Shown here: one piece after another, positions 1-64,000 of the stretch | Numbering within the stretch: the stretch's first letter is position 1 | Layout: every line of letters starts with the position of its first letter | Assembly (NCBI GenBank): GCA_016208315.1 | Contig: JACQYF010000102.1 | Span: 1 to 64,000, forward strand | Source of the DNA: Chloroflexota bacterium | Lineage (GTDB): Bacteria; Chloroflexota; Anaerolineae; UBA4142 | Direction of reading: 5' to 3' | Length of the DNA stretch: 64,000 bases | Program-made: the position numbers and the translations under genes | The notes under the pieces: model-generated | Seen by the model: the letters and a program-made list of their open reading frames with translations, nothing else | The model's database searches: none | Told to the model about the DNA's origin: nothing

Positions 1-1
1 A

Positions 2-961
2 TTCGTTCTCACCGCGGGCGGCGGCAGCAATGGCCGGATTGACGCCAACACGTCGGCGAAGGGAATCAAGGGGGTTACGACGGTAACGATCGGCGGCGGC
101 ACGTTTACGATTGATTCTGCCGACGATGCCGTTCATTCGAACGGCGGCATCGTCGTCAACGGCGGCGCGTTCGCGATCGCGACGGGCGACGATGGCATGC
201 ACGCCGACGCGACGCTGCAGGTCAACGGGGGCGACATCAAGATTACAAAATCCTATGAGGGTCTCGAAAGCGCCGTCATCACCATCAACGACGGCACTAT
301 CCGCATCGTCTCTAGCGACGACGGCTTGAATGGCGCGGGGGGGAACGATGGGTCGGGGATAGCGCCCGGTCCCGGTTTCGGCGGCGCCAGGGGTGCGCGG
401 CCGCCGGGTCAAGATACTTTCGCGGCGGCAGCCAAATATTGGCTATACATCCGGGGCGGCTATATCGTGATCGAGGCCGTGGGCGATGGGATTGACATCA
501 ATGGTTCCATCGAAATGACGAATGGGGTCGTCATTGTGAATGGGCCGATCGTCCGCATGAACAGCGCGTTGGACTATGACGCGACGTTCAAACTCACGGG
601 GGGATTCCTGGTCGCGGCCGGCAGTTCCGGCATGGCCCAAGCCCCTGACGATTCGTCTACGCAATATGCGTTGCTGCTGAACACGACCACGACCCAGCGC
701 GCCGGCGACTTGGTTCACATTCGCAGCAGCGATGGCAAATCGCTCCTAACCTTCGCGCCCACCAAAGAATACCAGTCCATCGCGTTCTCTTCGCCGGAAC
801 TGGTCAAGGGTACGACCTACGAGGTGTACTTCGGAGGGAGTTCGACGGGTACGGTTAAGGACGGTGTGTATCAAAACGGCACGTATTCGCCCGGAACGAA
901 AAATACGAGTTTTACGACGTCCAGTGTTGTCACGCGCATCGGCGTGACTCGGTTCCGGTGA
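2..961 (+). CDS. Carbohydrate-binding beta-helix domain protein (Cthe_2159/DUF4353 type), 5' end missing
   Basis: The frame is open from the window edge, so the N-terminus is missing and 319 residues are visible. About the first 110 residues are short beta-strand repeats with a Gly-Gly turn followed by acidic DD or DDG motifs (SADDAVHSN, ATGDDGMHAD, SSDDGLNGAGG). This is the pattern of the calcium- and polysaccharide-binding beta-helix family typified by Cthe_2159, which usually sits on secreted or surface proteins. The C-terminal 120 residues are a less repetitive beta-rich tail ending in GVTRFR. The family call rests on motif recognition. Substrate and localisation cannot be read because the signal peptide lies outside the window. 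Confidence 0.75.
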   Translation, partial: FVLTAGGGSNGRIDANTSAKGIKGVTTVTIGGGTFTIDSADDAVHSNGGIVVNGGAFAIATGDDGMHADATLQVNGGDIKITKSYEGLESAVITINDGTIRIVSSDDGLNGAGGNDGSGIAPGPGFGGARGARPPGQDTFAAAAKYWLYIRGGYIVIEAVGDGIDINGSIEMTNGVVIVNGPIVRMNSALDYDATFKLTGGFLVAAGSSGMAQAPDDSSTQYALLLNTTTTQRAGDLVHIRSSDGKSLLTFAPTKEYQSIAFSSPELVKGTTYEVYFGGSSTGTVKDGVYQNGTYSPGTKNTSFTTSSVVTRIGVTRFR

Positions 962-995
962 AGTCCCCTAACTCGCCAAGCCGAAACCCGACAGG

Positions 996-1080
996 AAAAT
1001 TTTGGACGCGGACAAACGCGGATTTCCGCGGACAAGTAAAAGTATCTGCGTTCATCTGCGTTCATCCGCGTCCAAAAATC
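996..1080. repeat. Intergenic palindrome, GGACGCGG family, copy 1
   Basis: The element starts TTTTGGACGCGG and ends CCGCGTCCAAAA, and its interior repeats GCGGA and its complement (CGCGGATTTCCGCGGA, then CTGCGTTCATC twice). A second copy lies at 60290-60373. It fills the spacer between two converging genes. Confidence 0.85.
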
Positions 1081-1081
1081 T

Positions 1082-1741
1082 TTATTCGAGGTAAGTGGAC
1101 GGCGCGCGGGTCGTCGGCAGCGGGTATTGACCGGCGAGGCGGCCGCGTACGCGGCGGATCGCTTGCCGCACCGGAGACAGGCGAATTGCCAACAAGGCGG
1201 CGACGATTGCGCCATACGCCAGCGGTTCGCGGACGTCCAGCTTGACGAGCCAGACGAAATGGACGATGACGAGGAGGGCCGCGAGATAGACCCAGGCGTG
1301 CAGTCGTCGCCACGTTTGTCCCAGCCGCCGCATCGAACCCTTGGTCGAGGTGAGGGCCAGCGGCAATAGAATCGAAAAGGCGGCCAGCCCGACCAGCGCG
1401 TACGGTTTTTCGAAAATCGCTTCGCGCAGCAGTTCGAGATCGAGGGCATAATCTACGGCGACGAACGTCGTCAAATGGATGGCCGCGTAAAAGAACGCGT
1501 ACAGGCCCAGCGCGCGCCGCACTTGCAGGGCCGGTCGGAATCCCGCGACCGTATTCAGCGGCGTACACGCGAGCGATAGCACGAGCAGCACGAGCGCGCT
1601 CTTGCCCGTGCGCAAAATGATCGCGCGGATCGGCTCGGCCCCGAGTTGAGCGAGCAGTCCGTCCGCGACCAACCAAGCCAGCGGAATCCACGCGCCCGCG
1701 TGGACGACGATTCGCAGCCAGTTCTTTCGCAGTGTGTTCAT
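1082..1741 (-). CDS. msrQ: MsrQ-like haem-binding membrane subunit of the MsrPQ methionine sulfoxide reductase
   Basis: 219 residues, about six transmembrane segments, typical of the ferric-reductase-like YedZ/MsrQ family. Histidines that could hold b haems are visible in VVHAGAW, YAAIHLTTF and RRLHAWVY...IVHFVW. MsrQ passes quinol electrons to periplasmic MsrP, which repairs oxidised methionine in envelope proteins. The ATG lies two bases after the msrP stop, so the two genes are co-transcribed in the usual order. The short C-terminal tail past the last helix may run into the neighbouring palindrome. Confidence 0.9.
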   Translation of the reverse strand: MNTLRKNWLRIVVHAGAWIPLAWLVADGLLAQLGAEPIRAIILRTGKSALVLLVLSLACTPLNTVAGFRPALQVRRALGLYAFFYAAIHLTTFVAVDYALDLELLREAIFEKPYALVGLAAFSILLPLALTSTKGSMRRLGQTWRRLHAWVYLAALLVIVHFVWLVKLDVREPLAYGAIVAALLAIRLSPVRQAIRRVRGRLAGQYPLPTTRAPSTYLE

Positions 1742-1743
1742 AA

Positions 1744-2694
1744 CTAAAAGTATTTCCGCAGATCCATACCTTGATACAGCGCGGCCACTTGTTCGGCGTA
1801 GCCGTTATAGACCAGGGTCTTGCGGCGGCCCAATTCGCCGATGCGTCGTTCGCTCGCCTGCGACCAGCGCGGGTGCGAGACCTCGGGATTGACGTTGGCG
1901 TAAAAGCCGTATTCGCTCGGGGCCGAAGTCATCCAAAACGATACGGGCATCTCGGCGACCAGGTCAATCTTGACGATGGATTTCACGCTCTTAAAGCCGT
2001 ACTTCCACGGCACGACCAGCCGAAGCGGCGCGCCGTCTTGCGGCGGCAGCGGCTTGCCATACAAGCCGGTCGCCAAAATCGTCAGGTCGTGCATCGCCTC
2101 GTCGAGCCGAAGACCTTCGGCGTAGGGCCACTTGAAATACGCGTCGCGTTGGCCCGGCATTTGCTTGGAGTCGAGCAGCGTTTCAAAGCGCACGTACTTG
2201 GCTTGCGACGTGGGTTCGACCGCCGCCAATAATTTCGAAAGCGGAAAGCCCAGCCACGGAATCACCATGGACCACGCCTCGACACAGCGCAAGCGATAAA
2301 TGCGTTCCTCCTGAGCGAACTTGAGCAGGTCCTCCATTCCGAACGTCTGCGGCTTGTTGACCAGTCCACCCACCTTGATCGTCCACGGCGACGACTTGAA
2401 ATCCTTCGCCAATGGGGCGACGTCCTCTTTGTCCAACGAAAACTCGTAAAAGTTGTTATAGTGCGTGACCGTATCAAAGGGCGTCAGTTTATCGCCCAGT
2501 TCGTCGGAACTTTTGCTGGCTTGGGGCGCGTCCACGCCGCCCGCATTCGAGGGGGTCGCGGTGGGGGCCGGCGCTTGAACGCCACACGCGCTCAACACCG
2601 TCCCCAGCGCCAGCGCGCCCGCGCCGAGCATGAACTGTCGCCGCGTGAGATAGAGATGTTCGGGCGTGATTTCCGATGCCGGTATCTTTTCCAT
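1744..2694 (-). CDS. msrP: MsrP, periplasmic molybdopterin methionine sulfoxide reductase
   Basis: 316 residues from the chosen start (MEKIPASEI). An upstream in-frame start would add 24 residues read from a palindrome. A Tat signal ([15 protein letters not shown]) ends in a lipobox-like SACG. The body is a sulfite-oxidase-fold molybdopterin domain. The single cysteine in [14 protein letters not shown] is the expected Mo ligand, and the family motif [11 protein letters not shown] follows. It reduces protein-bound methionine sulfoxide in the envelope, with MsrQ as electron donor. A GGAG lies 12 nt before the ATG, a slightly long spacing. Confidence 0.92.
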
Positions 2695-2725
2695 TTGGGG
2701 TTTGCGCTCCTGCGAAAATTGGCTC

Positions 2726-2826
2726 GTAGGGGCGATCCCTTGTGGTCGCCCAGAACGGGCAGGCACAAGGCACTGCCCCTACGTGGTCGCCCAGAACGGG
2801 CAGGCACAAGGCACTGCCCCTACGTT
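2726..2826. repeat. GTAGGGGC palindromic repeat cluster, copy 1
   Basis: Blocks of GTAGGGGCGATCCC, TGGTCGCCC and AGGCACAAGGCACTGCCCCTAC occur in tandem. The unit from TGGTCGCCC to CCCCTAC is present twice. GTAGGGGC at one end pairs with GCCCCTAC at the other. A shorter relative lies at 14591-14640. Confidence 0.85.
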
Positions 2827-2962
2827 GCCACTCCATTATACCAGCATTTCCTTACGCCGCGCTTGCCCAACTCTTACGAATTTGTTAACGCCGTTCGAAT
2901 TCGCCGGCAAATGAAAATGACGCGCTCGTCACGCGTCATACATGCCGCAAGATGAAGGTCGC

Positions 2963-3964
2963 CTAACGACTGCCGAATCCGGCGTCCGGCAGGTACGCGG
3001 GCTGGCATTCCGGGAATCGTTGCAAGGCGATGTTGCGAATCTGAAAGGGTATCTCTTGTTCTTCCCAGTAGGTGCGGTCCACTGGAACCCAGCGCGATAA
3101 CGCTTGCTGCGCCTTGACCAACCAGATCGTCGAGTAGTATTCATTCTTGAGATGATCGCTTTCGCACGGGCACGAACTGGCCCAGCCCATCCACTGCGGA
3201 TAGTAGATCACCATCGCCTCTTTGATCGTCCACGCGGTCGTGATGATTTCGCGTGTCTCTTGCGACACGCGCTGCCACGCCGTGCCTTCGAACAACACCA
3301 TCCCCGCGCCGTATTCGATCAGCCCCAGATGGCTGTAGCCGTAACTGCAACTCGGACGCTCGCGCACCAAATGGACCGACTTGATGCGGCTCAATGCTTC
3401 ATAGAGCGTCGTCCGGCTCAGCGGCGGGCCGTCGGTCTGCCAATGCAATGTGATTTCCGACTCGGGCGGTAGCGCAAAGTCGCCGATTCGCGGAATCCAT
3501 TTCGTAACCGCGTGAATCAGCCAATCCTCGCGACCCTCGAAGCGCGTATAGCGCAAATGCATAGGATCGAAGAGCCACGTCAAGGCGCGATCCCGCTCCT
3601 CCTGATTCATTACCTCCCATTTCCACGTCACGCCATTGCTATGCGTTCGGTCCTGCGGATCAAACGTCGCAACGACGACGCCGGCCGCGTTCCTGTATTC
3701 GACCGCGACGCAATCGGTTTGCGAGTCCACGTCGGGGCGCCGCGTCAGCCCGGGCAGATGCGGGACCGGGACCGGCGAGGGGCACGGACTGGGCACAACG
3801 CGGACCGATGGCGTCGCGGCTGCGCGCGCCGGCGCGGGCGTCGGCGTGACGCGCGGCGCGCAGGCGAGCAACAGGGCGATGGCACTGACTAGCAGAGCGT
3901 AGACCGGAAGGACAAAACGAGCTTTTCCGCGAATCGCGCGAATCGCGCGAATCGCGCGAATCAG
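2963..3964 (-). CDS. Putative lipoprotein of unknown function, start unresolved
   Basis: About 333 residues from a possible CTG start. A hydrophobic stretch ending in LLLACA looks like a lipoprotein signal with lipobox cysteine, followed by a Pro/Thr/Ala-rich linker (TPTPAPARAAATPS). The rest is soluble with many Trp and Cys residues (for example SSCPCESD and RPSCSYGYSH) and matches no family I recognise. The frame stays open upstream to a TTG inside the previous gene, but that extension is translated palindrome (3977-4096), and only poor GTG codons lie in it. Either a non-standard start is used or the element has displaced the true 5' end. It follows the cytochrome b gene on the same strand. 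Confidence 0.6.
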   Translation of the reverse strand: MIRAIRAIRAIRGKARFVLPVYALLVSAIALLLACAPRVTPTPAPARAAATPSVRVVPSPCPSPVPVPHLPGLTRRPDVDSQTDCVAVEYRNAAGVVVATFDPQDRTHSNGVTWKWEVMNQEERDRALTWLFDPMHLRYTRFEGREDWLIHAVTKWIPRIGDFALPPESEITLHWQTDGPPLSRTTLYEALSRIKSVHLVRERPSCSYGYSHLGLIEYGAGMVLFEGTAWQRVSQETREIITTAWTIKEAMVIYYPQWMGWASSCPCESDHLKNEYYSTIWLVKAQQALSRWVPVDRTYWEEQEIPFQIRNIALQRFPECQPAYLPDAGFGSR

Positions 3965-3976
3965 AAACGAGTGCGT

Positions 3977-4096
3977 GTTTGTAGTTAGCGACGTAGCGCA
4001 GTTTGCGGAGTCGCGTCCGCGCGCGAAGGACGGCACTCCGCACACCTGCCCTGGCGGGCGGTGCCAGGGAAACCCGCTGCGTGCCGGACTACGAAC
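3977..4096. repeat. GTTCGTAGT palindromic element, copy 1 of 6
   Basis: About 120 bp with terminal inverted repeats, here GTTTGTAGTTAGCGACG at one end and GCCGGACTACGAAC at the other. The interior holds GGAGTCGCGTCC and ACGGCACTCCGCA blocks plus a nested CCCTGGC/GCCAGGG stem. Other copies are at 29883, 47493, 49665, 52937 and 62749. Confidence 0.9.
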
Positions 4097-4106
4097 GCCG
4101 CTTCTC

Positions 4107-4150
4107 CCAATAACATTCGCGAAGATTCGCGAGATTCGCGGATAAAAAAA
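4107..4150. repeat. ATTCGCGA tandem repeat
   Basis: Three imperfect copies of ATTCGCGA(GA) end in GCGGATAAAAAAAC. A related run of GAATCGCGC units lies at 3931-3962. Both flank the larger palindrome at 3977-4096. Confidence 0.7.
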
Positions 4151-4184
4151 CAGGCCGAGCGAATCGGCAACGGTGTTGGCACGC

Positions 4185-4832
4185 TTACTTGACGACAATT
4201 GCGCTCTCCGGTAGTTCTGCCAGCCATTGGGGATGTTCCAGCCGCGCGTACTCTTCGGTGACCCAACCGGTCAGCATCGCGCTCAACGCATCGTAGACGA
4301 ACGTAAAGTACACGTGCCCGATCAGCAGGACGGTCAAGCCGAGCATCGAGACATCGTGCGCGATGGCCGCCAGCCCCAAACCGTCCGGCCCGAGCTGCCC
4401 CTTGCCGAACCAGAGCATAAACCCCGATACCGTGACCGTCACAAACATGATAAACGTCCCCGCATGGTGCAATTTTTGGCCCGCGTTGATGCGGCCCTGC
4501 GGCGGCAAATCTTTGGTCGAGCCGAAAAAGTAGCCGGGCATGCGCTTGAACCAGGCGACGTCTTGCCGCGTGTAGGTGAACGATTCGACGATCAGCTCGC
4601 GCGCGCGCTGGGGATTGAAAAGCCCGTAGAGGATGGGTAACAGCACGAATGGCGCGACCGCGATGCGGTGGACGAGACGCGAAACGCCGCCCGCGGCGAG
4701 CGACGACAATCCCGGAACCAAGAGGACGAGGCCCGTCGCGAGCAGCAGAAGAAACGTGACCACGCCGGCCCAGTGGATCACGCGTTGGCCGGTCACGTAG
4801 CGCTGGACGAGGCGAACCGATTCGCTACTCAT
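4185..4832 (-). CDS. Cytochrome b membrane subunit, formate dehydrogenase gamma (FdnI) type
   Basis: 215 residues with four predicted membrane helices and histidines placed as in FdnI/FdoI b-type cytochromes (QRVIHWAGV, RLVHRIAV, KLHHAGTF, LIGHVYFTF). It should anchor the Mo and Fe-S subunits encoded just upstream to the membrane and pass their electrons to quinone. Its ATG overlaps the end of the Fe-S gene by 8 bp, so translation is probably coupled. The family call is good. The substrate of the complex is not evident from this subunit. Confidence 0.85.
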   Translation of the reverse strand: MSSESVRLVQRYVTGQRVIHWAGVVTFLLLLATGLVLLVPGLSSLAAGGVSRLVHRIAVAPFVLLPILYGLFNPQRARELIVESFTYTRQDVAWFKRMPGYFFGSTKDLPPQGRINAGQKLHHAGTFIMFVTVTVSGFMLWFGKGQLGPDGLGLAAIAHDVSMLGLTVLLIGHVYFTFVYDALSAMLTGWVTEEYARLEHPQWLAELPESAIVVK

Positions 4833-5574
4833 GTTGCTCCTTGCTCTCCGCCGCGGCCAATTGTTTCTCGCGCACGTGCCGCCGCCGGGCGATGATGAAC
4901 GACAGGCCGGTCACGACGAGGGCCGTCAACGAGAGTCCCGCCGACGCGGGCTGGACGATGTTCTGCCACGCGTCGAGCGTTGCGGGCAATTGGGGATTTT
5001 CGGGCAAGCCATACACACCGGGTTTGTCGAGCAACATCATCACCGCGCCCAACCCGCCCAACTCGGTCTCGCCATACAATTGCGCCGCGGGATAGCGCGC
5101 CCGAACCATCGCGAGTCGCGCCTTGATGTCCGCGACGATTTGCTCGCGCGCGCCGAAACGGATCGCCTGGCTCGGGCAGGTCTGGGCGCACCACGGCGTC
5201 TGTCCCTCTTTGACCAACTCAAAACATGCTACGCATTTGGACACGTGCTCGTCGGCGATACTCGGAATCTTGAATGGGCAAGCGTCGGTACAGTAACCGC
5301 ACGCGCTGCACTTGTCGGCTTGGACGACGGTCAGCCCGTTCCATTTTGAGAGCGCGCCGGTCGGACAGACCTGGACGCACGCGGCTTGTTCGCAGTGCAG
5401 GCAGCGGCGTTGCAGAAACAGCCCGGCGAGATTCGGCATCTGTCCCCGCACCGCCTCGGATATGGCGATGTAGCGCACACCGCGCGGCAGTTCGTGCCCC
5501 GTCTTGCACGCGACCGCGCACGCCTCGCAGCCGATGCAGCGGTCGAGATCAATTGAGAAAGCATAGCGCGTCAC
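4825..5574 (-). CDS. Four-cluster 4Fe-4S electron-transfer subunit (DmsB/PsrB/FdhB type)
   Basis: 249 residues with four cysteine clusters: CIGCEACAVACK, CLHCEQAACVQVCP, CSACGYCTDACP and CVACF...CAQTCP. This is the usual arrangement in Fe-S subunits of membrane molybdopterin oxidoreductases. A single C-terminal membrane helix (LSLTALVVTGLSFIIARR) resembles the FdnH anchor. It wires the Mo subunit to the cytochrome b subunit. The gene overlaps the Mo subunit by 4 bp and the cytochrome b gene by 8 bp. Confidence 0.92.
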   Translation of the reverse strand: MTRYAFSIDLDRCIGCEACAVACKTGHELPRGVRYIAISEAVRGQMPNLAGLFLQRRCLHCEQAACVQVCPTGALSKWNGLTVVQADKCSACGYCTDACPFKIPSIADEHVSKCVACFELVKEGQTPWCAQTCPSQAIRFGAREQIVADIKARLAMVRARYPAAQLYGETELGGLGAVMMLLDKPGVYGLPENPQLPATLDAWQNIVQPASAGLSLTALVVTGLSFIIARRRHVREKQLAAAESKEQHE

Positions 5575-7871
5575 GTCTCACTCCTCACCAACTTGACAAA
5601 GTTCACGCGCAGTCCGGCGCCGCCGCTGATGGGATCGAGGACGTAGCGCGTTTGCAGTCCGGCGTCGCTTGCGCCGCGCCGGTGCGCGCGGCTCAGGCCC
5701 GCGGCATCGTGCCCAAAACCGTGGACCAGATACACGGCATCGGCGCGAATCCGCGGCGTGGCCTTGACCTTGATCGGCCCACTGCGCGCGCCGTCCTGGT
5801 TTTCGAGGAGGACGCGGTCGCCGCTCTTGAAACCGAGTTTGGCGGCGATTGCTTCGTTGATCCACAGATCGTTTTCCGCGCAGAATTCGTTGAGCACCGG
5901 CGTGTTCTGCGTGCGCGCGAAGGTGTGCACGCGGCTGCGCCCGTAGAGCAGGCGCACGTAGCCCGCGGGCGGTTCCGCGGTCGGCTCGTATTCCGGCAGC
6001 GGCTTGAGCTTGGCTTTTTCCAGCGCGGCGGAATACAATTCGATTTTGCCGCTCTCGGTCGCAAAGGGTGTCGAGTTTTCTTTTTCGAAATCCTCCAGCC
6101 ACGGCTTGCCTTTTTGGATCGCAATGCCATTCTGCGCGCGCAGCTTGTCGAGATTCAGGCCGAGCGAGCTGAGCCGCCGGTTGAGATATTCCTCGGCCGA
6201 TTGCCAGGGAAAGAAATCTTCCAGGCCCAACCGCATCCCGAGTTCACGCACGATCCACCACGCGGGCTTGCTCTGCGCGTACGGCTCGACCGCGGGTTCG
6301 CGCAGCGCGATGTACGGCGTCTTGTGCGCGCAGGCCCATAATTCGTCGTAGCGTTCGAGATAGGTCGCTTCCGGCAGCACCACGTCGGCCCACGCGAGAT
6401 GGTCTTGCGGCAGCACGTCCACCGCCATGACGAAATCGAGATTCTCCAGCGCCGCTTTCGTGCGCGGCACGTTGGGAAGCGTATGGAAAAGACCGGTACC
6501 GTAGCAAATCAGCCCTTTGATGGGATACGGCTTGCCGGTGACCATCGGCTCGATCAATTCTTGAATCGCCGTGCCGCCGCGCAAAAATTTTTCGCGCGCG
6601 CCGTCGGCCCGCACCTTGCCCGTCGGTCCAGGAGGCAACCCGGCCTCCTCGCCAGCCGCGGCGCTTCAGCCGCCCGCGCCGCTGGTCGCGGCGAAAGGCG
6701 GATGGGGGATTTCCTCCAGGTACGGCGGCTTGTTGAAATACATTCCGCCCGGTCGCCCGTACGCGCCGAGGAGCGCGTTGACGATGTATGCCGCGCGCAT
6801 CCGCTGCGTATCGTTGCCGTACCACACCACGTGCCGCCCCGGGACGATGAGCGCTTGGGGATGCGCGCGGCCCATCTCGCGCGCCGAATTGCGGATCTGG
6901 TCCGCCGGCAGGTCGGTGATCTGCGCGGCCCACTCGGGCGTAAATGGCTTGACGTGCTCGACCAGTTTGTCAAACCCGGTCGTCCACTTGGCGATGAATT
7001 CCTGGTCAATCAGTTTTTCGGCGATGACGACGTTCGTCCACGCCAACAAGAGCGCGGTGTCGGTTCCCGGTTTGATCGGCAGCCAGTAATCCGCTTTCAT
7101 CGCGACCGAAGAAAAGCGCGGGTCCACGACGATCAGCTTGGCGCCGCGGGCGCGCGCGTTCGCCAGATCCTGCATCAGCGTGTTGCGCGTGTCCTCGCCG
7201 ATATGTGTCCCGATGAGCGTGAGCACGCGCGCGTTCTCCCAATCCACCGGTTCGTGATTTCCAAGCGTGCGGCCAAAGGTGAGGAGCGCGGCTTCTTCGC
7301 GCGGCGCGGTACACATCGTCACCGAGGGCTTGGCCGAGTTGGGCGAACCCCAGGCCTGGGACAAATAATCGGTGAACCAGAAATCGCCGCTGGTGTGACC
7401 GAAGAACGCGACGGCTTCCGGCCCGTATTGGTCTTTGATTTTCAACATTTGCTGCGCCGACAAGTCGAGCGCCTCTTCCCAGCTCGCGCTTCTAAATTTG
7501 CCTTCGCCGCGCGCCCCGGTACGAATCAGCGGCTGCGTGAGCCGGTCGGGATCGTAATTGAACGAAACGCCCGCCTGCCCGCGCGCGCACAGCATCCCGC
7601 GCGATTTCGGATCCTGCGGATTGCCGTCAATTTTGTACACGCGGCCGTTCACGCTTTGGACGATGATCCCGCAGCGCCAGGGACAAATATCGCAATAGTT
7701 GTAGGTCGTTTTGATTTGTCCGGAACGGTACCAGGGAGCAGGCGCTCCGCCCAATCTTGCCAGAGTTTGCCCCAAAGAGCGGAGGGTCCCGTTCGCCATG
7801 ATAGCGCCGACGCCCGACCCGGACGTCTTGAGAAATCGGCGGCGCGTGAGTTTCCAAGCGTCGTGCGGCAT
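5571..7871 (-). CDS. Molybdopterin oxidoreductase catalytic subunit (PsrA/PhsA/FdhA family) with in-frame TGA at codon 402
   Basis: Starts MPHDAWKLTRRRFLK with a Tat motif and a strong AGGAAAGG site before the ATG. An N-terminal 4Fe-4S site is visible (CDICPWRCG...LCARG), and VTMCTAPREEA holds the likely Mo ligand Cys. The frame is interrupted only by TGA at 6666-6668, between FAATSGAGG and SAAAGEEAG. Reading through gives 766 residues, a normal length, in one frame with every family domain present. A hairpin follows the TGA (see 6630-6649). So this could be a selenoprotein whose Sec is not the Mo ligand, a nonsense mutation or a sequence error. It is the first gene of an operon with Fe-S and cytochrome b subunits. 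The substrate is unknown; polysulfide, thiosulfate or formate-like chemistry fits the family. Confidence 0.8.
6630..6649 (-). promoter_or_regulatory. Candidate SECIS hairpin downstream of the in-frame TGA
   Basis: On the minus strand a perfect 7-bp stem AGGAGGC/GCCTCCT carries the 6-nt loop CGGGTT. The loop begins 23 nt after the TGA and has G as its second base. This fits the published bacterial SECIS rules of short spacing and a G in the first two loop positions. There is no bulged U. GC-rich DNA makes such stems common, so the support is moderate. Confidence 0.4.
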
Positions 7872-7884
7872 AAGCACCTTTCCT

Positions 7885-7920
7885 CGAAAATAAAAACGCC
7901 TCCCCGGTATTCGGGAAGGC
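7885..7920 (-). terminator. Rho-independent terminator in the leader of the molybdopterin operon
   Basis: A 9-bp stem (GCCTTCCCG/CGGGGAGGC, one G-T pair) with loop AATAC is followed by GTTTTTATTTT. It ends directly before the ribosome binding site at 7877-7884, so no promoter fits between it and the gene. Transcripts from the promoter at 7989-8017 must cross it, which makes it a likely attenuator. Confidence 0.85.
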
Positions 7921-7988
7921 CTACACAACCAAGCGCGTGGGCTGCGTTGCCCGCGCGTCAATCCAACTTATTGAGCCGAACAACCAAT

Positions 7989-8017
7989 ATTATAGGTGTT
8001 CGTCACCCAAAAGTCAA
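7989..8017 (-). promoter_or_regulatory. Sigma-70 promoter of the molybdopterin operon
   Basis: TTGACT (8017-8012), a 17-bp spacer and a perfect TATAAT (7994-7989). The inferred start near 7982 gives a leader of about 110 nt that contains a GC-rich hairpin (about 7928-7960) and the terminator. Confidence 0.85.
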
Positions 8018-8038
8018 TGTTTTGACTATTGAAATAGT
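8012..8038. promoter_or_regulatory. Two overlapping dyads over the -35 box, operator candidate
   Basis: AGTCAA-4-TTGACT (8012-8027) covers the -35 box. The perfect palindrome ACTATT-2-AATAGT (8025-8038) overlaps it. The XRE-cupin regulator gene ends 36 bp away on the same strand and is the obvious candidate ligand-dependent repressor or activator. Confidence 0.6.
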
Positions 8039-8073
8039 TGATGGGCGTTAAAAACTTTGCGTATGAGGGAGCG

Positions 8074-8757
8074 TCAAGACCAAGAGGATGCGGAAAAGTG
8101 GCGGTCAAAATGGTACTGAACGGGATGCTCCGGCGTATCGAGCGGATACAAGATGAGGAGGGTTTGCGCCGGCTCGGCGTGGACGTTCTGCCAACGGTGA
8201 GGCAAATGCGATTCAAAGAGCAGACTGTCGCCCGGCTCCAGGAGGTACGGGCGATTTTCAATCGTGTAGAGCATGTGGCCGCTCAAGCAGTAGACGAGTT
8301 CATAACCGGTGTGGACGATCGGCTCTGCGCCGCTGCGCGAATTCGGCTCGAGCGTGACGACGAACGGTTCGACCGCGTAAGGGGCGACGCCGGCGCCGAG
8401 GTCTTCCAACACGCCGTGCTCGAACTTGGCGCGCGGGCGCTGATTCGCCTTGACAAAGCCAATGCTCGTGGGCGGCTGCGCGGCCTCAAAAAAGGCGATG
8501 ATGGGCGCTTCCAGCGCGGCCGCGATTAGCTGCAAGGTGCTGACGCTCGGCGACGTTTTGCCGTTTTCGATCAAGCTGAGGGTGTTCACCGCCAACCCAC
8601 TCTTTTCGGCCAGCTCGCGAATCGTCATCTGCCGTTCGGACCGCAGCTCGTTGAGCCGCTGCCCCACGCTGACCTCTGTCGTCGAGCCGGTCACGGAGAC
8701 CCGGTGGGCGGACGGGCGTCGTCCTGCGGCGGCGGTTGTCACGCGTTTCTTTGCCAT
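8074..8757 (-). CDS. XRE-family transcriptional regulator with C-terminal cupin domain
   Basis: 227 residues from MAKKRV, chosen because GAGG lies 6 nt upstream. The N-terminal helix-turn-helix (RLNELRSERQMTIRELAEKSGL through SLIENGKTSPSV) is followed by a small beta-barrel cupin (YELVYCLSGHMLYTIEN, LEPGDSLLFESHLPHRW) that would bind a small ligand or metal. Regulators of this PuuR-like layout usually control an adjacent operon. The molybdopterin operon promoter with its dyads starts just downstream, so that operon is the likely target. Confidence 0.88.
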   Translation of the reverse strand: MAKKRVTTAAAGRRPSAHRVSVTGSTTEVSVGQRLNELRSERQMTIRELAEKSGLAVNTLSLIENGKTSPSVSTLQLIAAALEAPIIAFFEAAQPPTSIGFVKANQRPRAKFEHGVLEDLGAGVAPYAVEPFVVTLEPNSRSGAEPIVHTGYELVYCLSGHMLYTIENRPYLLEPGDSLLFESHLPHRWQNVHAEPAQTLLILYPLDTPEHPVQYHFDRHFSASSWS

Positions 8758-9046
8758 TTGCAACCTCGTGTTCGTCATTGCGTGATGCAACCCGTATTAT
8801 AGTTGTAACCGAGAGATCGTCAATTATTGCTGCAGAGCCGCGGCCACGCGATCCAATCGTGCTTTGGCTTCCTCGGCGATGGGCCTTAGCTCGGGATTTG
8901 AGATGACGCCGAGCGCGCATCCGCCCGACTTTATTATCAACACCGTGACGCGCGATGCGGTGCCCGCGTAAGATGAGCCATTTTTTGACCAATTTTGACC
9001 AAAATTGCTATTGTAAACTATAGCAAAATATTGTATTCTGGTCGCG
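8758..9046. other. Divergent regulatory spacer
   Basis: It lies between the divergent XRE and PocR regulators. 8982-9045 is AT-rich with two TTGACC boxes and the dyad TTGCTAT...ATAGCAA (about 9004-9027), a plausible promoter/operator for the PocR gene. A short minus-strand frame ends at 8824 (ELRPIAEEAKARLDRVAAAL) but has no good start; it may be a gene remnant. Confidence 0.5.
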
Positions 9047-9826
9047 ATGGATGATTTGCTCACCACCAAGCAGTTGATGGAGTTGCTCCATCTCGACCGC
9101 ACCACGATTTACCGGATGCTCAACGATGGACGCCTACCCGCCGTACGTGTCGGCGGGCAATGGCGTTTTTCGCGTCAGGCCATAGACGATTGGCTCCGAG
9201 ATCGAAAACCGGCTGCCGCGGAAGTGAAGGTGACTGCGCAGACCGCCGCGGTCGCGCCGCGTCCGAACGTCGAGATTCTGCCGCTCTACTGCCTCCAGCC
9301 GATTCAAGAGGTTTTCGCATTGACCGGCGAGATCGGCGCGGTCACGACCGACTTGAACGGCAACCCGCTTACCCCCCTGAGTAACTCTTGCGCCTTTTGC
9401 ACGCTTATCCAATCTACCGAGCAAGGTCGCGCCCAATGCCAAGCTTCGTGGAAAAAACTCGCCGACAAAAGCGAAAAGCAGCCGCGGCTTGAACAATGCC
9501 ACGCCGGTTTGACCTATGCGCGCGGACGTGTCGTGGTCCAGGACACTTTTATCGCCATGTTCTTTGTGGGACAGTTTACCGTGGATCAAGCCACGCAAGT
9601 TCAATCTCCGGCGCACGTTGCCACGGTTGCGCGAGCGTGCGGCGTGAATGAAAAGCAGTTGGGTGAGGCGGCGAAGGACATTCGCATTCTGCCGCAGCCG
9701 CGCGCCGAGCAGTTGCTGAGTCTGCTGCAAATGGTCGCCGATACGTATTCGCACATTGGCCAGGAGCGCCTCGACCTGATGAACCGCTTGAAACAGGTCG
9801 CGGAAATCGCCGGAGCGGCCACCTAA
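9047..9826 (+). CDS. Excisionase-type HTH plus PocR sensory-domain regulator
   Basis: 259 residues. The N-terminal MerR/excisionase-like DNA-binding motif (LLTTKQLMELLHLDRTTIYRMLNDGRLPAVRVGGQWRF) is joined to a PocR domain (about 80-250). PocR cysteines are visible in SNSCAFCTLIQ, RAQCQASW and EQCHAGLTYA, followed by FVGQF. PocR domains sense small molecules, and in other bacteria many bind hydrocarbon-derived ligands. It is followed after 6 bp by an ArsR regulator and then by the cytochrome/sulfur-transport/Mo operon, which these two probably control. Confidence 0.88.
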   Translation: MDDLLTTKQLMELLHLDRTTIYRMLNDGRLPAVRVGGQWRFSRQAIDDWLRDRKPAAAEVKVTAQTAAVAPRPNVEILPLYCLQPIQEVFALTGEIGAVTTDLNGNPLTPLSNSCAFCTLIQSTEQGRAQCQASWKKLADKSEKQPRLEQCHAGLTYARGRVVVQDTFIAMFFVGQFTVDQATQVQSPAHVATVARACGVNEKQLGEAAKDIRILPQPRAEQLLSLLQMVADTYSHIGQERLDLMNRLKQVAEIAGAAT

Positions 9827-9832
9827 TACACC

Positions 9833-10162
9833 ATGTCGCAATCCATCTTCGATCTCCAAGCTCAGTTGTGCCACACCATGGCGAATGCCGCGCGCTTGCG
9901 CATCGTCCATTGTCTGCGCGAAGGTCCGCGGAGCGTCGGCGAGATTGCCGCGGCGACCGGTTATGCCCAGCCCAAAGTATCGCAGCATCTGGCGCTCCTC
10001 CGCAACCACGGCATCGTCTCCGCAAAGCGCCAGGGCAGTGAGATCATTTATCAGATTGCCAGCCCCAAGATTGTCCGCGTCTGCGATTTGATGCGCGAGG
10101 TGTTGGCCGAGCAAGCTGCCGAGCGGTCCGAGTTGGTTTTGGCCTTGCAATCGGGCAAGTAA
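9833..10162 (+). CDS. ArsR-family winged-helix regulator
   Basis: 109 residues with the ArsR fold (LCHTMANAARLRIVHCLREG, VGEIAAATGYAQPKVSQHLALLRNHGIV, GSEIIYQIASPKI). One cysteine lies in helix 3 (VHCLREG) and one near the C-terminus (VCDLMREVL), so metal, sulfide or persulfide sensing is possible but unproven. It is co-transcribed with the PocR gene and precedes the sulfur-related operon. Confidence 0.9.
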   Translation: MSQSIFDLQAQLCHTMANAARLRIVHCLREGPRSVGEIAAATGYAQPKVSQHLALLRNHGIVSAKRQGSEIIYQIASPKIVRVCDLMREVLAEQAAERSELVLALQSGK

Positions 10163-10236
10163 ACAACACTCGACTTACAGTGTGACGGGATGTAAAGACG
10201 CATCTTGTCCTTCATTCTCGATCAGGGTGACGCCAG

Positions 10237-10271
10237 CCCTGGGGAAACACTTGGTTTTCTCCAGGGTTTTT
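10237..10271 (+). terminator. Terminator/attenuator before the cytochrome operon, with alternative pairing
   Basis: CCCTGGGGAAA (10237-10247) pairs with TTTCTCCAGGG (10256-10266), followed by TTTTT. Upstream CAGGG (about 10224-10228) can instead pair with CCCTG of the first arm, a mutually exclusive fold. The downstream gene begins 27 nt later with its own GAGGAG site, which leaves no room for a promoter. Confidence 0.75.
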
Positions 10272-10297
10272 GATTTTATTGAGGAGCAACAAGACGC

Positions 10298-11188
10298 ATG
10301 TCACGAAAACACATCGGATTTTTCTTGCTCGCGGGAGCGATGTTGGCGGTGATCGCTTTCCTCGCGTGGCCGCGGCCGGCGTCGGCGCAGTGCGGCTCGT
10401 CCGCATCCTCGTGCCGGAACTGCCACGAGGTCAAGAAACAATACCCGGTCAACACCAAAGGCGTATGGCATACCTCGCATGCCTTTGGCGATTTTTGCGA
10501 ATTCTGCCACGCGGGCAACGTGAAAGCGAAAGACAAAGCGGCCGCCCATACCGGTCTCATCGGTCCCTTGTCGGACGTCAAAGGGAGCTGCAATTCTTGC
10601 CATCCGAACGATTACGTGGATCGCGCCAAGAAATTTGCGGATACCTTGGGCGTTGAGATCGGCTTAGGAGGGGCGCCCGCGCGGACGATTGCCTCGGCAA
10701 GCGGAACCGGCGAACCTGCCGGCGACGGCATAGCGCCTTGCGGTTCCGGAACGAACGGCGGACAGATCATTGACCTGAACAAAATCTATGCCGCCGGCAT
10801 GAACGACGTTCCCCCGACCAACGTCGGCAATATCGTTCTGCTCGTTATGATCGGCGCAACGGTGTTCACCTTTGGCGGACTGGCCGCGCACTATGAGCAT
10901 CCCCTCGAACGCGGCATGGCGGCGTGGCGCAATCTGTTGGCGACTCCCGCGCCGGCGGCCGCGCCCAGCGACACGCGTCCCGAACTCGCCGCGCTGGCGC
11001 CGCTGCTCGCGGCGAACGATGCCAACACGCTGCGCGCGGTGACGCAAATCCTATCCGACCGCGAGAACGGCCCCAAGATTTTGCAGGCGCTCGGCCATCT
11101 GGATCTGCAAACTCTCGCCGCGCTGGGCGAGAGCGATCAGAAAGCCCTGACCGCGTTATTGGCACTCACAAAGGAAATGACAACGTAA
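10298..11188 (+). CDS. Triheme c-type cytochrome with membrane anchor
   Basis: 296 residues. An N-terminal signal/anchor ends near ASAQC. Three CXXCH sites (CRNCH, CEFCH, CNSCH) lie within residues 40-105. A membrane helix (VGNIVLLVMIGATVFTFGGL, about 185-205) is followed by an Ala/Leu-rich, probably cytoplasmic tail. It likely carries electrons on the periplasmic face. It is the first gene of the run leading to YeeE/YedE and the PsrABC-like oxidoreductase, so a role in sulfur-compound respiration is a reasonable inference. I recognise no named ortholog. Confidence 0.85.
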   Translation: MSRKHIGFFLLAGAMLAVIAFLAWPRPASAQCGSSASSCRNCHEVKKQYPVNTKGVWHTSHAFGDFCEFCHAGNVKAKDKAAAHTGLIGPLSDVKGSCNSCHPNDYVDRAKKFADTLGVEIGLGGAPARTIASASGTGEPAGDGIAPCGSGTNGGQIIDLNKIYAAGMNDVPPTNVGNIVLLVMIGATVFTFGGLAAHYEHPLERGMAAWRNLLATPAPAAAPSDTRPELAALAPLLAANDANTLRAVTQILSDRENGPKILQALGHLDLQTLAALGESDQKALTALLALTKEMTT

Positions 11189-11254
11189 AACGTAAAGCGT
11201 AAAACGTAATCTTTAACAGACGTGCGGATTACGTTTTACGCTTTACGTTTTACG
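11184..11254. repeat. Perfect 28-bp inverted repeat of CGTAAAA units
   Basis: Arm 11184-11211 and arm 11227-11254 are exact reverse complements, with a 15-nt loop. Each arm is built of CGTAAAA/CGTAAAG units. It overlaps the cytochrome stop codon and ends 20 nt before the next ATG. Confidence 0.95.
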
Positions 11255-11273
11255 CAACTTGAAAGGTGAAACG

Positions 11274-11798
11274 ATGCTCTCTCTACTGAAACAAAAAGAA
11301 TGGTCCCCCTATCTCGCGGGCGCGCTGCTCGGCGTCGTCTACATTCTTGGGATTGCCTTCACGGGCGTGATTCCCGGCGCGTCCGGCGCGTTCGAGAATG
11401 TCGCGGGGCTGATCGCCCAAGTGATCGCGCCGGCCCTGGCGGCGAACACGTATTTCAAGTTCGTCATGCCGCCGGAGATTTCGTGGGAGGTCATCATGCT
11501 CGCGGGCGTGTTCGCGGGCGCGTTCGTCTCGGCGAAATTATCCGGTGATTTCAAACTGGCCGCGGTGCCGGACGCGCAATGGCGCAAGGTGTTCGGCTCG
11601 TCCATCTGGAAACGCTGGGCAATCGCGTTTCTCGGCGGCATCATCCTCGAATACGGCGCCGGCATCGCGGGCGGCTGCACGAGTGGGCTGGCGGTCGGCG
11701 GCGGCTTGTTCCTCGCGCCCTCGGCCTTTCTCTTCATGGCGGGCATGTTCGCTTCCGGCATTCCCACCGCGCTGATCCTATATCGGAGAAAATTCTAA
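11274..11798 (+). CDS. YeeE/YedE sulfur-transporter family membrane protein, first half
   Basis: 174 residues, about five membrane helices, starting MLSLLKQKEWSPYL after GAAAGGTG. The conserved GIAGGCTSGLAVGGG holds one of the functional cysteines of the family. Characterised members such as YeeE/TsuA import thiosulfate by passing it between cysteines. Here the usual two-fold protein is split over two genes, as in many bacteria, and the stop overlaps the next start (TAATG). The partner carries the second motif with TGA in place of Cys. Confidence 0.9.
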   Translation: MLSLLKQKEWSPYLAGALLGVVYILGIAFTGVIPGASGAFENVAGLIAQVIAPALAANTYFKFVMPPEISWEVIMLAGVFAGAFVSAKLSGDFKLAAVPDAQWRKVFGSSIWKRWAIAFLGGIILEYGAGIAGGCTSGLAVGGGLFLAPSAFLFMAGMFASGIPTALILYRRKF

Positions 11799-12355
11799 TG
11801 GGCGACATTCTATTTCCTCTCGTGCTCGGGTTTGCGTTTGGCTGGGCGCTGCAAAAAGCCGGGCTGACCAAGTATCACAAGATCGTCAACGTATTTCGGT
11901 TCACCGATCTCGCCGTGCTGAAATTCATGATGACCTCCCTCGCCGTCGCGATGGTTGGCACGTTCGCGCTGAGTACCTTCGGTCTGATCAGTCTGCCGGC
12001 CGTGCCCGCGACCTACGTCGTCGGCAATCTCGTCGGCGGGCTGATATTTGGCGTCGGCATGGCCGGCGCCGGTTTCTGACCGGGCACTTGTGTCGCTGGC
12101 AGCGGCCAAGGTAATCTCGACTACTTGATCCCCGGTCTCCTCGGTTTCTTGACGGGCGCGTTGGTCTACGGCGCGACGTACCCGAGCGTATTTCCGGCCA
12201 TCTCGAAAATCGCCAACCTCGGCAGCGTCATTCTGCCCACCGTATTCGACGTGAATTTGTGGCTCACGATTCTGTTGTTCGTCCTAATTACGCTTACGCT
12301 GTTTTATTTCCTCGAGCGGCATGGCGCGCTGCGGAACGATAAAGTCAATTCGTAA
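11798..12355 (+). CDS. YeeE/YedE (DUF6691-type) second half, probable selenoprotein with Sec at codon 94
   Basis: 185 residues if TGA at 12077-12079 is read as an amino acid. It starts MGDILFPLVLGFAFGW and has about five membrane helices. The TGA lies in GVGMAGAGF-TGA-PGTCVAGSGQG, exactly where this family has its conserved cysteine in the CPGT motif. The frame continues without a shift into normal family sequence (YLIPGLLGFLTGALVYG...). A SECIS-like hairpin follows at 12087-12110. The protein forms a transporter with the preceding gene, for thiosulfate or a selenium/sulfur species. A gene finder that stops at TGA would report two fragments. Confidence 0.85.
12087..12110 (+). promoter_or_regulatory. 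Bacterial SECIS-like hairpin
   Basis: A lower stem CTTG/CAAG, a single bulged U (12091), an upper 6-bp stem GTCGCT/AGCGGC and the apical loop GGC. The loop begins 18 nt after the TGA, and its first base is G. The bulged U, the loop G and the spacing match my recollection of the E. coli fdhF element. The hairpin lies wholly inside conserved coding sequence. Confidence 0.75.
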
Positions 12356-12380
12356 TTCGTAATTCAGGTAGGAGTCGCGA

Positions 12381-14594
12381 ATGAGCGATGAAATAAAAGT
12401 TGGGGACGTTTTCCCGTGGGAGCTGTCGCGGCGGCAGTTTCTGGGTTTGAGCGCCACAGCAGCCGGCGCGCTCGCGTTGGGCACGCTGCCGCGCGGTTCG
12501 TCGCCGGCCGCGCCCGCATGCGATGCCCACATGCCGCCGGTCAAGTTCGACCGCGAGGTGTATACGCTGTGCGAACAATGCGTTTGGCGATGCGGGCTGC
12601 GCGCCAAGGTGCTCGACGGCAAGGTCTATAAACTCGACGGCAATCCGCATCATCCGCATTCGAATGGGATGCTCTGCCCGCGCGGCCAAGCCGGAATTGC
12701 CGCGCTGTACGATCCCGACCGTCTGCAATTCCCCATGATCCGCGCCGGCGATCGCGGCAGCGGGCTGTGGAAGCGCGTGACCTGGGCCGAGGCGCTCGAC
12801 TATACCGCGCAGAAAATGCAAGCGCTCAAGGAGCAATACGGCGCGGAATCCATGATCTTTAGTTCGACGCACAACCTCGCCCAGACACAGTTCGAGAATC
12901 TGTTGCGCGCCTACGGTTCGCCCAACTATGGCACCCAGCGCTCGCAATGTTTCAACGCGATGATCATCGCCAACCTTTTGACCTTTGGGATGCAAGAGCC
13001 GGACCGCGATTACTCGGCGGCCAAATACATCATCTACGCGGGACGCAATCTGGCGGAAGCCATTTCCAATTCCGAAACGCAAGCTATGATCGAGGCGCTG
13101 GCGCGCGGCGCTCGCGTCGTTTTGCTCGATCCGCGTTTTACCAAGAGCGCATCCAAAGCGACCGAGTGGCTGCCGATTCGCCCCGGAACCGACCTCGCCT
13201 TTTTCCTCGCGATGCTGAACGTCTTGATCGCGGAAGGATTGTACGACAAGGATTTCGTCGGCCAGCACACCCTCGGTTTCGACGAGGTGGCCCAGGCGAT
13301 CAAACCCTATACGCCGGAATGGGCGGCCAGCAAGACCGAAATTCCCGCGGCGACCATCCGCCGCATCGCGCGCGAGTTTGCGCTCGCCGCGCCGCACGCG
13401 TTCGTCCACAACAATTGGCGCACCTCGAATTTCGTCAACTCGTTCCAGGCGGAGCGCGCGATGGCCGTCGTCAACGCCATCTCCGGCAACTGGCAACAGC
13501 CCGGCGGCCTGTTCCCTTCGGCGGGGGAGAGCGGCGTAGCGCTTGGCTCGATTCCGCAACCCGCGTACCCGCGCGTCACCGCCCTGCGGCTCGACGGCGT
13601 GCCGTGGAAATTCCCCCTCGTCCCGCTCGAGATCGGCGTCTTCCAAGAAGTGCGTGACGCGATCCTCGCGGAAAAACCGTATCCCGCGCGGGCGTGGCTC
13701 GTCTATCGCCAGAATCCCATCGCCGCGCTGCCCGAGCGCCGCAAAACGCTACAAGCGTTCGGCAAATTGGATTTCGTCGTCACGATTGATACGACGATGA
13801 ACGATACCGCGTGGTTCGGCGACGTGGTATTGCCCGAAGCGAGTTACCTCGAACGGTACGATCCGCTCGCGGTGGTCGGGGATGCGGTATTCATTCGCCA
13901 GCCCGCCGTGCCCGCAATCGGCGAGAGCAAATCCGGCCTGTGGATTTTCAAAGAATTGGGCACGCGCCTCGGCTTGAAGGATTACTTCCAATATCAAGAC
14001 GAAGAAGATTACTTGCGACAACAACTCAAGCCGCTCGGAATTACTCTCGAGGAATTGAAAACGAAAGGACATTATCGCCCGCCCGCGTCCGCGGACGCGA
14101 ACGCCGAGTTGAAATTCGATACGCCGAGCGGCAAGATCGAATTATCGTCCGCGTCGCTCGCGAAAGCGAATTACCCCGCGGTTCCGGTTTGGGAAGAGCC
14201 GCCCGCGCCGCTCGCCGACCAGTTCTACCTATTGACCGGCAAGGTCGCGCAGCACACGCAGTGCAGTACGCAAAACAATCGTCTGCTGCACGAATTGTTC
14301 CCGAGGAATACCGTCTGGATTCACACCACGCCGGCCGCGGAGCGTGGCATCAAAGACGGCGATTGGGTCTGGGTCGAGAGCCAGGCGGGCAAGGTAAAGA
14401 TCCACGCGACCGTCACCGAAGGCATCCGTCCCGACTGTGTCTACATGACGCCGGGCTTTGGGCATCTCTCGAAAGGGACGCGCACGTCATACGGCGAGGG
14501 CGTAAGCGATTCGGATTTGCACGTGACCTTCACCGATCCGGTGAGCGGCGGACAGGCATTGTCACAAACGTTCGTCAAAGTTTACAATTCGTAG
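12381..14594 (+). CDS. Molybdopterin oxidoreductase catalytic subunit, PsrA/PhsA-like
   Basis: 737 residues, uninterrupted. Tat signal (SRRQFLGLSATAAGALALG), N-terminal 4Fe-4S site (CEQCVWRCG...LCPRG), and RSQCFNAM with the probable Mo-ligand Cys. Two Mo-bis-PGD domains and the C-terminal dinucleotide-binding barrel follow (TGKVAQHTQCSTQNN, TPGFGHLSKG). It works in or facing the periplasm with the next two gene products as a PsrABC-type complex on polysulfide, thiosulfate, tetrathionate or a similar oxoanion. It is related to the product of 5571-7871 but lacks that protein's TGA loop. Confidence 0.9.
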   Translation: MSDEIKVGDVFPWELSRRQFLGLSATAAGALALGTLPRGSSPAAPACDAHMPPVKFDREVYTLCEQCVWRCGLRAKVLDGKVYKLDGNPHHPHSNGMLCPRGQAGIAALYDPDRLQFPMIRAGDRGSGLWKRVTWAEALDYTAQKMQALKEQYGAESMIFSSTHNLAQTQFENLLRAYGSPNYGTQRSQCFNAMIIANLLTFGMQEPDRDYSAAKYIIYAGRNLAEAISNSETQAMIEALARGARVVLLDPRFTKSASKATEWLPIRPGTDLAFFLAMLNVLIAEGLYDKDFVGQHTLGFDEVAQAIKPYTPEWAASKTEIPAATIRRIAREFALAAPHAFVHNNWRTSNFVNSFQAERAMAVVNAISGNWQQPGGLFPSAGESGVALGSIPQPAYPRVTALRLDGVPWKFPLVPLEIGVFQEVRDAILAEKPYPARAWLVYRQNPIAALPERRKTLQAFGKLDFVVTIDTTMNDTAWFGDVVLPEASYLERYDPLAVVGDAVFIRQPAVPAIGESKSGLWIFKELGTRLGLKDYFQYQDEEDYLRQQLKPLGITLEELKTKGHYRPPASADANAELKFDTPSGKIELSSASLAKANYPAVPVWEEPPAPLADQFYLLTGKVAQHTQCSTQNNRLLHELFPRNTVWIHTTPAAERGIKDGDWVWVESQAGKVKIHATVTEGIRPDCVYMTPGFGHLSKGTRTSYGEGVSDSDLHVTFTDPVSGGQALSQTFVKVYNS

Positions 14595-14640
14595 GGGCGA
14601 TCCCTTGTGGTCGCCCGCCCTTGTGGTCGCCCGCCCTTGA
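14591..14640. repeat. GTAGGGGC repeat, copy 2
   Basis: GTAGGGGCGATCCC is followed by two copies of TTGTGGTCGCCCGCCC. It shares its units with 2726-2826 and starts inside the stop codon region of the preceding gene. Confidence 0.8.
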
Positions 14641-14650
14641 GGTTCATTTT

Positions 14651-15211
14651 ATGGCATCAGAGAATAGAAAGAAACGTTGGGGTTTTGTGATCGAGGTCAA
14701 GCGCTGCATTGATTGCAAGGCGTGCCTGGTCGCGTGCGAGATCGAGAACCAGGTGCCGCTCGGACATCATCGCAATTGGATCGGTCGCGAGGGGCCGACC
14801 GGCCAATTTCCGGCCCTCGGCCTGAAATTCGAGCCGGGCAACTGCATGCACTGCGAAAATCCGCCCTGCGAACGCGTTTGCCCGACCGGCGCGACCTATC
14901 AGCGCGCAGACGGACTGGTCTTGGTGGATGACGAGAAATGTATCGGCTGTCGCTATTGCATCCAGGCGTGTCCCTACGATGCGCGCTATTTCGATCCAGC
15001 GCGCGGCATCGTTGACAAGTGTACCTTTTGCGTTCACCGGCTCGACGCGGGACAACCGCCCGCGTGCGTGGAAACTTGCGTCGGCGGCGCGCGACACTAT
15101 GGCGATCTGAACGACCCGCGCAGCGAGGTTTCGAAACTCCTCGCGACGCACGACCATTACGTGCAATACGCCGAGGCGGGGACGGAGCCGAAGGTGTACT
15201 ACATTGCGTAG
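14651..15211 (+). CDS. Four-cluster 4Fe-4S subunit (PsrB/NrfC type)
   Basis: 186 residues from MASENRKKRW, with GAGG upstream. The frame is open further upstream but only as a shadow of the previous gene. Cysteine clusters are CIDCKACLVACE, CMHCENPPCERVCP, CIGCRYCIQACP and CTFC...CVETC. It links the Mo subunit to the NrfD-like membrane subunit encoded next. No signal peptide is seen, so it is probably exported with its Tat-dependent partner. Confidence 0.93.
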   Translation: MASENRKKRWGFVIEVKRCIDCKACLVACEIENQVPLGHHRNWIGREGPTGQFPALGLKFEPGNCMHCENPPCERVCPTGATYQRADGLVLVDDEKCIGCRYCIQACPYDARYFDPARGIVDKCTFCVHRLDAGQPPACVETCVGGARHYGDLNDPRSEVSKLLATHDHYVQYAEAGTEPKVYYIA

Positions 15212-15223
15212 TAGGGAGCTTCT

Positions 15224-16204
15224 ATGGAATGGGGTTTACTCGTCGTCAACTATCTTTTTCTCGCGGGCGTGAGCGCGGGCGCGTTTGCGATGTCGAGTTT
15301 TGCGACCTATCTGGGCGGGCCGCATTTTCGGCGCGTGGCGCGCATCGGCGCATTGATCGCGCCGTGGCCCGTGTCCATCGGCGTCGCGGTGCTGGTGCTT
15401 GACCTGGGCCGCCCGCTGGCGTTTTGGCGCTTGTTCATGACGGTGCAATTCACATCGCCCATGTCCATCGGGACGTGGCTGCTCACGGTTTTTGTATTGC
15501 TCAGTCTCGCGTACGCCGCGCTGTGGCTGCCCGCGCCGCTGGACAATCTGCTCCGCGTGCCAACTCATCCTTCACATTGGCGGCATTTTACGCGTTGGAC
15601 GCCGCTCACTCCGGCGGCGATTCGCCGCGCGCGCGCCGTCCTGGCAATGATCGGTTTCCCGCTCTCGCTCGGCGTCGGCATTTACACCGGCATTCTGCTC
15701 GGCGCGATTCCGTCGCGGCCGTTCTGGAACACGCCGATGCTGGCGCAACTATTCCTCTTCTCGGCCATGTCGTCGGGCACGGCGACGGTGCTGCTGGCGA
15801 CCGCGCTCGCCGGCGCGCGGCACGAAACCGGATTAGAAGCGGAGCGCCGCCTGTTGATTTCGACTGACGTGGTGCTCATCGTTCTCGAAATTTTGATGCT
15901 CATCCCATTCTTGCTCCACCACGCGCTTTCGACCTGGAGTTCCGCGTCTTCCATCGAGCTGATCTTCGGCGGCGAATACACGCTCGCGTTTTGGGTCGGC
16001 GTGATTCTGCTTGGGATTCTGCTGCCGCTGGCGATTGAGGTTTACGAGCTTTTTCCGGTCGTGTTAAAGCAAGGCGCGGCGCGCTACCGGCTCGCCTTGA
16101 GCGCGGCCTCGGGCGTGCTGGTGCTCGCGGGCGGTTTCCTCCTGCGCTTTGTATTCGTCTACGCGGGACAGGCGTCGCATTTCCTACCCGTGGTAAACAG
16201 GTAG
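15224..16204 (+). CDS. NrfD/PsrC-family quinol-interacting membrane subunit
   Basis: 326 residues, eight to nine membrane helices, beginning MEWGLLVVNYLFLAGVSAGAF. GVSAGAF and LDLGRPLAFWR are typical of NrfD/PsrC proteins. It anchors the complex and exchanges electrons with the quinone pool without haem. It completes a Psr-type ABC module with the two preceding genes. Confidence 0.92.
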   Translation: MEWGLLVVNYLFLAGVSAGAFAMSSFATYLGGPHFRRVARIGALIAPWPVSIGVAVLVLDLGRPLAFWRLFMTVQFTSPMSIGTWLLTVFVLLSLAYAALWLPAPLDNLLRVPTHPSHWRHFTRWTPLTPAAIRRARAVLAMIGFPLSLGVGIYTGILLGAIPSRPFWNTPMLAQLFLFSAMSSGTATVLLATALAGARHETGLEAERRLLISTDVVLIVLEILMLIPFLLHHALSTWSSASSIELIFGGEYTLAFWVGVILLGILLPLAIEVYELFPVVLKQGAARYRLALSAASGVLVLAGGFLLRFVFVYAGQASHFLPVVNR

Positions 16205-16299
16205 ACAGGTACACAGGTACACAGGTACACAAGGAAATAAGGGAACCTGTCTACCTGTTTACCTGTCTACATGTTTCCTTGTCTACATGCTACGATGTC
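16197..16299. repeat. ACAGGTAGAC palindrome
   Basis: Units of ACAGGTAGACAGGTACAC on the left pair with GTCTACCTGTTTACCTGTCTAC on the right. ACAAGGAAATAAGG sits near the centre. It fills the spacer and runs into the first codons of the next gene, leaving that gene without a recognisable Shine-Dalgarno. Confidence 0.85.
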
Positions 16300-17329
16300 T
16301 AGAATTTGGCGCAAAGAAAAAAGTCTAATCTACGCGCTGCACCCGGAGACCATTCCCGCCAGCGGCGTGCGGTTCACTTACACGTTCGGCCTCGGCGGCA
16401 TTACGATTTTCGCTGCCCTCGTCACGCTCCTCACCGGACTCGCCCTCACCTTTTACTATGTCCCCACGCCCGAAGGCGCGCACGATTCGATCGTTCTCAT
16501 CAATGACGTGGTGAGTTTTGGCGCGATGATGCGCGGCCTGCACTATTGGGCCGCGCAGCTGATGGTGCTCGCGGCGACGCTGCACCTGGCGCGCGTCGTC
16601 TTTACCGGCGGCTATCGCCCGCCGCGCGAACTCAATTGGCTGATCGGGTTGGGGCTGCTGGTCGTCACGCTGCTTTGGGATTTCACCGGCTATGTCTTGC
16701 GCTGGGACGACGGCGCGTACTGGGCGCTCCTCGTCGGCACGAATCTCGTTCGCGAGATTCCGTTCTGGGGCGAAGCGCTCTACCGCGCGCTCGTCGGCGA
16801 CGCGCAGATCGGCGCTAGCGCGCTGCTGCGTTTTTACGGCTGGCACATTTTCGGGCTGACGGTCGCCGGCGTCTTTGGCATGGTCTATCACCTCTGGCGC
16901 TTGAAAAAGGATGGCGGCATCTCGCGTCCGGTGCTCGAACACGCGCAAGTGCGCGAGTTTGTGTCGAAGGACGAACTCTTTTTCCGCGAATTCATCGCCG
17001 CCGCGCTCGTTTCGGCCGCGCTCATCTTGCTCACCGTGCTCATTCAAATTCCCATCGGGCCGGCGGCGACCCTTGACGCCATCGCCGACGTGCGCGCTCC
17101 GTGGATTTTCCTGTGGGTACAGAACCCGCTGCGCGATCTGCCGCCGCTGTGGGCCGGCATCCTCGCGCCGCTCGGCGTTCTGGTCGCGCTCGCGCTCATT
17201 CCCTTTCTCGACCGCCGCGGCCCCGGGCGCGCCATATGGTTCGCGCGCGAACGGTGGAAACCACAAGTGTTGTTGGCGGCGCTCGCGCTGGGTATCATCG
17301 TGCTTAGTTTGCGCGAGGTGTTAAGATGA
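16295..17329 (+). CDS. Cytochrome b, b6-type haem spacing
   Basis: 344 residues from MSRIWRKEKSL. An upstream ATG at 16271 would start inside the palindrome. About eight membrane helices. Two bis-histidine pairs are visible: LHYWAAQLMVLAATLH (13 residues between) and WHIFGLTVAGVFGMVYH (14 between), the spacing of cytochrome b6 rather than bc1 cytochrome b. With the Rieske protein and multihaem cytochrome encoded next it forms a quinol-cytochrome c type complex. Its position directly after the PsrABC module suggests the two complexes work together. Confidence 0.9.
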   Translation: MSRIWRKEKSLIYALHPETIPASGVRFTYTFGLGGITIFAALVTLLTGLALTFYYVPTPEGAHDSIVLINDVVSFGAMMRGLHYWAAQLMVLAATLHLARVVFTGGYRPPRELNWLIGLGLLVVTLLWDFTGYVLRWDDGAYWALLVGTNLVREIPFWGEALYRALVGDAQIGASALLRFYGWHIFGLTVAGVFGMVYHLWRLKKDGGISRPVLEHAQVREFVSKDELFFREFIAAALVSAALILLTVLIQIPIGPAATLDAIADVRAPWIFLWVQNPLRDLPPLWAGILAPLGVLVALALIPFLDRRGPGRAIWFARERWKPQVLLAALALGIIVLSLREVLR

Positions 17330-18885
17330 ATAGGACGCGTCGCCTTCCAAAGAAGGCGCTGAGCGCGGACTTCCAGCGGATATATAGCAGATTAGCGGAT
17401 AAACCCGCTCTTCAGTGCCATCGCGATGACGAATCCGCTAATCCGTTACTTATCCGCTGGAAATCCGCGCTCGTCCGCGCTCGTCCGCGTCCTATTCTTA
17501 GAAAGGAATTCTGGGCCTTCTTCGCAGGTTTGACGCTGCTCTTCGCCGTCTTTGCGATGCTTTGGCGCGAGGACAATCCGGCATGGAAAACTTGGCAGGC
17601 GCGGTATAACGGCGAACTCGACACCTCGCCCGTGCCCATCGCCATCCGCAACTTGACGCCGACGATGACCGGCAAACCCGAACTGTGTGTCACTTGTCAC
17701 GTCGGCATCGAGGACATTAGCGCGTCGCATCCCGCGCAGACGTTTGGCTGCGTCGTCTGCCACGGCGGCGAGCCGCTCGCGCTCGACGCCGACCGCGCCC
17801 ACGCGACCCTGCGCGGCGGGCGCAATCCATCCGACCTGTCGGCTGCGAAGCAAAGCTGCGGGCAAACACACTGTCACGGCGGTTACGCGGATTCGGAACA
17901 GAACCACGTGGACCGCGTGCTAAAGAGTTTGCAGGCGACCTACGCGGGCGGCATCGCGTCGGTGCGGTACACTTTCGGCGCGCAATCCACCCCGCTCGCG
18001 CAGTTTGGTCTGGACGCGATCGCGGACGCCGAGCAAAAGCGGCCGGCCACGGCGCTGCCCGCGCTCGGCGAATGGCGACCGCTCACGGATACGGTCGAGT
18101 TCACGTTTCAACAGAATTGCGTGGACGGCGGCTGTCACTTGGGCACATCGCCTGCGAAACCACAGTCGTATTACTATCGCAGCACGGGCTGCGCGGCGTG
18201 CCATTATTTGTACGACGACGATGGCTTGTATCGCGGCCAAGACCCGACCATCCCGCGCGACCTACCAGGACACGGCGTCGTGCATCGTCTGACCACCGCG
18301 ATTCCGTACACGCAATGCGATCACTGCCACAATCGCGGCAATTACTCGCTCAAACAAATGGCATTTCTGCCGCGCGAGGATTTGCCGCCCATCGCCGCGC
18401 CGATCCCCGCGACCATGCCGACTGAAGGTCGTCGCCTCAAAGAGTATTACCAGCCGATTGCCGAGTTCACCAAATGCGAGTATGAGCTAAACTGTGTGGA
18501 CTGCCACACGGCGCAGGAAGCGATGGGCGATGGACACATTTACGGCTCGAAGAAGGACGCGCAATCCGTCCAGTGCCAGACTTGTCACGGCACGCCGGCC
18601 AGCGAGCCGCAGGCCGCCGCGATTCAGGATCCAGACGAACTCGCGATGCGTCAGGCGCGTATCAATGGTCGCCCGGATTTTCTTGCCGTGGGCGACCGGG
18701 TGATCGCGACCGAGCGCGGCGAATTGTTGTGGGCGATCAAGAAAACCGCAAATGGTTTTTTGCAGATGGACAAGGTGACGGGGCAAATCTATCGCGTGCC
18801 GCTGGTAATGGGGAGTAAATGCGAACAGGATGGCAAGACGCAATCTTCAGTCTATTGCCACACGTGTCATGCGGTGGAAAGATGA
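17326..18885 (+). CDS. Membrane-anchored multihaem cytochrome c, nine haem sites
   Basis: 519 residues. Seven CXXCH sites (CVTCH, CVVCH, CAACH, CDHCH, CVDCH, CQTCH, CHTCH) and two CX4CH sites (CGQTHCH, CVDGGCH). A membrane anchor (EFWAFFAGLTLLFAVFAMLW) lies near residues 61-80, with the haem domain outside. The ATG overlaps the cytochrome b stop (ATGA). The first 55 or so residues are translated from a palindrome (about 17374-17480) and look unlike any leader sequence, so either they are tolerated or a start closer to RKEFWAFF is used. It probably takes electrons from the b/Rieske complex to a periplasmic acceptor. Confidence 0.88.
   Translation: MNRTRRLPKKALSADFQRIYSRLADKPALQCHRDDESANPLLIRWKSALVRARPRPILRKEFWAFFAGLTLLFAVFAMLWREDNPAWKTWQARYNGELDTSPVPIAIRNLTPTMTGKPELCVTCHVGIEDISASHPAQTFGCVVCHGGEPLALDADRAHATLRGGRNPSDLSAAKQSCGQTHCHGGYADSEQNHVDRVLKSLQATYAGGIASVRYTFGAQSTPLAQFGLDAIADAEQKRPATALPALGEWRPLTDTVEFTFQQNCVDGGCHLGTSPAKPQSYYYRSTGCAACHYLYDDDGLYRGQDPTIPRDLPGHGVVHRLTTAIPYTQCDHCHNRGNYSLKQMAFLPREDLPPIAAPIPATMPTEGRRLKEYYQPIAEFTKCEYELNCVDCHTAQEAMGDGHIYGSKKDAQSVQCQTCHGTPASEPQAAAIQDPDELAMRQARINGRPDFLAVGDRVIATERGELLWAIKKTANGFLQMDKVTGQIYRVPLVMGSKCEQDGKTQSSVYCHTCHAVER
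17374..17480. repeat. ATCCGCTAAT-type palindrome inside a reading frame
   Basis: Repeated GCGGATA/TATCCGC and GATTAGCGG/CCGCTAATC units surround a non-repetitive centre. The frame of the multihaem cytochrome stays open across it. Confidence 0.75.
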
Positions 18886-19334
18886 CGCGTAGAGATTTTT
18901 TGGGGAAGGTCGGATGGGGCGCGATCGTCGTCGCGGTTGGCGCATTGGCCGGCGCGCTGGCGCGGTTCTTTGAGCCGAATGTGACGACGCCCGCGCCGGG
19001 CCCCGTCGAGATCGGCGCGCCAGGCGATTACCCGGTCGGCTCGCTGACGTTCGTCGAAAGGGCGCGGGCCTATCTCGGCCGCGACGAGCGGGGCCTTTAC
19101 GCGCTTACAGCTATCTGCACGCATCTGGGCTGCACGCCGCGACTGGAGTCGGACACGTTGGTCTGTCCGTGCCACGGCAGCCGGTTCACGCGGCAAGGTC
19201 AAGTCGTGAGCGGCCGCGCGCCGCGCGCGTTAGAGCGCGCCTTCGTCGGCCGTGGGGCGAACGGACGGCTGTTCATTGATCGCGGCCGCCCGGTGGATGC
19301 GAGTTATCGTCTGCCCGTGCCGGTTGATTCTTGA
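18882..19334 (+). CDS. Rieske 2Fe-2S protein
   Basis: 150 residues. Tat-like anchor (MTRRDFLGKVGWGAIVVAVGALAGALARFF), then the two Rieske cluster boxes CTHLGCTP and CPCHGS. It overlaps the preceding stop by 4 bp. It should be the high-potential electron acceptor of the complex with cytochrome b. The 3' end overlaps the convergent anti-sigma gene by 62 bp. Confidence 0.95.
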   Translation: MTRRDFLGKVGWGAIVVAVGALAGALARFFEPNVTTPAPGPVEIGAPGDYPVGSLTFVERARAYLGRDERGLYALTAICTHLGCTPRLESDTLVCPCHGSRFTRQGQVVSGRAPRALERAFVGRGANGRLFIDRGRPVDASYRLPVPVDS

Positions 19335-19572
19335 GCATCTCGAGGCGCAAGACCCGCGTCAGGCGCCCGTGCGTATCCGGCGGGACCGAGACCTGCCCGT
19401 AATTGCGATACAGCGTGATCGTCTTGTTCAGCGTGTCCACCATCACCCGGCAGTTATCACACCCCTGCAAATGCCTTTCGATTTCCGCGCACAGGGCGCT
19501 CTCCAAATCGCCATCCAGATATTCTGAGAGCTTGTCTTTAAGCTCGCGGCACAATTGCGTCATCTGATCCAC
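19273..19572 (-). CDS. Zinc-finger anti-sigma factor (ZAS type)
   Basis: 99 residues with a zf-HC2 motif (IERHLQGCDNCRVMVD, preceded by ALCAEIERH), the signature of ZAS anti-sigma factors that hold an ECF sigma inactive until a redox or envelope signal. No membrane segment, so it should be soluble. It lies 3 bp after the sigma gene. Its last 62 bp overlap the 3' end of the Rieske gene on the other strand. Confidence 0.88.
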   Translation of the reverse strand: MDQMTQLCRELKDKLSEYLDGDLESALCAEIERHLQGCDNCRVMVDTLNKTITLYRNYGQVSVPPDTHGRLTRVLRLEMLKNQPARADDNSHPPGGRDQ

Positions 19573-19575
19573 GGC

Positions 19576-20172
19576 TCACTTCCTTTCGCGATCCCGTCGC
19601 GTGCTCATATAGTCCGCCAACTCATTGCGCAGGATCAACCGCGCGCGATGCAGACGCGTTTTGACAACTTGAGTCGAAACGGCAAGTACCGTTGCCGTCT
19701 CTTCCGTCGAAAGACCGTCGAGGTCGCGCAACACAAAGACCGAGCGCAAGGCCGGCGAGAGGGTTTCCACCGCGGCTTGCATGGCGCGCTGCGTTTCTTG
19801 ATTCAATAGGACGATCTCGGGATCGTGCGTCCAGTCGCTGAGGTCGCGCGGCATCTCGCTCTCGTCGCCTTCCAGCGTGGCGTCGAGCGATACGACGGGC
19901 GACGACCGGCGCAGTTTCATCAGCGTCGCATTGTAGGCAATGCGATACAGCCACGTCGAGAAGCTCGCGTCGCCGCGGAACGTTTTCAGGCCGCGCAGCG
20001 CGCTGATAAAAGTCTCCTGCAGAACATCTTCGGCGTCCACGGGTTGGCGCAGCATTTTGAGCGCCAGCGTGTACACGCGGTTTTCGTGGCGATGGACCAG
20101 CTCGGTAAACGCGCCTTCATCGCCCGTTTGGGCTTGGCGCACCAGTTCTTCATCGCGTAGCTCTTGATTCAT
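19576..20172 (-). CDS. ECF RNA polymerase sigma factor (RpoE-like)
   Basis: 198 residues from MNQELRDEELV; a GTG 18 bp earlier is also possible. Region 2 (FTELVHRHENRVYTLALKM, DAEDVLQETFISALRGL, FSTWLYRIAYNATL) and region 4 (LSPALRSVFVLRDLDGLSTEETATVLAVSTQVVKTRLHRAR) are clear. It pairs with the zinc-finger anti-sigma factor encoded downstream. Confidence 0.95.
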   Translation of the reverse strand: MNQELRDEELVRQAQTGDEGAFTELVHRHENRVYTLALKMLRQPVDAEDVLQETFISALRGLKTFRGDASFSTWLYRIAYNATLMKLRRSSPVVSLDATLEGDESEMPRDLSDWTHDPEIVLLNQETQRAMQAAVETLSPALRSVFVLRDLDGLSTEETATVLAVSTQVVKTRLHRARLILRNELADYMSTRRDRERK

Positions 20173-20222
20173 GGCTACGGATGTTAGCACATTAACGCGC
20201 GTAAGCCAAATTCGGCGACCGG

Positions 20223-20597
20223 CTAATGATGATGCACGCGTTCGGCGCGGTGGGACAGCTCGCCTTTCAGGTATGCTTGCGCGGCGTCGTCAATGGTTTG
20301 CTTCTCGGTGAGAATCGCTTGAATGCCTGCCGATTGCAGGGCCTGGAAAGCCGGCTGCCCCATCCCCCGCGCGAGCAAGACCTCGCAATCGGCAATCACT
20401 GCCGCCATGCCGTGTGCGTGGGTATCCATGCCCGAGTGATGGTGCTCTTCGTGCGCGCCATGCTGATGGCTGGGCTTGGCGCGCCGTTCCCGCGCGACCA
20501 CCTGCTCGTGCTCGACGGTCAAAACCTCAAAGTAGAGGGCTTGGCCAAAGTGCGCATGAATCGTAACGCCGTCGTCCGTCACCGCGGCGATTTTCAT
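20223..20597 (-). CDS. NifX/NifB-associated domain protein (dinitrogenase FeMo-cofactor binding family)
   Basis: 124 residues from MKIAAVTDDGVTIHAHFGQA, with AAGGAG 7 nt upstream. The fold is that of small NifX/NafY-like proteins that carry metal-sulfur clusters (a DDG...HFGQ start and ...LARGMGQPAFQALQSAGI). Two His-rich stretches (HQHGAHEEHHHSG, AERVHHH) suggest metal binding. No nitrogenase gene is present; such stand-alone proteins also occur beside Mrp ATPases and ferredoxins, as seen a few kb away. Confidence 0.85.
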   Translation of the reverse strand: MKIAAVTDDGVTIHAHFGQALYFEVLTVEHEQVVARERRAKPSHQHGAHEEHHHSGMDTHAHGMAAVIADCEVLLARGMGQPAFQALQSAGIQAILTEKQTIDDAAQAYLKGELSHRAERVHHH

Positions 20598-20648
20598 GGG
20601 TTGCTCCTTAATTCGATTTTGCGTCCATTCGTTTAGATGCAAAATGGG

Positions 20649-20783
20649 TCAAAGGGTGACATCATTTGCATCGAGCAGTTTGAAAAAGCCGGCGACCACC
20701 TTCATATCGGCTTGAGCGGCAAGGATGGCCTGCAAACCATCGCGCACGGTCTTGTGATCGTCGGCGAGCATTACGCGGATAGC
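20649..20783 (-). pseudogene. Fragment of a response-regulator receiver domain
   Basis: About 44 residues matching the start of a NarL-type receiver (IRVMLADDHKTVRDGLQAIL), then unrelated sequence and a stop. No start codon or DNA-binding part. Probably the remnant of a duplicated regulator like that at 53313-53945. Confidence 0.65.
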
Positions 20784-20893
20784 CAGAGTGGCTCCTGTTT
20801 GGGAGAGTGGGGGTATGGGAGATTTATGGTTTGATAGTTTGATAGTTCGATAGTATAATTCGGCTGTGGCGCAAGACAAGGAGTTTGAAATTT

Positions 20894-21163
20894 ATGGCAG
20901 TCATATCAATGTTCTACGGAATCATCGTCTCGATGTACTTTCTCGATACTCGCAAGCATCACCTGCCTCACGTTCACGTCAAATATCAGGACCAAGAAAT
21001 AGTCCTCGCTATCCCAAGCGGCGATATCCTGGAAGGCGAATTAAAGCCGAATCGGCTGAAATTGGTTCTGGCATGGATTGAAATTCATCAAGATGAACTG
21101 ATGGCAGATTGGGAACTTGCGAGTCATGGGCAAGACGTTTTCAAGATCGAACCCTTGAAATAG
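20894..21163 (+). CDS. DUF4160 family protein
   Basis: 89 residues from ATG, with AAGGAG 10 nt upstream; a TTG 9 bp earlier is less likely. Typical DUF4160 sequence (FYGIIVSMYFLDTRKHHLPHVHVKYQDQEI, IPSGDILEGELKPNRLKLVLAWI). These small proteins are usually paired with DUF2442, as here, and are often discussed as possible toxin-antitoxin-like pairs, without proof. Base composition is lower in GC than the neighbours, in keeping with a mobile accessory pair. Confidence 0.88.
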   Translation: MAVISMFYGIIVSMYFLDTRKHHLPHVHVKYQDQEIVLAIPSGDILEGELKPNRLKLVLAWIEIHQDELMADWELASHGQDVFKIEPLK

Positions 21164-21171
21164 GAGGGAGC

Positions 21172-21414
21172 ATGAATCCACGAGTCAAGGCGGTCAAACC
21201 CAATCCTGATTACACGATCACATTAGTTTTCACCAACGGCGAAGTGAAACGCTTTGATGTGAAACCTTATCTGCACGTTGGGATATTTCGACAGCTGAAA
21301 GACAAGAGCATTTTCAACTCCGTCAAGCCCTTTTTAGGCAGCGTGCAATGGGAGCACGGTCAAGATTTTTGCCCCGATACATTGTACATGGACAGTGTTC
21401 CTGAAGCGGCTTGA
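21172..21414 (+). CDS. DUF2442 family protein
   Basis: 80 residues after a GGAGGGAG site, 8 bp downstream of the DUF4160 stop. The motifs TLVFTNGEVKRFDVKPYL and VQWEHGQDFCPDTLYMDS are those of DUF2442. It forms an operon with the DUF4160 gene. The stop codon falls inside the -35 box of the next promoter. Confidence 0.88.
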   Translation: MNPRVKAVKPNPDYTITLVFTNGEVKRFDVKPYLHVGIFRQLKDKSIFNSVKPFLGSVQWEHGQDFCPDTLYMDSVPEAA

Positions 21415-21440
21415 CGCGTGGCGCGCAAGTGCGCTATAAT
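21411..21440 (+). promoter_or_regulatory. Sigma-70 promoter of a structured RNA
   Basis: TTGACG (21411-21416), an 18-bp spacer and a perfect TATAAT (21435-21440). Transcription should start near 21447. Confidence 0.8.
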
Positions 21441-21446
21441 TCGCGG

Positions 21447-21609
21447 CAATTTCGTGGCTCGATTGACGAGCAGGCAGGCGGCGACGCTGTGACGAATGCA
21501 GCGCAGTCGTCCGAGGTTCCGATTCGTCCTGTGATGAATGCGGGGGGAGGAACGTTATGCGGCTAGATCCCGTAAACTAGGCAGACCGTGCTATCGGTCT
21601 GCCTTTTTG
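21447..21609 (+). ncRNA. Structured leader or small RNA of unknown class, ending in a terminator
   Basis: About 163 nt from the inferred start to the end of the terminator. Visible helices are GCTCG/CGAGC, GCTG/CAGC nested in GGCGAC/GTCGTC, GTTCC/GGAAC around an inner ATTC/GAAT stem, and CTAG/CTAG. It contains no convincing ORF. I compared it from memory with common riboswitches, SRP, 6S and tmRNA and found no match. It lies 45 nt before a membrane-protein gene and may control it, or be a separate RNA. Confidence 0.55.
21579..21609 (+). terminator. Rho-independent terminator
   Basis: A perfect 10-bp stem AGGCAGACCG/CGGTCTGCCT with loop TGCTAT, followed by TTTTTGT. The core around the CGTGCTAT loop and the CTTTTTGTATTC tail resemble the minus-strand terminator at 39937-39970. 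Confidence 0.92.
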
Positions 21610-21654
21610 TATTCGTTAGTTTTTGCCCGCGCTCGAGCGCAAGGAGGTTCGTAT

Positions 21655-22194
21655 ATGTTGGACCAAAAGCGCGATCGGTCACCTGAGCCGATCGTTACCA
21701 AAACCTACAAGACGCTGCGCGTACCGGCAGAGGTCTATCCCTATTCTGCCGGCGTCTACGGCGGTCTGTTAGGCGGACTCGGGATGATTCCCTTTGCCGT
21801 CATCTACGGCCTATTGAGCGGCAATGGCATTTGGTATCCGGTCAACCTCATTGCAGCGACGATCATTCGCACTTGGCAGCAAGCTTCGCCGGCCGAACTG
21901 GCCCAATTCAGCATCCCGGGTCTCTTTTTCGGGTTATTGATCCACTTTGCGATGTCTATGGGCCTGGGACTGACCTTTGCGGTGTTGCTGCCCGGACTCG
22001 ACGCTAGGCCGCTTTTATGGTCCTTTATCGTCGGCCCGATTCTGTGGGGGGGCGCCGTGTTTGCCGGCTTGCCGCTGTTCAACCCGGTGATGGCGCGCCT
22101 CGTGGACTGGCCGTCCTTCGCGCTGGCCAATTTCGCGTACAGTCTCATCCTGGGCCTCTGGGTTGCGCGCACGCCCAAAATCCCGGCGGAATAG
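21655..22194 (+). CDS. Multi-pass membrane protein of unknown function
   Basis: 179 residues starting MLDQKRDRSPEP after AAGGAGG. Four to five membrane helices (SAGVYGGLLGGLGMIPFAVIYG, FSIPGLFFGLLIHFAMSMGLGL, LLWSFIVGPILWGGAVFAGLP, FALANFAYSLILGLWVA). I do not recognise the family. It is preceded by the structured RNA at 21447-21609, and its 3' end overlaps the convergent ferredoxin gene by 50 bp. Confidence 0.75.
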   Translation: MLDQKRDRSPEPIVTKTYKTLRVPAEVYPYSAGVYGGLLGGLGMIPFAVIYGLLSGNGIWYPVNLIAATIIRTWQQASPAELAQFSIPGLFFGLLIHFAMSMGLGLTFAVLLPGLDARPLLWSFIVGPILWGGAVFAGLPLFNPVMARLVDWPSFALANFAYSLILGLWVARTPKIPAE

Positions 22195-22363
22195 TAACCC
22201 GGACGATGGCTTGCTCGGGACATACCGCCACGCAGTCTTCAAAATCGCAGCAGTTCCCTTCGTCAATAACGTAGATGGGATTGCCGACCTGAATGGCATC
22301 AATGGGACATTCGGGCAAACACAAGCCACACGCGGTGCAATGCTCGATAATGCGAAAAGCCAT
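22145..22363 (-). CDS. Small 4Fe-4S ferredoxin
   Basis: 72 residues from MAFRIIEH. Cluster motifs CTACGLCLPECP and CDFEDCVAVCP indicate a two-cluster ferredoxin; the second has an unusual CC pair just before it (GNCCDFEDC). It begins just downstream of the radical SAM gene on the same strand and may be its electron donor. The last 17 residues overlap the convergent membrane-protein gene. Confidence 0.85.
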   Translation of the reverse strand: MAFRIIEHCTACGLCLPECPIDAIQVGNPIYVIDEGNCCDFEDCVAVCPEQAIVRVTIPPGFWACAQPRGPG

Positions 22364-22368
22364 CGTCG

Positions 22369-23574
22369 TTACGATTCCTGCCGGAAGACATCGGGACGCG
22401 ACATGCCGGCCGTCGCCTCTTTCATCAACGCGGGCGTGATGAACGTCAGCCCTTGACGCTGGGCGTACGCTTCCAATCCCTGGCGCACCCGGTCGCGAAT
22501 GAAAGCGATGGGGATGCGCTCCAAACGCGCGCGCGCCGCATCGCTCCAGACGATGGGTTGAACTTCTAACGCCCGACCGGTGGGTTGAAACGCGCACGCG
22601 GGGTCCTCTTCGAGGTAATCGCCAAACGCGGCGTACGCGCGGCAGCGACAGCCGCCGCACAGCGCCTTGAACTCGCAGCGCCCGCAGCGTCCCTTGAGTT
22701 GATCGAGATCGCGCAGTTGCCGCAAAACGGAAGAGAATTCCCAAATTTCGCGGAAGGGTTGCTCGCGGACATTGCCCGCGACGACGGGCATATAGGGACA
22801 GGGCGTGACGTCGCCTTCCGGCGTAATGCGGCAGTATTGCGTGCCGGCCATGCAGCCGCCGCTCTCCAGGCCGCCCAAGCCCTTTTGATACGCGATGCGC
22901 TTGAAATGCGGCGCGCACTTGGCGCGTACGAGCATCGGTCGCTGCGAATCCTGCCGCTCGACCAGATCGCCCAGCAGCGTCTCGGTCGCTTCGGGCGATA
23001 AATCAATCATCTGCTGGCCGCGCCCGGTTTGGACCAAAAAGTAGAGGTTGAACGACCAGGCGCCCTTGTCGCGCGCGAAATCAATGAGGGCGGGAATCTC
23101 ATCGTAATTCATCGCCATGACGGTGGTTTGCACGAGGACTTGCAGACCGTTCTGCCTGCAAATTTCGAGCGCACGGACCGAGTGTTCCCAGGCATTTGGC
23201 CCGCCGCGAAACGAGTTGTGCTTTTGCGGATCGAGCGAATCTATGCTGATGCCCACGCCTTTGACGCCGCACTCGATCATCTTTTGCGCGACGCGGTCGG
23301 TAATGAGCACGCCGTTCGTGCCCATGACCACCCAGAGGCCCTGGCTCGACGCAGCGCGCGCGATATCGTAGATGTCGCGGCGCAGCAGCGGCTCGCCGCC
23401 GGTGAGGATGAGCATTTCCGTGCCGAGCGGTTTCATCTCGTCCAAGAGCCGCAGACATTCGTCGGTCGTCAATTCGTTTTCGGCGGCTTGGCCCGCTTCC
23501 AGGTAGCAATGCGGACAGCGCAGGTTACATTTTTTCGTTAGATTCCAGGAGATGAGACTCGGCTTGTAGTTCAT
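22369..23574 (-). CDS. Radical SAM/SPASM protein with C-terminal PCP_red domain
   Basis: 401 residues from MNYKPSLISWNLTKKC. The radical SAM cluster site is CNLRCPHC, followed by the GGEPLLR motif. A SPASM region holds further cysteines (SGGCMAGTQYCRI, CPYMPVV, CGRCEFKALCGGCRC). The C-terminal 45 residues (WSDAARARLERIPIAFIRDRV...) form the small PCP_red domain also found in proteins of tetrapyrrole metabolism. Relatives include NirJ/AhbD-like haem-modifying enzymes and peptide maturases, so the substrate is uncertain. The start overlaps the upstream stop (TAATG), tying it to the zinc-ribbon/PCP_red gene. Confidence 0.88.
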   Translation of the reverse strand: MNYKPSLISWNLTKKCNLRCPHCYLEAGQAAENELTTDECLRLLDEMKPLGTEMLILTGGEPLLRRDIYDIARAASSQGLWVVMGTNGVLITDRVAQKMIECGVKGVGISIDSLDPQKHNSFRGGPNAWEHSVRALEICRQNGLQVLVQTTVMAMNYDEIPALIDFARDKGAWSFNLYFLVQTGRGQQMIDLSPEATETLLGDLVERQDSQRPMLVRAKCAPHFKRIAYQKGLGGLESGGCMAGTQYCRITPEGDVTPCPYMPVVAGNVREQPFREIWEFSSVLRQLRDLDQLKGRCGRCEFKALCGGCRCRAYAAFGDYLEEDPACAFQPTGRALEVQPIVWSDAARARLERIPIAFIRDRVRQGLEAYAQRQGLTFITPALMKEATAGMSRPDVFRQES

Positions 23575-24005
23575 TACATTCCCGTCATGCCCAGCGCATC
23601 GCGCGCTTCGTTCATTACCGCGGGCGTGATCTCGGCGTAGCTTTTGCTTCGAGCGAAGTCGCTGTATAGTTTCCGTACAATGGGCTGTACAAAAGTGGGC
23701 GCGCTCGACAACCGGCGCAGCGCGGCTTCCGTCCACACGGGTTCGGCGCTGCTCTCTGTGAATGCGCCGGGGCGCGCGTCGGTCAGGCCGCCGCGGACTA
23801 TGCTCATCGGCCCGGCGGCGATATGTTCGTGACCGATTTGCACGCCGAGCGAGCGCACAAATTGGGTTTCGCCGGGATTCGTCAGCATGGCGACGCGCTG
23901 CGCGCACGAGGGGCACTTGAATTGCAGCGCGAGCGTTCCATCTTGCGGATCGTTTTTCTCTACAAGCTCCATCGCCGCATCACATTGGACACACAGAAAT
24001 TTCAT
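23574..24005 (-). CDS. Zinc-ribbon protein with PCP_red domain
   Basis: 143 residues. The N-terminal zinc ribbon has two CXXC pairs (FLCVQCDAA, FKCPSCAQR). The C-terminal third is a PCP_red domain (VWTEAALRRLSSAPTFVQPIVRKLYSDFARSKSYAEITPAVMNEA). It is translationally coupled to the radical SAM gene, whose product carries the same domain. The domain may act as a docking or substrate-binding module shared by this set of proteins. No catalytic motif is visible. Confidence 0.82.
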   Translation of the reverse strand: MKFLCVQCDAAMELVEKNDPQDGTLALQFKCPSCAQRVAMLTNPGETQFVRSLGVQIGHEHIAAGPMSIVRGGLTDARPGAFTESSAEPVWTEAALRRLSSAPTFVQPIVRKLYSDFARSKSYAEITPAVMNEARDALGMTGM

Positions 24006-24007
24006 AC

Positions 24008-24085
24008 CTCTCGCTCCGAAATCGAAAATCTGAAATCCCTACGGGACGCTTCGCAGTCTGAAATCTGAAATCCTAAATCTTAGAT
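24008..24085. repeat. CTGAAATC tandem/inverted repeat, copy 1
   Basis: Units of AATCTGAAATC and CAGTCTGAAATCTGAAATCC occur around CCCTACGGGACGCTTCGC. A relative with AGATTGC and TGAAATC units lies at 37190-37266. Confidence 0.75.
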
Positions 24086-24093
24086 GGAGTCCT

Positions 24094-24471
24094 ATGGCTT
24101 GGTGGCAAACTCAGTTGATCTTGCGCGGCGATACGTTGATTGCCGAGACCTTGAATGACGCGGGCTTGGGCCCGATCCAATTTTCCAGCGACCCGGCCAC
24201 TGCGCCGGAAGGCGAACCGTTGACCGCCATTGTCGTCTCCGGCTATGCGCTGTACGGCGAACTGCGCGGCTATTACGCGCTAGGCGTCGGCCACATGCGT
24301 GTGGATTGGCAAAGCGGCACCGGTTACATGAGCGAGCCAAGCGCCGCGCATCAAGAACCGGCGACGCTCCTCAGCCCCAGACAAAAACAGGCAATCCGTG
24401 AATGGCTGCGCGCCTACAACCCGGCCGCGTGGGAGACGTCGCTCGAGTCGTTCAAGACCAGTCTGAAGTAA
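24094..24471 (+). CDS. Conserved-looking small protein of unknown function
   Basis: 125 residues, soluble, beginning MAWWQTQLILRGDTLIAE. No signal, membrane segment or motif that I recognise. Codon use matches the neighbours and the frame is closed by a proper stop, so it is probably real. It stands alone on the plus strand between two minus-strand operons, and palindromes flank it on both sides. Confidence 0.6.
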   Translation: MAWWQTQLILRGDTLIAETLNDAGLGPIQFSSDPATAPEGEPLTAIVVSGYALYGELRGYYALGVGHMRVDWQSGTGYMSEPSAAHQEPATLLSPRQKQAIREWLRAYNPAAWETSLESFKTSLK

Positions 24472-24552
24472 ACAGTAAACAGTGAACAGTCAACAGTGAA
24501 CAGTCAACAGATCTTGAACTGCTGTTCACCGTTGACTGTTCACTGTTTACTG
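24466..24552. repeat. CAGTAAACAGTGAA palindrome, copy 1
   Basis: The arms are tandem CAGT(A/G/C)AA units and their complement (GTTGACTGTTCACTG), about 30 bp each around AGATCTTGAACTGCTG. It overlaps the ends of both convergent genes: the stop of 24094-24471 and the final codons of the Mrp gene. A related array is at 34722-34826. Confidence 0.9.
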
Positions 24553-25409
24553 ATGACTTGCGCAATCCGCGCGATCGCTCGCCCCGCGACCGTGTCTGGA
24601 TGTTCCAGCACGAACGGGATGCCGCGGTCGGCGGATTCAGCCAACCGGTGATCGAAAGGCACTGCGCCCAGAAACGGGATGCCGAGCGCCGGTGTGCCAT
24701 CGCCAAAGAGCGCACCGACTTGGCCGCAATGGGGGCAAACATAGCCCGCCATGTTTTCGACGTACCCTATTAAATGCGCGCCGGTTTCCTTCGCCAGCGT
24801 GACCGATTTGCTAACGACTAATTGCGATATTGCGGTGGGAATCGTCACGACGATCGTGTCAAGGCCCGGGACGAGCTTGGCGACATTTGGGAATCGTTCG
24901 GGACCGGGCGGCAAGTCGAGCAAGAGATACTCCAGCTCGCCCCAGGTAGTATCGGAGATCATTTCGCGCAAGACGTTGATCTCCATCATCCCCAGCCAGA
25001 CGTATTGCTCGTCCGCCAATCCACCCGATGTCTGCCATTTGACGGGCGTGTCATCACGCGGCAGCATCAAGTCCATGGACATGACTTGAACGCCCGCGGC
25101 GCCCAACGCCGGCATTACCGCGCCGCCGGCGATTCGCAAACTCTGCTGGCGCGCGCCCAGCATCTTGGCGAGCGTCGGGCCATTGATGTCCGCATCCACC
25201 GCGCCGACACGTTTCCCTTGCATCGTCAACGCCGCGGCGAGATTCGCGGTCAAAGACGATTTGCCCACGCCCCCCTTGCCGCTCATCACCGCGATCACGT
25301 GCCGCACGCTCGCCAGGCGCGCCGTGAGCCGCGCACGATGTTGCGCGAGTTGTTCGACGATGCGCGAGTCGTCGCCGTAACCGGCGAGATCACGATACGT
25401 TTTTGGCAT
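24540..25409 (-). CDS. mrp: Mrp/NBP35-family P-loop ATPase
   Basis: 289 residues from MPKTYRDLAGYG. The deviant Walker A (MSGKGGVGKSSLTANLA) and the family motif SMDLMLP...VKWQTSGG mark an Mrp/ApbC protein that carries and transfers Fe-S clusters. The C-terminal ENMAGYVCPHCGQ holds the CXXC that binds the bridging cluster. Mrp proteins often occur with NifX-like proteins and ferredoxins, both of which are encoded within 5 kb. Confidence 0.92.
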   Translation of the reverse strand: MPKTYRDLAGYGDDSRIVEQLAQHRARLTARLASVRHVIAVMSGKGGVGKSSLTANLAAALTMQGKRVGAVDADINGPTLAKMLGARQQSLRIAGGAVMPALGAAGVQVMSMDLMLPRDDTPVKWQTSGGLADEQYVWLGMMEINVLREMISDTTWGELEYLLLDLPPGPERFPNVAKLVPGLDTIVVTIPTAISQLVVSKSVTLAKETGAHLIGYVENMAGYVCPHCGQVGALFGDGTPALGIPFLGAVPFDHRLAESADRGIPFVLEHPDTVAGRAIARIAQVISKQ

Positions 25410-25462
25410 ATCAGTGGGCTTGCGGGTAATAGATAGTGCTGCTTGCTTTGTGACTAGGCGCG

Positions 25463-26359
25463 TCACTCGACGCGATCTAGAAATGATGTCAGCACCTGTA
25501 GATAGCGCTCTGTTTCCTCAAGGTGCGGCATGTGCGCACTGTTCTCAAAAATTACCCACTCGGAACCGGCGATGCCTCGATGCAGCGCCTCCGTCATGGC
25601 AGGCGTTGCCTCATCGTACCGGCCGCCGAGGACCAGCGTGGGCCAGGGAATCTCATGCAGCCGATTCGAAACATCCCAGTCCCTGAGAGTTCCGGTCACA
25701 TGGAACTCGCTCGCACCCCACATGGTGCTGTACACTTGCTGATTCTGCACGTACTTTTCGAGAGCCCGGTTCAAGGGATCCGGCCAGGGATCAAGGCGGC
25801 AGATATGACGCCGATAAAAGACCGTCATCCCTTCCTGGTACGCGGGATCATCGGTGGTACCCGCGTCCTCATGCTGCCGCAAAGTCGCTTGCACGTCGGG
25901 CGGGAGTTGGGCGCGCAGACGATTGATCTCGGTGACCCATAGGGGCATGCTGGCGAGCGAATCCGCCAGGATCAAGCTCGCCAAGCCGGCTGGCTGCGTC
26001 AACGCATATTCCATCGCCAGCATCCCACCCCACGATTGACCCAACAGATGGACGCGCTCCAGTCCGAGAGCGCGCCGTATGACGCCCAATTCCTCGACGA
26101 ACAATGGCACCGTCCACATCGTGGGATCATGGGGTTGATCCGAGTTGCCACACCCGAGTTGATCATAGAAGATGACCCGCCGACCCGTAGCGGCAATGGC
26201 TTCCAACGGCTCTAGGTAGTCATGTGGGAATCCGGGGCCACCGTGCAAGCACAGCAGCGGTAACTTTCCTGGAGTTTCCCGCTCGCCGACGATCCGATAC
26301 CAGACCTTATATCCTCGGAACAAGACCGAGCCTTCATGGGTTGGCATTTCCGTGTTCAT
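25463..26359 (-). CDS. Proline iminopeptidase-family alpha/beta hydrolase
   Basis: 298 residues. HGGPGFPHDYL (oxyanion region), the nucleophile elbow GQSWGGML, and the late acid/His region (GRYDEATPAM, NSAHMPHLE) form the S33 catalytic triad. It is cytoplasmic, without a signal peptide. It probably releases N-terminal residues from peptides, but the family also contains esterases and amide hydrolases. It is unrelated in function to its neighbours as far as can be seen. Confidence 0.88.
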   Translation of the reverse strand: MNTEMPTHEGSVLFRGYKVWYRIVGERETPGKLPLLCLHGGPGFPHDYLEPLEAIAATGRRVIFYDQLGCGNSDQPHDPTMWTVPLFVEELGVIRRALGLERVHLLGQSWGGMLAMEYALTQPAGLASLILADSLASMPLWVTEINRLRAQLPPDVQATLRQHEDAGTTDDPAYQEGMTVFYRRHICRLDPWPDPLNRALEKYVQNQQVYSTMWGASEFHVTGTLRDWDVSNRLHEIPWPTLVLGGRYDEATPAMTEALHRGIAGSEWVIFENSAHMPHLEETERYLQVLTSFLDRVE

Positions 26360-26373
26360 CGTGTCGTTCCCCC

Positions 26374-28113
26374 CTATTTCGTCCCTACTTCCTTGAAATA
26401 CCCGCTCGCCCCTTGCGACTGCGCCGTGTAGAATTCCTTGATTTTCTTGAGCATGAGATCAGCTACGTTGAAGGTGATCGTCGTGAGACCATCTGCTTTC
26501 GCCATGCTCTCGACCATGCCGCGCACCATTTGCCGCTCGAACGGCGGCACGCGCTTCAAACGCTCCTCGGCATCTGCGGTCCAGGCAACATCGCCCTTGC
26601 CGTCAGCCGCAGTGTCTCCGTCATCGGCCGCGTAGCCCAATCGCTTCGACACCTCGATCATCACGTCCACCGTGACGGTATCCATCCCGTGCTCGCGCGC
26701 GTAACGCTCCATCGCCAGCATTGCAATGGGGCGAATAAAGACCGGCACGCGGTCATTCAGACGCTGTATGGCCTCTTCGGTCCAGTTGAAGATACTTTCG
26801 TGCGGCGAGAATTCTTCGATGGGCGACCGCGCAAACTTGCGCGCGTCCGAAATCTTGCGATCCACGTCTTGCTCCAACCCCATCAAGTGTCTGACCGAGG
26901 GCGGCAGCATACCCTTGAGCACGCTGTTCAGGATTTCGAGTGTGACGCGTTCATAGCCCTCTTTGCGGGCAAACTCTTCCACCGATGCCTTGGCCATCGC
27001 CTGCGCGAACGGCGGCGCGCGCATCACCAATTTGATCGCGTCCGGGTCCCAGTCGAGTGGCTGTTCTTCGTATTCCTCTAGCACCGGCACGTCGAACGGC
27101 TTGGCGTCCACCGCGCCCACCATGAGAATCGCGCACGGCGCAAGGCGCAGTAGGTTCTCAGCCGTCGCGCCCATATCCGCGCCGTCCACGTGATGCGCTC
27201 CGTAGCGGGCCATCACGAGCAGCGTGGGCTTGGTCTGTTCGATGTGCTCCAGAATTTTTGCGAACGGCTTGCCGACCAGCACCGTCGAAGTGATCTCGAC
27301 ATTTTCCTCTGCGGCCAGCTTGTCCGCGCGCAAGAGGTTCGCCTCGCACACCCTTTTTAGCCCGCGGTCAATGATGTTGTTGTGCAACTCTTCCTGCTCT
27401 TCGAATTTAAAGACCTTGCCCGCCTGCGCGGAGAGCACGTAGCGAATCGAGTTGAACGCGGCATAGTGATAGAACGGGTCAAAGGCCGATACCACGTCAA
27501 TCGAGCACATGAATTGCTTGGCGATGCGGATCGCCTTGCGGAGCGCGACGTAGGAATACGCGCTGCCGTCCACCGCGACCAAGATGCGCCCGTTGCGAAT
27601 CGAACGGTCATCTTTCGCGATCAACATATCAGTCGTGATGAGGCGAGACAGGCGGCTGACCACCGAGCCGAGGACGCTCACTTTGACGCGCCCCAGCCCG
27701 TGCGCGCCCATGACGACCAGGTCGTAATCGCTCGAGTTGATGTCCTTGGCCAACTGCTCAAAGTGAATGCCTTCCATCAGCTTGCGCTCGATTTGCACGT
27801 TGGCCTCCTCGCCGCGTTTCGCCAACACGTCGAGGAACGAATCGGAGATGAGGATGAGTCCCTGCTCGATCAGCTTGTCGTGGATGTTGCGCTGCTTTTT
27901 GATCTCTTCGGGCGTCTGGAACCGCGCGGGCAGGCCCGCTTCGAGTTGGCGAAAGCGGTCGTCGTGCAGGCGCGCCGCGTAGACGTGATTGCCGACCAGG
28001 GTGCTGCCCCAGGCGCGCGCGAACTCGATGCCCCAATTGATGCCTGCGCGGCACAATTCCGAGTTGTCAATCGGGAGCAGTATTTTTTTGTATACGGGAA
28101 CAATGTCGGACAT
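26374..28113 (-). CDS. Tandem universal stress protein domains fused to three PCP_red domains
   Basis: 579 residues. Two Usp domains (about 8-165 and 168-340; KKILLPIDNSELC..., GRILVAVDGSAYSY...), each with the DXS-type start. The first keeps a GAHGLGRVKVSVLGSVVSRL nucleotide loop; the second has a degenerate MARYGAHHVDGADMGATAENLL. Then three PCP_red repeats (about 355-400, 440-485 and 515-560), starting WDPDAIKLVMRAPPF, NWTEEAIQRLNDRVP and AWTADAEERLKRVPP. This is a striking architecture. It lies downstream of the cytochrome oxidase cluster and near the two other PCP_red genes. The role is unknown; a stress-linked tetrapyrrole or cofactor function is only a guess. Confidence 0.85.
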   Translation of the reverse strand: MSDIVPVYKKILLPIDNSELCRAGINWGIEFARAWGSTLVGNHVYAARLHDDRFRQLEAGLPARFQTPEEIKKQRNIHDKLIEQGLILISDSFLDVLAKRGEEANVQIERKLMEGIHFEQLAKDINSSDYDLVVMGAHGLGRVKVSVLGSVVSRLSRLITTDMLIAKDDRSIRNGRILVAVDGSAYSYVALRKAIRIAKQFMCSIDVVSAFDPFYHYAAFNSIRYVLSAQAGKVFKFEEQEELHNNIIDRGLKRVCEANLLRADKLAAEENVEITSTVLVGKPFAKILEHIEQTKPTLLVMARYGAHHVDGADMGATAENLLRLAPCAILMVGAVDAKPFDVPVLEEYEEQPLDWDPDAIKLVMRAPPFAQAMAKASVEEFARKEGYERVTLEILNSVLKGMLPPSVRHLMGLEQDVDRKISDARKFARSPIEEFSPHESIFNWTEEAIQRLNDRVPVFIRPIAMLAMERYAREHGMDTVTVDVMIEVSKRLGYAADDGDTAADGKGDVAWTADAEERLKRVPPFERQMVRGMVESMAKADGLTTITFNVADLMLKKIKEFYTAQSQGASGYFKEVGTK

Positions 28114-28125
28114 TGTCGCCTCTCT

Positions 28126-28215
28126 TGGAAATTAATCCGCTAATCTCGCGAATCCCAAAGGGACTTTCAGTCTTCGCCAAATATGGTATCCTTCGCGTGG
28201 ATTCGCGGATAACGT
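28126..28215. repeat. ATCCGCTAAT/GATTCGCGGAT palindrome
   Basis: AATCCGCTAATCTCGCGAATC on one side and CGTGGATTCGCGGATAACG on the other surround a centre with AAAGGGACTTTCAGTC. It belongs to the same loose family as 17374-17480 and 52152-52215. Confidence 0.7.
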
Positions 28216-28217
28216 TG

Positions 28218-29060
28218 CTATTTGTTGAACAGTGTTTGCACATCCGCTTGCAGCGTCTCGATGGGCGCGGGGCCGATGTAGGTCTTGACGAGCGTGCCCT
28301 GGCGATTGAATAGAAATGTGGCCGGGATGGCTGGGACGCCGCCGAACGGGTCTGAGATTTGGCGAGCCACTGGGACGACCGGATACGAGACGCGGTGCGA
28401 CTGGATAAACTCAAGCAAAAGCGCCAACTGATTGGGCGCCGCATGGAAATGCACCCCTCCGTCGGCGTGGATGTGGGGCTGCGCCGCCGGTTCGTCCTGG
28501 CGCTCGAAATCCAGCGCGACCCCGACGATCTCGACGCCGCGCGGGTGGTACTCGCGATAGAGCGCGCCAAGCTGCCGCGCTTCGTCTCGGCACGGAACGC
28601 ACCACGCGGCAAAAAAGTTCACCAGGACGATTTTGTCTTCGAGTTGCGTGGCTGCAATCGGCGCGCCGTTCAAATTCGTTTGGGCGGCGAACTGGGCGCG
28701 CGGCAACGGGATCGTCCTGGCGACTGCGCCCGGCTGCATGGCAAAGAATAGGAGCGGAATGAGAGCCACGCCGACCGCGATGTAAACCCGTCGGGGTCCC
28801 AAGCGGGCCGTGATTCGCGCTTGGAAGCGTTCGTATCCTTGCGGATCGAGCGCGCGCGCCAACTGCCAGCCGATAAATCCGACCAGCAGAAAGGGGATGC
28901 TCAGCATGAACAGAACGCTCAGGGAAAGGCCGAATGCGCCGGGCTGACTCGATTGCTCCTGGCAGGTCGGACAGGCAAAGGCCGTCGCCGGGAACAGGAG
29001 CAGAGCCAGCAGCGACAGCACGCTAGCGAGCACGATCAGCTTGAGTATTCGTCGAATCAT
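28218..29060 (-). CDS. Membrane-anchored TlpA/ResA-like thioredoxin
   Basis: 280 residues from MIRRILKLIV. An N-terminal signal is followed by a short CPTCQEQ motif, a second membrane helix (LFMLSIPFLLVGFIGWQLA) and a third (YIAVGVALIPLLFFA). The thioredoxin domain has the active site WCVPCRDE. It acts outside the membrane, likely keeping haem-binding or copper-binding cysteines reduced during maturation of the cytochromes and oxidase encoded upstream. It is the penultimate gene of that cluster. Confidence 0.9.
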   Translation of the reverse strand: MIRRILKLIVLASVLSLLALLLFPATAFACPTCQEQSSQPGAFGLSLSVLFMLSIPFLLVGFIGWQLARALDPQGYERFQARITARLGPRRVYIAVGVALIPLLFFAMQPGAVARTIPLPRAQFAAQTNLNGAPIAATQLEDKIVLVNFFAAWCVPCRDEARQLGALYREYHPRGVEIVGVALDFERQDEPAAQPHIHADGGVHFHAAPNQLALLLEFIQSHRVSYPVVPVARQISDPFGGVPAIPATFLFNRQGTLVKTYIGPAPIETLQADVQTLFNK

Positions 29061-29072
29061 GCACACCTGACT

Positions 29073-29522
29073 TTACCGCGCCGGAAACAAACGGTAGAGC
29101 ATCAAATACACGACGACGCCCGTCGTCGAAACATAGAGCCACAGGGCGAAGGTTTTGCGCGCCAGCGTGCGGTGCGTGCCGAAACGGTTGGTCAGCGCGC
29201 GGTACAACACGATCAAAACCAACGGCACGGTGAGCGCTGCGAGACTGACGTGCGAAAAGAGAATCGCATAATAGACCGGGCGGCTAGGCCCCTGCCCCGC
29301 AAAGGCGACCGACCCAACGTTAAGGTGATAGACGAGATAAGAAATCAAAAAGAGCGCCGAAGTGGCGAGCGCCGACAACATGCAAATCCGATGCGCCTCT
29401 CGCCGCCCGTGGCGAATCAGGTAAAGGCCCACCAGCAGCAACACCGCGCTCGTCGCGTTCAAAAACGCGTTGAGCGTTGGCAAGTGGGCGAGCGTTAATA
29501 GAGCGCGTTCCGGCGAAAACAT
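29073..29522 (-). CDS. DUF420 membrane protein (cytochrome oxidase assembly)
   Basis: 149 residues with four membrane helices and conserved histidines (RHGRREAHRICML, YLVYHLNV, LFSHVSLAAL). DUF420 proteins, including CtaM, are associated with caa3-type oxidase assembly. Here it overlaps the subunit IV gene by one base, which supports that role. Confidence 0.85.
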   Translation of the reverse strand: MFSPERALLTLAHLPTLNAFLNATSAVLLLVGLYLIRHGRREAHRICMLSALATSALFLISYLVYHLNVGSVAFAGQGPSRPVYYAILFSHVSLAALTVPLVLIVLYRALTNRFGTHRTLARKTFALWLYVSTTGVVVYLMLYRLFPAR

Positions 29523-29803
29523 CAGCGCGGCAAATTCCGTTCGAGCAGCAGCGTCGTCGTCAACAGCAGGACGAGGATCAAGGGACCCAGCGCGATCACT
29601 CGAAAGGGCAGTCGCTCGAATTTCAAGTGCATATAGTACGCGGCGACCAACCCCGCCTTGGCGAGCGCGAGCAGCAGCAGGAAAAGCACGCGCACGGCGG
29701 GGGTCGCAATGCTCAAGGCCGCGACCACCTCGATTGCCGTGAGGGCGGCCAAGAGCACGAAAATGCGTATGTAGTTGGGTTTGGCCCGTTGTACATGTTC
29801 CAT
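29522..29803 (-). CDS. Cytochrome c oxidase subunit IV (CtaF/CoxD type)
   Basis: 93 residues, three membrane helices, starting MEHVQRAKPNYIRIF after AGGAGAGC. AKAGLVAAYYMHLKFER is the hallmark of prokaryotic subunit IV. It is a small structural subunit of the oxidase encoded upstream. Confidence 0.9.
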   Translation of the reverse strand: MEHVQRAKPNYIRIFVLLAALTAIEVVAALSIATPAVRVLFLLLLALAKAGLVAAYYMHLKFERLPFRVIALGPLILVLLLTTTLLLERNLPR

Positions 29804-29882
29804 TGCTGCTCTCCTTATGTAGGCACTGTCAGGCTGAGAAACCATATCGCGGGCGATATGGTTGCAGTCAGAAACGCGCCTA

Positions 29883-29977
29883 GTTCGTAGTAAGCGACGT
29901 AGCGCAGTTTGCGGAGTCGCGTCATGCGCGGGCAGGAACGGCACTCCGCAAACACCGCGGCGTGCCGGACTACGAAC
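29883..29977. repeat. GTTCGTAGT palindromic element, copy 2 of 6
   Basis: About 95 bp, starting GTTCGTAGTAAGCGACGTAGCG and ending GTGCCGGACTACGAAC. It occupies the spacer between subunits III and IV of the oxidase operon. An ATATCGCGGGCGATAT stem lies just outside, at about 29844-29860. Confidence 0.9.
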
Positions 29978-30000
29978 GAACGCTCTAGTTTCTGGGTCGG

Positions 30001-30594
30001 CTAGATCAGATACACAATGGTGAACAAGAAAATCCACACGATGTCTACAAAGTGCCAGTACAAGCCCATCAGCTCGACGCCGCTGTGATTCTCCAGCGTG
30101 TATCTGCCACGCAGAGATCCAACCGTCACAAACAAAAGGGTGACCACGCCGCCCAAAACGTGCAGGCCGTGAAACCCGGTGAGCGTAAAGAACGTCGCGC
30201 CAAAGACGCTCGTGCTCGGCGAGGTGCCTTCCGTTAGCAGCGCGCTCCATTCATAGCCCTGAATCGAGACAAAGACGATCCCCAGCAGCATGGTCGCCAG
30301 TAGAAAGCGGGACAATCCGCGGGTGTCGCCGTTCTCGATGGCCGCGAACGCCTTGACCATCGTGACACTGCTGACGATGAGGATGAAGGTGTTCGCGGCG
30401 ACGAGCGGCACGTTGAGTTCTTCGGCGACGATGGGCCATTCAGTCCCGCCAAAGCGCATCGCGAGATAGGCCCCAATGAGTCCGGTAAAGAACATGACCT
30501 CGGAAGCCAGGAACAGCCACATGGCGAACTTGCGCGTGCTCAGTCCAGGGATAGTTGATGGATTGGCTTCCAGGGTTGTGGGCGCGTGTATCAT
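30001..30594 (-). CDS. coxC: Cytochrome c oxidase subunit III
   Basis: 197 residues with five membrane helices (KFAMWLFLASEVMFFTGLIGAYLAMRF, GFHGLHVLGGVV, YWHFVDIVWIFLFTIVYLI). The C-terminal GLYWHFVDIVWIFLF is diagnostic. It belongs with subunits I, II and IV in the same operon. The ATG overlaps the stop of the preceding small gene by 4 bp. Confidence 0.95.
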   Translation of the reverse strand: MIHAPTTLEANPSTIPGLSTRKFAMWLFLASEVMFFTGLIGAYLAMRFGGTEWPIVAEELNVPLVAANTFILIVSSVTMVKAFAAIENGDTRGLSRFLLATMLLGIVFVSIQGYEWSALLTEGTSPSTSVFGATFFTLTGFHGLHVLGGVVTLLFVTVGSLRGRYTLENHSGVELMGLYWHFVDIVWIFLFTIVYLI

Positions 30595-30944
30595 TCTGCC
30601 TCTTTCGTTGATTCTTTGTTGCCACGTCCATCTTTGTGCCTCGTGGCGGTGTCGCCTCCAGTCAGTGGCGAGACCCCCGGCGGGCGCGGGACGTTATCGG
30701 CAAGTTGCGCGGGCATCGGCTTGGACGGCCGCGGGCCGGCGCGCTCGGATGGAATCCTGAGAATCGCGTGGAGATGATTCAGATACAATCCCAGGCCCAG
30801 CGCGGCGGCACCAAAGACAATCGCCGCGACCAACGCGCCGCTGTCTCCCGTCGCTCGAAAATGCGACACCTGGCGCAGCGCATAGCCCGCGCAAAAGACG
30901 ATTCCCGTTGCGATCAGGAATTTGTGGAATGCGACAAGCGACAT
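30591..30944 (-). CDS. Small membrane protein of unknown function in the oxidase operon
   Basis: 117 residues. Two N-terminal helices (AFHKFLIATGIVFCAGYALR and GALVAAIVFGAAALGLGLYLNHL), then a polar, Pro/Arg-rich tail without a fold I can see. The position between CoxA and CoxC suggests an accessory or assembly role; that is inference only. Confidence 0.65.
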   Translation of the reverse strand: MSLVAFHKFLIATGIVFCAGYALRQVSHFRATGDSGALVAAIVFGAAALGLGLYLNHLHAILRIPSERAGPRPSKPMPAQLADNVPRPPGVSPLTGGDTATRHKDGRGNKESTKEAE

Positions 30945-30958
30945 TTCGGCTCACGCGG

Positions 30959-31201
30959 TTACAGCGGCAAAACGATCCGCGTGTCGGTACTAACGACCCC
31001 TTTGACGGTTCGAAGCTTGCCGATGGTCTGCATCATGGCCTGTTGGTCTGCCGCTTCGACAAAGGCGATGACATCTATCGGTCCTGCCAAAAAGTGAACC
31101 GTCTTCACGCCTTCGACCGCGTGCAATGCTTTGTGGATCGCGTTGGCGTCTCCCATTCCGCCTGGAATAGAGATCTGAATGAACACAAATGCCGAAGTCA
31201 T
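30959..31201 (-). CDS. Stand-alone Lrp/AsnC ligand-binding (RAM/ACT-like) domain protein
   Basis: 80 residues after a strong AAGGAGG. The sequence (AFVFIQISIPGGMGDANAIHKAL..., VHFLAGPIDVIAFVEAADQQAMMQTI..., VSTDTRIVL) is the effector domain of Lrp/AsnC regulators without the DNA-binding domain. Such single-domain proteins form oligomers that bind small ligands or pair with full-length regulators. Its place inside a cytochrome oxidase operon is unusual. Confidence 0.85.
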   Translation of the reverse strand: MTSAFVFIQISIPGGMGDANAIHKALHAVEGVKTVHFLAGPIDVIAFVEAADQQAMMQTIGKLRTVKGVVSTDTRIVLPL

Positions 31202-31221
31202 AGTTTCCTCCTTCGTTTGAT

Positions 31222-32994
31222 TTACTCGCCGCCCGGAGTTGGAACGACCACGCGGGCTGGGCTTGCCAGTTCCGGGACGCGCGGCGGGCGATTCTGTGGA
31301 TACCAATCCTGCTCCACTTCGGGCGAGCTATATTCGTACGGTCCGCGATAGACGATTGGGACCGTTTCAAAGTTGCCGTGGGGCAGCGGCGGCGATGACG
31401 CCGCGACCCACTCGAGCGAATTCGCCTGCCAGGGATTCGCTTCGGCTTTCTTGCCCTTGACGAGACTGTAGGCGACGTTAAAGAAGAAGACGAGTTGCGC
31501 CGCGCCGAGCACGTAGGCGCTAATCGTCATGAACTGGTTGAGACCCTGTAACGGCGCAAAGAGTTGGTAGACGAACGGATCGGCGATTCGGCGCGGCATG
31601 CCATTCACGCCCAGAATGAACATGGGGAAGAAGACGAGATTGAACGTGATCAGCGTCAGCACAAAGTGAATTTTTCCCAGCCGCTCGTTCAACATGCGCC
31701 CGAACATTTTGGGGAACCAAAAATAGATGCCGGCGAACACGCCAAACAGACTGCCGCCGAAGAGCACATAGTGCAGGTGGCCGACCACAAAGTAGGTGTC
31801 GTGAATGAAAATGTCCACGGGCGTGGCCGCGCTGTAAATGCCGCTCAGCCCGCCGATGATGAACATGGAGACAAAGGCGACCGCGTTCAGCAGCGCGGTG
31901 GTAAAACGGATGTTTCCGCCCCACAGCGTGGCAAGCCAGTTGAAGGTCTTGATACTCGAAGGCACCGCGATCACCATCGTCGCGATCATGAACGACGTGC
32001 CGAGCAGCGGGTTCATGCCGCTCACGAACATGTGATGGCCCCACACGATAAAGCCCAGCCCGGCGATCGCCATGATGGACAAGACCATCGCCGTATAACC
32101 GAATAAGGGCTTGCGCGAAAACGTGGACAAGATGTCCGAGGTCATGCCCATCGCGGGCAGGATCATGATGTAGACGGCGGGATGCGAGTAAAACCAAAAG
32201 AGATGCTGCCAGAGCAGCGGCTGCCCGCCGCCGATCGGCAGAAAGAAATGCGTGCCCACCGTCCGATCGAGCGTCAACAAAATGAGCGCCGAAGTCAGCA
32301 CCGGCGTCGCCAACAAGACGAGGGTTGCAGTGATGAGCAAAGCCCAGGTGGTCAGCGGCATACGGAAGAGGGTCATGCCGGGCGCGCGCAAGAGCAGAAT
32401 GGTCGTGATATAGTTCATCGCGCCCAAGAGCGAGCCGAGACCGACGAACAGGAGACTGAGGAGCCAAAGGGTCTGTCCCAACCCCGAGCCGGGTACGGCA
32501 TTCGGTAGCGCGCTCAACGGCGCGTACGAGGTCCAGCCCGCGCTGGGCGGCCCGCCTTCCACAAAGAGCGCAGCCAAGATCATGAGAAAGGCGGGCCACA
32601 AGATCCAGTAGGACAACAGATTGAGCCGCGGAAAAGCCATGTCCCGCGCGCCGATCTGCAGCGGAATGAGAAAGTTGCCGAACGCGCCCGAGAGCATCGG
32701 GATGATGAAGAAAAAGATCATAATCGTCCCGTGCATGGTGACCAAACCGATGTATTGCTCCGGCAGAATGATGCCTCCGCCCTGGGCATAAAGCAACGCG
32801 CCGAAAACGGGAATCTCTTCAAAGGGCCAGGCCAACTGCGTGCGGATGAACATCGCCAACAGTCCCCCGACACTCAGAAAGAAGAGCGTCGTAAAGAGAA
32901 ACTGCAAGCCGATGACCTTGTGATCCGTCGAGAAAACATATCGCCGGATGAAAGGCATTTCGTGATGATTCGTGGACATCGCGTGTGTGGTCAT
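31222..32994 (-). CDS. coxA: Haem-copper cytochrome c oxidase subunit I, A2 type
   Basis: 590 residues from MTTHAMSTNHHE. This start was chosen because TTGGAG sits 6 nt upstream. Twelve or more membrane helices. Haem and copper ligands are visible in MHGTIMIFFF, FYSHPAVYIMILP, WGHHMF and HLHYVLFGG. The helix VI motif is YSHPAVY rather than the HPEVY of A1 oxidases, which places it with A2-type enzymes that keep the cross-linked Tyr but lack the D-channel Glu. It reduces O2 to water and pumps protons. Confidence 0.95.
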   Translation of the reverse strand: MTTHAMSTNHHEMPFIRRYVFSTDHKVIGLQFLFTTLFFLSVGGLLAMFIRTQLAWPFEEIPVFGALLYAQGGGIILPEQYIGLVTMHGTIMIFFFIIPMLSGAFGNFLIPLQIGARDMAFPRLNLLSYWILWPAFLMILAALFVEGGPPSAGWTSYAPLSALPNAVPGSGLGQTLWLLSLLFVGLGSLLGAMNYITTILLLRAPGMTLFRMPLTTWALLITATLVLLATPVLTSALILLTLDRTVGTHFFLPIGGGQPLLWQHLFWFYSHPAVYIMILPAMGMTSDILSTFSRKPLFGYTAMVLSIMAIAGLGFIVWGHHMFVSGMNPLLGTSFMIATMVIAVPSSIKTFNWLATLWGGNIRFTTALLNAVAFVSMFIIGGLSGIYSAATPVDIFIHDTYFVVGHLHYVLFGGSLFGVFAGIYFWFPKMFGRMLNERLGKIHFVLTLITFNLVFFPMFILGVNGMPRRIADPFVYQLFAPLQGLNQFMTISAYVLGAAQLVFFFNVAYSLVKGKKAEANPWQANSLEWVAASSPPLPHGNFETVPIVYRGPYEYSSPEVEQDWYPQNRPPRVPELASPARVVVPTPGGE

Positions 32995-33006
32995 ACGCAT
33001 CTCCAA

Positions 33007-33750
33007 TTATTGCCCCGCTTTGACCTTTTGTAGCCACGCCTCAAACTGTTCGCGTGTTTCCACCGTCAGCGCGGCACGCATCCGATAGTGTCCCAACCCG
33101 CACAGCTCGGCGCAGGCGATCTCATAGCTGCCGGTTTGCGTCGCGTTGAACCAGACTTTGGTCGTCTGTCCCGGCAGCGCGTCCTGTTTGAGGCGCAGTT
33201 GCGGCACAAAGAAACTGTGGATCACTTCCTTGAACGCTTGGTCGCGGCTTCGCAGCAAGATGAGAATATTTTGGTTGACCGGCACGTGCAGGGAATTGAC
33301 CGGCGCGATGATGTCGTCTTGGCCCGCCGGGTCCGCCGCATCCACGCCGAGCGGATTGTTCGACGAGATGCGCGCGGAATCCACGCGGCCAAATTGGCGG
33401 TCCGGCCCCGGATAGCGCACGTGCCATTCGAATTGCCGCGACGTCACCTCGACGAGCACGGACTGGTCTTCGGGCGGCGAACTCCCCTTGATGAACGACC
33501 AGGTACCCTGTTGAATCAGCGCCAAGCTGAAAAACGAGACACCGGCCACAACCGTCCAGCCGATTTCCAGCCGGCGATTGCTGTGAATGAAAGTGGCTTG
33601 GCGACCCTCTCGATGGCGATAGCGCACGAGGAAGATGATGAGCGCCGCTTCGGTGAGCACGAAGGCGATCCCGGTCGCGAACAGGACCAAGTAGAAGAGC
33701 GAATCAATGTCGCTGCCAAATGTGGACACATTGGGCGGAAGCCATGGCAT
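33007..33750 (-). CDS. coxB: Cytochrome c oxidase subunit II with CuA site
   Basis: 247 residues from MPWLPPNVSTFG after GAGGAG. Longer frames upstream are read from a palindrome. Two membrane helices, then the cupredoxin domain with the CuA motif CAELCGLGHYRM and an aromatic entry residue region (SRQFEWHVRYPG). It accepts electrons from a c-type cytochrome. There is no fused cytochrome c domain; separate cytochrome genes lie upstream. Confidence 0.95.
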   Translation of the reverse strand: MPWLPPNVSTFGSDIDSLFYLVLFATGIAFVLTEAALIIFLVRYRHREGRQATFIHSNRRLEIGWTVVAGVSFFSLALIQQGTWSFIKGSSPPEDQSVLVEVTSRQFEWHVRYPGPDRQFGRVDSARISSNNPLGVDAADPAGQDDIIAPVNSLHVPVNQNILILLRSRDQAFKEVIHSFFVPQLRLKQDALPGQTTKVWFNATQTGSYEIACAELCGLGHYRMRAALTVETREQFEAWLQKVKAGQ

Positions 33751-33762
33751 AGGAAACTCCTC

Positions 33763-33880
33763 GTCAAGTGTCGAGTGCCAGGTGACGAGTGACAAGGGAA
33801 GTAGCAAGTAAAACGTTATTCTTGTCACCTCTCTTGTCACTTGCCCCTTGTCCCTTGTCACGTCCCTTGTCACCCGTCAT
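33763..33880. repeat. GTGACAAGG palindrome
   Basis: Units such as GACGAGTGACAAGGGAAG and CAAGTGTCGAGTG pair with tandem CTTGTCAC units (CTTGTCACTTGCCCCTTGTCCC...). The longer frame of subunit II runs through it. Confidence 0.85.
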
Positions 33881-33908
33881 GCGCGCTTTGCGCCATCACA
33901 TGTCACCT

Positions 33909-34694
33909 TTATGGCGCTTTGAACGTCAAGTCTACGGTCTTGGTCTCTTTGGCTGCGACCGTGAATTTTTGCGTCTGCGTGCCATACTCTTCGTGCCATG
34001 CTTCAAGCGTATAGTCTCCGGGCGGCAGACCCTGGATCGTGAACGTGCCGTCGTCGCCCGAGACCGCGAAGAAGGGATGCTCCAGCACGCCGACGTAGGC
34101 GTTCATCCAACCGTGAACTTCGCAGAAAACCGGAATCATCACCTCGGGCTTGTCAAACGTCCGATTCGTATCCATCACGCGCGGCTGGCCGATGTTGAAT
34201 TCCTTATTCGTTTTCGGCTTGGGGTGAATGTTGTGCAGGATGCCGTCGCTATTCCGAATCGTCAGGGTCTGGCCGGCTTGCACGCCGAATACGTGCGGCA
34301 CATAGTGGCAACCGCTTTGGTCCAACACGACCGCCTGCTGCGGCGCGGGAAAGGTCTTGCCGCCTAGTCCCTCTTTGACGTACACAAAGACATTCTTGAG
34401 GGTATTGCCGTCCTTGTTCACCACCACGTTTTCGGCGAATGGCCCTTCGGCATATTTCGCGGCGCAAGTCGGCTCCGCGTCCATGGCAATCTTTTTTGGC
34501 TGTGGGGCCGTGCCCGTAAAGTTTACCTTCCCGTTGATCGTCGCGGCGGTGGCCGGGTCAATGCCCGCCGGCGCGCCCGGCGTTCCGGCGGACGGGGCCA
34601 GCGTGGGCGCGCCCGCAGGCCCGCCACCCCCGCAGCCCACGGCCGCGAGCGCCAGAATGACAATACTTGCAATGATGAAGATGGTTTTCTTCAT
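33909..34694 (-). CDS. Lipoprotein with carboxypeptidase-regulatory-like/plastocyanin-like domain
   Basis: 261 residues from MKKTIFIIASI after GGAGGAT. The lipobox AVGCGGGG is followed by a Pro/Ala/Gly linker and a 200-residue beta domain. It contains candidate copper-type ligands (SGCHYVPHVFGVQAGQTL, HNIHPKPK, FCEVHGWMNAYVGV) and the carboxypeptidase-regulatory motif GLPPGDYTLEAWHEEYG. It resembles periplasmic proteins of methylamine-utilisation and cytochrome gene sets that may shuttle electrons or copper. It lies between the cytochrome c and oxidase genes. Confidence 0.8.
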   Translation of the reverse strand: MKKTIFIIASIVILALAAVGCGGGGPAGAPTLAPSAGTPGAPAGIDPATAATINGKVNFTGTAPQPKKIAMDAEPTCAAKYAEGPFAENVVVNKDGNTLKNVFVYVKEGLGGKTFPAPQQAVVLDQSGCHYVPHVFGVQAGQTLTIRNSDGILHNIHPKPKTNKEFNIGQPRVMDTNRTFDKPEVMIPVFCEVHGWMNAYVGVLEHPFFAVSGDDGTFTIQGLPPGDYTLEAWHEEYGTQTQKFTVAAKETKTVDLTFKAP

Positions 34695-34721
34695 GTGTCT
34701 ATCCTCCATGCGTTGGTGTCC

Positions 34722-34826
34722 AGTGTTCAGTATTCAGCATTCTGTCTTCAGTTTTCGGTCTCTGAATACTGAATACTGAATACTGTTCACTGTTCACTGT
34801 TTACTGTTCACTGTTTACTGTTCACT
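34722..34826. repeat. CAGTATTCAG / CTGTTCACTGTTTACTG repeat array
   Basis: A tract of AGTATTCAG/CTGAATACTGAATACTG units passes into tandem CTGTT(T/C)ACTGTTCA units that end at the stop of the next minus-strand gene. It is related to 24466-24552. Confidence 0.85.
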
Positions 34827-36312
34827 GCCTCTTGCGCCGCGCGTACCACACCACGGCGCCCTCGACGATCAGCACGAGCCCGATCGCGATGGGAATCGAG
34901 AGATACGCGCTGGCCGGCGTCGGCGGTTCGAGATACAGCGAGTACCAAGACGAGACGGAGCGTTTTGCGCCGCCCTCACCCGAGCCGCCGTCCCAGCCAG
35001 AGACCGCTATCGGAATAAGTTTCCCGACGGCAAATTGAATGGCCCTGTCCTTGTCGTTCGTGTTCAACGCGCGCCGGACGACCATTTGGTATTGCCCATC
35101 CCTAAATGTCACTGCGCCGCGCGCGTTTTGGCTATCCGGCTTTTTGACCGTGATCGAATTGAGGCCGGTCGCGTTCGCTTCTTCGATCTTGCCCGTGCTC
35201 GCCTGCCACTGCCACAAGTTCACCGGATGATTCGCATCGCCAAGAATAAAGTACGGTCTCTCCAACGCGTCGGGGATCACGTTGGGAAATTGGATTGCCA
35301 AGCCGTCGTCGCCGTTGGCTTTCTTGTCCTCGGCGCGGTCATTCCACGAAACGAGAATCGCGATTTCGCTTTCGTTGTAGAGCGCCTGCGCTACGACCAA
35401 GTCAATCGCCGGGGTGAACAACCGCGGCTCGTGGACCAGCTGGCCGACTAGCGGAAAGTAGAAACGCTCGGCTTGCCACCACACATCGCTATTCGCATCG
35501 GCCGGCAGCGCCCCCTCCACCCGTTTCGCCGACAGGACCGCTTTCGCTTCGGGTCGCTTGTCAGTCGGCGCGAGCGATCGTAGATAATTTACGAGGTCCC
35601 AGCGTTCCTGGTCGCTCGTCGAATCCGCAAACGACGGCATGGGCGTGCCGGTCAGTCCGGTGCTCAACGTGCGAAAAAGGTCTTGGGCCGACGCGCCGCC
35701 GCGAAAGTTCCAGGGTTTGGTCAGGTCGGCGGGCAGAATCTTGTTGTCGAGTTTGTCCTTTAATTCAAAAGCCGAGGGGCCATCGCCGCGGGCTTGCTGC
35801 CCATGGCACTTCCAGCACTGCAACTCCTGGTAGAGCGTCTTGCCTTTCTCAATGGACGCTTGCGACGACCCGGGCGCGGCGCCGGACAGTTGGATCGGCT
35901 TGGGCGGTGATTGCGGGTCAAACAACCGCGCGTCAAAACTTTTCAAATAGGCGACGACCTGCCGGATCTCCGCGTCGCTCAGCACGCCGCGCCACGCGGG
36001 CATGGTCGTGCCGGGCATCCCGTCGTTGACGATTTTGACGAGGTCGGCGTCCGTCGGCGCGTCGCCCGATTCGGTCGAGCGAATCTTGAACGCGCTGCTC
36101 GTGAAATCGCGCGGGCGCGGATACATCGCCGCGGCGCCCGGCCCATCGCCCTTGCCTTGCGCGCCGTGGCAATACTGGCAGCGCGCCTCGTAAACCTTTT
36201 TCCCCGCCGCCATTTCGTTTTGCAACGATGGACTGGCCGAAACGCTTTCGCCCGCGCGGAACAAAACCAAGAGCAGCCCGACCGCCAGCGCGGCCAAAGC
36301 GACAAGCCGCAT
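34822..36312 (-). CDS. Dihaem cytochrome c fused to an ethylbenzene-dehydrogenase-type haem domain
   Basis: 496 residues from MRLVALAALAVG. Signal peptide, two cytochrome c domains with CQYCH and CWKCH and later Met ligands (MPGTTMPAW, TGTPMPSFAD). Then comes a beta-rich domain (about 270-450; VWWQAERFYFPLVGQLV, NESEIAILVSWND) like the b-haem gamma subunit of ethylbenzene and DMSO-type dehydrogenases. A C-terminal membrane helix ends the protein. Three haems in one polypeptide could hand electrons between membrane complexes and the oxidase. It lies in the CydA/cytochrome/oxidase cluster. Confidence 0.87.
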   Translation of the reverse strand: MRLVALAALAVGLLLVLFRAGESVSASPSLQNEMAAGKKVYEARCQYCHGAQGKGDGPGAAAMYPRPRDFTSSAFKIRSTESGDAPTDADLVKIVNDGMPGTTMPAWRGVLSDAEIRQVVAYLKSFDARLFDPQSPPKPIQLSGAAPGSSQASIEKGKTLYQELQCWKCHGQQARGDGPSAFELKDKLDNKILPADLTKPWNFRGGASAQDLFRTLSTGLTGTPMPSFADSTSDQERWDLVNYLRSLAPTDKRPEAKAVLSAKRVEGALPADANSDVWWQAERFYFPLVGQLVHEPRLFTPAIDLVVAQALYNESEIAILVSWNDRAEDKKANGDDGLAIQFPNVIPDALERPYFILGDANHPVNLWQWQASTGKIEEANATGLNSITVKKPDSQNARGAVTFRDGQYQMVVRRALNTNDKDRAIQFAVGKLIPIAVSGWDGGSGEGGAKRSVSSWYSLYLEPPTPASAYLSIPIAIGLVLIVEGAVVWYARRKRQ

Positions 36313-36324
36313 CGAAGTTCTAAT

Positions 36325-36366
36325 CACCAACGTCCAACCTCCAACCTCCAACTTCTAACTTCCAAT
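36325..36366. repeat. CCAACCTCCAACTT tandem repeat
   Basis: Short units CCAACGTCCAACCTCCAACCTCCAA and ACTTCTAACTTCC fill the spacer between two cytochrome genes. Confidence 0.7.
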
Positions 36367-37182
36367 TTACTCCCACGTCCGCGGCGCATAGCCCGTCGCG
36401 TGATAGAGATAGAGGATGACTTGCCAGATTTCCGTATCGCTCAGGACGTCTTCCCAGGCCGGCATCGCCGAATTCCACGGCGCGGATTCGGTGGGCAGAC
36501 CCGGCCCGCCCTTGGCAATCCGCCAAAACAAATAGCCCTCTTGCAATTGGGCAATCGTCCCCGAGTCCGTAAAATTGGCGGGCGCAGGATTGAGCGCCGT
36601 CGCGAAGAGACCTTGCCCGTTCAGCGCGTCGCCGTGACAAAAGACACAGCGACTCGCGTACACCGCCGCGCCCGCCTGCACGTTCTTGTCGAAATTCACC
36701 GCGACGGCGCGCAGCGGATTGTTCAGCCCTTGGATGTTGAGCGTCTGGCCCTTGAATTGAATCGTCGTCGGCGGCGCGGGATGAATCGAACGCAATTCGG
36801 CCGGCGCTTCCACGCGCGTCTGCAAGCCCGCGTAGGCCTGCCAGCCCGCCAGCAGCGGCAGCGCGACAAAGAGCGCGCGGCGCGCCAAGACCACCGGCCG
36901 TTGTTTCTGCTCCAATAAGAGCGTCTTGACGGGCTGTTGGAACTGCCGCCATGTCTCCTCATTCGAAGAGACGTACAACAGCACGACGGCCGTGACCATG
37001 CCCATGTAGAGCACGACGATGCTCGCGGGTGTGGGCGCGGGCCGGCCCGTAGCCATACTCGCCGCCAACGGCAAGCCAAAGACAAAAAGCAGATAGGCGA
37101 ATATCTCCAACAATATCGCCTGGGCAAACGGGTGTGCCATTATCGAGAGGGGCTTGACTGATAACGACCAGCGATTGTTCAT
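36367..37182 (-). CDS. Monohaem cytochrome c with N-terminal membrane helices
   Basis: 271 residues from MNNRWSLSVKPL; longer frames read into the upstream palindrome. Two helices (AILLEIFAYLLFVFGLPLAAS, SIVVLYMGMVTAVVLLYVS) and a third near residue 105 are followed by a cytochrome c domain with CVFCH and the Met ligand region SAMPAWEDVLSDTE. It probably ferries electrons between the CydA-like enzyme and the other cytochromes of this cluster. Confidence 0.87.
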   Translation of the reverse strand: MNNRWSLSVKPLSIMAHPFAQAILLEIFAYLLFVFGLPLAASMATGRPAPTPASIVVLYMGMVTAVVLLYVSSNEETWRQFQQPVKTLLLEQKQRPVVLARRALFVALPLLAGWQAYAGLQTRVEAPAELRSIHPAPPTTIQFKGQTLNIQGLNNPLRAVAVNFDKNVQAGAAVYASRCVFCHGDALNGQGLFATALNPAPANFTDSGTIAQLQEGYLFWRIAKGGPGLPTESAPWNSAMPAWEDVLSDTEIWQVILYLYHATGYAPRTWE

Positions 37183-37189
37183 ATCTAAC

Positions 37190-37266
37190 CATTTCAGATT
37201 GCAGATTGCAGATTGCAGATTTTGCATTGCAGTTTCGATCTGAAATCTGAAATCTGAAATCTGAAA
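37190..37266. repeat. GCAGATTGCAGATT / CTGAAATCTGAAATC repeat
   Basis: Tandem CAGATTG units and tandem TCTGAAA units are separated by TTTGCATTGCAGTTTCG. It ends at the stop codon of the gene at 37267. Confidence 0.85.
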
Positions 37267-38076
37267 TTACTTGAGTCCTGCCAAATACTCCACCAGAATA
37301 TCCAATTGTTTCGCGGTCAAGCGATCGCCAAAGATCGGCGGCATCACACTGGGCGACCTGCACGGCCCGTCGGGACAATCGGGCGCGATGAACGCGGTGG
37401 GATCGAGGATGGATTCGTGAATGTAATCCTTGGCGCTCACGCCGGGTTTGCGCGCGGCCGCGGTCGTCCCCAAGTGCGTCAAATCCGGCCCGACCTTGCC
37501 CGCCATCCCCGCGACGCCCTCGAGCGCATGGCACGCGCCGCAAGCCATCGCCGTCATAATCTCTTGCGGGCTTGACGCCGCGGTCACCGCCGGAGCTCCG
37601 TTAGAAGATGGAGACGAGACCGTCCCGGCCACGGGCTTGACGGTGATCTCACCGCCGAGCGACTGCAAGTAGCCGGTGACCGCGACAATTTCCGCGTCGT
37701 TCAAAGACGAGGGCGGTTTGTTCATCGGCGGCATGATGCATTGATACCCTTCGACCACGTAGGCGCACGGATCAACCAGCGACTCGAGGAGATATTGTTC
37801 TGCGCTCGTCGCCGGTTTGCGACTCGCCGCCCGCGCGCCGATGCCCTGCAAATCCGGCGCGCGTGTTCCCGGCGAGCCAATCCCATGACAAGTGAGGCAC
37901 GCGCCTTTCGTCTCGACGATTTGCTTGCCGGCCGCCGCAAGCTGTTGGGGCGTCATGTCGGCCCCCAAGGCCACGTCTTTGGGCGGGCGAGATTCGATCT
38001 GCGGGATACTGTTCGCAAAGAATACAAAGAAACCGATGACGGCGAGCGCGAAGAGGGCGACCTGGATATTCTTCAC
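37267..38076 (-). CDS. Dihaem cytochrome c subunit, N-terminal anchor
   Basis: 269 residues from a GTG start (KNIQVALFALAVIGFFVFFA) that overlaps the CydA-like stop as GTGA. Two cytochrome c domains with CLTCH and CGACH. Each is followed by a similar segment (RKPATSAEQYLLESLVDPCAY..., RKPGVSAKDYIHESILDPTAF...), showing internal duplication, and by Met ligands in PPMNKPP and VMPPIF. Tight coupling to the CydA-like gene suggests that the two form one enzyme. Confidence 0.9.
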   Translation of the reverse strand: MKNIQVALFALAVIGFFVFFANSIPQIESRPPKDVALGADMTPQQLAAAGKQIVETKGACLTCHGIGSPGTRAPDLQGIGARAASRKPATSAEQYLLESLVDPCAYVVEGYQCIMPPMNKPPSSLNDAEIVAVTGYLQSLGGEITVKPVAGTVSSPSSNGAPAVTAASSPQEIMTAMACGACHALEGVAGMAGKVGPDLTHLGTTAAARKPGVSAKDYIHESILDPTAFIAPDCPDGPCRSPSVMPPIFGDRLTAKQLDILVEYLAGLK

Positions 38077-39890
38077 TTTCCCGCGCCTCCGGCCGGCTGC
38101 TCGATGGGCGGCGCAACGGGAGCGACCTGCTTGACTTGCTTTTCGCCCAATTCGCCGAGCCAGAAGATGAAGGCGATGAGAGCCAGGAACAAAATGACGC
38201 ACACCGAAATGACGATGGCGGCAAAACCCAGCGGCGGCGAAAACGCATCCACCGACGTATCTCGGAGAACTCCGAACACGTGCCAGTCCTGGCGAATGGC
38301 GTTGCGCGCGTAACCCATCAGCCCCATGAGCCAGGTGAACGTGACGGCGAGCAGCACCAGCGCGAACTGTGAACGGTCGGGCATCTGCCCCCAACGCATC
38401 GGGCCAAGCGAGGTCGCGCGGCGAAAGAGCAGCACATCCAACAGCGTCACGAAAAAGAGCGCGGCCAATACGGCGGCGACCTGGTAAACGGAAAAACCGA
38501 TACGGGCGATAGCAGGCGTGCCCGAGCCAGGCGGGCCGAATAGCCCAAAGACATCCACATAACCATAGACGCCGTAGAAAAGGACGACGCTCGCCGCGCC
38601 GACGATCATGATGCCCTGCAAGATTTTGACGCGCCACGAACTCCCGTTGCCCACTTGCTTGCCCGCGCGGCGATACAACAAGAAACTGATAAACGTCGTG
38701 AGAATCATGATGTTGACCGCGGTATTCTTGGCCGACATGACGCCGAGCACGCCGAGCAGCGGGTGAAATTGTCCGATGCGGCGCGCCTCTTCGAGCGACG
38801 CGACGATCGAGTGCGGCGTGGCCCAGACGATCCAGCCGATCAGCAAGATCGCGGCCATGTACTTGATGTAGCGCCGGTAGCGCTCGCCGCCGGCAATGCG
38901 TCCCATCCCGAGCCAGAGATAGTAATTGGCCGCGAGGAAGAGGATGCCGATCAAAAGCGCCTGAATGATCCAGAGCCACGAGAGAAAGCCGCCCATCATC
39001 GTGATGCCCATCTGCTGATTAAAGCCATAAATCTCGCGCCCGAGCCAATAGCCCGCAAAGGGCAAGGGCAGCAAGCCGACGATGGCGATAAAGTTGCCGA
39101 CGTAGCCCATCCAATCGTAATGCGCTTTTTGCTCCGCGTTCTTGGCGTTGAGGAATTTGATGGCCGCGTACGCGCCGACAATCGCCCCGCCGAACGCGAC
39201 ATTGGCGATGAGGCGATGCACGTTGATCGCCATCCACGTCGGGTTCCAGATCGCGGCCCACATATCCACCAGGTTGCCTTGCTCGTCTACGCCCCGCGGC
39301 GAGATCGCGAACGTGAGCCACGCGTTGGCGACGAACATCAGGATCGTGCCCCAGATATTCAAGACGAGGCCGACGATCATGTGCCAAACCTTCGCCGCGC
39401 CCTCCATCCAACGCGACCAACTGTAGTAGTACAGATAGAGGGTGAACGATTCGCCGAAGAACAGAATCGGATAGATGATCATCGTCGGCGCGAATATACC
39501 GGCGAGGTAATTAAAGAACCGCGGATAATAGATCGTGAGGACGAAGGTGAGGAGGGCGCCCAAGATCGCCGTGGTGGACGCGGCGACGACAAGGAGTTTC
39601 ACGAACTCGTGCGCGAGTTGGTCGTAGCGGCGCTCTTTAGTGCGCCAGCCGATCAGCTCGACCACCAGGGCGAACATCGGCACGCCGAGCATGAACGCGG
39701 CAAACATCAAGTGGACCTCGGCCACGATCCACAACGCCACGCGCGAGCCGATCAGGGGAAACTCACGATAGGCGGGGGGTTCCGGCGATTGGGCGAAGGC
39801 GGGCGGCGTCGCGACGAACAGCCCAAGCAGGATGACTAAAATTATTGATCCCAGTATAGAGAGTACTAGTTCACGGAGCCGCTGCGCCAT
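38073..39890 (-). CDS. CydA-like (cytochrome bd subunit I family) membrane protein
   Basis: 605 residues from MAQRLRELVLS after AGGAGG. A signal-like first helix and at least twelve further helices. SRVALWIVAEVHLMFAAFMLG and KVWHMIVGLVLNIWGTILM resemble the haem-ligand helices of CydA. No CydB gene follows; the next gene is a dihaem cytochrome c. CydA-only proteins linked to cytochromes c are known from Nitrospira and Chloroflexota, where their reaction (O2 reduction or quinol:cytochrome c transfer) is not settled. Confidence 0.85.
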   Translation of the reverse strand: MAQRLRELVLSILGSIILVILLGLFVATPPAFAQSPEPPAYREFPLIGSRVALWIVAEVHLMFAAFMLGVPMFALVVELIGWRTKERRYDQLAHEFVKLLVVAASTTAILGALLTFVLTIYYPRFFNYLAGIFAPTMIIYPILFFGESFTLYLYYYSWSRWMEGAAKVWHMIVGLVLNIWGTILMFVANAWLTFAISPRGVDEQGNLVDMWAAIWNPTWMAINVHRLIANVAFGGAIVGAYAAIKFLNAKNAEQKAHYDWMGYVGNFIAIVGLLPLPFAGYWLGREIYGFNQQMGITMMGGFLSWLWIIQALLIGILFLAANYYLWLGMGRIAGGERYRRYIKYMAAILLIGWIVWATPHSIVASLEEARRIGQFHPLLGVLGVMSAKNTAVNIMILTTFISFLLYRRAGKQVGNGSSWRVKILQGIMIVGAASVVLFYGVYGYVDVFGLFGPPGSGTPAIARIGFSVYQVAAVLAALFFVTLLDVLLFRRATSLGPMRWGQMPDRSQFALVLLAVTFTWLMGLMGYARNAIRQDWHVFGVLRDTSVDAFSPPLGFAAIVISVCVILFLALIAFIFWLGELGEKQVKQVAPVAPPIEQPAGGAGK

Positions 39891-40187
39891 TGACTTTACC
39901 TCCTGGCCTTCCGGAACCATTGGACCATCAGAATACAAAAAGACAGACGCATAGCACGACGTCTGTCTTTGCAGTACGCTTATCCAATTGGCCGCGAGCA
40001 GCCACGCGGCGGCGCGCGCAAATATGCCGCGCGTCACCTGGCGCACGATCCTCGGCATCATCACCGACTCGATTGAGAGGCCCAACGTACGGCCGTATCA
40101 CGTACTTTCACGCAATCTAGCACGGGGTGATTGCTCACCCTATCGAGGCACGCCGCAATCATTACGGCGTCTACTTTCCAATACAGT
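39891..40187 (-). ncRNA. Long structured leader of the CydA-like operon, candidate riboregulator
   Basis: About 297 nt between the promoter and the ATG. Visible stems are GACGCCG/CGGCGT, GGGTGA/TCACCC and GTACG/CGTAC, followed by the terminator at 39937-39970. The open frame across it (an N-terminal extension of the CydA-like gene) is probably fortuitous, because a strong ribosome binding site precedes 39890. It matches no riboswitch class that I know. Confidence 0.5.
39937..39970 (-). terminator. Terminator/attenuator in the CydA-like leader
   Basis: AAAGACAGACG/CGTCTGTCTTT forms an 11-bp stem with loop TCGTGCTATG, followed by TTGTATTC. It lies between the promoter and the gene, 46 nt before the ATG. 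Confidence 0.88.
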
Positions 40188-40193
40188 GGCGAG

Positions 40194-40223
40194 ATTATAG
40201 CATCTAAATCAAGCGCGTGTCAA
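40194..40223 (-). promoter_or_regulatory. Sigma-70 promoter of the respiratory cluster
   Basis: Perfect TTGACA (40223-40218), an 18-bp spacer and perfect TATAAT (40199-40194). The next co-directional genes are the CydA-like and cytochrome genes. Confidence 0.88.
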
Positions 40224-40354
40224 CGGGGGGAACGGCCATGTTGTTATAATTTCAATTGGGCTATATGGCCTATGCGCCGATAGGCCAATTGGCGCTTTCG
40301 CCGGCACGAAATCCATGTTACGATGCGGCAAACGCTCCGGCTCGCCAGACGGCC

Positions 40355-40948
40355 ATGCCACAAACTCGCTTGTCGCCGATTCGCGTTCTCCTCATTAGCC
40401 GGCGCGCGCTCATCCGCACCGGACTGAGCGCGCTCTTGCGCGGCCAGCCGCAAATTCAGGTTGTCGGCGAATTGGCCGCGCCCTCCGAGATGCTTGGCGC
40501 GGATGTGCTCGTCTGGGACGCCGGCGGCGAGCAACCGCGCGCGCTGCCCGCTCGCTTTATCGCGCTGCTTGCCGACTTGACCGACGCGCGTGCCTGGCTC
40601 GCTGCCGGCGCTACGGGTATCGTGCTAGAAACATCACCCATTGAGGGATTGCTGGACGCGATTCGCCAGGTAGCGCGCGGCGAGTCGTTTCTGCCGCGCG
40701 ATTATGCCCGGCAGGTTTTCTCTTCTATTCCCATCCCTGAATCCTCTCCCGAACCGCCAACCGACCCACTCACTCCGCGCGAACGCGAGGTGTTACGGCT
40801 GCTGGCCCAAGGATTGAGCAACAAGGACATCGCGCAGAAACTCTACCTCAGCGTCCGCACCGTCGAGGGACACCTCGCGAACATCTACGGCAAACTACAG
40901 GTGAAATCCCGAACGGAAGCCGCGGTGCGGGCCTCGCGGAATTTGTAG
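40355..40948 (+). CDS. LuxR/NarL-type regulator with degenerate receiver domain
   Basis: 197 residues from MPQTRLSPIRVLL. The N-terminal 120 residues keep the receiver outline but lack the usual acidic pair (LISRRALIRTG instead of a DDH-type start) and have VLVWDAGG at the phosphorylation strand, so phospho-control is doubtful. The C-terminal LuxR helix-turn-helix is intact (LTPREREVLRLLAQGLSNKDIAQKLYLSVRTVEGHLANIYGKL). It is divergent from the CydA cluster and might regulate it. Confidence 0.87.
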   Translation: MPQTRLSPIRVLLISRRALIRTGLSALLRGQPQIQVVGELAAPSEMLGADVLVWDAGGEQPRALPARFIALLADLTDARAWLAAGATGIVLETSPIEGLLDAIRQVARGESFLPRDYARQVFSSIPIPESSPEPPTDPLTPREREVLRLLAQGLSNKDIAQKLYLSVRTVEGHLANIYGKLQVKSRTEAAVRASRNL

Positions 40949-40971
40949 GACGATTTGGCAAATCGTCCTAC
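40945..40971. repeat. GTAGGACGATTT hairpin
   Basis: A perfect 12-bp inverted repeat GTAGGACGATTT/AAATCGTCCTAC with a 3-nt loop, overlapping the stop codon of the LuxR gene. There is no U-run, so it is either a repeat element or a weak terminator. Confidence 0.9.
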
Positions 40972-41035
40972 GTATTCAAAAACAGGTAGTTCTACGCGTG
41001 CGCGCGGGTCGCGGACGTGGTATGTTAGGATCGCT

Positions 41036-41635
41036 ATGAACAAGACACGTGTGGCTCTGCTTGGAACATTTGCCGACCTACACACTCATGCCATCCAATA
41101 TGATCTCGACGAACTCACCCGCGTCGTCTCAGAGACGCAGCCCGATCTGCTGGGCGTCGAAATCGAGCGCGACGAATTTGAGCGCGGCGATCTCGGCCGC
41201 GCGCCCATCGAAGTCCGCGAGGCGCTCGTCCCCCTGGCGCGGCGCAGCGATGCGGTCATTGTCCCGATCGGCGCGGCGTCGCCCGACGAACTGCGCGCGC
41301 CGCAGGCGGGCCTGCGCGCTCCGCTCACGCGCGCTCTGGATGCGGCCCTGCAAGCCCTGCTCAAATTGGCGAACGACGCACGCCGCGTGAACTCCACCTG
41401 GGTGGGTCACAGTTGCGGTCTCATCTGCCACCTCGAAGAGCACACCTGCGGCCCGCGCGGACGCCAGGCGTGGAAAAACACGAACGAGCGTATGCTGGCG
41501 AACATCATCGCCATGGTCGAGCGCGACCCGGGGACGCGCATTCTGGCCGCGGTGCAATGCCGCCGCAAGCACTGGCTCGAACCGAAAATGCGGGCCATGC
41601 CGGAGATCGAGCTGGTCAACTACTGGGAGTTGTGA
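41036..41635 (+). CDS. Protein of unknown function, possibly TraB/ChaN-like
   Basis: 199 residues from MNKTRVALLGTFADLHTHAI. The GTFADLHTH start and the DLLGVEIERDEFERG segment recall TraB/PrgY or ChaN-type erythromycin-esterase-fold proteins that begin with a His-containing strand, but the match is weak. Cysteine-rich middle (HSCGLICHLEEHTCG). The stop is one base from the next ATG, so it is probably the first gene of the exporter operon. Confidence 0.55.
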   Translation: MNKTRVALLGTFADLHTHAIQYDLDELTRVVSETQPDLLGVEIERDEFERGDLGRAPIEVREALVPLARRSDAVIVPIGAASPDELRAPQAGLRAPLTRALDAALQALLKLANDARRVNSTWVGHSCGLICHLEEHTCGPRGRQAWKNTNERMLANIIAMVERDPGTRILAAVQCRRKHWLEPKMRAMPEIELVNYWEL

Positions 41636-41636
41636 G

Positions 41637-42734
41637 ATGAAGATCGCGTGGCGAAATCTGCTCAAAGACAAGACGCGCCTCGCACTGAGCATCGGCGGGG
41701 TGGCCCTGGCTGTGATGCTGGTCTTGATCCTGAACGGTTTTGTGAGCGGGCTGAATGCCCAAATCGGCGCGTATCTCGAGCACGAGCCGGGTACGCTCGT
41801 CGTCGCGCAGGACGGCGTCCAGAATCTGTCGGGCGTCACTTCGCAACTGCCAGACAGCGCCGCCGGCACGGTCAAGGCCCGCGGCGCGGCACAAGTCATT
41901 CCAATCCTCTTCCAAGCGATTATCTTTGAAATGCACGGCAGAAAGCAGATCGCGTATCTCGTCGGCTACGATCCGCAGATGGGCGGCGGTCCATGGCGGA
42001 TGGGCGCCGGGCGCGAGCCGCGCAATGACAAAGAGATAGTCTTCGACAGTATCGTCGCGGCGCGCCACGAAATTCAGTTGGGCGATTCAATTGAAATCTT
42101 GGATCGCGATTTCACCGTCGTCGGCTTTTCCGAGGGCACGAATTCATGGATGACGGGTTACCTGTTCGTTCGCAAAACCGCCGCGGAAACACTGTTGCGC
42201 GCGCCGGGCGCGGCCAGCTTTCTGCTCGTCACGCCCTCGAACCGGGTCGGCGCCGAAGAACTCAAGACGCGGCTCAAGGATGTTTCGGGCATCGAGGTGC
42301 TGACCAAGCAGGAAATGATCGCAAACGACCTCAAGTTGTTCGGCAAGGTGTTCAGCACGCCCATCCAACTCATGGCCGCGATCGCGTTTCTGGTCGGCGC
42401 GCTCGTGGTCGGCTTGGTGATCTACACGGCCACGGTTGAGCGCCAGCGCGAGTACGGCGTGCTCAAGGCGATTGGCGCACGGAATGGGATGCTGTATCGC
42501 GTGGTCACGATTCAGGCGCTCATCGCCGCGGGCGCGGGTTCCGTGCTCGGCGTCGCGGCGGCGTTTGGCGTCGCGCAACTGATTATGGCATGGCGTCCGC
42601 AATTCCTCATCACGTTCGAAGCCACGACGATCGTTCAATCGCTGATCGCCGGATTCTTGATGGCGCTGATCGCCGCGCTCTTTCCCGCGCGTGTCGTCGC
42701 GGGTCTCGCGCCGGCGGAAGTATTCAGAAAGTAA
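41637..42734 (+). CDS. MacB/FtsX-type ABC transporter permease
   Basis: 365 residues. Four membrane helices in the FtsX arrangement, one N-terminal (LALSIGGVALAVMLVLILNGFV) and three C-terminal, around a periplasmic MacB_PCD domain of about 200 residues. The conserved ERQREYGVLKAIGARNGMLY coupling region is present. It pairs with the permease at 42836, the ATPase at 44028 and the adaptor at 44860 to form a MacAB/DevBCA-like exporter. Confidence 0.93.
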   Translation: MKIAWRNLLKDKTRLALSIGGVALAVMLVLILNGFVSGLNAQIGAYLEHEPGTLVVAQDGVQNLSGVTSQLPDSAAGTVKARGAAQVIPILFQAIIFEMHGRKQIAYLVGYDPQMGGGPWRMGAGREPRNDKEIVFDSIVAARHEIQLGDSIEILDRDFTVVGFSEGTNSWMTGYLFVRKTAAETLLRAPGAASFLLVTPSNRVGAEELKTRLKDVSGIEVLTKQEMIANDLKLFGKVFSTPIQLMAAIAFLVGALVVGLVIYTATVERQREYGVLKAIGARNGMLYRVVTIQALIAAGAGSVLGVAAAFGVAQLIMAWRPQFLITFEATTIVQSLIAGFLMALIAALFPARVVAGLAPAEVFRK

Positions 42735-42826
42735 GTGCGAAGTTGGAAGTGCAAAGTGTCTAAAGTGTCTAAAGTAACTTCGCACTTGGACACTTTAGGC
42801 ACTTGCCACTTCGCACTTGCCCCTCG
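42734..42826. repeat. GAAGTGCAAAGTG palindrome, copy 1
   Basis: Units of GTGCGAAGTTGGAAGTGCAAAGTG and TCTAAAGTG pair with CACTTTAGGCACTTGCCACTTCGCACTTG. It starts at the stop codon of the first permease gene. A close relative lies in the next spacer. Confidence 0.88.
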
Positions 42827-42835
42827 GAGAATCGC

Positions 42836-43945
42836 ATGTTTCGTCTGGCATTTCGCAATCTGTTTCAATCCAAGGTGCGGCTTGTGATTTCGGTCGGCGG
42901 CGTCGCGCTGGCGCTCTTGCTCATCCTCGCGCTCGACGCGGTCATGACCGGCATCGAACGTCAATTGACCGCGTACATTGACAATTCGGGCGCGGACATT
43001 TGGGTCTCGCAGGAGAACGTGCGCAACATGCACATGGCGTACTCCGCGCTGCCGGCGTCGGTGGCGAGCAAGGTCAAAAGTGTCCCCGGCGTCCAATCGG
43101 TAACGGGAATCCTGTACTTGACGGGTTACTTTGAAATCGGCGACGAACGCGATCTGGCCTACATCATCGGCTTGCCGAAGGACGTGGAAGCGGGGGGCCC
43201 GTGGCGCATCGCCGAGGGCAAAGCAGCTCCCGGCTCGAAAGAGATCATTATTGATCGCGGCATTGCGAAGCGAGTCGGAGTGGGTCTCGGCGATCAAGCC
43301 AAGGTGCTCGGCGAGGAATTCACGATTGTGGGACTTTCGGAGGGAACGGCGGCGATCGCGGCTTCGGTCGCGTTCGTCTCGAAGAAGGATTGGGACCGTT
43401 TGCAGGCCAATGCCGATGCGGTCAGCTACGTCCTGGCGAAGGTCAAGCCCGGCGAGTCGCCGGAAGCGATTGCCGCGCAGATCGAGCAACAGGTTCCCAA
43501 AGTGACCGCCCAGACGCGCCAAATGTTTGCGAGCCAGGAACGACAGGTCGTCAAGGACATGAGCACCGACCTCATCACGATCATGAACCTGGTCGGTTTT
43601 CTCATCGGCCTCGCGGTGATGGCGCTGACCGTGTACACGGCGACGCTCGCGCGGCGCGCCGAATACGGCGTGCTCAAAGCGCTCGGGGCGCGGAACGCGC
43701 ATCTCTATCGCGCGGTGCTGGGCCAGGCGTTCATCAGCGTTGTGCTGGGGCTGGCGTTGGGGTTTGCGTTCACGCTGCTACTGGTCATCGTCGTGCCGCG
43801 CACGGGACTGCCGATTGCGATGGAAATCAGCGGCGAATCGCTGGTCAAGGTCGGCGGCATCTCGCTGGTGATCGCCTCGCTCTCGGCGCTCTTGCCCATC
43901 AAACAAATCGCGGGCCTCGATCCGGCGATGGTGTTTCGGAGGTAA
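42836..43945 (+). CDS. MacB/FtsX-type ABC transporter permease
   Basis: 369 residues from MFRLAFRNLFQSK after CGGAG. Same layout as the previous permease: an N-terminal helix, a MacB_PCD domain and three C-terminal helices, with RRAEYGVLKALGARNAHLY. Two different permeases in one operon suggest a heterodimeric transporter. Confidence 0.93.
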   Translation: MFRLAFRNLFQSKVRLVISVGGVALALLLILALDAVMTGIERQLTAYIDNSGADIWVSQENVRNMHMAYSALPASVASKVKSVPGVQSVTGILYLTGYFEIGDERDLAYIIGLPKDVEAGGPWRIAEGKAAPGSKEIIIDRGIAKRVGVGLGDQAKVLGEEFTIVGLSEGTAAIAASVAFVSKKDWDRLQANADAVSYVLAKVKPGESPEAIAAQIEQQVPKVTAQTRQMFASQERQVVKDMSTDLITIMNLVGFLIGLAVMALTVYTATLARRAEYGVLKALGARNAHLYRAVLGQAFISVVLGLALGFAFTLLLVIVVPRTGLPIAMEISGESLVKVGGISLVIASLSALLPIKQIAGLDPAMVFRR

Positions 43946-44022
43946 GTTCGAAGTTAAAAGTGCCTAAAGTGCGAAGTAACTTTAGACACTTCCAACTTCC
44001 CACTTCGAACTTGAATTTGGAG
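43945..44022. repeat. GAAGTGCC palindrome, copy 2
   Basis: GTTCGAAGTTAAAAGTGCCTAAAGTGCGAAG pairs with CTTTAGACACTTCC...CACTTCGAAC. It also starts at a stop codon and ends just before the Shine-Dalgarno of the ATPase gene. Confidence 0.88.
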
Positions 44023-44027
44023 TAACG

Positions 44028-44858
44028 ATGTCAAATGCTACGTTGAACGTCACGCACGTTACGAAACGCTATGGCGCGGGCGCGACGCAGGTCGCGGCGG
44101 TGCGCGATGTCTCGCTCGCGGTCGCGCCGGGCGAAATCGTGTTGATCATGGGGCCATCGGGGTCGGGCAAGACGACGCTGCTCTCCATGCTCGGCGCGCT
44201 GTTGAAACCGACCGAAGGGACGATCCAACTGAACGGCGCGACCATCAGCGCGTTGGCGGAAAACCGCCTGCCCGATATTCGCTTGCGGCAATTCGGTTTC
44301 GTCTTTCAGGATTTCAATTTGCTCTCCGCGCTGAGCGCGCTCGAAAACGTCGCCATCGTCGCAGAGCTTACGGGCGCGAAGAATGGCGCGGCGCGCAACA
44401 AAGCCGCGGCGATTCTCACCGAACTGGGATTGGGCGCGCGGTTGAACTTTTTGCCGGAGAAACTTTCGGGCGGCGAAAAGCAGCGCGTGGCGATTGCCCG
44501 CGCGCTCGTGAACGACCCCGCGCTCATCCTCGCCGACGAGCCGACCGCGAATCTCGATTCGAAAATCGGACACGAGATCATGCGCCTCTTGCGGAAAATC
44601 GCCAAGGAGCAAGGTCGCAGCGTCGTGATCGTTTCGCACGATCAACGCATCAAAGACATTGCCGATCGTGTGCTGTGGCTGGAGGACGGACAGTTCAAGG
44701 AGATGGTCGCGATGGCGACCGATCCAGTGTGCGGCATGACGGTCGAACGCGACAAGGCGCCGGCGACGATGGAATGGAAGGGCGCGACCTACTATTTCTG
44801 CGCGCGCGGCTGCCGCGACGAATTCGCGCAAGCGCCCGACAAGTATCTGGGAGGTTGA
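44028..44858 (+). CDS. ABC transporter ATPase (LolD/MacB type) with C-terminal YHS domain
   Basis: 276 residues. Walker A GPSGSGKTTLL, signature LSGGEKQRVAIA, Walker B ILADEPTANLD and the switch His (VIVSHDQ) are all intact in residues 1-225. The last 45 residues (ATDPVCGMTVERDKAPA...YYFCARGCRDEFAQAPDKYLGG) are a YHS domain, a small metal-binding module usually found on copper ATPases and metal-handling proteins. YHS on an exporter ATPase is unusual and suggests that this system handles or senses a heavy metal. Confidence 0.93.
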   Translation: MSNATLNVTHVTKRYGAGATQVAAVRDVSLAVAPGEIVLIMGPSGSGKTTLLSMLGALLKPTEGTIQLNGATISALAENRLPDIRLRQFGFVFQDFNLLSALSALENVAIVAELTGAKNGAARNKAAAILTELGLGARLNFLPEKLSGGEKQRVAIARALVNDPALILADEPTANLDSKIGHEIMRLLRKIAKEQGRSVVIVSHDQRIKDIADRVLWLEDGQFKEMVAMATDPVCGMTVERDKAPATMEWKGATYYFCARGCRDEFAQAPDKYLGG

Positions 44859-44859
44859 A

Positions 44860-46005
44860 ATGCGTAACCGTATTCTTGCAATTGTAGGGCTGGTAATCCT
44901 CTTGATCGTCGGCTATTGGGCCTTGAACGCTTACACGGCCAGCGCGCGTGCGACGGAATTGGCGGCGTCAATGCCGGTCAAAATCAAAGCCACGAACCTC
45001 GTCAGCGCCGAAGGCATCGTCGTGCCCGCGCAGCGCGCCACGCTGGCTTTCAAAACCGGCGGGCGCGTTGTCGAGATTCTCGCCGGCGAGGGCGACGCCG
45101 TGAAAGCGGGAACCGTGCTCGCGCGTTTGGACGATGGCATCTTGAAGAACCAGGTGGCGCAAGCGCAGGCGACGCTGAACGTCGCGCAAAAGCAGCTCGC
45201 GCAACTACGCGCCGGCGGCACGCCTGCAGACCGCCAGGCCGCGCGCGATGCGGTCGCGGCGGCGCGCGCCCAATACGCTCGAGTGAAGGCGGGGCCAACG
45301 ACAGACGAACTGGCGGTGCTGAAAGCGAATGTGGACGGCGCGCAGGCCGCATTGTCCCAGGCCCAGTTCCGCTACGACCGCATCGGCGGCGCGGCGAATC
45401 CGTTTGGCGGAGCCGCGCCGGAATCGCTCGCGCTCCAACAAGCGTTCATCGCCCTAACCGCCGCGCAAGCCGCGTATCGGGATGCGTTGAGCCATCCGAC
45501 CGAAAGCGATTTGCAGACCGCCCAAGCCGCGATAACGCAAGCGGAAAGCGCGTTGGCGCGTCTCGATCCAACCGCCGAAGCGCTCGCGCTCGCCCAAGCC
45601 CAAGTGGATCAGGCGCAAGCCGCGCTCGACCTCGCCAAGACGGCGGCACAGGATGCGGTGCTCCTCGCGCCATTCGATGGGATGGTCGCGGTGGTCGCGA
45701 TAGATGTGGGCCAAGTGGTCGGGCCGGGGACGCCGGCGATCACCGTCGGCAACCTCTCCAAACTGCGAATCGAAACCACCGATCTCGCCGAGACGGATGT
45801 GGCGCGATTATCGCCGGGTCAGCCGGTCAAGGTCACGCTCGACGCGCTGCCGGACCAAGTCTTGACCGGACAGATTGCCAGCATCGCGCCACGCGCAACC
45901 GATTACCGCGGCGACCAGGTGTTCAAAGTGACCGTGGACGTGTCGGACAAGACCGGTTTGCGGTGGGGCATGACGGCCAACGTGGAGATCGGCGCGGCTC
46001 AATGA
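44860..46005 (+). CDS. HlyD/MacA-type periplasmic adaptor subunit
   Basis: 381 residues. One N-terminal anchor (ILAIVGLVILLIVGYWALNAY), a lipoyl half-motif (TLAFKTGGRVVEILAGEGDAVKAG), a long Ala/Gln-rich coiled-coil hairpin (about 95-260), the second lipoyl half (VLLAPFDGMVAVVAIDVGQVVGPG) and a beta-barrel. It forms the periplasmic conduit of the MacB-like exporter. No TolC-like gene is nearby; if the host is monoderm, the protein would act without an outer-membrane partner. Confidence 0.92.
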   Translation: MRNRILAIVGLVILLIVGYWALNAYTASARATELAASMPVKIKATNLVSAEGIVVPAQRATLAFKTGGRVVEILAGEGDAVKAGTVLARLDDGILKNQVAQAQATLNVAQKQLAQLRAGGTPADRQAARDAVAAARAQYARVKAGPTTDELAVLKANVDGAQAALSQAQFRYDRIGGAANPFGGAAPESLALQQAFIALTAAQAAYRDALSHPTESDLQTAQAAITQAESALARLDPTAEALALAQAQVDQAQAALDLAKTAAQDAVLLAPFDGMVAVVAIDVGQVVGPGTPAITVGNLSKLRIETTDLAETDVARLSPGQPVKVTLDALPDQVLTGQIASIAPRATDYRGDQVFKVTVDVSDKTGLRWGMTANVEIGAAQ

Positions 46006-46040
46006 GCATGATCCGGGCGAGTTGCCGCGATTTTAATCGC

Positions 46041-46448
46041 CTATGCGTGCTGGGCCGCGTTCACCATCTCCCGCGCGATATCCGTTTGGGACAAGACGCC
46101 GATGGGGTGTTGGCGTCCGCTGGCATCCGGTTCCACCACGATCAGGCGATGAATTCGCCGTGCGGCCAGCAACTGGACCGCGGCGAGCAGCGGCTGTTCG
46201 GGCGTGACGGTCACTACCTCGCGGGTCATCGCGTGCTCCGCGCAGAGAGTGCGCCAGTACTCGTCATAGCCCAAGAGCGTCAAGAGATCCGTGCGCGTGA
46301 TGATGCCGATTAGAAAACCCTCGCGGTCAACCACCGGGATCGCGCTAATATCGTCGGCATCCATCCAACGCGCGACATCCATCAACAGCGCATCGGGAGC
46401 GCAGGTCGTCACCCCGACATGCATCACGTCCGCAACCGTACGAGTCAT
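46041..46448 (-). CDS. Tandem CBS-domain protein
   Basis: 135 residues made of two CBS motifs (MHVGVTTCAPDALLMDVARWM...GIITRTDLL and AMTREVVTVTPEQPLLAAVQLL...GVLSQTDIA), which together bind an adenosyl nucleotide such as AMP, ATP or SAM. It overlaps the GAPDH stop by 4 bp with GGAGGTGA before its ATG. As the last gene of the Calvin-cycle operon it may report energy state to those enzymes, as small CBS proteins do in other phototrophs and autotrophs. Confidence 0.9.
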   Translation of the reverse strand: MTRTVADVMHVGVTTCAPDALLMDVARWMDADDISAIPVVDREGFLIGIITRTDLLTLLGYDEYWRTLCAEHAMTREVVTVTPEQPLLAAVQLLAARRIHRLIVVEPDASGRQHPIGVLSQTDIAREMVNAAQHA

Positions 46449-47479
46449 TGGTTCACCTCCTGCCACGCGCGCGTGCCATCCGCGATAAACCGCGTCAGGT
46501 CGGCGATGCGCGCGGCATAACCCCATTCGTTGTCGTACCAAGCGACCACCCGCGTTAGCGCGCTCCCCTCGACGAACTGCGTAGACAACCCATCTATGAT
46601 CGAGGAATGCGGGTTGCCTTTGAAATCGGCTGAGACGAGCGGCGCAGCACAATATGCCAGAATCCCCCGCATTCCGTTCGCGCTCGCCGCCGCGAACGCT
46701 TCGTTAACGGCGCGCGGCGTTGCGGGTCTCTGCAACGCGACCGTTAGATCGAGCACCGAGACCGTAAGCGTCGGCACGCGATACGCAATCCCGCCGATCT
46801 TGCCCGCGAGGTCGGGCAGCACCAAGCCCAACGCCTTGGTCGCGCCGGTCGTCGTCGGGATGATATTCGCCGCGCCGGCGCGCGAACGGCGCGGGTCCTT
46901 GTGCGATTTGTCGAGGATGCGTTGATCGTTCGTGTACGCGTGGATGGTCGCCATCGTCCCGTGCGCGATGCCAAAGGCGTCGTGCAGGATTTTCGCGACG
47001 GGCGCGAGGCAATTGGTGGTACACGACGCGGCCGAGACGACGCAATGCCGCGCGCGGTCAAACTGATTCTCGTTCACACCCGCGACCAGCGTCGCATCGG
47101 CGTTCTTCGACGGCGCGGTGACGAGCACGCGCGTCGCGCCGGCGTCCAGGTGCGCGCGGGCCGCTTTCGCATCGGCGAACACGCCGGTAGATTCGATCAC
47201 CAAGTCAACCCCGCACGCGCGCCAGGGAATTTCCGCCGGAGACGGTTTTGAGAACAGGCGAATCGGGCGGTCATTCACGACCAGCATGTCCGCGCGCGTG
47301 GCGATGTGGCCGGGGAACGGCCCATAATTTGAATCGTATTGGAAAAGGTAACCGTTGATTTCCGCATCGCCGCGATCGTTGATGGCGACTACCTCGACCG
47401 CGGGCGCGTGTTCCAAGAGCAAGCGCAGCGCGAGGCGACCGATGCGCCCGAACCCGTTGATGCCGACACGAAAAGCCAT
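46445..47479 (-). CDS. gap: Glyceraldehyde-3-phosphate dehydrogenase, type I
   Basis: 344 residues. Rossmann start VGINGFGRIGR, active site SAASCTTNCLAP, and the C-terminal AWYDNEWGYAARIADL. In this operon it should run in the reductive direction, converting 1,3-bisphosphoglycerate to glyceraldehyde 3-phosphate. The coenzyme-binding strand ends AINDRGD, where Asp at the second Rossmann position favours NAD; NADPH use cannot be excluded. Confidence 0.95.
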   Translation of the reverse strand: MAFRVGINGFGRIGRLALRLLLEHAPAVEVVAINDRGDAEINGYLFQYDSNYGPFPGHIATRADMLVVNDRPIRLFSKPSPAEIPWRACGVDLVIESTGVFADAKAARAHLDAGATRVLVTAPSKNADATLVAGVNENQFDRARHCVVSAASCTTNCLAPVAKILHDAFGIAHGTMATIHAYTNDQRILDKSHKDPRRSRAGAANIIPTTTGATKALGLVLPDLAGKIGGIAYRVPTLTVSVLDLTVALQRPATPRAVNEAFAAASANGMRGILAYCAAPLVSADFKGNPHSSIIDGLSTQFVEGSALTRVVAWYDNEWGYAARIADLTRFIADGTRAWQEVNQ

Positions 47480-47492
47480 GACCTACTCCAAT

Positions 47493-47581
47493 GTTCGTAG
47501 TAAGGCACGCAGCGAAGCGGAGTGCCGTCATTGCGGAAGAACGCGACTCCGCAAAAAACCGCTACGTCGCTGGCTACGAAC
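47493..47581. repeat. GTTCGTAGT palindromic element, copy 3 of 6
   Basis: About 89 bp, from GTTCGTAGTAAGGCACGCAGCG to CGCTACGTCGCTGGCTACGAAC. It fills the spacer between tkt and gap. Confidence 0.9.
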
Positions 47582-47585
47582 TCGC

Positions 47586-49610
47586 TTACTCCAACACCCG
47601 TCGCGCGGCGGCTACGATGCCGTCCACCGTTAACCCGAAATGCCGGTACACGTCCTGATGCGGCGCGGACACGCCGAACGAATCTACGCCCATCGCGATG
47701 CCGCGCTCGCCGACGTAGCGTGCCCAGGCCAGCGTCGCGCCCGCTTCGACGGCCACGCGCGCGCGAATGGCTGCCGGCAAAACGGACTCGCGGTATTCCG
47801 CCGGTTGCGCGTGGAACAATTCCCACGAAGGCAAATTCACCACCCGCGCCGCAATGCCGAGACCGCCCAATGCGGCTTGCGCTTGCAACACGAGATGTAT
47901 CTCCGAGCCGGTGGCAATCAGAATCAACTGCGGATTGGGAACATCGCGCAGAACGTAACCGCCGCGCGATAGGCCCGAGGCAGGCGCCAGCTCCGCGCGA
48001 TTAAGAACCGGCACGGCTTGGCGAGTCAAGATCAGCGCGGTCGGCCCGTCTTTGCGTGCGAGCGCGACCCGCCACGCTTCAACCGTCTCGGTCGCGTCGG
48101 CGGGCCGGAGCACGACCAAGTTGGGAATCGCGCGCAAGGCGGTGAGATGCTCAACGGGCTGGTGCGTGGGACCGTCTTCGCCCAGTCCGATGGAGTCGTG
48201 CGTAAAGACAAAGATCACGCGCTGCCGCATGAGCGCGGCGAGGCGAATCGCCGGGCGCATGTAATCGCTAAAGACCAGGAACGTGCCGCCGTAGGGCACG
48301 ACTCCGCCGTGCAGCGCGAGGCCGTTCAGGATCGCGCCCATCGCATGCTCGCGCACGCCAAAGTGAATGTACCTACCTGCAAAAACACCTGGCGCGTCTT
48401 TAGGTTGCGTGTTGTTGGAAGGCGTCAAATCCGCCGAGCCGCCGACGAGCGTGGGAACGCGCGCGGCGAGCGCATTCAAGACCGCGCCGGACGCCGCGCG
48501 CGTGGCAAGTGGCTTGTCGAGCGCGAAGGTTGGCGACGCCCAATCTTCAGGCAGCTTGCCGGCCATGGCGTGCTCCAACTCGCGCGCCAGTTCAGGAAAC
48601 GAGTCCGCATACGCCGCGAACCGGTCTTGCCATTCGTTTTCCGCGAGCGCGCCCCACCGCGCAAAATCCGCAAACCGCGCCCGCACGGTGTCGGGCACAA
48701 AGAATTTCGCGTCGGGGTCCCAACCGAGATTCAGTTTCGTCGCGCGTACCTCGTCTTCGCCCAACGGCTCGCCGTGCGCTTTCGCCGTGTCCTGCTTGTG
48801 TGGGCTGCCGTAACCGATGTGCGTGCGCGCGATGACGAGCGACGGGCGTTCGGTTTGCGCGCGGGCGTTTTCTAGAGCGGCGAGGACGGCCAGCTTGTCG
48901 TGCCCATTCACGCTTTGCACGTGCCAGTTGTACGCCGCGAAACGCGCGGCGACGTCTTCGGTGAACGTCAGCGTCGTCGGCCCGTCAATCGAGATGCCGT
49001 TGGAATCGTAGAGCCAGATGAGTTTGCCCAAGCCGAGATGCCCGGCGAGCGACGCGGCTTCGTGCGAAATGCCTTCCATCATTTCGCCATCGCTCACCAG
49101 CGCGTAGGTATAGTGATCAATGATGTCAAAGCCGGGACGATTAAAGCGCGCGGCGAGGAATTTTTCGGCCATCGCCATGCCGACCGCGTTCGCCAAGCCC
49201 TGGCCGAGCGGTCCTGTCGTCGTCTCGACCCCCGGCGTCAAGCCGAATTCGGGATGCCCCGGCGTCTTGCTGCCGAGCCGGCGAAAGCGCTTGAGATCGT
49301 CGAGGCACAAGTCGTAACCGCCGAGGTGCAAGAGCGCGTACAAGAGCATCGAGCCGTGTCCCGCCGAGAGGATGAAACGATCGCGGTTGAACCAGGCGGG
49401 ATGGCGCGGGTTGTGCTTGAGAACGCGCGTCCAGAGCGCGTACGCGGCGTCCGCCATGCCCAGCGGCAATCCCGGATGCCCGGAATTGGCTTGCTGCACC
49501 GCGTCCATCGCAAGCGCGCGAATCGTGGTGACGGCAAGTTCGTCGGTCGCGTCGAAAACGTCGGTCGCGAGAAAGGGAATTGTTTTGTCAGGGGCAAGAG
49601 TCATGGTCAT
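47586..49610 (-). CDS. tkt: Transketolase
   Basis: 674 residues, full length. ThDP-binding [13 protein letters not shown] and the [11 protein letters not shown] region, the second-domain motif [20 protein letters not shown] and the C-terminal domain are present. It rearranges sugar phosphates in the regenerative arm of the Calvin cycle and in the pentose phosphate pathway. Encoded between phosphoribulokinase and GAPDH, it is part of a cbb-type operon. Confidence 0.97.
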
Positions 49611-49664
49611 GGGATGTCCTCACATTTTCTGTCGCGGTAAAGTCGCGGTCGCATGTGATTGCGC

Positions 49665-49785
49665 GTTCGTAGCCAGGCACGCAGCGGGTTTCCCTGGCAC
49701 CGCCCGCCAGGGCTAGGTGTGCGGAGTGCCGTTGCACGCGCGCGGACGCGACTCCGCAAACTGCGCTCCGTCGCTGACTACCAAC
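49665..49785. repeat. GTTCGTAGT palindromic element, copy 4 of 6
   Basis: About 121 bp, from GTTCGTAGCCAGGCACGCAGCGGG to CGTCGCTGACTACCAAC. The nested CCCTGGC/GCCAGGG stem is shared with copy 1. It lies between prk and tkt. Confidence 0.9.
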
Positions 49786-49798
49786 CTGCCGGATGTCC

Positions 49799-50761
49799 TC
49801 ACGCAAGCGTTCGCTGTAACGGCGCGGCGCGGAGGGGCGCCGGGCGCGCGGCGCGGATCATTTGATAGACTAGCAGCAGTTGCGTCAGCGCCAGCGGGTC
49901 GCTGTGGCGCGCTTCGAGACCGTCGAGATATGTCCCGATCTTGTCGGGCCGCAAATGCTGCGCGTCGGGCATGTGCTGCCACACCACCTCTTCGAGTTCG
50001 GCCGCCTTTTGCGCGCTCAGCGTTCCGTCAATGTACAGAAAATCCGCGGGCCGTCCTTCCTCGCGTTCGAGTTCGAGCCGCACGGGTGGACGGGCGCCAT
50101 CAGTGGCGCGTTCCAGGACATCGGACAGATCGGGATGCGGAATCGTGGGCCACATAATGATGCGCGCATTCAGCTTGCCGTCGGCGCGTTCGGCGGGGAC
50201 ACCGTCGGGCGGAGCAAAGCGCACAGACAAATCCGCAAACTGGCGCTGCGGGCGAATGAAATCGCGCGAATCGGGTTCGCGTCGTTCGAGTTCCGCGAGC
50301 ACTTGGGCGGGGACATAGCCGCGCTTGGCGCAGTCGCGTTTGATCTTCCAGATGCGGCGCAACTCTTCCGGCGGATTCAGGTACACCTTGGCGTCGTAAC
50401 AGTCGCGCATGCGGGGCGTGTGAAAGCCGAGCAAGCCCTCGACGATAATGAATTCGCGCGGCTCGATCAATTCGGGACGCGTGAACGTGCCGTTGCGGTG
50501 ATCGTAAACCGGCTTGAGGATCGGCTGCCCATCGCGCAAGAGCTGTAGATGCTGTTCGAGAATCGCGACATAGTTGCAGTCGGGATGGAGCGGCGTAATG
50601 TTGCGGACGGCGCGTTCCTGGCGGTCGTATCTGTGGTAATCGTCCGAGCAAATGTGCGTCACGCGGTCGCGTCCCAGGATTTCGGTGATCCCGTTGGTCA
50701 GCGTCGTTTTGCCCGACGCGCTGTCCCCGACGATGCCGAGAATGACAGGTTGTGTTTTCAC
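49799..50761 (-). CDS. prk: Phosphoribulokinase
   Basis: 320 residues. Walker A GIVGDSASGKTTL, then SDDYHRYDRQERA and TPLHPDCNYVAILEQHLQLL, and the catalytic-loop Asp region PVYDHRNGTF, all typical of phosphoribulokinase. It makes ribulose 1,5-bisphosphate for RuBisCO. The Walker loop has SAS where the plant enzyme has its redox-active Cys, so the classical thioredoxin control at that site is absent. It starts 10 bp after the rbcL stop. Confidence 0.95.
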   Translation of the reverse strand: MKTQPVILGIVGDSASGKTTLTNGITEILGRDRVTHICSDDYHRYDRQERAVRNITPLHPDCNYVAILEQHLQLLRDGQPILKPVYDHRNGTFTRPELIEPREFIIVEGLLGFHTPRMRDCYDAKVYLNPPEELRRIWKIKRDCAKRGYVPAQVLAELERREPDSRDFIRPQRQFADLSVRFAPPDGVPAERADGKLNARIIMWPTIPHPDLSDVLERATDGARPPVRLELEREEGRPADFLYIDGTLSAQKAAELEEVVWQHMPDAQHLRPDKIGTYLDGLEARHSDPLALTQLLLVYQMIRAARPAPLRAAPLQRTLA

Positions 50762-50770
50762 TGGACCTCC

Positions 50771-52135
50771 TTACGATTCGACGTCGAACCGCACGCCCGA
50801 CCACAATTCCATCGCCTCGCGGAGTTCCGGGCACGTGCGCGCCGCGTGTTCCAGCGTCTGGCCCGCGGCGATCGCTTCGGTCGCGACGCGATTGGCGCGC
50901 GCGCCGGCGCGGCTGCCGCGCGGATGGCCGTGCGTGCCCCCGCCGAATAGCCAGAACGCGTCGTTGCCGTACATCTTGTAGAGGTCGGGGATGTGATGGA
51001 TATGAATGCCGCCCGAGGCGACGGGCCAGGTTGGCTTGAGTCCCGCAAAATCCTGTTCAAAGTGCAGCCCGCGCTCGGGTTGAGCGGCGACGCGCCGGTC
51101 GCGCAAAAGATCAATGATGCCCAAGGTTTCGTTCCACGAACCCTCGAGCTTGCCGACAACCGTGCCGGTGTGCAGGTGATCGCCGCCGGCGAGCCGCAGC
51201 CATTTGGCGACGACGCGCATGTGGATGCCGTGATTCTTTTGCCGCGTAAAGACCGCGTGCATTGCGCGGTGGCAGTGGACGATCAATCCGAGTTCGCCGG
51301 CGCGTTTGAACACATCGGCCGACGCGGCGAAACCGGCGGTGATGAAATCGAACATGCACATCTTGCCGCCCAACTCGGCGACGTATTCCAGGCGTTGCAG
51401 ACTTGCCGCGGTCGAGCCCGCGGTGACGTTGTGCCAGTGTCCCTTGAACTCGCCGGTTTCCGCCATCGCCTTCGTCACGGCATCCTGCGCGTACATGAAA
51501 CGATCGCGCCAGCGGCTAAAGGGCTGGCTGTTCATGTTCTCGTCGTCTTTGGTGGTGTCCAGGCCGCCCACGAGACATTCGTAAATGATCGTCGAATACG
51601 CTTTGGGCGACAAGCCGAGTTTGGGTTTCACCGTGCCGCCGAGGAGCGGCCGCTCCCATTTGTTCGACCAGACGCGTTCGTCGTAGATGCCGACGTTGGG
51701 ACCGGGAAACGTCTTGACCAGCGCGATCGGAACGCGCATGTCTTCGAGGCGCAGCGCCTTGAGCGCCTTGAACCCAAAAACGTTGCCGACAATCGAGGAC
51801 ATGATATTGACGATGCTGTTCTCCTCGAACAAGTCCAGCGGATACGCGATGTAGCAAATGTCGCCTTCGATGCGATACACTTTGGCTTTGTAAAAATCCA
51901 GGTCGGTCAATTGATTCGACCACACTTCGGTCCAGGTGCCGGTGGACGATTCGGCGGCGACGGCAGCCGCGGCTTCGATCATGTCCACGCCGTCTTTGGG
52001 CTGAATGCGAAAGGCGCAGAGCAAGTCCGTGTCGAGCGGCGCGTAATCGGGCACGTAATATTGCGCGGCGTACGGCTGCACGCCGGCTTTGTACTTGTCG
52101 CTCACTCGCGCGGTCGGAAGCGTGATCGTGTTCAT
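50771..52135 (-). CDS. rbcL: RuBisCO large subunit, form I-like without a neighbouring small subunit
   Basis: 454 residues, slightly short for form I (about 475). The catalytic motifs are complete: GGTVKPKLGLSPK, GGLDTTKDDENMNSQPFSRWRDR (carbamylated Lys in TKDDE), HCHRAMHAVFTRQKNHGIHMR, GGDHLHTGTVVGKLEG (loop 6 Lys) and ASGGIHIHHIPDL. Sequence and context look like form I, not II or III. No rbcS-sized gene lies between 46 and 53 kb. This is the situation described for form I-prime enzymes of Chloroflexota, which assemble as L8 octamers. Confidence 0.93.
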   Translation of the reverse strand: MNTITLPTARVSDKYKAGVQPYAAQYYVPDYAPLDTDLLCAFRIQPKDGVDMIEAAAAVAAESSTGTWTEVWSNQLTDLDFYKAKVYRIEGDICYIAYPLDLFEENSIVNIMSSIVGNVFGFKALKALRLEDMRVPIALVKTFPGPNVGIYDERVWSNKWERPLLGGTVKPKLGLSPKAYSTIIYECLVGGLDTTKDDENMNSQPFSRWRDRFMYAQDAVTKAMAETGEFKGHWHNVTAGSTAASLQRLEYVAELGGKMCMFDFITAGFAASADVFKRAGELGLIVHCHRAMHAVFTRQKNHGIHMRVVAKWLRLAGGDHLHTGTVVGKLEGSWNETLGIIDLLRDRRVAAQPERGLHFEQDFAGLKPTWPVASGGIHIHHIPDLYKMYGNDAFWLFGGGTHGHPRGSRAGARANRVATEAIAAGQTLEHAARTCPELREAMELWSGVRFDVES

Positions 52136-52151
52136 CGGTTTCTCTCCTAAA

Positions 52152-52215
52152 ACTTTATCCGCGAATCTTCGCGAATCCTCGCGAATTTTCCAATCTTTCG
52201 CGAGGGTTCGCGTGA
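52152..52215. repeat. ATCCGCGAATCTTCGCGAA repeat
   Basis: Tandem CGCGAATC units (TTCGCGAATCCTCGCGAA) with a complementary TTTCGCGAGGGTTCGCGTGATTAG half. It runs through the last codons of the transaldolase gene and gives that protein a tail ([11 protein letters not shown]) that is clearly repeat-derived. Confidence 0.8.
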
Positions 52216-52865
52216 TTAGTGGAGCGTTTATTCCAATCGCTCAGGAATTTTTCCAGGCCCGCGTCGGTGAGCGGATGTTTGATCGCCTGTTTCAAGACGG
52301 CGGTCGGGACGGTGGCGACATCCGCGCCGGCCAACGCGGCCTCGACCAAATGGCGCGGATGGCGAATGGACGCGGCGAGGACGTGCGTTTTGATGTAGGC
52401 ATAGTTGCGGAAAATCTTGACGATGTCGCGGATGAGCGCCATGCCGTCTTCCGAAATATCGTCGAGGCGACCGACGAAGGGGCTGACGAAGGTGGCGCCG
52501 GCGAGCGCGGCCAAGAGGGCTTGGTTCGCGCTAAAGCAGAGCGTGACGTTGGTCTTGATGCCTTCGCGCGCGAGGATCGAAACGGCGCTGATGCCATTGG
52601 GAGTCAACGGAATTTTCACGACGACGTTCGGATGCCACGCCGCGTACTCACGCGCCTCGGCAAGCACACCGGGCACGTCGGTCGCGATGACTTCGGCGCT
52701 GACGGGGCCGTTGACGAGGCGGCAAATCTCGGCGATCGTTTCGCGAAAATCCGCGCCCTGTTCCTTCGCGAGGAGCGAAGGATTCGTGGTCACGCCGGAC
52801 AGAATGCCCCACGCGGCGATTTCGCGGATTTCGTCGAGGTTAGCGGTATCGAGGAAAATCTTCAT
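52155..52865 (-). CDS. Transaldolase / fructose-6-phosphate aldolase (TalC/FSA family)
   Basis: 236 residues from [15 protein letters not shown] with GGAG upstream; a GTG 9 bp earlier is possible. [10 protein letters not shown], the Schiff-base Lys in [12 protein letters not shown], and the [26 protein letters not shown] segment define the small transaldolase group, about 215 residues long. The extra 20 C-terminal residues come from the repeat at 52152-52215. It probably provides transaldolase activity in sugar-phosphate regeneration at the head of the Calvin operon. Confidence 0.92.
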
Positions 52866-52936
52866 TTCGTTCACTCCACGGTTGTCATTGCGAGAATTCC
52901 ATACCGGTTAGCGAGTATGCCTGAAACGGGAGATGC

Positions 52937-53046
52937 GTTCGTAGTACGACGTCCCGAGATAACGAGGGAAGCGCCTTTTGCGGAGTGTCGCCCGGCACGG
53001 TGAAGGACGCGACTCCGCAAAGGGCGCTACGTCGCTGACTACGAAC
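52937..53046. repeat. GTTCGTAGT palindromic element, copy 5 of 6
   Basis: About 110 bp, from GTTCGTAGTACGACG to CGCTACGTCGCTGACTACGAAC, with GGAGTGTCGCCCGGCACGG inside. It lies upstream of the Calvin operon. Confidence 0.88.
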
Positions 53047-53170
53047 ATGCGCGTTTCTGCAATGACACACTGAACAATTGCGCTCAGTATAGGCGCACGG
53101 CGGCGCAGCGAGAATAGGCATAGGGACGGAAGGGGCCCGCGCGCATGGACAGTTTTTCTGCCGAGGGGAA

Positions 53171-53203
53171 TAGAAAAACGGACAGGGTGTTACCTGTCCG
53201 TTT
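53171..53203 (-). terminator. Rho-independent terminator after the two-component operon
   Basis: Perfect 11-bp stem AAACGGACAGG/CCTGTCCGTTT with loop TAACAC on the minus strand, followed by TTCTA. It lies about 110 nt after the response-regulator stop. Confidence 0.85.
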
Positions 53204-53220
53204 GGCTAGGTTACGGGGCA

Positions 53221-53302
53221 ATGAGCCAATTCTCCAATTGGCCAATGAGCCAACTGCCACGGTGGGTATTTGGCTCATTGGCCAATTGGAGAATTGGCTC
53301 AT
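53221..53302. repeat. Perfect 32-bp inverted repeat of GCCAATTG units
   Basis: Arms 53221-53252 and 53271-53302 are exact reverse complements around an 18-nt loop. Each arm is made of GAGCCAATT, CTCCAATTGG and CCAATGAGCC. It lies just downstream of the response-regulator stop codon. Confidence 0.95.
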
Positions 53303-53312
53303 TGCCTCTGGC

Positions 53313-53945
53313 TCATTGATTTTGCCGGTGATACACCGCGGCGGCTTCGGTGCGATTGGTCACGCGGAGTTTTTGAAAGATATTTTGCAGATGGAACTTG
53401 ACCGTGCTCTCGCTCACGCTCAGCCGCTCGGCGATCTGCGCGTTGGTCATGCCTTCCGCGACCAGCGCAAAAATCTCGCGCTCGCGTTCCGAGAGTTCGG
53501 AATCGGGCCGCGGGCGCGGGCGCTTGTCGAGCAACTGGCGCGCGGCGCGCGGAAACACCATTTGCCCGTGCGCGACTTGGCGAATCGCGGCAATCGTTTG
53601 GCTGGGCGGCTCGGTCTTGAGAACGAGACCGTCGGCGTCCTGTTCGATGGCCTCGAGAATGGATTCGCCGTCCGAATACGCGGTGAGCACCAGCACGCGG
53701 ATGGGCAATTGCTGCTCGCGGATTTTTTCGAGACAACTGATCCCGCCGAGGGCCGGCATCTTCAGGTCGAGCACGACGACGTCCGGTTGGTGCTGCGCCA
53801 CGGCTTCCATCAGCAGCACGCCGTTCTTGACCGCCGCGACCACCTGCATATCCGGCTCGTTTTGCAAGAGGGCTTGCAAGCCGCCGAGGACCAGTTCGTG
53901 ATCGTCGGCCAGCACGACGCGGATGGGTTTCGTTTCATCCGTCAT
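53313..53945 (-). CDS. NarL/FixJ-type response regulator
   Basis: 210 residues from MTDETKPIRVVLADDHE. Complete receiver (acidic pair in LADDHE, phospho-acceptor in VVLDLKMPALGG, LTAYSD, LKTEPP) and LuxR-type DNA-binding domain (LSEREREIFALVAEGMTNAQIAERLSVSESTVKFHLQNIFQKL). It overlaps the kinase gene by 11 bp and is surely its partner. The target genes are unknown; the iron-transport operon upstream on the same strand is one option. Confidence 0.96.
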   Translation of the reverse strand: MTDETKPIRVVLADDHELVLGGLQALLQNEPDMQVVAAVKNGVLLMEAVAQHQPDVVVLDLKMPALGGISCLEKIREQQLPIRVLVLTAYSDGESILEAIEQDADGLVLKTEPPSQTIAAIRQVAHGQMVFPRAARQLLDKRPRPRPDSELSEREREIFALVAEGMTNAQIAERLSVSESTVKFHLQNIFQKLRVTNRTEAAAVYHRQNQ

Positions 53946-54639
53946 GGTAAGGAACCTTGACCGTGATGCGCGTGCCCTCGCCCGGCTGGCTCCACAAGTC
54001 GAATGTGCCGCTGACCAGCGCCACGCGGTCGCGCATGCCGCGCAAGCCAATATGCTCGACGCGTTCCGTGGCGGTCGGCCCGACGAGGGGCGGCGGATTA
54101 AAGCCCACGCCGCGATCGCTCACTTCGAGGCACAGGTCCGCGCCTTCGGTCCACACGCGCACGCGTTGTTCCTTCACGCCCGCGTGGCGATACCCGTTGG
54201 ACAACGCTTCCTGCAAAATCCGATACAGCGCGATTTTCACCGGCAGCGAGACCTGCGGCACTGGCTCGGTCACCTGGAATTCGACCGTGTTGCCGGTCAT
54301 GGACTCGTTTTGAATGATCAAACCGCGCAGCACGGAGAGCAGATCGCGTTTCGCAAATTCGGGCGGGCGAAACGCGCCCAGGAAAGTGCGAATCTCGTTC
54401 AAGGACTCTTCGAGCAGCGCGGCAATGCCTGCCAGACGCGACGAGCGCGCATCGCATTCGGGATCGTGGGAATGCGCGATTTGCTGCTGCAACAGGTTGA
54501 CCTGGGACAACGCCGCAAACAGGTCTTGCACCGGCCCGTCGTGAATGTCGAGAATGATGCGCTGCAATTCCTCTTCCGTGACCGCGAGGATGCGGCGCCC
54601 GGCGATTTTTTCCTGATCACGATGGTCGAGATTTTCCAC
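53935..54639 (-). CDS. Soluble NarL-family sensor histidine kinase
   Basis: 234 residues with only a HisKA_3 dimerisation domain (LDIHDGPVQDLFAAL, phospho-acceptor His) and a HATPase_c domain (LSNGYRHAG, VSDRGVGF, GLRGMRDRV). There is no membrane segment, PAS or GAF domain, so the signal must come from a partner protein or from the short N-terminus. Confidence 0.93.
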   Translation of the reverse strand: MENLDHRDQEKIAGRRILAVTEEELQRIILDIHDGPVQDLFAALSQVNLLQQQIAHSHDPECDARSSRLAGIAALLEESLNEIRTFLGAFRPPEFAKRDLLSVLRGLIIQNESMTGNTVEFQVTEPVPQVSLPVKIALYRILQEALSNGYRHAGVKEQRVRVWTEGADLCLEVSDRGVGFNPPPLVGPTATERVEHIGLRGMRDRVALVSGTFDLWSQPGEGTRITVKVPYHDG

Positions 54640-54721
54640 GGCTGCGATTATAGCACAGCTGGGCCGGTTTGGCGATGGCGGTCGCGGCGGGGCTAACAGT
54701 TCTTTGTTGACGGATAGGTTG

Positions 54722-55426
54722 TTACACGCTGACTCGCATCAACGCCCTCGGCTCGGGTAACGCTATTCGGCTCGCGCTCTCCTCGCCGACCAGGCGACCG
54801 TGCTCTAGCCGAAGCACTCGATCCGCAAGTTCACCCACCGCGGCATCGTGCGTGACGATCACAACCGTGTGCCCGCGCGCGTGCATCCGGCGAAACAAGT
54901 CCAGGACAATTTCCTCGTTGGCCTCGTCGAGATTCCCCGTCGGCTCGTCGGCGAGGATGATGCGCGGTTGATTGATGAGCGCGCGCGCCACGCACACGCG
55001 CTGCTGCTCGCCGCCCGATAATTGCGACGGCAAATGGTCGGCGCGTTCGGCCAGACCGACTTGCTCCAGCGCGGCGCGTGCTTCCGGCGCATCCGGCATG
55101 CTGTGGAAATACTGCGCGAGCATCACATTCTCAAGCGCGGTCAAATACTGCACGAGGTGAAACTGCTGAAATACCAGACCCACCTTTTCGCGCCGAAATT
55201 GCGCCAGTTGATTCGCCGCGAGCCGCGTCACATCGGCGCCGTCAATCGTCACCGTCCCGCGCGTCGGCCGGTCGAGACAACTCAGCAAATTCAACAGCGT
55301 CGTCTTGCCCGAGCCAGATGGCCCCATGATCGCGACCCATTCGCCTTCCGCAATGTCGAGCGACACGCAATCCAGCGCCCGCGTCGTTCCGTTATACTCT
55401 TTCGTCACATCACGAATTTGAATCAT
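54722..55426 (-). CDS. LolD/MacB-type ABC ATPase of the iron system
   Basis: 234 residues from MIQIRDVTKEYNGTT. Walker A GPSGSGKTTLLN, signature LSGGEQQRVCVA, Walker B IILADEPTGNLDE and VIVTHDA are intact. It is the last gene of the operon that also encodes two FtsX-like permeases and Ftr1/DUF2318. The same set occurs in the P19/Ftr1 iron-uptake loci of Campylobacter and the FetMP-Ftr loci of enterobacteria. Confidence 0.95.
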   Translation of the reverse strand: MIQIRDVTKEYNGTTRALDCVSLDIAEGEWVAIMGPSGSGKTTLLNLLSCLDRPTRGTVTIDGADVTRLAANQLAQFRREKVGLVFQQFHLVQYLTALENVMLAQYFHSMPDAPEARAALEQVGLAERADHLPSQLSGGEQQRVCVARALINQPRIILADEPTGNLDEANEEIVLDLFRRMHARGHTVVIVTHDAAVGELADRVLRLEHGRLVGEESASRIALPEPRALMRVSV

Positions 55427-55452
55427 CGTCTTTCTCATGCTCCTCGTCATCA

Positions 55453-55486
55453 AGACCCGAAGGGTTTTCGGAAACCCTTCGGGTCT
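55453..55486. repeat. AGACCCGAAGGGTTT hairpin
   Basis: A perfect 15-bp inverted repeat with a TCGG loop between the permease and ATPase genes. No U-run follows, so a repeat or mRNA-stabilising hairpin is more likely than a terminator. Confidence 0.92.
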
Positions 55487-55496
55487 CAAACGCCAT

Positions 55497-56621
55497 CTAC
55501 TCTCCCCGCAACACCACCGCCGCTTCGACGGCGAGCGCACGCCGTACCGGAAGCACGCTGCCGATTACGGCGACCGTTACCGCGATGACCAGCGCCGCGA
55601 CGGCAACCCACCCGTTGAGTTCCACCGCCGTGGCAAATACACTCTGCGCGATGATTTGCGCGAACGCGAATCCCAGCGCATAACCCGCGAGGCCCCCGAC
55701 GATGCCCAGCGCGCCGGCCTCCGCCAGAAAGAGCGCGCCGATGCGCCGCGCCTCCGCGCCAATCGCCTTCATCAAACCGATCTCGCGTTTGCGTTCCAGC
55801 ATCACCGTCGTCATCGTCGCGCCGACGCTCACTGCCGCGGCGACGAGCACGATCGCCGCGATCAGCGCGAGCAACGCCTGCACGCGGCGAATCAGCGCCA
55901 CTTCGCCTTGCGCGATTTGCTGCACCGTCTTGGCCTGCGCGGCGGGAAGCATCTGCTCCACGGCGCGCGCCGTCTCTTCGAGGGGCGTTTGCGTGGTGAG
56001 CGCGCTGATTTGTGCGAGACTCACTTGGCCCGCGCGATTCGTCAACGCCTGCGCGGCGGCGAGCGAGACGAAAATCTGGTCGTCTTCTGCGCCGCCCGTA
56101 TTCAAGATGCCGGTGACGCGGAAATTCGTTTGTGAGTCGCGGTAGCGCACTGCCAAATCGTCGCCGATTTTGACCCGCCATTTGTCCGCGACATTCGCGC
56201 CGACGAGCGCGGACGCGCGGTCGTCGTTCGCCGGCGCGTTCCCTTCGATCTTCCACCACGGATTGATGCGCGTCGCCGCGTCGAACCACGTGCCAGCCAG
56301 CGCGACGGGTTGTCCCTCGCTTTCGACGACGGCATAGAGAAACGGCGCATGACCGAGGACGGACGAACCCAAGTGATTCACATGCACGGTCAGATCGGAT
56401 TCAACCAGCGTCGCATCGCTCACGCCGAGCGCCGCGCTCTTGGGGACGAGCACCAGATTTGCGCCGTACGCGCGCAGCGTCCGCCCAACCTTTTCTTCCA
56501 TCCCTACCGAAACGGACAGCGCGGCCGCGGCGAGACTCGCGCCCATCGTCACCGCCAGCACGGCAACCAAGATGCGGCTCCAGCGATGCCGCAGCGATTT
56601 CGCCAGGATATGCAAAAACAT
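55497..56621 (-). CDS. FtsX-like ABC permease of the iron system
   Basis: 374 residues, an N-terminal helix and three C-terminal helices around a periplasmic domain, with ERKREIGLMKAIGAEARRIGAL. It pairs with the larger permease encoded upstream. In the homologous Ftr1 loci these permeases with their ATPase are required for full iron uptake, though the substrate they move is unclear. Confidence 0.93.
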   Translation of the reverse strand: MFLHILAKSLRHRWSRILVAVLAVTMGASLAAAALSVSVGMEEKVGRTLRAYGANLVLVPKSAALGVSDATLVESDLTVHVNHLGSSVLGHAPFLYAVVESEGQPVALAGTWFDAATRINPWWKIEGNAPANDDRASALVGANVADKWRVKIGDDLAVRYRDSQTNFRVTGILNTGGAEDDQIFVSLAAAQALTNRAGQVSLAQISALTTQTPLEETARAVEQMLPAAQAKTVQQIAQGEVALIRRVQALLALIAAIVLVAAAVSVGATMTTVMLERKREIGLMKAIGAEARRIGALFLAEAGALGIVGGLAGYALGFAFAQIIAQSVFATAVELNGWVAVAALVIAVTVAVIGSVLPVRRALAVEAAVVLRGE

Positions 56622-56628
56622 CTCTTTT

Positions 56629-58026
56629 TCATTCTCCGCGCAGCGTTACGACCGGATTGACCCGCATCGCTTGCCGCACCGGCATGAGACTGCCGAGCAC
56701 TGCGACGAGGACGCCGAGCGCGAGCGTGATCGCCAAGACCATCGGGTTGAACGCAATCGCATCGGCAAAGACCGCTTGTCCAACAACTGTCGCAAGCGCG
56801 AGTCCCGCGCCATAACCCAGCATCCCGCCGAGGATCCCACACGCCGTCGCTTCGAGCAAGAATTGCAGAGCGATTTGCAGGTCTTGACCACCCAGCGCCT
56901 TCATCAAACCGACCTCGACGCGGCGCTCCATCACCGTCGCCGTCATCGTCGCCATCACGCCGAGCGCCGAGACGGCTAGCGCGACGACGGTGACCAGAGC
57001 GAGCGTCAGCCCAATTTTCGAGAGGAACGCGCCTTCCGCCTCCGCGACTTGCCGAATCGGTTTCGCCTGGCTTCCCAGGAGCACCTCTTCCACCTGGAAC
57101 GTGATGGCATCAATGTACGGTGAACAGTACCACGTCACGAAATCTTCGGGCGGCAGAGATTTCGGATCGCGCTTGGCGCGCAGCGCCAGCGCGTCGTCGG
57201 GTTTCACGAGCGCGCTGATTTGCACCCGCTCAATTTTGTTCGGCAGGTCGAAAATCTGCTGCGCGGTCGCCAGGTCTACGAACATCTGATTCTCTTCAAA
57301 ACCGCCAGTGCTTGCGATGCCGACGATCGTGAACTCATACGGGCGATTCTGGAACGCAACGCGAACCGGATCGCCCACGCGTGCTTGCCACTGCTTCGCC
57401 AGCGCGCTGCCGACGATGATGCCGCCGTCGCTAGTGCCGCCGTCGCTAGTGCCGCCGTCGCTAGTGCCAGCGACGGCTACCGCGTTCGCCGCGCCGATCC
57501 ACGCGCCCTCGATTTTCCACCACGGCGCGATGGATTTGATTCCCGTCGCGAAGGTTTTGTTTTCGGGTGTCACTTCGCGCACCGCGCCGCCGGGCAGCGC
57601 GATCGTCCGTTTCGTCGTCGGAATGGCGATTTCCTTTTCGAACCACGTCCCGACGAGGAGCGCTTTTTGCTGCGCCGCCTGCGGCGGCGCAGCATCCACG
57701 ACACCCGAGAGAAACGGCGCAAAGCCGACGATGTTGTTCCGCCAGAAAATCGTCTTGAGTTTCGGCAGATCGTTCTCGTCCAGGTAAACGGCATCGCCCG
57801 CGCTGTAGCGCATGCCCGCGATTTCGACCGCGACCGCGCGCTGGCTGGGCGCGGCGACGATGTTCGCGCCGAACGCGCGCAGTTCCTTGCCCATCTTGTC
57901 GGTGATGTCGAGCGAGATGGCGAGGAGCGCGGTCGCGAGCGCCGCGCCGAACGCGACCGCCAGCACCGCCAGCGCGATGCGCCCCTTGCGCCGCTCAAAG
58001 GAACGAAACAGAATTCGGATCAACAT
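56629..58026 (-). CDS. FtsX-like ABC permease of the iron system, with Gly-Ser-Asp repeat
   Basis: 465 residues, same fold as the previous permease (MERRVEVGLMKALGGQDLQ). The periplasmic domain is longer than in its partner and holds a tandem TSDGG repeat coded by three 15-nt units (57421-57465). The start lies one base after the DUF2318 gene. Confidence 0.93.
   Translation of the reverse strand: MLIRILFRSFERRKGRIALAVLAVAFGAALATALLAISLDITDKMGKELRAFGANIVAAPSQRAVAVEIAGMRYSAGDAVYLDENDLPKLKTIFWRNNIVGFAPFLSGVVDAAPPQAAQQKALLVGTWFEKEIAIPTTKRTIALPGGAVREVTPENKTFATGIKSIAPWWKIEGAWIGAANAVAVAGTSDGGTSDGGTSDGGIIVGSALAKQWQARVGDPVRVAFQNRPYEFTIVGIASTGGFEENQMFVDLATAQQIFDLPNKIERVQISALVKPDDALALRAKRDPKSLPPEDFVTWYCSPYIDAITFQVEEVLLGSQAKPIRQVAEAEGAFLSKIGLTLALVTVVALAVSALGVMATMTATVMERRVEVGLMKALGGQDLQIALQFLLEATACGILGGMLGYGAGLALATVVGQAVFADAIAFNPMVLAITLALGVLVAVLGSLMPVRQAMRVNPVVTLRGE
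57421..57465 (-). repeat. Three tandem 15-nt units inside a permease gene
   Basis: GCCGCCGTCGCTAGT is repeated exactly three times and partly a fourth, coding for (G)GTSD repeats in a periplasmic loop. The length in multiples of three keeps the frame, so copy-number slippage would change loop length without breaking the protein. Confidence 0.95.
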
Positions 58027-58027
58027 A

Positions 58028-59179
58028 TCATTTGAATCGGTTCGCTTCCGCGATGAGTTCCGCCGTGGACACGACGATTTCGTTGCCTTCGATGGTCGCG
58101 GTCAGCGGGAGCGGGTTGCAGCCGCCTGGCTCGCCAATCGTGTCGAGATTGATCGGCGCGTCGCAGTTGCGGCAAATCACTATATCGCCCTCGCGCCGAT
58201 ACCCTTTCGCGGGGCATATCCCGCACGCGTCGAGCGCGGCGGCGATGCTCCCATCGCTGCGGCGAATCACGAAGAAGCGAATGCCGATGCCGTCGCTGGA
58301 GTAGAAATATTTGCGCATTTCGCCATCGCTTACTTGGTCGAGCGCGATATGAATGCCATTTTGGTGCGCCGGCATTTCCGTCGCGGGGATTTCGGTATCG
58401 CGCGCTGCGGCGGATGCGAGCGACGAGCCGAGCATCGTGCTGATGAGGAGCGCGGTCAGCGATGCGCTGAAGGCCCAGCGCCGCGCCCGCTGAAAACCGG
58501 CCAGGCGTTTGCGCCGTTCGGGCGCGGGTTCGCCTTCGATGGGCGCCGGACGCGGCGCGCGCCACGTTTCCCAGAGGATCAAGCCCGCGGGGAGCGCGAT
58601 GAGCGCGATCAGAATGAGGAGCGAAGTCGTCTCGCGCGTGAGCAAGCCGATCAAACTGAGCAGCTCGGGCGTGCTTGGCAAGAGACCGATTTCGAGGAAT
58701 TCGTGCAAGCCGTTCGCGACGAGTTTCGCGACGAGGATCAAGAGAACGAGACTAGTGACCGAGAAAAAGTGTTTGAGGTTGACGCGCAGCGCGCCTTTCG
58801 CGAGGAGCGTTCCAAAAACTGCGGCGAGTGATAGGCCCGCGAGTCCGCCGATGATGTTGTTCAGTGGATTTGAACCGATCGTCGCCGAGAGAGCGGTGAG
58901 GAAAAGGATGGCTTCGATGCCCTCGCGGAACACCATGAGGAAAACAAATGCCGCGAGTCCCCACGCCGCCTTTCGGGAGACCTGGCCCGCGTTCAGCGCG
59001 CGCTCTACCTTTTGTTCGATCTCGGCCCGCAGCTTGCGCCCCGCCTGCCACATCCAAACGACCATCGTCGCCACGAACGCGGCGGCGACCAGCATGATCG
59101 TGCCTTCGTAAAATTCGTTCTCGGGGTCAATGCCCAGGATTTGGAACAGCTTTGGTCGAAATCCAGTCTGAATTTTCAT
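58028..59179 (-). CDS. Ftr1 iron permease fused to DUF2318 (Fe-S membrane protein) domain
   Basis: 383 residues. The Ftr1 part (1-215) has the REGIE motif (FREGIEAILFLTALSA) and a second acidic motif (LLTRETTSLLILIALIALPAG). The DUF2318 part (about 245-383) carries CGICPAKGYRREGD and CRNCDAPINL...PGGCNP. In related loci Ftr1 and DUF2318 are separate genes, so the fusion is informative: the domain probably reduces or handles iron at the permease. It overlaps the M23 gene by 4 bp. Confidence 0.93.
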   Translation of the reverse strand: MKIQTGFRPKLFQILGIDPENEFYEGTIMLVAAAFVATMVVWMWQAGRKLRAEIEQKVERALNAGQVSRKAAWGLAAFVFLMVFREGIEAILFLTALSATIGSNPLNNIIGGLAGLSLAAVFGTLLAKGALRVNLKHFFSVTSLVLLILVAKLVANGLHEFLEIGLLPSTPELLSLIGLLTRETTSLLILIALIALPAGLILWETWRAPRPAPIEGEPAPERRKRLAGFQRARRWAFSASLTALLISTMLGSSLASAAARDTEIPATEMPAHQNGIHIALDQVSDGEMRKYFYSSDGIGIRFFVIRRSDGSIAAALDACGICPAKGYRREGDIVICRNCDAPINLDTIGEPGGCNPLPLTATIEGNEIVVSTAELIAEANRFK

Positions 59180-60249
59180 TCGGCCATTTCCACGAACGCG
59201 AGGCCGCCGGCGGGCACGCTCACGCGCTGGGCGAACTGTTTACCCGGCACGCGCACGATATATTCGCCGGCCGGCAGGTCGCTCATCGTCCAATTCTCGC
59301 CGAATTCGTCGTCGGCATTCACGCCGGCTCGATCCTCCCGCCTATAGGTTTCCGTCTCGCGATAGAATTTGCTCGGCTCTTCGGCGCGATAAATGTCCAC
59401 GATCGCGCCCTCAATGGGCTTGCCGGCGGAATCCGTGTAGCGCCCGGCCAGCACCCCGCGCCCCGGCAGCGGCGCGATCCACAACATCGGGTTGCGCGTG
59501 CTGGCGTAATTGTTCGCGCCGCTCCGCATTTCGAACTGGATGTGCGGCCCGATCGCGATGCCCGTCATGCCCACCGCGCCGATGCGGTCGCCGCGTTTGA
59601 CGCGCTGGCCTGGCTGGACGTCAATTCGGCTCATGTGCCCGTACAGCGCGTACAGCGTTTGGTTTCGATAACCTTGCTCTAGCCGAATGACGACGACCAG
59701 TCCGTAGAAATTCAGCGAGCGGCCGCAGATCGTTTGCCCTTGCGCGCCGCAAAGCGGTTGGCGGTCGTCGCCCGCGCTGACAATTACGCCATCGCCCACC
59801 GCAAAGACGGGCACGCCAATCGGGTTGCGATCAAAGTCCACGCCGTGATGCACCTCGTATTGACCCAGTTCGGTCGTGCCGTAGAGATAGACCCAAGCCG
59901 GCTCGGGCGCGGGCGCATCGAGCGCCAACGGTCGCCCGAACAAGAAATGCGGCGTGATGGCCCGCGGCGTGGTGGTCGCTTTGGGACGCGGCGTGAGCGT
60001 TGGCGTCGGCGTCCGAGTGGCGGTTGGCGTGAGCGTCGGCGTTGGCGAAAGCGTTTGGGTCGGTAACGGTGTTGGCGTCGGAGTAGACGTTGGAGTGGGC
60101 GCGAGGACGAAGGCCGCGACGCGCAGCGTAGACCACGTGGTCACGATGCCGAGTCCAAGACAGACGCCGAGCGCGAGACCAATGACGACGGCGCCGGCGA
60201 TACTCCCGAAATAGCGACCACGCGTCGATTTGGATCCGAGATTGGCCAC
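59176..60249 (-). CDS. Membrane-anchored M23 peptidase family protein
   Basis: 357 residues from a GTG (ANLGSKSTRG) with AAGG upstream; longer frames read into a palindrome. One membrane helix, a 45-residue Pro/Thr linker (TPTPTPLPTQTLSPTPTLTP), then an M23/LytM fold (HHGVDFDRNPIGVPVFAVGDGVIV, HMSRIDVQPGQRVKRGDRIG). Zinc-type His and Asp positions are partly present. The last 100 residues form a beta domain (PLPGRGVLAGRYTDSAGKPIEGAIV) like a carboxypeptidase-regulatory module. An M23 protein as first gene of an iron operon is unexpected; it may bind or remodel the envelope. Confidence 0.83.
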   Translation of the reverse strand: MANLGSKSTRGRYFGSIAGAVVIGLALGVCLGLGIVTTWSTLRVAAFVLAPTPTSTPTPTPLPTQTLSPTPTLTPTATRTPTPTLTPRPKATTTPRAITPHFLFGRPLALDAPAPEPAWVYLYGTTELGQYEVHHGVDFDRNPIGVPVFAVGDGVIVSAGDDRQPLCGAQGQTICGRSLNFYGLVVVIRLEQGYRNQTLYALYGHMSRIDVQPGQRVKRGDRIGAVGMTGIAIGPHIQFEMRSGANNYASTRNPMLWIAPLPGRGVLAGRYTDSAGKPIEGAIVDIYRAEEPSKFYRETETYRREDRAGVNADDEFGENWTMSDLPAGEYIVRVPGKQFAQRVSVPAGGLAFVEMAE

Positions 60250-60289
60250 GAGTACCTTACAACCTAAATATTGGCGCAAACAACAAAAA

Positions 60290-60373
60290 TTATTTGGACG
60301 CGGATTCACGCGGATTTTCGCGGATAAGGGCAATAATATCTGCGTTCATCCGCGTGTATCCGCGTCCAAAATT
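60290..60373. repeat. GGACGCGG palindrome, copy 2
   Basis: Starts ATTTGGACGCGGATTCACGCGG and ends GTATCCGCGTCCAAA, with TATCTGCGTTCATCCGCG inside, as in copy 1 at 996-1080. It lies in the 389-bp spacer 60250-60638, whose remaining parts show only short stems (for example GCCGAATATCTTCGGC near 60550). Confidence 0.88.
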
Positions 60374-60576
60374 CTCCTGTTGGGTTCGACTTGTCCGAGT
60401 CAGGTTAGCACGAATCCGGCCCGGAGACCACCGCCAAACGGCGGGTTTTCGACCGCGCCATTTTGCCTATTGGCCAATCCTCCGCTCTTGCTTGCGGCAA
60501 TTTTCTGCCGTTGAGCAAGTGCGTCAAGATTTTGCGAGCGCAGGCCAACGCCGAATATCTTCGGCGTCGGGAAATG

Positions 60577-60611
60577 CGAACACGGCGAGAGCATGTCTCT
60601 CGCCGTGTTCG
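60577..60611 (-). terminator. Strong hairpin downstream of the M/G-rich protein gene
   Basis: A perfect 15-bp inverted repeat CGAACACGGCGAGAG/CTCTCGCCGTGTTCG with a 5-nt loop, 28 nt after the stop. A short ATTT follows on the minus strand, so termination is likely but not classical. Confidence 0.7.
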
Positions 60612-60638
60612 TAATCAGGTTGCGACCGGGAATCGAGT

Positions 60639-61226
60639 CTACCGCCGACCGCCGCCCATCATGCCACCAAAACCGTTCGGCGTATTGAACTGGCCGCCCA
60701 TCATCCCGCCGAAACCGTTCGAGCCGTTGGATCCGCCCATCATGCCGCCGAAGCCGTTCGAGCCGCCCATCATGCCATAGCCCGTGCCGTTCGTGGCTAA
60801 GCCGAGGCGCGTGTCCGTCATCGTGCCGAGTTGGGTCTCGCGGATGTCTTTGGCGATCCAATCGCGCATCCACTGGGTCATCTGCGTGGCATCGTTCTGG
60901 TTGCCAAAGCTCTGTCCCATCCAGCCGTGCATCGCCGTTACGGTCTGCACGAGCGCAGCCGTCAGCTTGGCTTCGTTGACGCCTTTCGCCTTGGCGATGT
61001 CGAGCAGACTCTTGCCCGCTTTGCGCTGCGCGAGCAAATCTTGCTCGGTCAAACCGAGCAGCTTGAGCAGGGCCGTGTTGTCGTGCATCGCGGCATAACC
61101 CGGAAATCCGTTCGGGCCTTGCGCGTACGCGCTGTTCACGAACATTCCACCCGCCACAAACACGACGAGCGCCAATGCGATTCCCGTTCCGATCAGTAGC
61201 TTTTTCACTAAAGTGACCTTGGTCAT
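60639..61226 (-). CDS. Exported protein with Met/Gly/Asn-rich repeat tail
   Basis: 195 residues after AGGAGAAGG. Signal peptide (LLIGTGIALALVVFVAGGMFVNSAYA), a 100-residue helical domain (LLKLLGLTEQDLLAQRKAGKSLLDIAKAKGV, ALVQTVTAMHGWMGQSFG), then a tail of repeated FGGMMGG(S)NG. Met-rich Gly tails can bind copper or iron, which is only a suggestion here. The QDLLAQRKAGKSLLDIAKAKGV part resembles small periplasmic repeat proteins. It is divergent from the ECF sigma gene and may be a target of it. Confidence 0.8.
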   Translation of the reverse strand: MTKVTLVKKLLIGTGIALALVVFVAGGMFVNSAYAQGPNGFPGYAAMHDNTALLKLLGLTEQDLLAQRKAGKSLLDIAKAKGVNEAKLTAALVQTVTAMHGWMGQSFGNQNDATQMTQWMRDWIAKDIRETQLGTMTDTRLGLATNGTGYGMMGGSNGFGGMMGGSNGSNGFGGMMGGQFNTPNGFGGMMGGGRR

Positions 61227-61412
61227 CTTTCCTTCTCCTTTTGGTTTGTCGTTCGATTTTCTGATGCCAGTTTAACCGAAAGGTGTGAAGAACTAGTGAA
61301 GAAGCGATGCACGTTTGGTGAACACGCTGCAAATAGGCCAAATGGCGCGGTGCGCGTAGGCAATTCGGCGGGGATAGAAACTGGCCCGCTGTCGCCCTTT
61401 GCTTCGATTCTG

Positions 61413-61441
61413 TTGACAAACCACCTTGAGAATCGTAGAAT
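61413..61441 (+). promoter_or_regulatory. Promoter of the second ECF sigma operon
   Basis: TTGACA (61413-61418), a 17-bp spacer and TAGAAT (61436-61441). A start near 61448 rules out the upstream TTG at 61426 and supports the ATG at 61477. Confidence 0.75.
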
Positions 61442-61476
61442 ACTTTGCATGGAAAACCCAAGAGTCGTACCGGGCG

Positions 61477-62040
61477 ATGACCGAACCTACCGATGAGGAA
61501 ATCGCGATCCGCGTTCAACAAGGCGACGATCAATCGTTCGGAATTCTGATGCGACGCTACGAGCAGAAATTAACCCGCTTTGGCGCAAGATTTCTTTCCT
61601 CACATGAAGATGTCAAAGATGTGCTGCAGGAAATCTTCGTCAAGGCATTCGTCAATATTGCAAGTTTTGATGCGAACCAGAAATTTTCCTCGTGGATCTA
61701 TCGTATCGCGCACAATCAATTTGTTGACCAGCTCAAGAAAAAGAGCAGGGAGAGAGTTTCCTTTTTCGATCTGGACGTGTTTTTCCCGCACCTCGTCGCC
61801 GCGGAGACGGCCGACAGTGAAACGGACCGAGAAGACCTGAGGCGCATGATTGACCAATGCCTGGATAAGCTGAAGGCAAAATATCGAGAGCCGCTCATCC
61901 TGTTTTACTTTGAAGATTTGGACTATAAAGAGATCGCGGAGGTTCTGCAGATCCCGGTCTCGACGGTTGGCGTCCGCTTGCAACGTGGCAAGAACATGAT
62001 GAAGAAATTGATACGGCAACGTGACGAACCATATGGATGA
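61477..62040 (+). CDS. ECF RNA polymerase sigma factor
   Basis: 187 residues from MTEPTDEEIAIRV. Region 2 (FGILMRRYEQKLTRFGARFL, DVKDVLQEIFVKAFVNI, FSSWIYRIAHNQFVDQL) and region 4 (LKAKYREPLILFYFEDLDYKEIAEVLQIPVSTVGVRLQRGKNMM) are complete. It overlaps the next gene by 8 bp; that gene product is a membrane protein and the probable anti-sigma factor. Confidence 0.95.
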   Translation: MTEPTDEEIAIRVQQGDDQSFGILMRRYEQKLTRFGARFLSSHEDVKDVLQEIFVKAFVNIASFDANQKFSSWIYRIAHNQFVDQLKKKSRERVSFFDLDVFFPHLVAAETADSETDREDLRRMIDQCLDKLKAKYREPLILFYFEDLDYKEIAEVLQIPVSTVGVRLQRGKNMMKKLIRQRDEPYG

Positions 62041-62743
62041 AGAACTCGAAGGAATTACAGCCACGGACAAGGTTTTGGAGGCAATCAAGGAGGGACGCAT
62101 CAAAAAGCGTCCCAAGTGGCACTTTGCCCTTCAAGCCATTCTGACGCTGTCCGCGGGCGGCATACTTCTCATCGTGCTGCTATTTGTGGCCAGCTTTATT
62201 TTCTTTGTGCTCTTGCGCACCGGAGTTTTGCTACCACCCGACTGGGGACATATTGGGTTCGTTATGCTCGTCGTCGCGCTGCCGCAACATCTCGTGCTGC
62301 TTGTGCTGCTGTTGATCGTCTTTATCATCGCGCTGCAAATTCTTGTGAGACGATATTCCTTTTCCTATCGCCGGCCTCTGCTGTATACTCTTGTTGGCAT
62401 CGTGCTGATCGTGCTAGTCGGTGGATATGCCATCGCGACAACGCCCCTGCACCGATCCCTCTTACAGGACGCGGCGGGAGTAAATTTGCCTGTGATCGGA
62501 GCGTTCTACCACGAATTCCAAGCGCAGAAAATCCTTGACATCCATGCAGGGACTATAACTGAAATCACAGAAACTGGTTTTAAACTGGCAAGTATGGACG
62601 AAGGAACACTAACCGTGCTCGTGACCGGCGATACGCTCCATTGGGATGGTTTGGATTATGCCGTCGGGAATCGGGTTGTGGTAATCGGAGAAAGAAACAA
62701 TGCAACGGTCAAGGCGCTCGGGATACACCTCGCGGGGAAATAG
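62033..62743 (+). CDS. Four-helix membrane protein, probable anti-sigma partner
   Basis: 236 residues from MDEELEGITATDKVLEAI. A 30-residue cytoplasmic N-terminus is followed by four membrane helices (about 28-145) and a C-terminal external beta domain (ITEITETGFKLASMDEGTLTVLVTGDTLHWDG). No zinc-finger motif. Coupling with the sigma gene points to a membrane anti-sigma factor with an external sensor domain. The family is unnamed to me. Confidence 0.75.
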   Translation: MDEELEGITATDKVLEAIKEGRIKKRPKWHFALQAILTLSAGGILLIVLLFVASFIFFVLLRTGVLLPPDWGHIGFVMLVVALPQHLVLLVLLLIVFIIALQILVRRYSFSYRRPLLYTLVGIVLIVLVGGYAIATTPLHRSLLQDAAGVNLPVIGAFYHEFQAQKILDIHAGTITEITETGFKLASMDEGTLTVLVTGDTLHWDGLDYAVGNRVVVIGERNNATVKALGIHLAGK

Positions 62744-62748
62744 TAGGT

Positions 62749-62844
62749 GTTCGTAGTCAGGCACGCAGCGCAGCGGAGTGCCGTTGCTCGCTGCCAAGCG
62801 CCACTCCGCACGCTTCGCAGTACGCTACGTGGCTTACTACGAAC
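62749..62844. repeat. GTTCGTAGT palindromic element, copy 6 of 6
   Basis: About 96 bp, from GTTCGTAGTCAGGCACGCAGCGCAGCGG to CGCTACGTGGCTTACTACGAAC. It starts six bases after the stop codon of the membrane protein. Confidence 0.9.
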
Positions 62845-62858
62845 TTGAACGGGCCAAC

Positions 62859-62886
62859 AAAAAGGGGCTGATATAGCCCCTTTTTT
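62859..62886 (+). terminator. Rho-independent terminator of the sigma operon
   Basis: AAAAAGGGGCT/AGCCCCTTTTTT stem with loop GATAT, followed by GTTTTTC. The A-rich 5' arm means it can work on both strands. Confidence 0.95.
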
Positions 62887-62952
62887 GTTTTTCTTGGAGA
62901 TGTAATAAAGGGCGTTCAGGTGTCGTATTAACTATGTAACCCTACCTTACGA

Positions 62953-63678
62953 ATGGAGCGCACACAAGTGATGATGAAAGACAATTCGAAGGATGCGCCT
63001 GCCGTCCAGTTGCAGCAGGTTTCCAAGGTCTACGAGTCTCCGTCGGGGCCCTTCACCGCTCTTCAAGACGTCAACCTGAGTGTCGGGAGAGGGGAGTTTG
63101 TCGCCGTGGTCGGCAAGTCCGGCAGCGGCAAGACCACCTTGCTCAACGTCCTGGCGGGTATAGACCGGCCATCGAGCGGAACCATCTCGGTGACCGGGAC
63201 GTCCGTGCATTCACTTTCCGAGTCGCAACTTGCCGAATGGCGTGGGCGGACGATTGGTCTCGTGTTTCAGTTCTTCCAGTTGCTCCCGACTTTGACGGTC
63301 GCCGAGAACGTGATCCTGCCGATGGAGTTTGTGAAGGTCTTTCCGGCGGCTGAACACCGATCAAGAGCCATGGATCTCTTGGAGCGCGTGGGTATTCGGA
63401 ATCAAGCCGACAAGCTGCCTTCCGCGCTGTCGGGTGGCGAGCAACAGCGCGCCGCGATTGCCCGTGCGCTGGCAAACGATCCGCCAATTTTGCTGGCGGA
63501 CGAGCCGACCGGAAATCTCGACGAGGCGACGCGAACCTCGGTTTTGGAACTGTTCGACCAACTGAATGCTGACGGGCGCACGATCATCGTGGTGACTCAC
63601 GAACGAGATTTGAATCGTTACGCGGACCGGCAGGTGACACTGGTAGACGGCCGCGTCGCCGGCGATACTCGAAAGTGA
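62953..63678 (+). CDS. LolD/MacB-type ABC ATPase
   Basis: 241 residues. Walker A GKSGSGKTTLLN, signature LSGGEQQRAAIA, Walker B ILLADEPTGNLDE and VVTHERD are intact. It is followed after 7 bp by a permease gene that runs off the window. It is related to, but distinct from, the ATPases at 44028 and 54722, and lower in GC. Confidence 0.95.
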   Translation: MERTQVMMKDNSKDAPAVQLQQVSKVYESPSGPFTALQDVNLSVGRGEFVAVVGKSGSGKTTLLNVLAGIDRPSSGTISVTGTSVHSLSESQLAEWRGRTIGLVFQFFQLLPTLTVAENVILPMEFVKVFPAAEHRSRAMDLLERVGIRNQADKLPSALSGGEQQRAAIARALANDPPILLADEPTGNLDEATRTSVLELFDQLNADGRTIIVVTHERDLNRYADRQVTLVDGRVAGDTRK

Positions 63679-63685
63679 TGCCGTT

Positions 63686-64000
63686 ATGACACGATTACTA
63701 TTTGTCAAACTATTCCGCGATATTCAAACAACTTGGGAGCGGATGGTTATGATGGTTATAGCCATTAGCTTCAGCTTGATCGTCTTTAGTGGTATGCTGT
63801 ACGCCCGTACCCTGGTGCTATCCAATACAGCCAGTGGATACATCAGTACGAATCCTGCCTCCGCTCGGATTACCCTGGAACCGGGAGTCATGCCCGATAG
63901 GACCGATGAGTTCACTGCCACAGCCAAAGCCGAACCCGGGGTGATTGACGCCACCCTGCGTCAGGTAACGAATGTCAAGCTCCAAAAAGAGAGTGGCGGT
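63686..64000 (+). CDS. FtsX-like ABC permease, 3' end missing
   Basis: 105 residues are visible, starting MTRLLFVKLFRDIQTTWERM, with no stop before the window edge. One N-terminal helix (VMMVIAISFSLIVFSGMLYA) precedes the start of a periplasmic domain (NPASARITLEPGVMPDRTDEF), the usual MacB-type layout. It is the partner of the ATPase just upstream. Confidence 0.85.
   Translation, partial: MTRLLFVKLFRDIQTTWERMVMMVIAISFSLIVFSGMLYARTLVLSNTASGYISTNPASARITLEPGVMPDRTDEFTATAKAEPGVIDATLRQVTNVKLQKESGG

Follow-up and report, generated by a model that had tools for sequence, protein, structure and literature searches.

Gene content of the locus

The window, by which we mean the whole 64,000-nucleotide stretch of a Chloroflexota genome that was analyzed (contig JACQYF010000102.1, assembly GCA_016208315.1), carries a run of plus-strand genes in which the two short halves of a YeeE/YedE-type transporter precede the genes of a Phs/Psr-like respiratory complex. 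The features under discussion are listed here, with bit scores for profile matches.

9833–10162, plus strand: ArsR-family regulator (PF01022, 61.5 bits)
10298–11188, plus strand: multihaem cytochrome-like protein upstream of pmpA (three CxxCH motifs, no Pfam match)
11274–11798, plus strand: PmpA-like partner half, with Cys135 in GGCTSG (PF04143, 61.4 bits)
11798–12355, plus strand: PmpB-like half of a YeeE/YedE transporter (185 codons; predicted Sec codon 94, Cys codon 98)
12077–12079, plus strand: in-frame TGA, read here as selenocysteine (TGA 72, TGC 41, TGT 5 of 118 loci)
12087–12110, plus strand: SECIS-type hairpin, from its fold and the contrast between Sec and Cys forms (loop GGC at 12098–12100, bulged U at 12091)
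12381–14594, plus strand: PhsA/PsrA-like molybdopterin oxidoreductase (PF00384; NF012032 PhsA 624.4 bits, below the cut-off of 694)
14651–15211, plus strand: iron-sulfur subunit, PsrB/PhsB-like (open frame rich in CxxC, named from its sequence)
15224–16204, plus strand: NrfD/PsrC-type membrane subunit (PF03916, 178.5 bits)
16271–17329, plus strand: cytochrome b-type protein (PF00033, 129.5 bits)

Genes for a further multihaem protein and a Rieske protein lie downstream in the window. The stop codon of the pmpA-like gene overlaps the ATG of the pmpB-like gene (TAATG). Within the 185-residue PF04143 frame at 11798–12355 there is a single stop, the TGA at 12077–12079, in the context GAGF-TGA-PGTC. 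The 185-amino-acid read-through product matches PF04143 with 78.4 bits (cut-off, 27) over residues 29–181. Both the reading of the frame and this match, which crosses the TGA, bear out the first-pass annotation of the locus, which had described the frame as continuous except for that codon.

Codon 94 in related loci

The TGA had been proposed to occupy the position of a cysteine conserved in the family, and its relatives agree. We read codon 94 in 118 related loci, made up of 8 close members of the phylum, the best 80 of 105 named relatives, and 30 loci from another family, a set that contains repeats of one genome between collections. Every locus had TGA (72) or a cysteine codon (46, comprising 41 TGC and 5 TGT), and no other codon occurred; as distinct sequences, these amount to 52 Sec and 33 Cys forms. 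The 8 close phylum members are the window and 7 loci at 59–66% identity, with TGA in 6 and Cys in 2. One locus that is also listed with a TAA (L018) has that codon as the end of its own gene. The search of the phylum gave matches in 21 of 400 genomes, and 19 distant phylum matches (L024–L042, 27–38% identity) were omitted from the codon and hairpin counts. In the other family the gene was present in 38 of 152 genomes; 30 of its 39 matches, those with loci, were read at the codon level, and of the remaining nine, six contain a single TGA and three are free of stops. All six genomes of the window's own family that carry the gene (6 of 14) have the TGA, and a class-wide search found the gene in 37 of 396 genomes (38 matches, of which 27 contain a single TGA and 11 have no stop). 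Codon-by-codon reading of 23 of these later loci, from the window's own family and class-wide, gave 17 TGA and 6 Cys, some of them already counted. A plasmid search returned 6 records, all below 60% identity and none covering 80% of the query.

The surroundings of the codon are also conserved. PGTC follows Sec in all 52 distinct Sec sequences, the usual motif being [FY]UPGTC and that of the window GFUPGTC. The final cysteine of this motif, Cys98, is present in all 52 Sec forms versus 22 of the 33 Cys forms. Residue 102 is Ser in 26 Sec forms, Gly in 24, Cys in 1, Leu in 1, and never Ala, the residue found in 18 of 33 Cys forms; such a bias is as expected if an RNA structure restricts the protein.

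These data bear on several readings of the TGA. An error of assembly at 12077–12079 was rejected because other assemblies have the TGA as well. An ordinary stop in a truncated or decaying gene would suit the meaning of TGA in the default code and the failure to find selA in this assembly; yet TAA and TAG never stand at this codon, and the part of the protein downstream of the TGA stays conserved in an 8-row alignment. Since none of the 118 loci has anything but TGA or a Cys codon here, we rejected an ordinary stop or pseudogene, a reading that we consider very improbable. The frame would likewise be open under a variant genetic code in which UGA stands for tryptophan or another ordinary residue. 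However, all 46 loci that lack the TGA have Cys in its place, the genome holds a tRNA-Sec and a selD gene with a TGA in a Sec-like motif, and conservation of the hairpin described below tracks the TGA. Since Cys is the sole residue that alternates with TGA, tryptophan recoding was rejected, and we regard any variant code as extremely improbable here. From these comparisons, together with the hairpin and the Sec machinery described below, UGA codon 94 is almost certainly decoded as Sec by SelB-dependent insertion.

A SECIS-type hairpin downstream of the TGA

Bacterial SECIS elements are hairpins that lie 3' of the TGA and have a G starting the loop. The hairpin in the window consists of a CUUG/CAAG lower stem, a bulged U at 12091, and a 6-bp upper stem, and loops across the group begin with G, mostly as GGN or GGUC. 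The stem, the bulged U, and the form of the loop are as the first-pass annotation had described them. Its placement of the hairpin 18 nt after the TGA needs correction: the foot lies 7 nt past the TGA, and it is the loop that begins after an 18-nt gap.

Taken alone, the hairpin of the window is not beyond chance, with a z score of −0.41 against dinucleotide shuffles (63 of 200 fold as well) and a nonsignificant −1.31 against synonymous-codon controls (10% of controls are as stable); its significance comes from the hairpins of its relatives. Selection on the encoded protein might by itself give rise to a hairpin-like fold, and every 33-nt stretch was therefore set against randomized sequences that encode the same amino acids. 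Under this control the mean z was −1.44 in 42 distinct Sec sequences versus +0.19 in 33 distinct Cys sequences (Mann-Whitney P of about 1e-11, not corrected for kinship), and, taken singly, 12 of the 42 Sec sequences, versus none of the 33 Cys sequences, ranked below the 5% mark of their own controls. A hairpin due to the coded protein alone is ruled out by these controls for the group, though not for the window sequence itself.

A fixed nine-pair structure gave a similar contrast. In 25 Sec rows 96.9% of the cells were paired, a value reached by 0 of 500 shuffles, versus 63.2% in 32 Cys rows, where 383 of 500 shuffles were as high; two choices favor the tested structure in this comparison, since it was chosen from the same sequences and since the Sec count omits 10 GGG-TCC (GGUC-loop) rows and L131, which represent another hairpin register. 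The pair counts drew on L016 and the named plus-strand loci, with no Cys row omitted. The innermost pair is the only one that changes on both sides in the Sec rows (C-G in 16, U-A in 6, A-U in 1, and other in 2).

Exchange of Sec and Cys in the family

From the 118 loci, the 86 distinct proteins with a length of 150 residues or more were used to build a tree, with residue 94 masked. The best tree implies 12 Sec/Cys changes, 6 of which are forced by well-supported branches; support is weak for 23 of its 83 inner branches, and long-branch attraction may account for the grouping of L105 with L120. At a cut of z −0.5, the hairpin is present in 51 of 53 Sec proteins of the tree versus 3 of 33 Cys proteins. 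A stricter test used the 6 independent Sec/Cys pairs with good branch support: the hairpin goes with Sec in four of them, with Cys in none, and does not discriminate in the other two (median p, 0.125). The trend is in the expected direction, but the pairs are too few for significance. One close pair of loci, L076 with TGT (3761–3763) and L092 with TGA (5280–5282), is 93–94% identical in DNA and has kept the same hairpin. L076 would appear to be a recent Sec-to-Cys change that retains a fossil SECIS.

Selenocysteine machinery in the genome of the window

The genome from which the window comes holds one strong tRNA-Sec match (76 bits; ARAGORN anticodon TCA), two selB matches over the cut-off on different contigs, and, on a contig other than that of the transporter, a selD gene with its own in-frame TGA (CAG-U-ASK). 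tRNA-Sec, SelB, and SelD are thus all represented. The two selB matches lie at G000:C199:26482-28332 and G000:C100:1907-3016, alongside a single tRNA-Sec over the cut-off and no selA. A search for selA in this assembly, which is 93.4% complete with 6.8% contamination, did not find the gene. It was found in all 13 other members of the class that were searched, holders of the Sec form and of the Cys form among them, and in 10 of 14 genomes of the window's family, including all 6 of high quality. Its absence is likeliest to be an assembly gap or a binning mistake; given the 6.8% contamination and two selB matches, a mixed bin is possible. Of the Sec genes on which the first-pass proposal was made to depend, tRNA-Sec, selB, and selD are accounted for, and selA is missing from an incomplete assembly. 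The proposal itself, a selenocysteine followed by a SECIS element, gains strong support from the Sec/Cys exchange, from the TGA-linked conservation of the hairpin, and from this machinery.

A PmpB-like half of a probable split sulfur channel

The PmpB-like profile aligns to residues 5–105 of Spirochaeta thermophila TsuA, with codon 94 falling on Cys91, and the PmpA-like gene gives a weak match (E, 0.12) to the second half of TsuA around Cys293. In PMC11582611, PmpB is matched to the N-terminal half of TsuA with Cys91 and PmpA to the C-terminal half with Cys293, both cysteines of TsuA are indispensable, and a PmpAB heterodimer is proposed. TsuA Cys293, Cys91, and Cys22 are described in a row across the membrane in PMC11073785. 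The gene in the window resembles PmpB in that the Cys91 equivalent is present, as a predicted Sec, and a PmpA-like gene is adjacent. Cys135 of the PmpA-like protein is Cys in all 78 loci with a match.

PmpAB/YedE1E2 likewise consists of a pair of short proteins, each with a single conserved Cys that is equivalent to Cys91 in PmpB and to Cys293 in PmpA, and YedE1E2 is reported to import zero-valent sulfur (PMC11582611, PMC10812762). The present pair differs in the length of the halves (174 and 185 residues versus about 130), in having a predicted Sec for the Cys of PmpB, and in a cluster that holds a PhsA/PsrA-like reductase. S. thermophila TsuA/YeeE (PDB 6LEO, 8K1R) shares the aligned position, its Cys91 corresponding to Sec94; unlike the split halves here, it is described as one chain with three conserved cysteines. 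No model of NCBIfam reached its cut-off in a scan. The full-length TsuA models scored 41.6 of 400 bits (NF052577) and 29.4 of 645 bits (NF041049), cut-offs that a half protein cannot be expected to reach. An AlphaFold model of the PmpB half was too poor to use (pLDDT 54.3, pTM 0.37).

The gene order is widely kept. Among the best 80 of the 105 relatives, a PmpA match occurs in 78, a PhsA match in 78, and both in 76, and relatives of the upstream cytochrome occur in 74. Of the four loci in this set that lack PmpA or PhsA, three are cut there by a contig end; L121 has 2.4 kb of upstream sequence without a PmpA match. A Cys-form relative with the same PmpA-PmpB-PhsA order (L120) lies in a Neomarinimicrobiota MAG, outside Chloroflexota.

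Proposed mechanism and its alternatives

We propose, with a probability of roughly 0.85 for the explanation as a whole, that the gene encodes a bacterial selenoprotein, which forms one half, the PmpB-like one, of a split sulfur channel. tRNA-Sec and SelB, acting on the hairpin just 3' of the codon, would decode UGA codon 94 as Sec. The product would pair with the PmpA-like half from the overlapping upstream gene, so that Sec94 would take the place of TsuA Cys91, the central one of the three cysteines along the path, and Cys135 of PmpA that of Cys293. The pair would carry sulfane sulfur, as thiosulfate, polysulfide, or zero-valent sulfur, through the membrane, and this transport would either serve the Phs/Psr-like respiratory complex encoded in the same operon or run together with it. 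The exchange of Sec and Cys, the conserved hairpin, the machinery, and the gene order are observed; from them we infer how the halves pair, what the substrate is, which way it moves, and whether selenium brings any chemical advantage. For the transport chemistry, in which Sec94 and Cys135 would relay thiosulfate or sulfane sulfur from one side of the membrane to the other, we put the chances at about even. The first-pass suggestion that Sec may relay thiosulfate, persulfide, or selenide more reactively than Cys is plausible because of the alignment with Cys91 and the Phs-like operon.

The cargo could instead be a selenium compound destined for the cell's own Sec pathway. Two papers link YedE-like proteins to selenium metabolism (PMC9312934, PMC11582611), and the protein does match seleno-YedE models weakly. 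Those matches are nevertheless far under their cut-offs (26.7 of 350 and 22.3 of 200 bits), the neighbors are PhsA-like, NrfD, and cytochrome genes, and the selD match is on another contig, so that we consider selenium cargo improbable and a sulfur channel the better reading.

Within the sulfur channel, Cys98 is a possible selenenyl-sulfide partner of Sec94. Its presence in every one of the 52 distinct Sec sequences, versus 22 of 33 Cys forms, would also fit a role of Sec94 and Cys98 as a channel-gating redox switch or a metal site rather than as a relay. But codon 98 lies inside the hairpin, where RNA constraint may explain the cysteine, and independent pairs give at most three informative cases (median p, 0.5); a switch or metal site seems unlikely to us. 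A fuller scheme for these Anaerolineae, in which the selenium midway in the channel would carry out chemistry besides transport, Sec94 would attack the incoming sulfane sulfur, Cys98 would resolve the selenenyl-sulfide, and the step would be coupled to the Phs/Psr-like complex of the same operon, is quite unlikely in this complete form.

A second candidate selenoprotein in the window

On the minus strand, at 5571–7871, the window encodes another PhsA-like molybdopterin oxidoreductase (NF012032, 493.9 bits, under the cut-off of 694) with an in-frame TGA at 6668–6666 in the context GG-U-SAAAGEE. Twelve loci, the window included, have TGA at this codon in ten cases and TGC and TGT in the other two, which are 64% identical; the 35–40% identical paralogs that lie beside PmpB mostly do not align at the site. 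We take the Cys of SVTMCTAP in this enzyme to be the Mo ligand, and the TGA stands elsewhere. A GGAGGC/GCCUCC hairpin can be seen by eye after the TGA, and its plain fold is not significant (z −0.53). This enzyme is likely a second selenoprotein of the window. A further copy in the same genome (G000:C194:26888-29152) is 81% identical and has one TGA.

Relation to known selenoproteins and significance

A YeeE/YedE selenoprotein with the motif GUxSG is already catalogued in the review PMC13188914, and PMC9312934 lists the same accession without the motif. It belongs to the same Pfam family and is listed with one Sec. Its motif differs from the [FY]UPGTC usual here and from the GFUPGTC of the window's PmpB-like protein, a comparison made by the listed motif alone, with which either the Cys91 or the Cys293 column is compatible, GG preceding both in TsuA. 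The term "Chloroflexi" was not found in the main text of either paper. PMC13188914 credits the selenoprotein to two older papers, PMC2398784 and PMC5029168; "YeeE" was not found in the main text of these or of PMC12013277. Among the open-license papers searched, we found no description of a Sec-PmpB case. A YeeE/YedE selenoprotein is known already, then, and the predicted Sec of the PmpB-like half lies in a different motif.

Annotation that is unaware of Sec presumably truncates such genes at residue 93. Selenoproteins are for the most part regarded as redox enzymes (PMC9312934), though several transporter parts are predicted to carry Sec (PMC13188914). Here Sec would occupy the cysteine midway in a sulfur channel. 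With natural Sec and Cys forms of one gene cluster, separated by at least 6 well-supported changes, the question of why there should be selenium in a sulfur channel becomes directly testable.
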